Below, piece by piece: positions 1 through 25,833 of a stretch of DNA of 25,833 nucleotides. Each line of letters starts with the position of its first letter. Positions within the stretch are counted from its first letter, which is position 1. The notes under the pieces are model-generated. The model ran no database searches, was not told the DNA's origin, and saw only the letters and a program-made list of their open reading frames with translations. Source of the DNA: a virus. The DNA is taken from positions 1-25,833 of the IMG/VR virus record IMGVR_UViG_3300046028_000007, one strand, 5' to 3'. A program made the position numbers and the translations under genes.

Positions 1-21
1 GGTTGAGAGTAGTGTCAGCAT
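1..21 (-). CDS. Start of a truncated small gene at the window edge
   Basis: An ATG at 21-19 directly follows the TAA of the preceding 49-residue gene (TAAATG), and the frame stays open to base 1. Only the seven residues MLTLLST are visible. The hydrophobic start and the location after three small membrane/coiled-coil genes would fit a holin-like or other small membrane protein of the lysis region, but seven codons cannot establish that. It is listed because the junction matches the coupled gene junctions seen throughout the window. Confidence 0.4.
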
Positions 22-171
22 TTAAAGTCCAATCATTCCAAGAAGTTTATCTACGATTTTTGAAGCCAACTCATCAGGTAGGTAGGGGAGTAGGCCAAGC
101 ACCCACCAAGCCACGCACAGCCTGACGAACACTTTGAGGAATAGGTCAAATTGCTTTTGGTACTCATTCAC
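22..171 (-). CDS. Small membrane protein, 49 aa, GTG start
   Basis: This short gene begins with GTG at 171-169 and overlaps the TGA of the upstream gene in a GTGA junction, the same coupling style as its neighbours. The product starts MNEYQKQFDLFL. Its middle (about residues 14-31, VFVRLCVAWWVLGLLPYL) is one hydrophobic segment long enough to span the membrane, followed by a short charged C-terminal helix ending in GMIGL. A competing ATG frame at 167 gives an unconvincing Ser/Cys-rich peptide, so the GTG frame is preferred. Function is unknown. Position at the end of the ejection-protein genes and beside other small membrane proteins suggests a role near lysis (holin- or spanin-like), which is inference only. 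Confidence 0.55.
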   Translation of the reverse strand: MNEYQKQFDLFLKVFVRLCVAWWVLGLLPYLPDELASKIVDKLLGMIGL

Positions 172-662
172 CTACCACACCTTGTTTTGGCACACAAATC
201 TTGTATCTCAGCAATGCCCCAACCAACTGCGCCTAAGAGCATCACAATGATTACGACACCAAACGCCCATGCCAATTGCTCTTGTTCTTCTTCTTTGCGC
301 TTCTTTTCTTCTGCCTTGGCTTGTCTGGCTAAGTGGGCATCTTCAATGTCCATCTGCTGTTGGCGCTTTTTAATCTTATCCCACACATCAGCACGACCAG
401 TAGCCTGAAACAACATCATTAACTCTTGCTCAAACCGCTTGGCCTCATCCAAAGCCATCTCAATTTGAAGCGCAGTGCCTAAGTTTGATTTGTTACCAGA
501 TCGTTTGGCTTCAAGCATCGCCTTTGTTGCAACGCTCTTAGCGTCAAACATTTTGGCGATAGAGGGCGCTAAACCAGCCAGATCATTTGCAACCTTACTG
601 GCCTTTTTGACTACGCTGATTGCAGTCTGTAGTCCTTGTAAAGCGGTGATCGGATCGATCAT
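168..662 (-). CDS. Coiled-coil protein with one C-terminal membrane segment
   Basis: The start is the ATG at 662-660, which forms an ATGA overlap with the TGA of the upstream gene; a TTG three codons earlier is possible but less likely. The 164-residue product has a helical N-terminal half (MIDPITALQGLQTAISVV), then a long highly charged coiled-coil stretch (about residues 75-130) rich in Lys, Glu and Gln. A single strongly hydrophobic helix follows (about residues 131-150, AFGVVIIVMLLGAVGWGIAE), then a short tail with two cysteines. Proteins with this layout occur in phages beside lysis and ejection genes, but I do not recognise a defined function. It could be a lysis accessory or a virion membrane protein. 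Neighbours are an XhlA-like protein upstream and a 49-residue membrane protein downstream. Confidence 0.7.
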   Translation of the reverse strand: MIDPITALQGLQTAISVVKKASKVANDLAGLAPSIAKMFDAKSVATKAMLEAKRSGNKSNLGTALQIEMALDEAKRFEQELMMLFQATGRADVWDKIKKRQQQMDIEDAHLARQAKAEEKKRKEEEQEQLAWAFGVVIIVMLLGAVGWGIAEIQDLCAKTRCGR

Positions 663-862
663 TTTGTCCAATAACTACTGAAGTACCCCATAACAGTAGA
701 AACGCCTGAAACAAGTGCCATGCCCATCCAAAAGCCACCACGACCTTTGTTAGCTAAAGCAATCAAGGTTTCCATGTTGGCTTCTAGCTTGTCGATCTTG
801 GCCTCCATAGATTCGACCTTTTGCCAAAGAACGCCATATTTGACCAAATCAATATCAGACAT
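659..862 (-). CDS. Small XhlA/holin-like protein, 67 aa
   Basis: The product has a charged N-terminal half with heptad-like spacing (about residues 12-37, VLWQKVESMEAKIDKLEANM), then a Lys/Arg/Gly turn (NKGRGG) and one hydrophobic segment (about residues 44-61) ending in SSYWTK. A coiled coil followed by one C-terminal membrane helix is the layout of XhlA/BhlA-type haemolysin or holin accessory proteins. The start ATG forms TAATG with the stop of the large ejection gene upstream, with a GGGGAAATA binding site. The family assignment rests on architecture and genome position, not on a diagnostic motif. A tail-associated membrane anchor is the alternative. Confidence 0.6.
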   Translation of the reverse strand: MSDIDLVKYGVLWQKVESMEAKIDKLEANMETLIALANKGRGGFWMGMALVSGVSTVMGYFSSYWTK

Positions 863-3111
863 TATTTCCCCAAATCTTGAACTTTGTTTTTGCCAGTTTG
901 CTTAATGCCAGCGCCCGTTTCAAGTGCCTTTTTGGTTTGTGCTTCTGCGGCTCGTCTTGCTCTCATCTCCATCACAGAAGTTCCAAGCTGCAAGCCTGGC
1001 ACTGCCAAGTTCAAACCGCTTTCCACGCCCATAGCAACGCCTTTACCCGCTTTTTCAGCAAGCGCACCCACCAATGTATTGGAGTTGTTTACAAACGCAC
1101 CACGGGGCTGTGCTTGGGTATATCGTGCCACATTTCCCAAAGTCTTGAGTTGTGAGGCAGCCTCTTGATTAAAAATCATGTTCAGGTTTTGAACATCATC
1201 TAATTGCTTGAGAGCCTTGTTATAACCCGCTTGGCTGAAGTTGCCAGTTTCGTCAACAATCCCTGCCTTGTCTTTTAACCAGTTGACAGTTCCCGCAGCC
1301 ATGTGTTGATGGGCGGGTGAGTCTCTGCCTAAATGCTCAACCATTGTGTTGATGTTCTTGTTCACGCCATTGACCACAAACTTGTCAATAAATTTATCTG
1401 CGGGAACAGAATCTTCTACAGCCGCTTTCATGGCGGGGTCTTTTTCAAGCATTTGGAATCTTGCTCTTGCAGATGCTCTTGCTTTGTCAGCCAAAGGCTT
1501 AAGGGCTGCCGCTTCCTTTTGCAAAGGCAACTTTTCCAATTCTTCAATCATGTAACTGGCGGCTTTGCGAGTGTTTCCATCTTGGCTTGTTCTAGCAATA
1601 GCGCCAAGATTTCGCCTCAGAGACAAATAATCCTCAAAGGTCATAGCGTTGCTGTCAGCCAATCGTTTCAATTCACTAAACTGACCCGCTGGTGCTTCGT
1701 TAGACAACAATTCTTTTTTAAGTTTTGACTGTACATTCTTGAGCAATTGAGGGGCATCAACAGGGAATTGACCACCAGCGGCATCACGCAAGGCTTGGTA
1801 ATCTGCATCAATCCCTTTGTTTAGATTGGTGTCCAAATCTTTATAAGCGTCAATGATGCCTTGGCTGTTCTCAATCTTCTTTGTGCCGTACACATCAGGG
1901 GCGGCTTTGTCACGAATCAAACCAAGATTCTCAATTAGCTGACCATTCTGTTCATTAAATCGTTGAGCCAACACGGGGTCTTTGCCACGCCTGTTTTGCT
2001 CGTTGGACAACTTGACCACATCACCAGTGGCTTGGCCTTCTGTCAAACGAACGGGGACAGGCAATGTGTCAGCCTCAATATGCCGTTGCAAAGTTGGGAT
2101 GTTTACCTTGTCAACAGGAATAGAGGCAATCGCTTGTTGTAGTTCAGGAGTCGCCACAGACAAGGCTTGCTTGATTGTGGTCGCATCAGGAACGACCGCA
2201 GCGCCAGCACTAACCATTCCAGATGGGGCTTGTGCAGGGGCAGTGGGTTGAACTTGCAATTCACCAACGCCTAATTTCTTACCCACAACAGGGGCGGTCT
2301 CTTGAATAACTTTTGCAGTAGTGGTTGCCGCTTTGCTAACTGCGGGGGCTGCCGCCACAGTCGCAGTTCCCATCATGTTCTGCACATCACTAACAGGCAA
2401 GCCTGTCTTTTGAGCAATCCACTCAGCGCCTTTATTGATATTCTGACCAATAAAGTCCATCAACTGTCGGCTTGCTTCGCCTTTGTAAGCCTGAGTCTCG
2501 GTCACGCCCAATAATTTACCAAACGGCTTCTCAGTAGCGCCAACAACCTTTTGCTCAAGGGCTGCGGCTTGCTCTGGTGTCTTGCCGATAAATCGTGCGC
2601 CAGCGTAAGTTACAGGGCCTGAAATGCCTGGGATAATCCCGCCCACAGTCACATCAGCCAACGATGCAACACTTGCACCAAACTCTTGTTTTGCTTTCTG
2701 TGTTTGCCCAAGCAACTCAGCCGCCTTGCGACCTACGGCAGTGCCGCCTTGCTTTTTTTCTTCTTTGACTTGTTCTTTAGGTGCGCCTGACTGACCAGCA
2801 GCAGGGGTTGATTCCCACAGATCAGCCAATGTGCCGCCTGTAGCGGGTGCGGCAGTAGGTGAGGCAGTAGGTGTGGCAGAGGGTGTTGGCGTTGTACGGG
2901 CAACCTTGCCACCCATCTCACGGGTCAAAGCCTCAATATCTCTTTGCGCTCTAGCATCGCCTCTAGCAAGTCTTTCTTGGGCGCTTTTCATTTCCGCTTG
3001 GAGAATATCCATTCGGCTTTTGTCACGCATTGCTTGATCTTGAGATGGAACTTTTGCGCTTTTAACTGGCGCTGGGGCTTCCGCTTCCCACAGTTCAGCA
3101 AGTGTTGCCAT
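862..3111 (-). CDS. Putative DNA ejection/internal virion protein (P22 gp16 position)
   Basis: This 749-residue, Ala/Gln/Lys-rich, largely helical protein is the third of three consecutive genes in the place of P22 genes 7, 20 and 16, whose products leave the virion with the DNA. The N-terminus carries a short motif twice, TLAELWE (residues 3-9) and TLADLWE (residues 94-100). Between them lie a charged helix (about 26-66) and a Pro/Thr/Ala linker (about 72-92). A Gly-rich, moderately hydrophobic stretch (about 135-185) could interact with membrane, and the C-terminal part (about 690-749) is Gly/Ala-rich then basic. I see no lysozyme or transglycosylase active-site motif. It starts in a TAATG overlap with the previous gene. 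The ejection role is inferred from position, size and composition. Confidence 0.7.
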   Translation of the reverse strand: MATLAELWEAEAPAPVKSAKVPSQDQAMRDKSRMDILQAEMKSAQERLARGDARAQRDIEALTREMGGKVARTTPTPSATPTASPTAAPATGGTLADLWESTPAAGQSGAPKEQVKEEKKQGGTAVGRKAAELLGQTQKAKQEFGASVASLADVTVGGIIPGISGPVTYAGARFIGKTPEQAAALEQKVVGATEKPFGKLLGVTETQAYKGEASRQLMDFIGQNINKGAEWIAQKTGLPVSDVQNMMGTATVAAAPAVSKAATTTAKVIQETAPVVGKKLGVGELQVQPTAPAQAPSGMVSAGAAVVPDATTIKQALSVATPELQQAIASIPVDKVNIPTLQRHIEADTLPVPVRLTEGQATGDVVKLSNEQNRRGKDPVLAQRFNEQNGQLIENLGLIRDKAAPDVYGTKKIENSQGIIDAYKDLDTNLNKGIDADYQALRDAAGGQFPVDAPQLLKNVQSKLKKELLSNEAPAGQFSELKRLADSNAMTFEDYLSLRRNLGAIARTSQDGNTRKAASYMIEELEKLPLQKEAAALKPLADKARASARARFQMLEKDPAMKAAVEDSVPADKFIDKFVVNGVNKNINTMVEHLGRDSPAHQHMAAGTVNWLKDKAGIVDETGNFSQAGYNKALKQLDDVQNLNMIFNQEAASQLKTLGNVARYTQAQPRGAFVNNSNTLVGALAEKAGKGVAMGVESGLNLAVPGLQLGTSVMEMRARRAAEAQTKKALETGAGIKQTGKNKVQDLGK

Positions 3112-4568
3112 TATCGAATAATCCCCATTTGTCGTGCCAAACGAATCTTACGGGTCAATTCTGCCTGTTCTGCGGGAGACATGGAAGCCTTTAATTTGGC
3201 AACATCTTGGGCAGTCATTTCTTGGAAGATTCGGGGATCGGCAATCTGATCAAACTGCAATTTACGTTGACCATATTGAGTCGCATCATTCTGAACAGGG
3301 GTCAAATAATTAGCCCTTGCAATCTTCATGTTCTCAATGCCGATCATCTGATCAGCAATGGCAAGAATGGCTTTCTCATCTAGCTTTTTATTGGGAGTGG
3401 CAACTTCAGCCAAAGCCCTTGCCGCATCAGTATTACCACCCGCCAAAGTCAACAAAGCAGAGTTCTTTGCCAATTGCTCGGTGCTGATTTTTTCGGCTTC
3501 GTAAGCAGGGATTCCAATGGCGTTAAGAATACCCGCAGCCAATTCTTTGCGCTGACCGCCAACGCCTGTGAAAGCATCGGGTGCGAACTTCTTAATGTTT
3601 TGGAAGATGGCGACACGGCTTGGTGCTTCAGCGGCATCTTTGACAGTTGTTGCAAAGTCTGCGGAAATGGTTGCACCACCAGCACTCAAAAGGGCTGCTT
3701 GGGCGGGGCTAACATTTGTAGTGAGGGGCGTTTTACCACGCTGAGAAGCAGGGCCAAGCAAACGCTTTTCGCCTGTTAAAGGATCAATGACTTCTGTTGT
3801 TGGTGGCAATCCGATGTCTGCCAAAGGCTGTGTTCCCATTTGGATTCGAGGCAACATACCGCCAACCGCAGGGGTTGTGACAGTTGGGAAGATTTGCTCA
3901 CCAGTGCTAAGAGTGCCAACTTGTTGAGAAAATGCTGTCTGTTGTTGTGCAGGGCTTAACAAGGTCTGTGCGCCAGCAATTGCTTTGCCTGGCAAGTCAG
4001 GGCCAGATGGCATTTCATTCCATGTGACTTTATAAGCATCAATCAATCGTGCCAAATCTTTATTGTCGGGATTTTCTTGTTTCAGCAAATTCATTTCAGC
4101 AATATAGGCTTCTTTGTTTTGCACACCCAAACGACCAAGAATTGCAAATCTTGAACCAATCATGTTGCGTTGGTCTTGAGTCAGATTTTGCTTTGCACTG
4201 ATCGCTTCAGTTTGGGCTTTACCCAATGTGCTGAACTTGCTAATGGCATCAGCGCCCGTCAACGGGGCAATCTTTGGAACAACGGCATTGATCTTGTCAA
4301 TGTCAATTCTTCCATCAGTCTGAAAGTTATTAGGGTCAGAAAAGAAAGTCTGCAAGTTATTGCGTTCTTTGTCCTTTTGTTCTTCAACACCCAAAGCAAT
4401 CTCGCCTGTGCGAGTGGCTTGTTGTTGTTGCTGAAGCGCCAAAGGATTGATCTGAGCCGCTTGTTGGTACTGTTGTGCGCCACGGGCGACATTTATCATG
4501 TCACCAAGGCTCATGCCTGGCACAGGTCTGATCTGTGCTGCAACTGGAGAAACGCTTAAATCTGCCAT
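3111..4568 (-). CDS. Putative DNA ejection/internal virion protein (P22 gp20 position)
   Basis: This 485-residue protein lies between the gp7-like and gp16-like genes, in the slot of P22 gene 20. Its N-terminal region (PGMSLGDMINVARGAQQYQQ, then a run LALQQQQQATRTGE, to about residue 60) is a Gln-rich helix of the kind common in short-tailed-phage internal proteins. The middle has a Pro/Gly/Thr-rich, less helical part (about 190-290), and the C-terminal 190 residues return to Ala-rich helices ending in MGIIR. No enzymatic motif is visible. It would be packaged inside the capsid and ejected with the genome to help form a conduit across the host envelope. This is inference from order and composition. 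Confidence 0.7.
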   Translation of the reverse strand: MADLSVSPVAAQIRPVPGMSLGDMINVARGAQQYQQAAQINPLALQQQQQATRTGEIALGVEEQKDKERNNLQTFFSDPNNFQTDGRIDIDKINAVVPKIAPLTGADAISKFSTLGKAQTEAISAKQNLTQDQRNMIGSRFAILGRLGVQNKEAYIAEMNLLKQENPDNKDLARLIDAYKVTWNEMPSGPDLPGKAIAGAQTLLSPAQQQTAFSQQVGTLSTGEQIFPTVTTPAVGGMLPRIQMGTQPLADIGLPPTTEVIDPLTGEKRLLGPASQRGKTPLTTNVSPAQAALLSAGGATISADFATTVKDAAEAPSRVAIFQNIKKFAPDAFTGVGGQRKELAAGILNAIGIPAYEAEKISTEQLAKNSALLTLAGGNTDAARALAEVATPNKKLDEKAILAIADQMIGIENMKIARANYLTPVQNDATQYGQRKLQFDQIADPRIFQEMTAQDVAKLKASMSPAEQAELTRKIRLARQMGIIR

Positions 4569-4579
4569 TTTTTATCCAA

Positions 4580-5323
4580 TCAACCTATTGGGGGGGGTGT
4601 AGGTGTGAAATAAGGGCTGAGTGCAGGGTTCATGACTGTTGCACCGCCTGGCGTTATTCCACCGCCACCTTGCGGGGTTAATAAACTTGACAATGTTAGA
4701 GCATTTCCAATGTTGCCATAAGCACCAGCCATTGCATTTGCCGCACCCACTTGACCCGCACCCAAAGCAGAAGCGCCACCGATACCCAACTGGCTCAATG
4801 CGTTTGCAGTGTTTGATCCCAAAGTGTTGGCTTGAGACTGAGCCGCTTGACCAATACCCGCAAGGTTTGAAAGTCGGTTGTAAATGTTGGACTGTTGACT
4901 TTGGTAATTGTTAAATGCCTGTTGTGCGCCTGACTTGGCATATTCTTGAGCAAACCTTTGTCGTGCCAAATCCACATTAGAGCCACCACCACCGACATTC
5001 ATGGCTTGACCAGTAGCACCCAATCCTTGTTGAAGCATAAATTGGTAACTAGGGTCTAGGTTTTTTATCAGATCGGCAGATGTAAATTCCTTCGTGAACT
5101 GAGGCAACATCGTATTGATCTGATTTAACGCCCCATAACCAGCTTCACGATAAGGCTTCTGTTGTGCATTGAGGATGTCAAACATCTCACGCTGTTGTTT
5201 GGCAGCGTCTGAAGTTGCTTCATATTGAAGTTGAGAAGCACTTTCTGCGGCTTTAGCTTGTTTTCTTGACCCCATGTAACCCAATAGGGCTGATCCACCA
5301 ATTGCTACTGCTACAAAAGTCAT
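4580..5323 (-). CDS. DNA transfer/ejection protein, P22 gp7-like
   Basis: The 247-residue product begins with a hydrophobic Gly/Ala segment (FVAVAIGGSALLGYMGSRKQ) followed by a Lys/Ala/Gln-rich helix (about 18-55). Next comes a stretch containing DPSYQFMLQQGLGATGQAMN (about 90-110), a pattern I associate with gp7-like internal proteins of short-tailed phages. The remainder is Gln/Asn/Ala-rich helices and a Gly/Ala-rich tail ending in a proline run, coded by eight consecutive C residues on the coding strand. In P22, gp7 is one of three ejected proteins needed for DNA delivery and lies just after the tail-closure genes, as here. A GAAGGGGAATAAT binding site precedes the ATG. Confidence 0.75.
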   Translation of the reverse strand: MTFVAVAIGGSALLGYMGSRKQAKAAESASQLQYEATSDAAKQQREMFDILNAQQKPYREAGYGALNQINTMLPQFTKEFTSADLIKNLDPSYQFMLQQGLGATGQAMNVGGGGSNVDLARQRFAQEYAKSGAQQAFNNYQSQQSNIYNRLSNLAGIGQAAQSQANTLGSNTANALSQLGIGGASALGAGQVGAANAMAGAYGNIGNALTLSSLLTPQGGGGITPGGATVMNPALSPYFTPTPPPIG

Positions 5324-5324
5324 A

Positions 5325-5768
5325 TTATTCCCCTTCAGTTCTTAATTTTTTGATTTCATTATTGGCATCAAAAAGTGCGGTTGTATCTGGCTCAATCAAT
5401 TCAGCTTCGATTTCATCAAGATCGGTTTTATCTGTTTTGTGAATAGTGATGCCAATCGCATCTGTCACAGCTAGAGTCACCCGTTTCGTGCCAGGCTTGG
5501 ATTCAACAACATCCCCTGCCTGAAGCCTTTTCATTCCGCTTTCTGTCCATGCGATTATCTCGCCTTTTGCACATAAAAAAAAGTGGGGTTCTTTATGAAC
5601 TTTGCCAACAATTAAAGTGCCAGCGGGTCGAAAGACTTTCCGCAAATACATACCTGGGCTGAACTGGTGTTCTGTCGTTAATTCAGCCTGTGGCATTGAT
5701 GCCATTTCCGCTTGGAGGCGCTCAACTTGCTCACGGGATACATGGTTTGGCAAATCTAAATCGTTCAA
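5325..5768 (-). CDS. Cupin-fold phage structural-region protein, TTG start
   Basis: The 147-residue product has a single cupin-like barrel: a first motif near residues 54-70 (VGKVHKEPHFFLCAKGEI) and a second near residues 86-95 (GDVVESKPGT), with SPGMYLRKVFRPAGT leading in. The second motif lacks the usual final histidine, so metal binding is doubtful. The N-terminal 40 residues form a charged helix and the C-terminal 40 an acidic extension. The best start is TTG at 5768: it overlaps the previous TGA, sits six bases after a strong GGGAGG, and the next in-frame ATG would remove 21 residues of plausible helix. Proteins like this recur beside gp10-like genes in short-tailed phages; the role is unknown, perhaps structural or a needle/plug component. 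Confidence 0.7.
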   Translation of the reverse strand: MNDLDLPNHVSREQVERLQAEMASMPQAELTTEHQFSPGMYLRKVFRPAGTLIVGKVHKEPHFFLCAKGEIIAWTESGMKRLQAGDVVESKPGTKRVTLAVTDAIGITIHKTDKTDLDEIEAELIEPDTTALFDANNEIKKLRTEGE

Positions 5769-6028
5769 AATGTGCCTCCCTTGACCCCATTCAGGGCGGT
5801 GAAATCGGTGAATTTACCCGCTGCGGGGGTAGTCAATCCAATGGTGGAACTGTTGATCACGACATTATTGATCGTGCCGCCAGTAATGCTTGTGTTGGCT
5901 GCGTTAAAAGTAATCACATTTGGATTCATCAACCACTGCAACCATGCTTGAGATGGGCGACCTGTGCTTTCATCCAAAAACGCTGCATAGGGGATGTTAA
6001 TGTTGGCATTTGGAATTGCCGTAGCCAT
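5765..6028 (-). CDS. Small tail-associated protein, 87 aa
   Basis: The protein has an N-terminal part with SQAWLQWLMNPN (residues 26-37) and a C-terminal Thr/Gly/Asn-rich strand region, SITGGTINNVVINSSTIGLT followed by TPAAGKFTDF. This strand region closely resembles residues near 48-75 of the 833-residue fibre (ATITSSTINSTTIGATSPST). Such short beta modules are common at the virion-proximal end of phage fibres. It begins in a TAATG overlap with gp10 and is followed by the cupin gene. In P22 the tail needle gene 26 occupies this position, but this product is far too short and not coiled-coil, so I do not call it a needle. A fibre-attachment or connector role is possible. Confidence 0.65.
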   Translation of the reverse strand: MATAIPNANINIPYAAFLDESTGRPSQAWLQWLMNPNVITFNAANTSITGGTINNVVINSSTIGLTTPAAGKFTDFTALNGVKGGTF

Positions 6029-7506
6029 TAGTTATCCCCTGCGCTTGCTTTAAGGTTTGCAGACACAATGACCGCCTTGATGGGGTCAGTCAGCACCACC
6101 TCAAAGATTCTGTCCCTAGACCATCCCAAACGCCTCCAAATGGCTCGGTTCAAGTATTGACCAATCTTGCCAATAGTCACCCAATGCTCGTTTGAAAATG
6201 TAGAGCCGCCATCGTTTGACCATCTCAGCATCGCTTGAGGGTCTTGGCCTTGACCTAAGTTGAGACCAACGCCAGGCTGAAATTGGATTTGGAATTCTTC
6301 AAAATACTGTCTTTGTAAGTCAGTAGTCAGGTGCTTTGCTCTACGCAAACGCCTGATGGTCGCACCATCATCGGTGTAAACCTCGTTCTCTAAGCTGTAG
6401 AGTTTGCCGTTCTCGTAGTCGCCCACGATATACATATTGGCAAAATAAGCACCGCAGTTGGAACGATGGCGCTTATAGACAGCGTTGGCAGAGTCCCAAT
6501 AAAGCCATTTGTGCCATGACTTTGTGGATAAGTCATATACCCATGTGAGGCCATACTCGCCCACAGATGGGAAAGTCACCACATACATTTCGTGACCTTC
6601 GATCTGATAAGTATAGGCAACGGCATCCGACACCACTTGGTTAAGCAAAGACTGCTCAACAGCATGGGTGGAAATCTTTTGCCAAGCATAACCCTGCATC
6701 ATCTCGATGGTTGAGTTACCCCTTGTGTCTTTTGCAACGATCACAAAAGAGTCGGCAAATCTAGCTACAGAGTATTTAGCACCGCATCCTGTTTGGCTAA
6801 ATGTGCCAGGCACTCGTTGGAAAGGGAAAGTGGTGATGCCAGCAATAACGTTGCCCACATCTGTCCAAACCTCTGTGGTTGTCTCACCCATCAAATAGAC
6901 TTGTCTGCGGTCTGCAATCAGCGTCACCAATAGATCAGATGAGCCATCAGAAGTGCCGTAAAGCGCCTGAGTGGATAGCCGTGAGCCTAGATCAGTACAA
7001 GCCCAATTCTGTGAGTTTGGCTCGTTATAGATGTTGTAGTTGTCGATCACATCCACCACAGTAGCGCCTTGCCACGGGCCATCGGTACTTGGTAGCGTTG
7101 AAAAGGTGTTGGTCGCCACAACCCATGTGTAACGATTTGGGCCATCCACAATGTAGGCAATCAAGCCATCAGAATTGGTGATGTTGTCAGAAATGGAGAC
7201 TTGGCCCGTTGAAGTGGTCAAAGTGCCGATCTGGGTTGCCACCATTGAAAGGTTGACTTGGTAAACAATGTTACCCGCTACCGCAATCAGAATTTGCCCA
7301 CCCGACATGGTGTGCAATCCACGCACTTGGGATTGGACTAATTGAGTTCTGAGGGTAAGACCTGGCGTTGGATACAGCGCCACAATCCCTCGTTCACCAG
7401 GCTGCTTGGTTACATCAATCTCAGCAAAAAAATTGATGCACTCCTGATCGTCTTGGTAGATCGATGGGGCGGTGTAGGATGTGCCGACAAAGCCAAAGTC
7501 TGCCAT
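6028..7506 (-). CDS. Packaged-DNA stabilisation/tail hub protein, P22 gp10-like
   Basis: The 492-residue product matches the P22 gp10 family in length (P22 gp10 is about 470 residues) and in its opening, GFVGTSYTAPSIYQDDQECI followed by NFFAEID and ALYPTPGL. The rest is a beta-rich repetitive body with Gly, Trp and Tyr at turns, as expected for a propeller-like tail protein (for example YGLTWVYDLSTKSWHKW near residue 325). gp10 binds below gp4 on the portal ring, closes the filled head and forms part of the platform for needle and tailspike. It starts in a TAATG overlap with gp4, with GGAGG upstream. Order gp4 then gp10 is the same as in P22. Confidence 0.9.
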   Translation of the reverse strand: MADFGFVGTSYTAPSIYQDDQECINFFAEIDVTKQPGERGIVALYPTPGLTLRTQLVQSQVRGLHTMSGGQILIAVAGNIVYQVNLSMVATQIGTLTTSTGQVSISDNITNSDGLIAYIVDGPNRYTWVVATNTFSTLPSTDGPWQGATVVDVIDNYNIYNEPNSQNWACTDLGSRLSTQALYGTSDGSSDLLVTLIADRRQVYLMGETTTEVWTDVGNVIAGITTFPFQRVPGTFSQTGCGAKYSVARFADSFVIVAKDTRGNSTIEMMQGYAWQKISTHAVEQSLLNQVVSDAVAYTYQIEGHEMYVVTFPSVGEYGLTWVYDLSTKSWHKWLYWDSANAVYKRHRSNCGAYFANMYIVGDYENGKLYSLENEVYTDDGATIRRLRRAKHLTTDLQRQYFEEFQIQFQPGVGLNLGQGQDPQAMLRWSNDGGSTFSNEHWVTIGKIGQYLNRAIWRRLGWSRDRIFEVVLTDPIKAVIVSANLKASAGDN

Positions 7507-8480
7507 TATCTAAAGCCTCCATCCATGATGAAGCCAGCGTCTTTGGCACGACCCACCATGAGACTGTCAGGGTATCGTGCAATCTGTACAGGGCGCATAT
7601 TGGTGCGCTTGATTGTTGCCTTGCCTTGTGCAGCATAGGCGTTGATCATGCCAATAGATACTTGGTTCACCTTGCCAAACATGGGCAACAGTCTTTCAGC
7701 CAAGCACCACCGCAAAGCCATGTTGTAACCTTGTGGAAGTTGGATGGTGTCGTTCAGGCTTTGGAATTCCCTGAAGATTGTCTGAGTAAACAAGTGCAAC
7801 TCACCCTGAGATGGGTTGGGGTAAACATAAATTGTTCCCAACAACTCTGAGGGTTGGTAGTAAATGCCTTTTGCCCAAGGGCCGTTCAATTGCTTGATGC
7901 CAATCGATTCGTATTCTTCAAGGCTAAACACTGTCAAGGGATAGTCTAAGTAACCACCCGCAATGTTTGAGCCGCCTTGCATGGTAGCCACACGAACAAA
8001 GCCTGATTCAATCGTCAAGGGGCGCTCATAGTAAGCTGTAATCGTTGTGCTAGAGGCTGTTTGGCTTGGGCTGACAGTGTATGTGCCACCCTCGTTCACA
8101 TTGCCACCAGCGCCCGTTTGGAACGCCACAATGCGAGTGCCTGAGGTGATGCCTGTGCCACTCAGCGTCATGCCGATGTTGATGCCACCCGCAGTCACGC
8201 CATTAGCGGGGACAGTCAAAATATTTCCCGCAATTGAGCCTGTAAAGGTAGCGCCCATCTGACCGCTTGGGCCAATGGTGTACTGAACTTGGTTTTGGGT
8301 GGTTTGGAAGATGATCTCTGATCGATAGAAAACCATCATGTTTTCATTCGACCATTGGGCGATCATGTCGTTGAGCATATCCAGACCATCTTGCGCCTCA
8401 TCAGCCGTTGGCACTTCACCAGCGGCAATTGCGCCAATGTCTTTCATGGCTCTGGTGATAATGTCAATTGGCTGAGTCAT
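7506..8480 (-). CDS. Tail accessory factor/head-closure protein, P22 gp4-like, with inserted domain
   Basis: The N-terminal 74 residues carry the gp4 pattern: [20 protein letters not shown], then [20 protein letters not shown], then a strand ending QYTIGPSGQ. The family sequence resumes near residue 151 with [13 protein letters not shown] and continues through helices such as [18 protein letters not shown]. gp4 assembles on the portal after packaging and provides the site for gp10. At 324 residues it is about twice P22 gp4 (166). Part of the excess is a Gly/Thr-rich beta insertion at residues about 75-150, including [15 protein letters not shown], a pattern seen in other phage surface proteins. 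Followed directly by gp10. Confidence 0.87.
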
Positions 8481-8481
8481 G

Positions 8482-8829
8482 TTATGTCCTTATCCAAGGC
8501 AAAGCGGGTTCTGTGGATTTTGTAGCCAACTGGCGTTGAATTTGACCAGTTACTTGCGCTTCGCCTTCATCTTTTAAATGCTTGGTAGTAGATTGTTCCA
8601 CATTGTCAATGTCTGTCCAAGTAATAACTTCAGGCTCAAAACACCAATCTAAAACTTGTTGTTCAGTCAATTGTTCATAAGCAACAAAACTACTTCCACG
8701 AATCAAATTACGGGAGTAAGCAGCGGAAGCTGAAAAATCGCCATCAGTTCCTGTAACTGTCAAATCAACTTTTACAACTAAGTTTTCTTCAGCTACTTGT
8801 ACTTTGTTAACTGTCCATTCGAATTTCAT
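8482..8829 (-). CDS. Small tail-associated protein, DUF7936-like (copy 2)
   Basis: This 115-residue protein resembles a family of short phage proteins found among tail-fibre genes, which I believe is DUF7936. An N-terminal beta meander ([20 protein letters not shown]) is followed by [17 protein letters not shown] (about residues 48-64) and a C-terminal helix ending PALPWIRT. It shares this plan with the protein at 13416-13691: the F-x(4)-hydrophobic-TE-x(2)-hydrophobic-x-x-W centre and a terminal PW. It lies between the S74-type fibre and gp4. A fibre-assembly or fibre-attachment role is suggested by context only. A clear AAGGAATATC site precedes the ATG. Confidence 0.7.
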
Positions 8830-8837
8830 GATATTCC

Positions 8838-10244
8838 TTATGGGTGAGATGCTTTGTAGGCATCAAATTCAGCTTTTAATTCTTGAATGGCTTTAACCAA
8901 AGCGGGAATGATGCTTGTTTCAATGATTTTTAAATTGTCAGGGCTTTCATTGTCAGCAATTAACAAAGTGCTATCTGTAGCGCCACATTCTTTTTCTGCT
9001 TGAATAATGTTTTGAGCAGTAAAGCCATAAGTAAATTTAGCGTCTTTTTTACTGCCATCAGAAACATGATCTTCATAGCGGCTACGATTGTCACGCTTGA
9101 ATTTAACGGGTCGCAGTTTGCTAATAAAATCAACGCCATAATTAACATCTTCAATGTCGGTCTTGTCTCTTTCGTCAGAAACAACAGTCCATGCCACTTG
9201 AACATAAGCATTTGTGGTTGAAGTCGATCCAACAACAACACGATTATCTTCAGTTGTTACATTAAAAACAGGGGCATTAGAACCAGAGGCGGTTAAAACT
9301 CCAAGAATTAAATTGCCAGAACCAGTGGTAACAGCAAAGCCAGCACTGCGACCAAAAGCCGAATTGTTACTGCCTGTTGCGTTATACAAAGCTAATGCAC
9401 CAAAAGCCGCATTGTCATGCCCGTTTGCGTTTGTGTATAACGATTGATAGCCTGACGATGTGTTTGTGTAGCCACTACCAATATAAAATTGCGAGTATGC
9501 ACCCACGGCTGTATTGTTATCAGCGTCAGTAGCGCTATAAAGTGCGTTCATTCCAAAAGCGGAATTGTTATCGCCAGTTGTGTTGGCGTACAAAGTATTC
9601 TTGCCACATCCCGTATTTTGAAAGCCCCCAAGAGTTCCTTGCAATGAGTCACTTCCAACGGCTGTGTTGAAATAACCATCTTGGGATGCGTAAAGCGCCC
9701 TTGCGCCAATTGCTGTATTGCCAGCAGCGGCAACATTTGATAAAGAATAACCAGCCGTAAACCCGATTCCCGTGTTTGAATAATTGGCTACTGTGCTTCT
9801 TAAAGCGCCATATCCCACGCCCGTATTCCGATAGCCTGTTGTGTTAGAAATAAGTGCTTCTGTGCCAAAAGCGGCATTGTAGAGGCCAGCATCCCCGCCT
9901 GTAGGCGTAGCGCCAGGCATAGCGCCTGGGCCGTAAATTGTATTTGTTTGGCTTGATCCAACACCATTAGAAACAATGTATTGAACCGCACCGCCAGTTA
10001 TTCCGACAATACCTTCGGTAAAAAAGTTTCCAATTACAGTGCCATCAATTGCATAAGTGCCTGGCGGTACATAAACAGGCTTGAAAACAGTTTGTCCCGC
10101 AACAGTGTAAGAGCCAGAAGCCGCTTTAGCCGCATTAAATGCCGCACTATTTGCAACACCAGTTGCAGATGTACTTGCACCATAATCAACCACATTGGCT
10201 GGTGCGGTTTGCACCATAAAATAAGTTGCTTTAGTCAATGCCAT
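8838..10244 (-). CDS. Trimeric tail fibre with NTAxG repeats and C-terminal S74 intramolecular chaperone
   Basis: The 468-residue protein has three parts. Residues about 18-72 start like a phage pectate-lyase fold (NVVDYGAS, then AAFNAAK and VPPGTYAIDG), but no beta-helix follows. Residues 123-315 are twelve tandem units of the form N(T/A/S)xxG with ALYxNxTG between, spaced almost exactly 17 residues apart, as in YadA-head-like trimeric repeats. Residues 356-468 match the Peptidase_S74 chaperone: SDERDKTDIEDVNYGVDFIS, then LRPVKFKRD, YGFTAQNI and a final helix. In that family the chaperone trimerises the fibre, then cleaves itself before the conserved Ser-Asp, here S356-D357. Expected location is the outer virion as a receptor-binding fibre. 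Confidence 0.87.
   Translation of the reverse strand: MALTKATYFMVQTAPANVVDYGASTSATGVANSAAFNAAKAASGSYTVAGQTVFKPVYVPPGTYAIDGTVIGNFFTEGIVGITGGAVQYIVSNGVGSSQTNTIYGPGAMPGATPTGGDAGLYNAAFGTEALISNTTGYRNTGVGYGALRSTVANYSNTGIGFTAGYSLSNVAAAGNTAIGARALYASQDGYFNTAVGSDSLQGTLGGFQNTGCGKNTLYANTTGDNNSAFGMNALYSATDADNNTAVGAYSQFYIGSGYTNTSSGYQSLYTNANGHDNAAFGALALYNATGSNNSAFGRSAGFAVTTGSGNLILGVLTASGSNAPVFNVTTEDNRVVVGSTSTTNAYVQVAWTVVSDERDKTDIEDVNYGVDFISKLRPVKFKRDNRSRYEDHVSDGSKKDAKFTYGFTAQNIIQAEKECGATDSTLLIADNESPDNLKIIETSIIPALVKAIQELKAEFDAYKASHP
9300..9878 (-). repeat. Twelve-copy 51-base coding repeat in the S74 fibre
   Basis: The encoded asparagines that begin each N(T/A/S)xxG unit fall at residues 123, 140, 157, 176, 193, 210, 227, 244, 261, 278, 294 and 311 of the fibre, giving steps of 17, 17, 19, 17, 17, 17, 17, 17, 17, 16 and 17. 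The periodicity is maintained in protein while codons differ between units, so this is an old, selected protein repeat rather than a recent DNA tandem expansion. Confidence 0.85.
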
Positions 10245-10253
10245 TTTTGTTCC

Positions 10254-11363
10254 TTAGACAGAATAAGTCACTGTAAAGTAAAGACTACCAGAAACACCAG
10301 AAGCCATTGAAGAATACATTGTTGCAGTGCCTGGGTTTACATACACATTTGTGTTATTTGTTGCCGTGTTTGTCATAACGCCAACAGAATTTGAATTAGT
10401 GCCAACAGTAAAAGGTAAGTTTGTGCAAACAATTCCTGATCCTGAAGTGTTGATAGATGTTGCACCCGTGACCCTACCAGTAACAGTTACTTGTCTGCCA
10501 ATGCGAGTGTAAAGACCAGTAGAACTAAATGCGCCAACAACAGTAAGGCCAGCGCCTTGATTTGGTGTCCAAGTACCTTCTTCATACCAATTGAGCAATT
10601 GGCTTGTCATACCCGCTGCGGGAGTGTTGGCGGTGAAGTTGATGCCTTTGGCGGCTGTGCTTGGTGTATAGTTTCCTAACGCAGATATTTCACCATTGGT
10701 TAAAACAGAAAACGCTGTTGTAGCATTATTTTCAATTCTTAGGCCAAAAAGAGAAGCAGCACCTTTGTTTGGTGTATCAATCAAAAGACCATTTGGATTG
10801 CCTGAACTAGTATTGCTAATTCGTGCGGCAAAATCACCTGACGAACTTTTAGATACTTGAAAACCATAAGAGGGTGTAGTTCCAACACCCAAGTTAGTGC
10901 CATCAAAAACCAAGTTGGCAGATTGCGCCATAACACTTGATGATGACGCATAAAAAACTTGATTGGCTGTAAAGGTGGATAAATTTGTTCCACCATTTGC
11001 AGTTGGCAGTGTGCCTGAAACATGGGTTGTAAGGCCGATCTTGCCCCATGATGGCGCTGTGCTTACGCCACCAGAGATTAAGGCGTTGCCTGTCGCCACA
11101 TCAGCCAACTTAGCCAAAGAAGTGGTGGTGTCTGCATAAAGCAGATCACCAACAGCGTAAGAAGTCTGACCCGTACCACCCGCAGTCGCAGGGACAACCT
11201 TCCAACCAATTACTTGAATGGCGTTTGCATTGTCTTTGTAAAACAGCTTGCCATCAGTGATGTTAATTGCCAATTCACCATAAGCAAGATTTGCCGCCAA
11301 TGGCGCATTGGTAGTCGTACTGCTGTAATACAGTTGAATCGGGGTGTAGCCTGTTTGTGCCAT
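10254..11363 (-). CDS. Tail fibre protein, 369 aa
   Basis: The N-terminus (GYTPIQLYYSSTTTNAPLAA, then LAYGELAINITDGKLFYKDN) is the widespread virion-proximal module of phage fibres. It is followed by GGTGQTSYAVGDLLYADTTT, a phage-fibre linker motif. The middle (about 150-255) is beta-rich with VSKSSSGDFAARISNTSSG. The C-terminal 100 residues form a module starting YEEGTWTPNQGAGL and containing STGLYTRIGRQVTVTGRVTG, which recurs at fibre tips. I see no catalytic motif and no S74 chaperone. It lies between the tailspike and the S74 fibre and starts right after the tailspike TAA, with GGGTAAAAA as binding site. Role: receptor-binding or structural fibre; receptor not predictable. Confidence 0.82.
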   Translation of the reverse strand: MAQTGYTPIQLYYSSTTTNAPLAANLAYGELAINITDGKLFYKDNANAIQVIGWKVVPATAGGTGQTSYAVGDLLYADTTTSLAKLADVATGNALISGGVSTAPSWGKIGLTTHVSGTLPTANGGTNLSTFTANQVFYASSSSVMAQSANLVFDGTNLGVGTTPSYGFQVSKSSSGDFAARISNTSSGNPNGLLIDTPNKGAASLFGLRIENNATTAFSVLTNGEISALGNYTPSTAAKGINFTANTPAAGMTSQLLNWYEEGTWTPNQGAGLTVVGAFSSTGLYTRIGRQVTVTGRVTGATSINTSGSGIVCTNLPFTVGTNSNSVGVMTNTATNNTNVYVNPGTATMYSSMASGVSGSLYFTVTYSV

Positions 11364-11366
11364 TTT

Positions 11367-13406
11367 TTACCCAATAATCCAATTACTGCCGTTATAAAAC
11401 ACAGGTACAACATTAGTACCACCACCCGCAACAACACTTCCAAAAGTGGTTGAGTTTGCATTTGTTACATACCAGCGCATACCTCTTGTGCCAGCAGGCA
11501 GAGTAGCAACTGTGTAATTGTTTACGCCAATAAAGTTGCCTTCAATTGTTGAGTTTGTAATTGCCCCAACAAAAGTTGTTTGACCATAAGACTGATTGCC
11601 CACAATGGTGTAAAAGTCATCGTGATTTGTCGTGTCAATTACAGTTGTGTAATCTTTAAATGTATTTCCACAAATGACAACAGAATAAGGAGTGTCATCA
11701 GTACATTTAATTGCATAAGTTATAGAATTTTTATTGAATGAATTGTCGTTGATGCTTACATTGATACCACTGTATGTAACTGTTGTTAAGTTATTACCCA
11801 ATAACAACAAATTTTTGGAATAGTAGCAATACAAAGCACTTTCCATAGTGCCTTGCACATTTGTCCAAATGTTGTTTGAAATAATTGTGTTAACAATTGG
11901 TGCTGATGCACCCTCAGTTGCAATAATTGTCCTATCCATGTTTTCAATTAAATTGTCTGAAAACTGTAGGCTTTGATAATTATCAACTTTTACAAAAGGC
12001 TCAACCCTACCCAAAATTGGATTTGAAAATTCATTACTACGAATTACATTATTTATGATTGCAAGTTTTTCAACAATACCCGTATTTGGAGATGCTGGCG
12101 CATGAACTGCAAATGGGCCACCGCCATCCCAAACAAAATTAGTTGCACTTCTAGGACCACAATTTACAAAATTATTTTCAGCAAGAATGATGGTTTTATA
12201 CATCAAACTTGATGGTGCATCAGGTTCAACATCAACACCAAACAAATAACAATTTGTAAATTGATTGCCTGAAATATTTACATAAGTTGCCGCAGTAGTA
12301 ACTGAAATGCCGTTTCTTGATGCCAATAAGAAAGTGCAATTTGTAACTGTTAAAGAATTAAATTGATATGCGTTGATGTGATCGGAATCAATCCCTGCGG
12401 TAGCAGTTGTGCCTGTATAACCAGCGACATTGTTTTTGAATGTCATGTTGTTGATGTAAGCCACCATTGCTGAATTTTCTAAATTCAACAAATGCCCAAA
12501 ATCAACAGTGCTGTTGTTTCCATCGATCGTGCCGTTCTGAATACTGAACGCTGTGCCACCTGGCTCAAGCCTTGGGCCTGTTCCTGATGAACCTCTTTTT
12601 AAAGTTGAACCACCCATGTCAATATAAACATTTGTAGTCCATGAAATATCGTTATTGAATATGTATGTTCCCAATGGGAAATAAATATTTCCACCAAAAT
12701 TCATTGCCGCTTGAATGGCAGCGGTGTCATCGGTTGTGCCATCGCCTACAGCGCCAAAGTCTTTAACGCTAACATATTGGCGCAATTTAGCTTGGACATT
12801 TGTAATGACTGCGCCAGTGCCAGCGGGGGTGTAGGAAATTTGAGAGGAGTTTCCATAACTAGAAGCATTGATTGCACTAGTTGTAAATTTTACAGATGCG
12901 CCAACATGGAGGCCATTTACAAAAGTGACAACAGTTGAACTTGTCTCGGTGTAAGCGTACTGCGCGCCTGGGCCATATTGGTTCACGCCATCCACAAACA
13001 CTGACAAGCTGCCAGTGCCAGGCTGATATTGCATTGTTGTCAATGTAAATACAGTTTGGCTTGCAGTAGCAGTTTGAATCTCTTGTTCATTTGTAAAGTT
13101 TACAAAATTGGAATTGATGCCAACAATGTTGTCATAAGTGCCAATCAATGTGCCAACTGAATTATTCAATACAAACTTGTATGTAATGCCATCAGTCAAC
13201 CAAATTTCACCGCTTGGCACACGACCTGCTGAATCTAAAATAATCGGGTTTGAGTGAGCAAAAGTTCCAGCGGAAGTTGTATAAGTTGTAGCGTTGGTAG
13301 AAGTGCCAGCCGCATAGGTGTAAATCTTGCCACCCGACAGCACATTGCCATCGTTGTCAAAAAATTGGGCTGCTACGCCTCCAACTGGTGATAAATTAAC
13401 AGCCAT
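11367..13406 (-). CDS. Tailspike with right-handed beta-helix (pectate-lyase fold)
   Basis: This 679-residue protein has the modular layout of a depolymerase tailspike. Residues 1-100 are a virion-binding-like domain (VGGVAAQFFDNDGNVLSGGK, then IYTYAAGT and ILDSAGRVPSGEIWL). Residues about 105-185 form a beta domain (GTGSLSVFVDGVNQYGPGAQ). Residues 204-236 contain VQAKLRQYVSVKDFGAVGDG followed by TTDDTAAIQAAM, the signature start of the Pectate_lyase_3 fold. About 237-620 is rich in Asn ladders and short strands (for example NNVAGYTG, NGISVTTAATYVNISGN) expected of a beta-helix. A C-terminal module has ATLPAGTRGMRWYVTN and FYNGSNWIIG. Such proteins bind and often cleave surface polysaccharide. 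Catalytic residues and substrate cannot be identified from sequence alone. Confidence 0.87.
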   Translation of the reverse strand: MAVNLSPVGGVAAQFFDNDGNVLSGGKIYTYAAGTSTNATTYTTSAGTFAHSNPIILDSAGRVPSGEIWLTDGITYKFVLNNSVGTLIGTYDNIVGINSNFVNFTNEQEIQTATASQTVFTLTTMQYQPGTGSLSVFVDGVNQYGPGAQYAYTETSSTVVTFVNGLHVGASVKFTTSAINASSYGNSSQISYTPAGTGAVITNVQAKLRQYVSVKDFGAVGDGTTDDTAAIQAAMNFGGNIYFPLGTYIFNNDISWTTNVYIDMGGSTLKRGSSGTGPRLEPGGTAFSIQNGTIDGNNSTVDFGHLLNLENSAMVAYINNMTFKNNVAGYTGTTATAGIDSDHINAYQFNSLTVTNCTFLLASRNGISVTTAATYVNISGNQFTNCYLFGVDVEPDAPSSLMYKTIILAENNFVNCGPRSATNFVWDGGGPFAVHAPASPNTGIVEKLAIINNVIRSNEFSNPILGRVEPFVKVDNYQSLQFSDNLIENMDRTIIATEGASAPIVNTIISNNIWTNVQGTMESALYCYYSKNLLLLGNNLTTVTYSGINVSINDNSFNKNSITYAIKCTDDTPYSVVICGNTFKDYTTVIDTTNHDDFYTIVGNQSYGQTTFVGAITNSTIEGNFIGVNNYTVATLPAGTRGMRWYVTNANSTTFGSVVAGGGTNVVPVFYNGSNWIIG

Positions 13407-13415
13407 GTTCTTTCC

Positions 13416-13691
13416 TTAAATGCTTGGTGTAAAGACTTGGGGCAACCAAGGGGCAACCACAGTTCTTGCCGCTGTTGCCGCTTGCTCATCAAGCCTTGCC
13501 TGAACTTGTAAACCGATGTCTCTTGTAACCCAAGCAATAACTATTTCCTCGGTCACATCGGCAAATGGAATAGTCAAAACAGGCTCGGCAAAATTCCACC
13601 ATCCCTCTGTCTCAACCCCGTTTTTAGCGCAGAAATACCTAGCGCCTGTAATCAGATCGCCATCGGCTTGAATCTCAAGAATTTTCCACAT
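13416..13691 (-). CDS. Small tail-associated protein, DUF7936-like (copy 1)
   Basis: The 91-residue protein has an N-terminal strand (MWKILEIQADGDLITGARYF), a centre PFADVTEEIVIAWVTRDIG (about residues 42-60) and a C-terminal helix ending in PWLPQVFTPSI. The centre and the terminal PW match the protein at 8482-8829, so the two look like diverged paralogues. It starts inside the stop of the 833-residue fibre (TGATG), with GGAGG ahead, and precedes the tailspike. Small proteins of this type usually accompany fibre genes in phages, but their biochemical role is not established to my knowledge. Confidence 0.7.
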   Translation of the reverse strand: MWKILEIQADGDLITGARYFCAKNGVETEGWWNFAEPVLTIPFADVTEEIVIAWVTRDIGLQVQARLDEQAATAARTVVAPWLPQVFTPSI

Positions 13692-16192
13692 CAGAACGCC
13701 CCTCCAGTTACGCCACCAGTTGCGGTTAAAACGCCTGTGGATGGATTAAATTTCAATTTGGTAGATGATACCTTGATTGGCAAATTTCCTGTAGTGGAAG
13801 TTACCCAAGAAAGATACATATCTGATGCCGTTGTGGTGTCATCAGTAATTGCCACATTGGTGGCATTTGTTGCCGTTCCCGCAGTCGTTGCAGAACCCGC
13901 AGAACCATCGATGTTCACGCCTGTCAGAGACTGTGCGCTACTGGATCGGTTCAGGGCAATGGCAGTCGTGCCAACATAAAGGCTTGAATTGCCCAATACG
14001 CCACTCGGAATCGTTCCCGATAGTTGACCCGCAGGGAGGCTTGTCAAACTCGCCCCAGAGCCGCTAAAGCCCGTTGCTGTGAGCAATCCTGAACTTGGGT
14101 TGTAGTTGTACTTGGTAGAACTGACCAAAGTGGTCGCAAGATTGCCTGTGGTTTGATCAGCAAACAGAGGATAACGCACCGCATTGGTGGTGGTGTCATC
14201 GGTCACTGTGGCATAAGCCACGGGTGTCACCCATGAGGGGGCGCTTGTGCCGTTGCTTTGAAGCACCTTATTGGCATCACCCGCACCAGAGGCCAAGAAA
14301 GCCGTTGTGCCACTTGCTGACTGATAGGGAATGGAAGCCGCAGCCCCACCCGCCAAATTGGTAGCTGTTCCCGCAGTTGTGGCGCTTCCCACCGACAAGG
14401 TGGATTGAGCCACATATTGAGGCGCTGAAGCACCCGCAGTCAGCACATAGTTTGTTGTGCCAAGGCCAAGAAAAGTCGTTGCACCCGCACCTGATTGGTA
14501 AGGCAAAGCACCCGCAGTTCCACCCGCTAGATTGGTGGCAGTCACCGCTGTGGTTGATGAACCCGCAGAACCCGCTGTGGCGGCATAACTGACCGACAAA
14601 GTGGAGGCAGAGACATTCTTCCAATACTGAAGCGTACTGTCGTACTGGATCACATCCAAGTTGGATAAAGTGCCAAATGAGACATTGCCATCAGTGCCAC
14701 CAAGGACTGATCCATAAGTAGGTCTGACAAACAAAATGCCATTTGATGAACCCACATGAACCACTGCTGCAACAATACAAATCGCATTAGGAATTGCGGG
14801 TTTGTTCTTTGTCAAACCGCCTGTAACGCTTGGGTTGTAGTACAAAACTTGACCCTGAACCCATGCTTCTGCACCGCCTGTGGTGTTGATGCTTTTGACC
14901 TCACCAAAAAAGGTGACGAAAATCCAATCGTTATTGTTTCCGCTTTCGGTAGCAACACCCAAAATGTAACTGGCCTGATCAACCGCCAAGCCTGTAGCCG
15001 CTTTGCCAATCAGACCGCCAGAAGCACCCAAAGTTCCCGCAAACGAAACCACTTGGCCTTTGGCAATAGCGCCATCGCATTTAATGCGGAAAAAGGTTTC
15101 CTCACCAATTTTTTGAACCACTCCGCTGTTCATTTGGAACGCTAAAGTTTGGAATTGGTCGTTGTAATCGTAATAAATCTTGCCCGTTGCATCTGTGGGC
15201 AAAGGCACTTGAGTCGTATTGAACTGAACAAATGAGGGGGTAGAGATACCGCCCGTTAAGGCTGTAAGGCTTGTGATGTCGTTGTTTGCGCCCAAGATAG
15301 CGGCAGACAGATTTGCCCTTGCTGTGGTGGCATCTGATGCCCCTGTGCCGCCATCGGCAACCGCAATGTCAGTTCCATTCCACACGCCTGTGGCAATCGT
15401 GCCTAAAGTGGTGATGGAAGTTTGGCCTGGGTAAGTGTCGGAAATCTTCACGCCACTTGCAGACACATCCAAGGTCGTGCCGTTGGCTTTGACTGAGAAT
15501 GTATTGCCAATTAGTTGGAGGCCATTACCCGCAAGGTAAGTTCCCGCACCTGAGAACTGCGACCAAGGCATTGCAGTCACATCAATTGTGCCGCCTTGAT
15601 TGGCAGTGCAAACCCATCCTGAGTCAGCTAGGGTTGTTCCTGATTCGATGAAAGTGAACGCTGATGGGACTTCAGCCCACACATTCATGTCAGATGATCT
15701 TGCCCAAGTAGAGGCAGAAGCCACATAAATGCCGTTGAATTGGCTGCTTGACTGATTCTTAACAAGAATCCGATCACCCGCAGTTAGGCTTGATGCCCAA
15801 TCACCACCCGCCTGAGTGCTAAGACCCGATAAAGTGATGTTGTTGGTGGTCGAATAAACACATGAAGCCTTGACATCAAGCCCTTGGGCAACCGAATCCA
15901 CATATCCCTTGTTGGCAATGTCAGTGTCGCCTGATGGGGTGGTGGAGATCGTGCCTGTAACTGTGGCAATGTTGGTGAAATTTCCTGTGGAGGGAGAAGT
16001 CGCCCCAATAGTCGTGCTGTTGATCGTGCTACTGGTAATTGTTGCCCCGCTAATGTTGGGGTCAGAGGGAGGCAGAAAGGGCGTTCCCGCTGGCCCAACA
16101 AAGTATTGGAGGGCAAACGATGGTTCAGGGGCAAAAACGCCCTGAACGGGGACAATGTTGGTTGTCTGAGTGACAGCCGTATTGTTTGACAT
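13691..16192 (-). CDS. Large modular tail fibre, 833 aa
   Basis: The longest product in the window is almost entirely Gly/Thr/Ser/Ala-rich beta modules typical of phage fibres. An N-terminal segment ends in PFLPPSDPNI, followed by the TITSSTINSTTIGATS strand module. Next come TDIANKGYVDSVAQGLDVKA and the AGDRILVKNQSSSQFNGIYV module (about 130-155), then GVWNGTDIAVADGGTGASDA (about 275). A compact beta domain spans about 340-500 (FFRIKCDGAIAKGQVVSFAG). The C-terminal 320 residues contain two copies of a TNLAGG...PYQS unit and two copies of a TDDTTT...LLTATG unit, ending GGVTGGAF. No enzyme motif or S74 chaperone is seen. It starts in TAATG with the small gene before it. Confidence 0.82.
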   Translation of the reverse strand: MSNNTAVTQTTNIVPVQGVFAPEPSFALQYFVGPAGTPFLPPSDPNISGATITSSTINSTTIGATSPSTGNFTNIATVTGTISTTPSGDTDIANKGYVDSVAQGLDVKASCVYSTTNNITLSGLSTQAGGDWASSLTAGDRILVKNQSSSQFNGIYVASASTWARSSDMNVWAEVPSAFTFIESGTTLADSGWVCTANQGGTIDVTAMPWSQFSGAGTYLAGNGLQLIGNTFSVKANGTTLDVSASGVKISDTYPGQTSITTLGTIATGVWNGTDIAVADGGTGASDATTARANLSAAILGANNDITSLTALTGGISTPSFVQFNTTQVPLPTDATGKIYYDYNDQFQTLAFQMNSGVVQKIGEETFFRIKCDGAIAKGQVVSFAGTLGASGGLIGKAATGLAVDQASYILGVATESGNNNDWIFVTFFGEVKSINTTGGAEAWVQGQVLYYNPSVTGGLTKNKPAIPNAICIVAAVVHVGSSNGILFVRPTYGSVLGGTDGNVSFGTLSNLDVIQYDSTLQYWKNVSASTLSVSYAATAGSAGSSTTAVTATNLAGGTAGALPYQSGAGATTFLGLGTTNYVLTAGASAPQYVAQSTLSVGSATTAGTATNLAGGAAASIPYQSASGTTAFLASGAGDANKVLQSNGTSAPSWVTPVAYATVTDDTTTNAVRYPLFADQTTGNLATTLVSSTKYNYNPSSGLLTATGFSGSGASLTSLPAGQLSGTIPSGVLGNSSLYVGTTAIALNRSSSAQSLTGVNIDGSAGSATTAGTATNATNVAITDDTTTASDMYLSWVTSTTGNLPIKVSSTKLKFNPSTGVLTATGGVTGGAF
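13715..14605 (-). repeat. Internal duplicated modules in the 833-aa fibre
   Basis: Two unit types recur. The TNLAGG/PYQS unit is encoded at about 14290-14405 and 14463-14605; both copies begin on the plus strand with aggccaagaaa. The TDDTTT/SSTK/TATG unit is encoded at about 14060-14200 and 13715-13857. Copies are recognisable in protein and partly in DNA, which suggests duplication or recombination among fibre modules. Confidence 0.7.
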
Positions 16193-16455
16193 TATTCGAA
16201 ATAAACAGTGACGCTTGCTGTGCCGCTAATGACAACATACAAACCATTTTCACAGTTGATGCCATCATAGAAGTTCATGTTTGTTGCCGCTGTCAGGGTG
16301 TAGGTGTCAATGATCTTGACATCTGTGCCTGGGGTTTGTGCATCGTACACAGTGATTGTGGGGGAACTGGTCACGCTACTGCAAAAAATGCCTTTTAGTT
16401 TGCCAGGCTGATTCTTCACCAAAGTGGTAGCGGAAATCTGTGAATAGTTGGACAT
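16192..16455 (-). CDS. Small beta-rich virion protein, 87 aa
   Basis: The start is taken at the ATG at 16455 because AAAGGATCATC lies directly ahead; an upstream in-frame ATG at 16470 would add five residues and lacks such a site. The product (MSNYSQISATTLVKNQPGKL to the terminal SVTVYFE) is predicted as short beta strands with few charged residues: KGIFCSSVTSSPTITVYDAQ, then a hydrophobic-polar alternation to the end. The single-sandwich look would fit a head decoration or fibre-base protein. It is wedged between the glycosyltransferase and the large fibre and couples into the latter via TAATG. No family is recognised with certainty. Confidence 0.65.
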   Translation of the reverse strand: MSNYSQISATTLVKNQPGKLKGIFCSSVTSSPTITVYDAQTPGTDVKIIDTYTLTAATNMNFYDGINCENGLYVVISGTASVTVYFE

Positions 16456-16482
16456 GATGATCCTTTGCAAAGGTGATTAAGT

Positions 16483-17148
16483 TTAACGATTTTTGAGCCA
16501 ATTTCCAAGATGTCCTTGGAACATTTTGTGTCCAGTGTGTCCCATGTGCATTTCAGGGTCAATCCACACTTTCCCGCCCATTTTGCGCCAGCGGATGCAA
16601 AAACTGTAGTCCTCGCCCCACTTGTAGTCATCCTCAAAAATATGGTCAAAAAGAGGATAAAAACGCTTCTCACTGTCTGCCTCATATCTGTGGCTTTCAG
16701 GGAAAGCCTCAATCAGTTTGGCAATGCAGTTTCTTGAAATCTTTAAAAAGCCCGTTGGAACGGCTTTGACCTCCAACAATCCTGTCTCAGGATTTGCCCA
16801 CAATTCTTCTTTTTCTAGGTAGTGAACAGCATATTCGATGGGGTCTTTGCGTCTTGGATAAATACCCGCCACCAAATCTTCAGGGGCATCGATCAGTTTG
16901 AGCAATGCGCCAGCTTCCCATGAAACGTCATTGTCAATAAATATCAGTTGATCACAGTCAGATTCTTCAAAGAATTTAGTCGCTGTGATACTGCGGGAGT
17001 CTGCAATTAAGGCATTGCCAATGTCATCCACAAAGGTGTAGGTGTCGCCCCTTTTTAGGAGTGAAGTTATATCTGTAAACAGACATCTCATTGTTCCCAT
17101 GTGAACCACGCCTGTGTAGGCTGGCATTGCAATCATTATGTGCATTTG
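16483..17148 (-). CDS. GT-A family glycosyltransferase
   Basis: The start is set at 17148 (MHIMIAMPAYTGVVHMGTMR) because TTTGGAGAACAA immediately precedes it; the ATG seven codons upstream lies in the terminator tail. The 221-residue product has the GT-A layout. A first strand MIAMPAY leads to a nucleotide-sugar region, then QLIFIDNDVSWEAGAL (about residues 66-82) with a DND metal motif at 71-73, then VAGIYPRRKDP. Near the C-terminus is GEDYSFCIRWRKMGGKVWID, whose Glu-Asp is the usual catalytic-base region in this group. It would transfer a sugar from a nucleotide donor to DNA, a virion protein or a host glycan. Acceptor and sugar are unknown. It lies in the virion gene block just after an intrinsic terminator. 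Confidence 0.83.
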   Translation of the reverse strand, partial: QMHIMIAMPAYTGVVHMGTMRCLFTDITSLLKRGDTYTFVDDIGNALIADSRSITATKFFEESDCDQLIFIDNDVSWEAGALLKLIDAPEDLVAGIYPRRKDPIEYAVHYLEKEELWANPETGLLEVKAVPTGFLKISRNCIAKLIEAFPESHRYEADSEKRFYPLFDHIFEDDYKWGEDYSFCIRWRKMGGKVWIDPEMHMGHTGHKMFQGHLGNWLKNR

Positions 17149-17154
17149 TTCTCC

Positions 17155-17192
17155 AAATAAAAAAGCCACCCCCCGATGTGGAGAGTGGCTTT
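17155..17192 (-). terminator. Intrinsic terminator/attenuator after the head genes
   Basis: On the minus strand AAAGCCAC (17192-17185) pairs with GTGGCTTT (17169-17162), with further C/G pairing inside the stem. The 3' arm runs into TTTTTTATTT. It sits 15 bases after the stop of the small head-fibre gene, and its U-tract abuts the ribosome binding site of the glycosyltransferase, so no separate promoter fits between them. Transcription of the glycosyltransferase and fibre genes must read through, or start further upstream. Confidence 0.85.
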
Positions 17193-17207
17193 ATCCATCA
17201 ATTCACA

Positions 17208-17441
17208 TTAAGACGTAATGCCAATGTTCTTGATAGCGGTGATGATGGCGTTCACTGCCGCAACTGTTTCAGCAGTTGAGGGAGTGGCTGTCAATGCGGT
17301 GATAGCACCAGCACGAACAACGGGGGTAATGCCATAAAAACCGACTTTGCCGCTAACAGCGCCCAATTGGACACCATCGGAAGCACTACCATTCATTAGG
17401 TAGTTGACTGTTTGCGTACTTGCTGCGCCTGGATTAGCCAT
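17208..17441 (-). CDS. Small head-fibre-like protein, 77 aa
   Basis: The protein reads as a short N-terminal peptide (PGAASTQTVNYLMNG), a strand segment with DGVQLGAVSGKVGFYGITPV (residues about 22-41) and a C-terminal Ala-rich helix (TAETVAAVNAIITAIKNIGI). The KVGFYGxTPVxR pattern followed by such a helix is common in small proteins directly behind phage coat genes and is often annotated as head fibre after the phi29 family. It has an AAAGGAAACGCATC binding site, 23 bases separate it from the coat gene, and the terminator at 17155 closes the unit. Location is presumably the capsid surface; function is inferred from family resemblance and position. Confidence 0.7.
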   Translation of the reverse strand: MANPGAASTQTVNYLMNGSASDGVQLGAVSGKVGFYGITPVVRAGAITALTATPSTAETVAAVNAIITAIKNIGITS

Positions 17442-17464
17442 GATGCGTTTCCTTTCCTAGTTAA

Positions 17465-18712
17465 TTAAGCTGCAACTCGGCAAGCGAGTTCAGGATACAG
17501 AGGGGCCCAGCCGTACAACACATCCACACGGGTGGGGATGGAGTCGTTATTGATGGTGTATTGACGAACAACACGCATTGACAAGCCAAGTTCCTTATCG
17601 GAAGCACGACCAGCGAACACAACGCCATCAGGCAATTCCAAGTCAGCAGTAGCCAAGGTGAAAGCATTTTTGTGCATCACCAAGTTCTGTGGGGACACAG
17701 TACCAGCTTTGTTGAATGGAGTCACAACAGCAGTGGTGCTTGTTGAACCAATGATGGTAACGTTCTGGAACTGACCGCCTGTGATGATCGCAGGGGAAAC
17801 AGTAACAGAAGAACCAGCAGAAGCGGCAACAGTCACATCAGCAGTCACAACGAAATTACGCAGTTTGCCAGAGCCGTAAGCAGAACGATTCTGGGGGTTA
17901 ACAGCGTACACGCCAGCGATCTGAATCACATCGCCTTGTTTCAGACCCGCTGTGCCAGCAGAAGAAACCAAAGTGATGGTAGATGTTTGCGCCCAACCTG
18001 ATGTCAAAGAACCAGTGAAAGTGGTGGTGTTGGTGGAGAGGGTGTCGGAGTATGAACCAAATGTTTGGTTCACAACGTTCTGATCCATCTTCCAGTTCAT
18101 ACCAGCAGAGTCACGGCCCATCATGCCTTTTTGGTATTGCTTGCCAATCACATCGGATGGAACAAACAAACCTTTCAAGCTGTCCACAATGGTTGCGCCA
18201 GTGAAAGGCTCAACGATGCAAGACCTACGACCATCACGGGGTGCGCCCTCTGAGTCCAAGTAAGCACCAGCGGTCAAGTAGGTGAGCAAGGATGTGGGAG
18301 GAGTGCCAGCAGTACCAACGATGTTGGCGGTGCTGTTCTTAGCCATTGTCAGACCATCAAAGTCAATCTTGTTGGCGACAGCAGCGACAGCGGGCTTCAA
18401 CACACGATCAGAGAACTGATCAAGGCTCAAAGCCAAGTCTTGTGTGGTGAACTGTGTGTCAACGTGAAACTGAGTGGACAAAGTAACGGGAACAGAAGTC
18501 TCGTTAAAGTCCTCAACGTTCAATGCAGGGCCAGATGTACCGATGAAACGGCCTGGTCTACGAACGTTCAGTGTGTTACCGATCTTTGCGCCTGAAACAG
18601 CGAATTGATCATCATAGTTGCGGTCAACTTCGCTAGAGAAAGTCAACTCGTTTTCCAAGACCATTAACGCTTCGTTGGTGATCATGGAGATAGTAAGCAG
18701 ATTATTGCTCAT
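17465..18712 (-). CDS. Major capsid protein, P22 coat-like
   Basis: The 415-residue protein matches the P22 coat family in length (P22 coat is 430) and pattern. The N-terminus is NLLTISMITNEALMVLENEL, then TFSSEVDRNYDDQF and the strand KIGNTLNVRRPGRF. A conserved stretch follows: HVDTQFTTQDLALSLDQFSD, then VLKPAVAAVANKID. The section at about 225-345 is beta-rich (GDVIQIAGVYAVNPQ, VVTADVTVAASAGSSVTVSP), the place of the telokin-like insertion domain of P22 coat. The C-terminus, DSIPTRVDVLYGWAPLYPEL, is a strong family hallmark. It forms the HK97-fold procapsid on the scaffold encoded just before it. A clear AAGGAAATAAA site precedes the ATG. Confidence 0.93.
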   Translation of the reverse strand: MSNNLLTISMITNEALMVLENELTFSSEVDRNYDDQFAVSGAKIGNTLNVRRPGRFIGTSGPALNVEDFNETSVPVTLSTQFHVDTQFTTQDLALSLDQFSDRVLKPAVAAVANKIDFDGLTMAKNSTANIVGTAGTPPTSLLTYLTAGAYLDSEGAPRDGRRSCIVEPFTGATIVDSLKGLFVPSDVIGKQYQKGMMGRDSAGMNWKMDQNVVNQTFGSYSDTLSTNTTTFTGSLTSGWAQTSTITLVSSAGTAGLKQGDVIQIAGVYAVNPQNRSAYGSGKLRNFVVTADVTVAASAGSSVTVSPAIITGGQFQNVTIIGSTSTTAVVTPFNKAGTVSPQNLVMHKNAFTLATADLELPDGVVFAGRASDKELGLSMRVVRQYTINNDSIPTRVDVLYGWAPLYPELACRVAA

Positions 18713-18740
18713 TTTATTTCCTTAAAAGAATGGGTTTATG

Positions 18741-19661
18741 TCAGCGAATTCGCCCTGCAAGTCTTGCCGCTTTCCAAGCCTGATACGAACCATGAAAATT
18801 CCCATCGGAAGTCAGATTCACATCACGCCCATTAGCCGCAGACCTGATCGGGTTGATCGGTGCTGGCGCTTTACTTTTCCCAACAACAGTCTTTGTCTGA
18901 GGCTCTGCCTTTTCAAACTGAGCCTCCAATCTCCCAATAGTTCTCAATGCGGATGTGACTGTCATGCCTTGCAGTTTTTCGGCAATTTCGGGATTCTCAG
19001 CCAAGTGATACAGCACTTGAGGGCCAACATCTGATTCAAAGATTGCATCACGCACTTCGTTGCTCACAACAACATCGGCAGACCCAACCATTGCCTCAAA
19101 ATCAGGCATCTCAGCTTTGGCAGATTCAACTCGCTTTGCCCAAGTGTTGATCACTTGTTGCCTTTGAGCCTCTACTTTAGCCTGTGCTTCCTTTTGCTTT
19201 TCTTCCGCTAATCGCTGATCCACTTTATAGTCTGTCAATGCTTTCGCATATTCATACATATCTGTGAACTGCTCTGGTCGGGGTTCTTCAGACGATTCAA
19301 CCTTTTGGGGTTGAGTTCTGCCTTCCAATTCCTTGACCTTGGCTTCTAAAGATTCCCTTGCTTCACGTTCCCGCTGGGCTTCTGCCCTTGCTTCCTCACG
19401 TTGCTTGGTTATCTTCTCAAACCGAATTTCCAACTTAGGATTTCGTTTTCGATCCTCTGTTGCTGTCGCTTCCTCTGACGCTTCAACTGGTTCACTCTGC
19501 CCATTATCGACCTCTGGCGGCTCTGCAACTGGTGCAGCCTCGCTAGGCGTTGAATCAGCTAAACCCATTCTCTTAGCGTTAAATTCAGCTAAATTTTCAC
19601 TTGTCACCACAGTAGTGGAGACCTTTGGTTGTGCAACTTGCACTTCCTGAACTTCTGACAT
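18741..19661 (-). CDS. Scaffolding protein
   Basis: The gene directly before the coat encodes a 306-residue, highly charged protein (Glu, Lys, Gln, Ala) with a long predicted coiled coil (about residues 70-175, including EKITKQREEARAEAQREREA and EEKQKEAQAKVEAQRQQ). An acidic N-terminal third is probably disordered. The C-terminus is basic and helical (SYQAWKAARLAGRIR), comparable to the coat-binding helix at the end of P22 scaffold; P22 scaffold is 303 residues. It would line the inside of the procapsid and leave before or during packaging. Ribosome binding site GAGGAAACTCA; the transcription unit probably starts at the promoter 19714-19742. Confidence 0.88.
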   Translation of the reverse strand: MSEVQEVQVAQPKVSTTVVTSENLAEFNAKRMGLADSTPSEAAPVAEPPEVDNGQSEPVEASEEATATEDRKRNPKLEIRFEKITKQREEARAEAQREREARESLEAKVKELEGRTQPQKVESSEEPRPEQFTDMYEYAKALTDYKVDQRLAEEKQKEAQAKVEAQRQQVINTWAKRVESAKAEMPDFEAMVGSADVVVSNEVRDAIFESDVGPQVLYHLAENPEIAEKLQGMTVTSALRTIGRLEAQFEKAEPQTKTVVGKSKAPAPINPIRSAANGRDVNLTSDGNFHGSYQAWKAARLAGRIR

Positions 19662-19683
19662 TGAGTTTCCTCAAAGAATTTTC

Positions 19684-19700
19684 CCAGTGAGCCTCACTGG
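19684..19700 (-). promoter_or_regulatory. Stem-loop in the scaffold/coat leader
   Basis: CCAGTGA pairs perfectly with TCACTGG around a three-base loop, about seven bases after the expected transcription start and some 23 bases before the scaffold ATG. There is no U-run after it (GAAAATTC follows), so it is not a standard terminator. A 5'-end stabilising hairpin, processing site or binding site for a regulator is possible. Confidence 0.6.
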
Positions 19701-19713
19701 TAAGGTTTGAGTA

Positions 19714-19742
19714 ATTATTTACCCTAATTCATTATCTGTCAA
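19714..19742 (-). promoter_or_regulatory. Sigma70-type promoter for scaffold and coat
   Basis: TTGACA (19742-19737) lies 17 bases from AATAAT (19719-19714), a full -35 match with optimal spacing and a five-of-six -10. The -35 begins on the base after the portal stop codon, and the expected start is near 19707, inside the 81-base gap before the scaffold gene. This would give the very abundant scaffold and coat mRNAs their own initiation point. Confidence 0.72.
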
Positions 19743-21860
19743 TTATTGCTGCATAAATGGATTTTGTTCGTGATCGATATCCATTGCCGCACCCATCGCA
19801 AACTGCTGTTGTTCAGCGTTCAAGCGGTCGATCTCAGCCAACAATTGATTGGGAGACATTCTTGCAATAAGCATTTTGACCAACGCATCAATCTCAGTCT
19901 TATTCTGCTCAGTAACTGCTTTGACGTTGGTTTGATTAACCTTTGCCTCGTTAATGGTCTCAGTGTTGTGCGCTCTTGCGGTGACATCCATGAGTTTGCG
20001 CTTGGTAGCGCCTTCCTCTTTGATCTGAGCCACTTGCATCCGATTGTTGATCTCAAGACCAGCGGCTTGCAACTGTTGTTGTAATTGCTCAATCATCTGC
20101 TGAGACTGAGCCAAACGCATCTGAACTTCAGGTGGAATGTCGGATTTCTCATCGATCTGAGCTAATGGGTTCATGGCGGCAAGGCGGTCTGCGATCACAT
20201 CAGCGCCTGGGAAGTCCATGTTCCTGAACACCAAGTCACCCGCAATGTTGAACAGTTCTGCATTGCCTGTGAGCAATGGCATCATGCTTTCAACGGCTTG
20301 TTGGCGCTTGGTTTGGAAGCCAGGCCCTGTGTCCATAACCACATCGTATTCACCCACAGTCACATCGTTTAGGACTTCATCAACCTCATTGCGCTGATTG
20401 ATGGTGGTCATGTCGGGCTGACCATCTGAGCCAATGATTCGCATCACTCGCTCTGTGTCGTAAATCTTGGGGATTAAATCCAATATGATTTTGCCCGTCT
20501 GACGAATAGAACGGGTCATGTTGTCATAGAAGTGGAAGTTTGACAGATCAACTTGGTTCTGCTGACCCGCCAATGCCTTACCTGAGATGTTTCCGCTTGG
20601 TAATTGGTTGGGGTCAAGAACGCCCAAAACCATCTGCAAGTCTGCGGAAATAGCGCCAGCCGCCTCCATGATGCCTGTTGGTGGTGGTTCAGGCTGAAGT
20701 CGGGTTGGTGCGGGTGCGGGTTGGCCCTCAATGTCCTTCTGTTTGTAGCGCAGAACAGGGGTTGACTTGATGTTAGCCATCGCCCATTCGTTTTCATGTC
20801 CCTCGTCTTGACCCTCGGCAAGCAGCCACTTAGCCTTTGGTGCAAGGGCAACGCTCTCGGTCATGGATGTGCGCCAGAAGTTGTACATCCGCTGTGGGTC
20901 TTTAGCAAATCTTACTAAGCCGTATTTCTTGCGCTTGTCATCAATGATCACTTGTGCGCCATAACAAGGCACGACAGGGATATATTTACCCGCCCATGTC
21001 TTTTCCTCAAGGATTTCCATTGCGGTGCATTTCATCCACTTGACTGCCTTGCGGAAGCTGTCTCGCTCATCAACCACAGTCAGACCCGATGCCTCTACAC
21101 GGGCAAAGAAGTTGTCTGAGTCGGCAAAGCCTGATGTGCCATCACTGAGCAAATACAGTTTGGCTCGTTCACGCTCAATCCAAAAGTATTCAGCAACCCG
21201 AATGTCCTCTTTGGTGAGCCATGCGGCAGTATCGTCACCAGTTGAACGCTGCTGAAAGTTTGCCCCATCATCAGCGCTTGGGTAATTTTCCCTAAATATC
21301 TTCTTGTCCATCACTGTGGTGATCAAGCAACGCTCTGCGTCTGAACCATCAGGGAGGATTGAGTTAGGGTCGAAATAGACTGTGAACGGGTTATCGATGG
21401 TGTCGATAAAGATTTCCTGATCAAAGGAAGTCTCACTCACATACTTTGTATTGATGCGCCAATAACCCCATCCCATGCGTACTGCGTAATCAAACGCTGT
21501 GTCATAGGCTGTGTCTGCGTTGGAGTTCACCTCGATGTGGCGGGTGATGCCCTCAATCACTTGGGCGATCTTGTAATCTGCCAAGTTATTCACAGGATGC
21601 ACCTTGATGCGGGGGCGTTGCATCCTTTGCTGATTGGTCACTTGACGAATGTATGCGTCAATTTTGTTGATCGTCAGGCAAGGGCGGGATTCAAGGTTGC
21701 GTGAGTTTTGAATCTCAACAGGCCATTGGTCGCCAGCGGCAAACTTCACATCCATCAACGCTTCTGCTCGGTTGGTGGAGTCGGCATCGTTGACCAAGCG
21801 CCAGAACTTGATCACCTCGTTAATCTTGTCGTTACTTCCTGATTCGTCTTGGTAAGCCAT
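19743..21860 (-). CDS. Portal protein, P22-like
   Basis: The 705-residue protein lies between the large terminase and scaffold and is close to P22 gp1 (725) in length. Family-like segments include FAAGDQWPVEIQNSR, CLTINKIDAYIRQVTNQQRM and QRPRIKVHPVN in the first 100 residues, then a Trp/Tyr-rich body (DYAVRMGWGYWRI). The GMQ-rich clip/crown side has KALAGQQNQVDLSNFHFYDN near residue 430. The C-terminal 150 residues are Gln-rich helix (QQMIEQLQQQLQAAGLEI), matching the helical barrel that projects into the P22 head. A dodecameric ring would form the DNA entry vertex, bind terminase, and later bind gp4. AAAGGG precedes the ATG. Confidence 0.92.
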   Translation of the reverse strand: MAYQDESGSNDKINEVIKFWRLVNDADSTNRAEALMDVKFAAGDQWPVEIQNSRNLESRPCLTINKIDAYIRQVTNQQRMQRPRIKVHPVNNLADYKIAQVIEGITRHIEVNSNADTAYDTAFDYAVRMGWGYWRINTKYVSETSFDQEIFIDTIDNPFTVYFDPNSILPDGSDAERCLITTVMDKKIFRENYPSADDGANFQQRSTGDDTAAWLTKEDIRVAEYFWIERERAKLYLLSDGTSGFADSDNFFARVEASGLTVVDERDSFRKAVKWMKCTAMEILEEKTWAGKYIPVVPCYGAQVIIDDKRKKYGLVRFAKDPQRMYNFWRTSMTESVALAPKAKWLLAEGQDEGHENEWAMANIKSTPVLRYKQKDIEGQPAPAPTRLQPEPPPTGIMEAAGAISADLQMVLGVLDPNQLPSGNISGKALAGQQNQVDLSNFHFYDNMTRSIRQTGKIILDLIPKIYDTERVMRIIGSDGQPDMTTINQRNEVDEVLNDVTVGEYDVVMDTGPGFQTKRQQAVESMMPLLTGNAELFNIAGDLVFRNMDFPGADVIADRLAAMNPLAQIDEKSDIPPEVQMRLAQSQQMIEQLQQQLQAAGLEINNRMQVAQIKEEGATKRKLMDVTARAHNTETINEAKVNQTNVKAVTEQNKTEIDALVKMLIARMSPNQLLAEIDRLNAEQQQFAMGAAMDIDHEQNPFMQQ

Positions 21861-21893
21861 ATTCAGCCCTTTATTTCGTGCGTCATTATCTCA

Positions 21894-23168
21894 TCAACCC
21901 ATCCAATTACTAGCCATTGCAATTTGCGCTGACTTTTTGCGTTTAGGCGGCTCTTTAATCATAAGTGCAATATATCTGAAAGCGTCTGCCCCGTGTGAGT
22001 AGTGATCATGCAATGGATTACGGCTGAACTGCCCTGTCTCAGGGTCAACCTCATACCGATAGTGTCTAAGGCAAGCCAAGCCATCTGCCGTGTGTTCCCT
22101 GTCAAAGTAGCAATTAGGGAAGATTGTCCTTGCGGCATTGATTGAGTCTAGGATTGGCACTCTTGGCATGATCTCGGTCTTGTACCCTGCGGCTCTTACG
22201 ATGTCATCAATTGACCGACCCGCTGCTGCCAAGGTCTTGTTCTCTGCATCATGGGGAAGCCAAATCTTGTCGTACACATAGCCATAGGTCTGCATGGTCG
22301 CCAAGTAATAACTGATGGTCTTTTGGCTATCCTCAATGTATCGGATTAGCCTGGTCTCCATGCCCACAAACTGCAAGAACCAAATGGCTGTGCTGTCTGA
22401 CCATCCCAAGTCAAAGATTGCGTGAACTGGCTTTGTAGCGTCATAAGGAACACGGCAGATTCGCCCATCCTTCTCGGCTTGTTGCATCTCTTTGGCAAAG
22501 ATCGCCCCATCCACAGTCTGTCGGCACAAACCTTCCCAAACTTGGTTATAGGCTTCCTCATCCCTTGCTTTGAGGGCATCTTTCTCAAGTTTGAGGGTGT
22601 CGGGAAACCAAGGGTTGTCGTACCAATTCACCTTCATGGTGATGGAATCTTGGGGTGGGTTTGCCACAAACCTTTGATAAGTCTCGTCTGTCTCCAACTC
22701 AGGGTTAAAGCTGATCCATATCTCTGAGCCTTGCTTTCGGATTGTCGGAATCAATACATTCCATGACAGTCGGCTGGTGGTCTGCGCTTCCTCAACCCAA
22801 CAAATGTCAACGCCCTCATAGGACTTGATGTTTGCCACATTGTTCTTCAGGCCCACAAAGCTGAACTCTGTGCCATTTCTACCCCTGATGCTTGTTTGAG
22901 TAATCTCGTAGAACGACAAAAGCCCCAGGCTGTCGATCTGGTCGCACAGTAACTTGTGAACTGAATCCTTGATCGATGTTTGGAACTCACGGGCGCACAG
23001 TATGCGGATGGGGTCTTTTGCGCCTTTGATCAGTAACGCTCGGGCAATTCCCCAACTCTTAGCCCCACCTCGACCACCATAAAGAACCTTGTAACGGCTC
23101 TTTTTGAACAGACCTTCCAACTTAACGGGAAACTCTGCCTTGGCAATGGCATCGGTTACATCGCTCAT
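21894..23168 (-). CDS. Terminase large subunit (Terminase_3-like)
   Basis: The 424-residue packaging motor/nuclease shows all expected landmarks. The Walker A-type loop is GGRGGAKS at residues 31-38. Walker B is VDICWVEEA with acidic residues at 126-127. The coupling motif is ISFNP near 152-156. The RNase H-like nuclease has acidic residues in FDLGWSDS (D253), LPHDAENK (D307) and SHGADAFRY (D395). The ATP domain pumps DNA through the portal and the nuclease cuts the concatemer. It overlaps the small subunit as ATGA, and the portal gene follows after 33 bases. The type of genome ends (headful or site-specific) is not visible, though P22-like neighbours favour headful. Confidence 0.95.
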   Translation of the reverse strand: MSDVTDAIAKAEFPVKLEGLFKKSRYKVLYGGRGGAKSWGIARALLIKGAKDPIRILCAREFQTSIKDSVHKLLCDQIDSLGLLSFYEITQTSIRGRNGTEFSFVGLKNNVANIKSYEGVDICWVEEAQTTSRLSWNVLIPTIRKQGSEIWISFNPELETDETYQRFVANPPQDSITMKVNWYDNPWFPDTLKLEKDALKARDEEAYNQVWEGLCRQTVDGAIFAKEMQQAEKDGRICRVPYDATKPVHAIFDLGWSDSTAIWFLQFVGMETRLIRYIEDSQKTISYYLATMQTYGYVYDKIWLPHDAENKTLAAAGRSIDDIVRAAGYKTEIMPRVPILDSINAARTIFPNCYFDREHTADGLACLRHYRYEVDPETGQFSRNPLHDHYSHGADAFRYIALMIKEPPKRKKSAQIAMASNWMG

Positions 23169-23437
23169 TCGGGCTTAATGAATGTGACTTGAATCCCACC
23201 CAAAAGGGGTGTTCCATCTGCGTTCTCAATCGTTGTCGCCTGAACCGCTTTGCCATCCACTCGGTCGATGATCTCTTTGATCGCCCAAGGCTCTCCCGCC
23301 TCGGCTTGGCTCACCAACTGCTCGGCAATGCTTCTGAGGCGGTGAGGCTCTTGAACCAAAACAAGGCGCAACTTGTCATAGAACATTCTGCTTTTGACAG
23401 CGTTCTGGTTGCCTTGTTGACCACCTCTTTCAGCCAT
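23165..23437 (-). CDS. Terminase small subunit, short form
   Basis: The 90-residue product begins GGQQGNQNAVKSRMFYDKLR and continues with a helical segment (LVLVQEPHRLRSIAEQLVSQ) and AGEPWAIKEIIDRVDGKAVQ. The last is a motif shared by many phage small DNA-packaging proteins in front of Terminase_3 genes. The C-terminus is a short strand (GIQVTFIKPE). It is much shorter than P22 gp3 (162 residues). It would recognise the packaging site and regulate the large subunit; the ATGA overlap with that gene supports the pairing. Confidence 0.8.
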   Translation of the reverse strand: MAERGGQQGNQNAVKSRMFYDKLRLVLVQEPHRLRSIAEQLVSQAEAGEPWAIKEIIDRVDGKAVQATTIENADGTPLLGGIQVTFIKPE

Positions 23438-23468
23438 TCGAGTCGATTCCTAAGTGTTTGAGCCTAAA

Positions 23469-23633
23469 TTACTTTTTTGTCTTAGGCGTTGGTTTCTTAT
23501 TAGCCTTTTTTTCGGCTTCACGCTTAACAGAATAGGCAATTGCCACCGCTTGTTTGGGTGGCTTGCCTGATTCGATTTCTTCCTTGATATTGGCTCTAAG
23601 TGCCTTGGGGGTCATTGATGCTATTAGAGGCAT
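23469..23633 (-). CDS. Small lysine-rich protein, 54 aa (DUF6496-like)
   Basis: The start is set at 23633 because AAGGAACAAA lies just ahead; the upstream possible start at 23684 would create a large overlap with the 57-residue gene. The product reads MPLIASMTPKALRANIKEEI, then ESGKPPKQAVAIAYSVKREA and a lysine-rich tail (KKANKKPTPKTKK). The KQAVAIAYS-type helix with a basic tail is common in tiny phage proteins near packaging genes. It may bind nucleic acid; that is inference from charge. It lies directly before the terminase genes. Confidence 0.68.
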   Translation of the reverse strand: MPLIASMTPKALRANIKEEIESGKPPKQAVAIAYSVKREAEKKANKKPTPKTKK

Positions 23634-23769
23634 TTTGTTCCTTTGACAGTTCAGCCAATAAGTTGGTGAGTTCTTGCACCGCACCGCTGATCTGCATTAA
23701 CACTGCCTCATGTTGTTTGGCAGTGCTTCTGAGTTCCTCGATGCGGTTGGCGATCTTCTCAGCGTTCAT
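23596..23769 (-). CDS. Small coiled-coil protein, 57 aa
   Basis: An open frame from ATG 23769-23767 to TAG 23598-23596 starts in a TAATG overlap with the previous gene and overlaps the next by 38 bases. The product (MNAEKIANRIEELRSTAKQH, then EAVLMQISGAVQELTNLLAE, then a polar tail ending NDPQGT) has heptad-like leucine/isoleucine spacing over residues 5-43 and is probably a short coiled coil. There is no strong binding site of its own, so translation is likely coupled to the upstream gene. Function unknown. It is easily missed because of its size. Confidence 0.6.
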   Translation of the reverse strand: MNAEKIANRIEELRSTAKQHEAVLMQISGAVQELTNLLAELSKEQNASNSINDPQGT

Positions 23770-23984
23770 TAGCTTGCGGCAATGTTAGCCAAGGTGTCGC
23801 AACGCAACCAGTTAGTGCCGTTGCTGAAAGCCAACACGGGGCTTCCTGCTGCGCCATTGGAGAAGTAAGCCACTTGACCAGCGGGGCTGACAGCGGGGGC
23901 TGTTGCTACTGTGTAAGCAGTAAATGCGACCAAGTTCAGTTGTGGGTCTTGATATGCCACGCCTGTTGCAATTGAATTTGCCAT
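23769..23984 (-). CDS. Small beta protein with tail-fibre-type module, 71 aa
   Basis: The protein consists of AFTAYTVATAPAVSPAGQVA followed by YFSNGAAGSPVLAFSNGTNW and LRCDTLANIAAS. The YTVAT...PVxxxxNG(T/S)NW pattern is the same as the last part of the tailspike at 11367-13406 (YTVATLPAG, then PVFYNGSNWIIG), a module common at the ends of phage fibre proteins. Here it is a stand-alone gene among packaging-associated small genes. It could be a minor virion surface protein. Binding site AAAGGAAATATC. No enzymatic motif. Confidence 0.65.
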   Translation of the reverse strand: MANSIATGVAYQDPQLNLVAFTAYTVATAPAVSPAGQVAYFSNGAAGSPVLAFSNGTNWLRCDTLANIAAS

Positions 23985-23994
23985 GATATTTCCT

Positions 23995-24273
23995 TTAACA
24001 GTTCCAGTTTTTAAGAGATGCCTTGGCTCTTTCCGCAGGGCCTTTGGCGTTTTTGACTACCCCCTCCATCCTAGCGCAAAATGATGCTTTTCTGCCAGCA
24101 TCGGCTTTTGTCTTAGGGTTTGGGGCGGGTGGCTTCAAATTAGCGTTGTTCTTGGCATTGTATTCAGCACGACCTTTAGCGGTCATCCCCGCACCTTTTT
24201 CAGTCGGGTTGTAGGTTTTCCCCTTGCCTGTGGTCTTGTGGGGAATCGGCTTGTCGTGCTTTTTCGTTGCCAT
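23995..24273 (-). CDS. Small basic protein, DUF6321-like, 92 aa
   Basis: The start at 24273 is chosen because GGAGGAATAATC is directly ahead; an in-frame start at 24297 inside the GroES gene would add an improbable MCGCGGII leader. The product is Lys/Ala/Gly-rich with KGAGMTAKGRAEYNAKNNAN (about residues 26-45) and the C-terminal KASFCARMEGVVKNAKGPAE followed by RAKASLKNWNC. The TAKGRxxYN and SFCARM/WNC signatures match a phage family I know as DUF6321, found near terminase genes. Function not known; strong positive charge suggests nucleic-acid or capsid-interior contact, as inference. Confidence 0.75.
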   Translation of the reverse strand: MATKKHDKPIPHKTTGKGKTYNPTEKGAGMTAKGRAEYNAKNNANLKPPAPNPKTKADAGRKASFCARMEGVVKNAKGPAERAKASLKNWNC

Positions 24274-24275
24274 GA

Positions 24276-24533
24276 TTATTCCTCCACAACCGCACAAATG
24301 TCGGCTTCTTGAATGATTTGGTAGTCCTGACCATCAATCTTTTGGGTGGGCCAATTAAGGTAATCCCCGTTCCCATACTTGATGAAGTCTCCCACCTTGA
24401 CATCGTAAACCTTTGGGCCGATGGCGACAATAGTCCCCTCGTTAAAGGGTTCTTTGTTCTTCACATAGATGATGTCGGATAAATTTCGCACCTGTGGTTT
24501 TACCACAACACGATCACGCAATGGGGTCAGCAT
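24276..24533 (-). CDS. GroES-like co-chaperonin
   Basis: The 85-residue protein follows the Cpn10 pattern. PLRDRVVVKP at residues 4-13 is the first strand, with a mobile-loop region around SDIIYVKNKEP (about 19-29). The core is GTIVAIGPKVYDVKVGDFIK (33-52) and YQIIQEADICAVVEE ends it, as in GroES. It is about 12 residues shorter than E. coli GroES (97): the segment between VAIG and DVKVGD lacks the residues that form the roof hairpin. A heptamer would cap the host GroEL ring and help fold phage proteins, as T4 gp31 does for its coat. No GroEL gene is in the window. Overlaps the upstream gene (ATGCTGA), with GGGAG ahead. Confidence 0.87.
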   Translation of the reverse strand: MLTPLRDRVVVKPQVRNLSDIIYVKNKEPFNEGTIVAIGPKVYDVKVGDFIKYGNGDYLNWPTQKIDGQDYQIIQEADICAVVEE

Positions 24534-24763
24534 TTCTTTGGTCTCCCAGGCTTTTTCTTGACAGGAACAGAAACCTCTTTGGTCTCGTCAGTCATGATGT
24601 CGTACACGGGAAGTTTCACGACCTCAACTTGCATGGGTTCGTGTTGACCGCACCAATCGTTTTGGTGCTTGTTCTGCTGTTGGGGGCTTTGGCGACAGAT
24701 GCCCATGATTTGCTGATTCCTAAAGAATCGGCAGTTTCCACAATTAGAATGTGATTCAGCCAT
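24527..24763 (-). CDS. Four-cysteine small protein with AT-hook-like tail, 78 aa
   Basis: Residues 8-41 contain C8xxC11, C23 and C38 in the pattern NCGNCRFF...GICRQSP...WCGQH, a likely small metal (zinc or iron-sulphur) site. The C-terminus VPVKKKPGRPKKC holds a Gly-Arg-Pro core flanked by lysines, the AT-hook signature for minor-groove DNA binding. The middle (VEVVKLPVYDIMTDETKEVS) is a short strand region. The combination suggests a small DNA-associated protein, perhaps regulatory or genome-condensing, but no function is proven. It has an AGAGGTATTGA binding site and runs into the GroES gene. Confidence 0.68.
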   Translation of the reverse strand: MAESHSNCGNCRFFRNQQIMGICRQSPQQQNKHQNDWCGQHEPMQVEVVKLPVYDIMTDETKEVSVPVKKKPGRPKKC

Positions 24764-24790
24764 TCAATACCTCTTTTATTGCTTGGTTAG

Positions 24791-24824
24791 AAGCGCCCCC
24801 AGATTCTCCGTCTGCGGGGCGTTT
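24791..24824 (-). promoter_or_regulatory. Strong intergenic stem-loop
   Basis: AAGCGCCCC (24791-24799) pairs with GGGGCGTTT (24816-24824), and CAGA pairs with TCTG inside, giving about 13 pairs with one bulge and a seven-base loop. It lies between two small genes in a 65-base gap. The minus-strand 3' side is followed by CTAACC rather than a U-tract, so it may be an inefficient terminator, an mRNA-stabilising element or a processing site. Confidence 0.55.
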
Positions 24825-24828
24825 CGCT

Positions 24829-25035
24829 TTACTGATAAGACTTGCGGTCGTGAGTGTAGCAAGTTCCAGAGGACTTGCCACCTTCAAACTTAGAATCTTT
24901 GCCAACTTTGTTTGTCATGGCATCAGGGATGCGGTTCTTCACGCTGCCGTTGGACTTCATTTCGGGGGCGGGGTTGCCAGCCAGTTTTGCGCTGTTGCCG
25001 TAGCCGTAGCCTTTGGGCTCGTTCTTGTTCATCAT
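24829..25035 (-). CDS. Small polar protein, 68 aa, unknown
   Basis: The product (MMNKNEPKGYGYGNSAKLAG, then NPAPEMKSNGSVKNRIPDAM and a Lys/Gly/Ser tail ending YTHDRKSYQ) is rich in Gly, Lys, Asn and Ser, with one cysteine and no hydrophobic core, so it is probably disordered. It is supported as a gene by AAGGAATTATC in front of the tandem ATGs and by its tight position between the Dps-like gene and a strong stem-loop. No family recognised with confidence. Confidence 0.6.
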   Translation of the reverse strand: MMNKNEPKGYGYGNSAKLAGNPAPEMKSNGSVKNRIPDAMTNKVGKDSKFEGGKSSGTCYTHDRKSYQ

Positions 25036-25044
25036 GATAATTCC

Positions 25045-25413
25045 TTATTTCAGGGTTAGTAAATACAAAGTTGAATTGATCAGATCGGCAATTTCATCAA
25101 CGATGTTTTGCAGTTCTGAATCTTGCGGTATTTCTTCACGGGCTTCCTCAACAAACTGTTTCAGTTGTGTCAAGTAGGCTTCAGGGGTTTCCTGTGGCTG
25201 ATGCAACTCATCAGGAAATTTAGTCATACGGGTGTTGTAGCGACCTTGATAACTCTCAGCTAACTGGTCTGCAAAGTCAACAATCTTGGGGTAGAACTTG
25301 CCCAAAGCCTTGTGAATAGCGTATTCCCGTGTCTGCAAATGCTGAAAATGGGTAATCGTGCCACTGTGAAACAGAGTAGCTACGAACTCGGCAACTTCAG
25401 CATTTTTTTCCAT
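25045..25413 (-). CDS. Dps/ferritin-like protein (DUF5856-type)
   Basis: The 122-residue, all-helical product contains ATLFHSGTITHFQHLQTREY (residues 12-31), then AIHKALGKFYPKIVDFADQL (32-51) and AESYQGRYN. H22, H34, D49 and E53 have the same spacing (11, 14 and 3 residues between) as the two His, Asp and Glu ferroxidase ligands of Dps proteins. The rest forms helices ending NIVDEIADLINSTLYLLTLK. Small phage proteins like this are grouped as DUF5856, a Dps-like family. Likely roles are iron oxidation/DNA protection or a structural helical bundle. There is no Shine-Dalgarno before the ATG; the promoter at 25420-25447 would place the mRNA start at or next to the ATG. Confidence 0.72.
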   Translation of the reverse strand: MEKNAEVAEFVATLFHSGTITHFQHLQTREYAIHKALGKFYPKIVDFADQLAESYQGRYNTRMTKFPDELHQPQETPEAYLTQLKQFVEEAREEIPQDSELQNIVDEIADLINSTLYLLTLK

Positions 25414-25419
25414 ATTTGC

Positions 25420-25447
25420 ACTATACCAAAAAAAGCGGGGGAATCAA
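25420..25447 (-). promoter_or_regulatory. Extended -10 promoter overlapping a terminator, leaderless start
   Basis: TATAGT (25425-25420) is preceded by TGG, giving an extended -10, and TTGATT (25447-25442) lies 16 bases upstream as a four-of-six -35. Six bases separate the -10 from the ATG at 25413, so transcription should begin at about the ATG. The -35 forms the loop of the terminator 25428-25457. It probably begins the small-gene/terminase transcription unit. Confidence 0.65.
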
Positions 25448-25457
25448 CCCCCAAAAA
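25428..25457 (-). terminator. Intrinsic terminator after the HNH-like gene
   Basis: On the minus strand TTTTT is followed by GGGGG (25452-25448), loop TTGATT, CCCCC (25441-25437), GC and TTTTTTT. The five-pair GC stem can extend by A/T pairs, and the U-run is typical of rho-independent termination. It lies 15 bases beyond the stop of the HNH-like gene and should separate that unit from the following Dps-like gene. Confidence 0.78.
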
Positions 25458-25471
25458 GGCAACTGCAATGC

Positions 25472-25804
25472 CTACTCAAATTCTGCCACAAAAGGGAGTG
25501 GAACTTCTACAGGCCATCTACCTTGTTTGCAAAGCAATAAAACTGTGCCAATGTGAGCCTCTGCCCACTTTCTTTGGCGTTCTTCCTTTGTTAAGTCTTT
25601 GCCTTGATCGATCTCGTAGTGGCAAGCCAAGCACAAAGCAGCGACCAAATTGTCATCTGCCTTGATGCCCCTGCCCTTGCCACCGCCCCAATTACTGTGA
25701 GCCGCCTGAACGCCATTGTCCATGCCACAGCTTTGACAGGAGAGACCCGCCACTAGTTTTAGGAGTTTCTGGCTTCTCACATATTGGTGCTTCGGATATT
25801 GCAT
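25472..25804 (-). CDS. HNH-like zinc nuclease (DUF1364-type)
   Basis: The 110-residue product has KLLKLVAGLSCQSCGMDN (C23, C26), then VQAAHSNWGGGKGRGIKADD with H36, then LCLACHYEIDQG with C58, C61 and H62, and ends with a helix and PVEVPLPFVAEF. Two CxxC pairs and the AAHSN / CxxCHxxID signature match a phage HNH-type family I know as DUF1364. HNH proteins next to terminases assist packaging-site cleavage in some phages, while DUF1364 members often sit in recombination regions; either role is possible. The start at 25804 has only a weak AAAGAA site, and the frame stays open to the window edge, so the true start could be upstream. Confidence 0.78.
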   Translation of the reverse strand: MQYPKHQYVRSQKLLKLVAGLSCQSCGMDNGVQAAHSNWGGGKGRGIKADDNLVAALCLACHYEIDQGKDLTKEERQRKWAEAHIGTVLLLCKQGRWPVEVPLPFVAEFE

Positions 25805-25833
25805 ATTCTTTGGTGTAAAACTTGTGATTGTTT

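Follow-up and report, generated by a model that had tools for sequence, protein, structure and literature searches.

Layout of the junction

The window, meaning the whole stretch of DNA analyzed, comprises positions 1 to 25,833 of IMG/VR virus record IMGVR_UViG_3300046028_000007. On its minus strand, an HNH endonuclease gene leads into GCAGTTGCC and a G5-TTGATT-C5 hairpin; seven T and GG come next, then TATAGT, and after six more bases the ATG of a gene for a DUF5856 protein. The features are as follows:

25472 to 25804, minus strand: HNH endonuclease gene (phrog_131, E=6e-25), the last of the upstream replication/recombination set by gene order in near-complete relatives
25457 to 25473, minus strand: weak hairpin AGGCA/TGCCT, of which GCAGTTGCC is the 3' arm
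25458 to 25466, minus strand: GCAGTTGCC, a conserved 9-mer shortly before the terminator
25436 to 25453, minus strand: terminator stem-loop TGGGGG-TTGATT-CCCCCG, about -10.9 kcal/mol
25442 to 25447, minus strand: loop TTGATT, a lineage-specific -35-like hexamer (4 of 6 matches, spacer of 16)
25428 to 25434, minus strand: U-tract of seven T, the last two being the TT of TTGn
25420 to 25429, minus strand: putative extended -10 element TTGgTATAGT, invariant except at n in 20 clusters
25426 to 25428, minus strand: TGG of that element
25420 to 25425, minus strand: TATAGT of that element
25411 to 25413, minus strand: ATG of the DUF5856 gene, its A being the predicted transcription start
25045 to 25413, minus strand: DUF5856 gene (PF19174, E=8e-21; phrog_858, E=2e-25), first gene of the putative late operon

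The initial annotation had described a terminator, a promoter, and a leaderless start at this place, and every element that it named is present on the minus strand where it had been put. It also called the downstream gene Dps-like. That label draws solely on the PHROG name of phrog_858, "starvation-inducible transcriptional regulator," whereas Pfam assigns the 122-codon gene to DUF5856, the name used here. A search by sequence gave no solved relative of the DUF5856 protein, and its AlphaFold2 model, with a mean pLDDT of 57, was set aside as a basis for a fold search. In the homologues P19250A, MW202484, and OR003940, the gene sits in other contexts.

In near-complete relatives, the genes upstream of the junction on the same strand include those for a DNA methyltransferase, a RusA-like protein, an NrdR-type zinc ribbon, and the HNH protein; the RusA and methyltransferase genes were identified by eye from sequence. 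The window also holds genes for a GroES-like protein, the terminase large subunit, a P22-like portal, and a P22-like coat protein. Because replication and recombination genes lie upstream and morphogenesis genes downstream, we place the site at the start of a late operon, for which late timing of expression is predicted. We take this position to be that of the Q/pR' region in lambda. The gene for the NrdR-type zinc-ribbon protein (PF22811; L001:2492-2722), a possible regulator, adjoins that for the HNH protein at this junction.

Conservation in related phages

The data are a comparative sequence analysis, mostly of uncultured viruses. An IMG/VR search returned 474 relatives, 80 of which were kept; later searches reached relatives at 50 to 65% identity, and all sequences were collapsed to 38 clusters at 93% gene identity. 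The window and its relatives belong to a family of freshwater phages, and the layout is kept across many of these relatives.

The window alone does not establish a promoter, since a simple consensus scan of 15.8 kb yielded 18 promoter-like sites against 19.5 expected, i.e., the chance level; the relatives are decisive. TATAGT stands just before the ATG in 79 of the first 80 relatives, at a distance of six bases (seven in L036), and only L077 is without it. When a -10-like hexamer was defined by at least four of six matches, with A2 and T6, 27 of the 38 clusters had one at an offset of precisely six bases from the ATG, compared with 0 to 2 clusters at each other offset from 0 to 25. The hexamers at this offset are TATAGT, TATCAT, TAGAAT, and CACAAT, each in a different part of the tree, with CACAAT matching at four of six positions in few sequences. 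Moreover, within the TATAGT clade the start methionine shifts by one or two codons (MEKN, MKN, or MN), and the gap stays at six bases. The start methionine of the DUF5856 gene is aligned in 27 relatives.

Across the 20 TATAGT clusters, TTG (-16 to -14) and TATAGT (-12 to -7) are invariant and position -13 is free; these rows were picked for TATAGT, which makes its invariance there a matter of construction, but neither the TTG columns nor the 79-of-80 count was so selected. For comparison, none of 24 four-fold codon columns in the same clusters is invariant, and their mean identity is 0.47. Conserved spacing and conserved columns indicate that the site is more than chance, and the unconstrained base that separates TG from the hexamer is characteristic of extended -10 elements. 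TGn is conserved and a -35 hexamer is absent in several relatives, as befits a promoter of that type; the TATCAT relatives lack TGn. An extended -10 promoter giving a leaderless mRNA is thus a well-supported reading of this putative site. One point counts against it: TATAGT is never TATAAT within its clade, and a plain sigma-70 site need not show such constancy.

The translation signal is in keeping with a leaderless start, for which a -10 element 6 to 7 bp away and the lack of a Shine-Dalgarno site are both found. Predicted anti-Shine-Dalgarno pairing is weak at the DUF5856 gene (-2.8 kcal/mol); 28 other genes of the window have a median of -5.75. Among the clusters, 28 have the hexamer without a Shine-Dalgarno site (L036, at seven bases, included), nine have a Shine-Dalgarno site without the hexamer, one has neither, and none has both. 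This alternation reflects only two to three independent changes on the tree, so that shared ancestry accounts for much of the count and its power as a test is small. In L077, which falls inside the TATAGT clade, TATAGT was lost and AGGG was gained before the ATG.

The DUF5856 gene may not be the only leaderless gene in these phages. Six near-complete relatives were scanned for a -10 hexamer 6 to 7 bases before the ATG of an open reading frame of at least 50 codons, and each genome gave two to four matches. Besides the DUF5856 gene, five of the six carry the hexamer before a helix-turn-helix gene of 51 to 59 amino acids, with P22_Cro above the cut-off in four and, in the fifth, only a YdaS-like match below it. 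In G007, the element before the Cro/YdaS-like gene is again TGATATAGT. These candidate leaderless repressor genes are:

L132:18552-18710, Cro/YdaS-like repressor gene
L135:7640-7795, Cro/YdaS-like repressor gene
L137:7040-7195, Cro/YdaS-like repressor gene
L139:6082-6261, Cro/YdaS-like repressor gene
L143:14953-15108, Cro/YdaS-like repressor gene

Terminator, shared bases, and the upstream 9-mer

A GC-rich hairpin with a U-tract directly after it has the form of an intrinsic terminator, and termination here is predicted on that basis. The consensus scan found 31 terminator-like sites in the window, against 17 expected. A strong terminator-like hairpin of 13 pairs also lies at 17162 to 17192 (minus strand), downstream of the coat-protein region. 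Relatives retain the stem with differing loops, and comparison with them supports the initial annotation on three signals that abut within 47 bases: the intrinsic terminator, the extended -10 promoter, and the leaderless start.

That annotation had further read the terminator loop as the -35 of the promoter. This holds in the window's lineage and some others, in which the loop hexamer matches at four or more of six positions (TTGATT, TTGAAT, or TTAACA), but not as a general feature: the hexamer is absent from the largest group of relatives (loop TTCG) and from L035, L079, and L123. A -35-like match of at least 4 of 6 occurs in 11 of 25 clusters, which are related to one another, compared with 17% in shuffles, and three of the 11 have lost the terminator, their TTGACA lying in HNH coding sequence. 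The loop hexamer was accordingly rejected as a common conserved element, and we read the -35 as probably optional. The bases truly common to both signals are instead the last T's of the U-tract, which form the TT of the invariant TTGn.

The initial annotation pictured a compact switch in which hairpin and promoter could interfere with each other. The two signals are separable, since each occurs without the other and neither requires its partner. TATAGT without a terminator is found in L027, L029, L033, L079, L080, and L082; in the first three, TATAGT persists with the HNH stop codon TAG inside it. These three also carry TTGACA in HNH coding sequence 18 bases upstream, and lack GCAGTTGCC along with the terminator. 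Conversely, L077, L148, L150, L201, and L212 have the terminator without the -10. In the last four, a Shine-Dalgarno site and the ATG come immediately after the terminator and leave no space for a promoter, a layout that suggests read-through or antitermination.

GCAGTTGCC precedes the terminator in most relatives, with one copy per genome there and sporadic others; a single copy per genome at this place led us to reject a repeated genomic site. The 9-mer followed by a G5-C5 hairpin recurs in more than 119 IMG/VR stretches, and among the matches listed, 56 of 74 distinct stretches have a T-tract. A control with one scramble of the 9-mer gave 28 matches, of which 21 were distinct and three had a T-tract. 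Many of the 9-mer matches are relatives of the window; others lie after RusA genes or between convergent genes. Diverse phage contigs carry GCAGTTGCC just before intrinsic terminators (L305, L306, L312, L326, L338, L341, L347, L355, L362, L375, L397, and L420). Rfam gave no family for the window locus (best hit, suhB/mmgR at 19.1 bits against a gathering threshold of 41) or for any of eight other loci. Evidence that the GCAGTTGCC hairpin keeps one fold is weak (mean z of -1.0 over 35 clusters, with differing pairings), so we claim conserved sequence and not conserved structure. A host origin of the GCAGTTGCC-terminator pair was also rejected, as it occurred in 1 of 150 genomes from the order of the one MAG relative, a count that does not thereby establish phage-specificity.

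We tentatively raise the possibility, at well under even odds, that GCAGTTGCC and the terminator together form a phage RNA module of the 3' UTR that has so far escaped description, is swapped among unrelated phages, and gates polymerase into downstream genes; the window's family would have joined this module to a leaderless late promoter. The association of GCAGTTGCC with terminators points to a possible phage RNA element that is not yet catalogued.

Proposed model and known leaderless systems

We propose, as the probable reading of the sequence, that the site is the boundary to the late operon, where a terminator after the HNH gene is followed by an extended -10 promoter and a leaderless DUF5856 mRNA. 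Transcripts of the upstream genes would end at the hairpin and U-tract past the HNH gene. Polymerase would restart at TTGnTATAGT, which opens with the final T's of the U-tract, and RNA synthesis would begin on the A of the DUF5856 ATG. Since the gene lacks a Shine-Dalgarno site, its own promoter is expected to be the sole source of well-translated mRNA, and read-through RNA should not serve. The four relatives with a terminator and Shine-Dalgarno site (L148, L150, L201, and L212) count against this model, since their DUF5856 gene must depend on read-through instead of a fresh start.

Those relatives, in which polymerase has no way to the late gene other than through the terminator, also favor a rival layout like that of lambda pR'. 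In it, a short RNA from a promoter upstream of GCAGTTGCC would end at the terminator if the polymerase is not antiterminated. The location between recombination and late genes matches Q/pR', and TANAAT-like hexamers precede GCAGTTGCC in several relatives, with L077 having TTGACA outside coding sequence. However, the upstream hexamer falls within the end of the HNH coding sequence in many relatives and is missing where the HNH gene lies further off (L046-L053); elsewhere, GCAGTTGCC sits between convergent genes. A promoter before GCAGTTGCC was rejected as a general feature on account of this inconsistency. The window itself has only CAGAAT upstream of GCAGTTGCC, and its gene has no Shine-Dalgarno site to exploit such a transcript. 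It is therefore unlikely that this is the main late control in the window's lineage too.

Slightly less probable still is that TATAGT acts at the RNA level, as a processing or ribosome-recruiting signal at a fixed distance from AUG on a transcript reading through the hairpin. The fixed six-base spacing would suit a ribosome signal as well, and some relatives need read-through, but TATAGT is not complementary to the anti-Shine-Dalgarno sequence, TGn at -15/-14 with n free is an extended -10 signature, and TATCAT, TAGAAT, and CACAAT at the same place have the -10 consensus and little else in common. That an ordinary terminator and a -10-like sequence lie side by side by chance, as the chance-level number of promoter-like matches in the window would allow, is contradicted by conservation and spacing in the relatives and is very improbable.

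If the proposed model of termination followed by a leaderless start is true, the late operon of this phage family opens with a leaderless gene that should be readable from its own promoter only. The idea lends itself to direct testing in natural relatives that keep one part and lack the other, or that have a Shine-Dalgarno site in place of the promoter (L077). Among the open papers searched, none reports a leaderless late gene with its -10 fused to a terminator, which is weak evidence of absence.

Lambda cI, transcribed from PRM, is the classical leaderless phage mRNA and starts on the AUG. It is a repressor gene, whereas the candidate here is the first late gene; a Cro/YdaS-like repressor gene, too, has the look of a leaderless gene in five of six near-complete relatives. 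Lambda cI is named as leaderless in PMC9031893. In lambda pR'-tR', too, a terminator lies where recombination genes give way to late genes, but the window's promoter comes after the terminator, not before it. A -10 hexamer 6 to 7 bp before the open reading frame, with little need for a -35, has been published for leaderless genes of Deinococcus-Thermus (PMC12340547) and more broadly (PMC3160421), and in leaderless genes of Deinococcus a -10 motif about 6 to 7 bp upstream was shown to act as a promoter (PMC12340547). The TANNNT type of Deinococcus and the TA-led genes of Zheng et al. 2011 resemble the present case in having a -10 about 6 to 7 bp before the open reading frame, no Shine-Dalgarno site, and an optional -35. 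The layout described here is thus a variation on known leaderless genes, differing from these -10-adjacent ones in its new part: a phage late-operon gene with a putative extended -10 that merges with the U-tract of a terminator.
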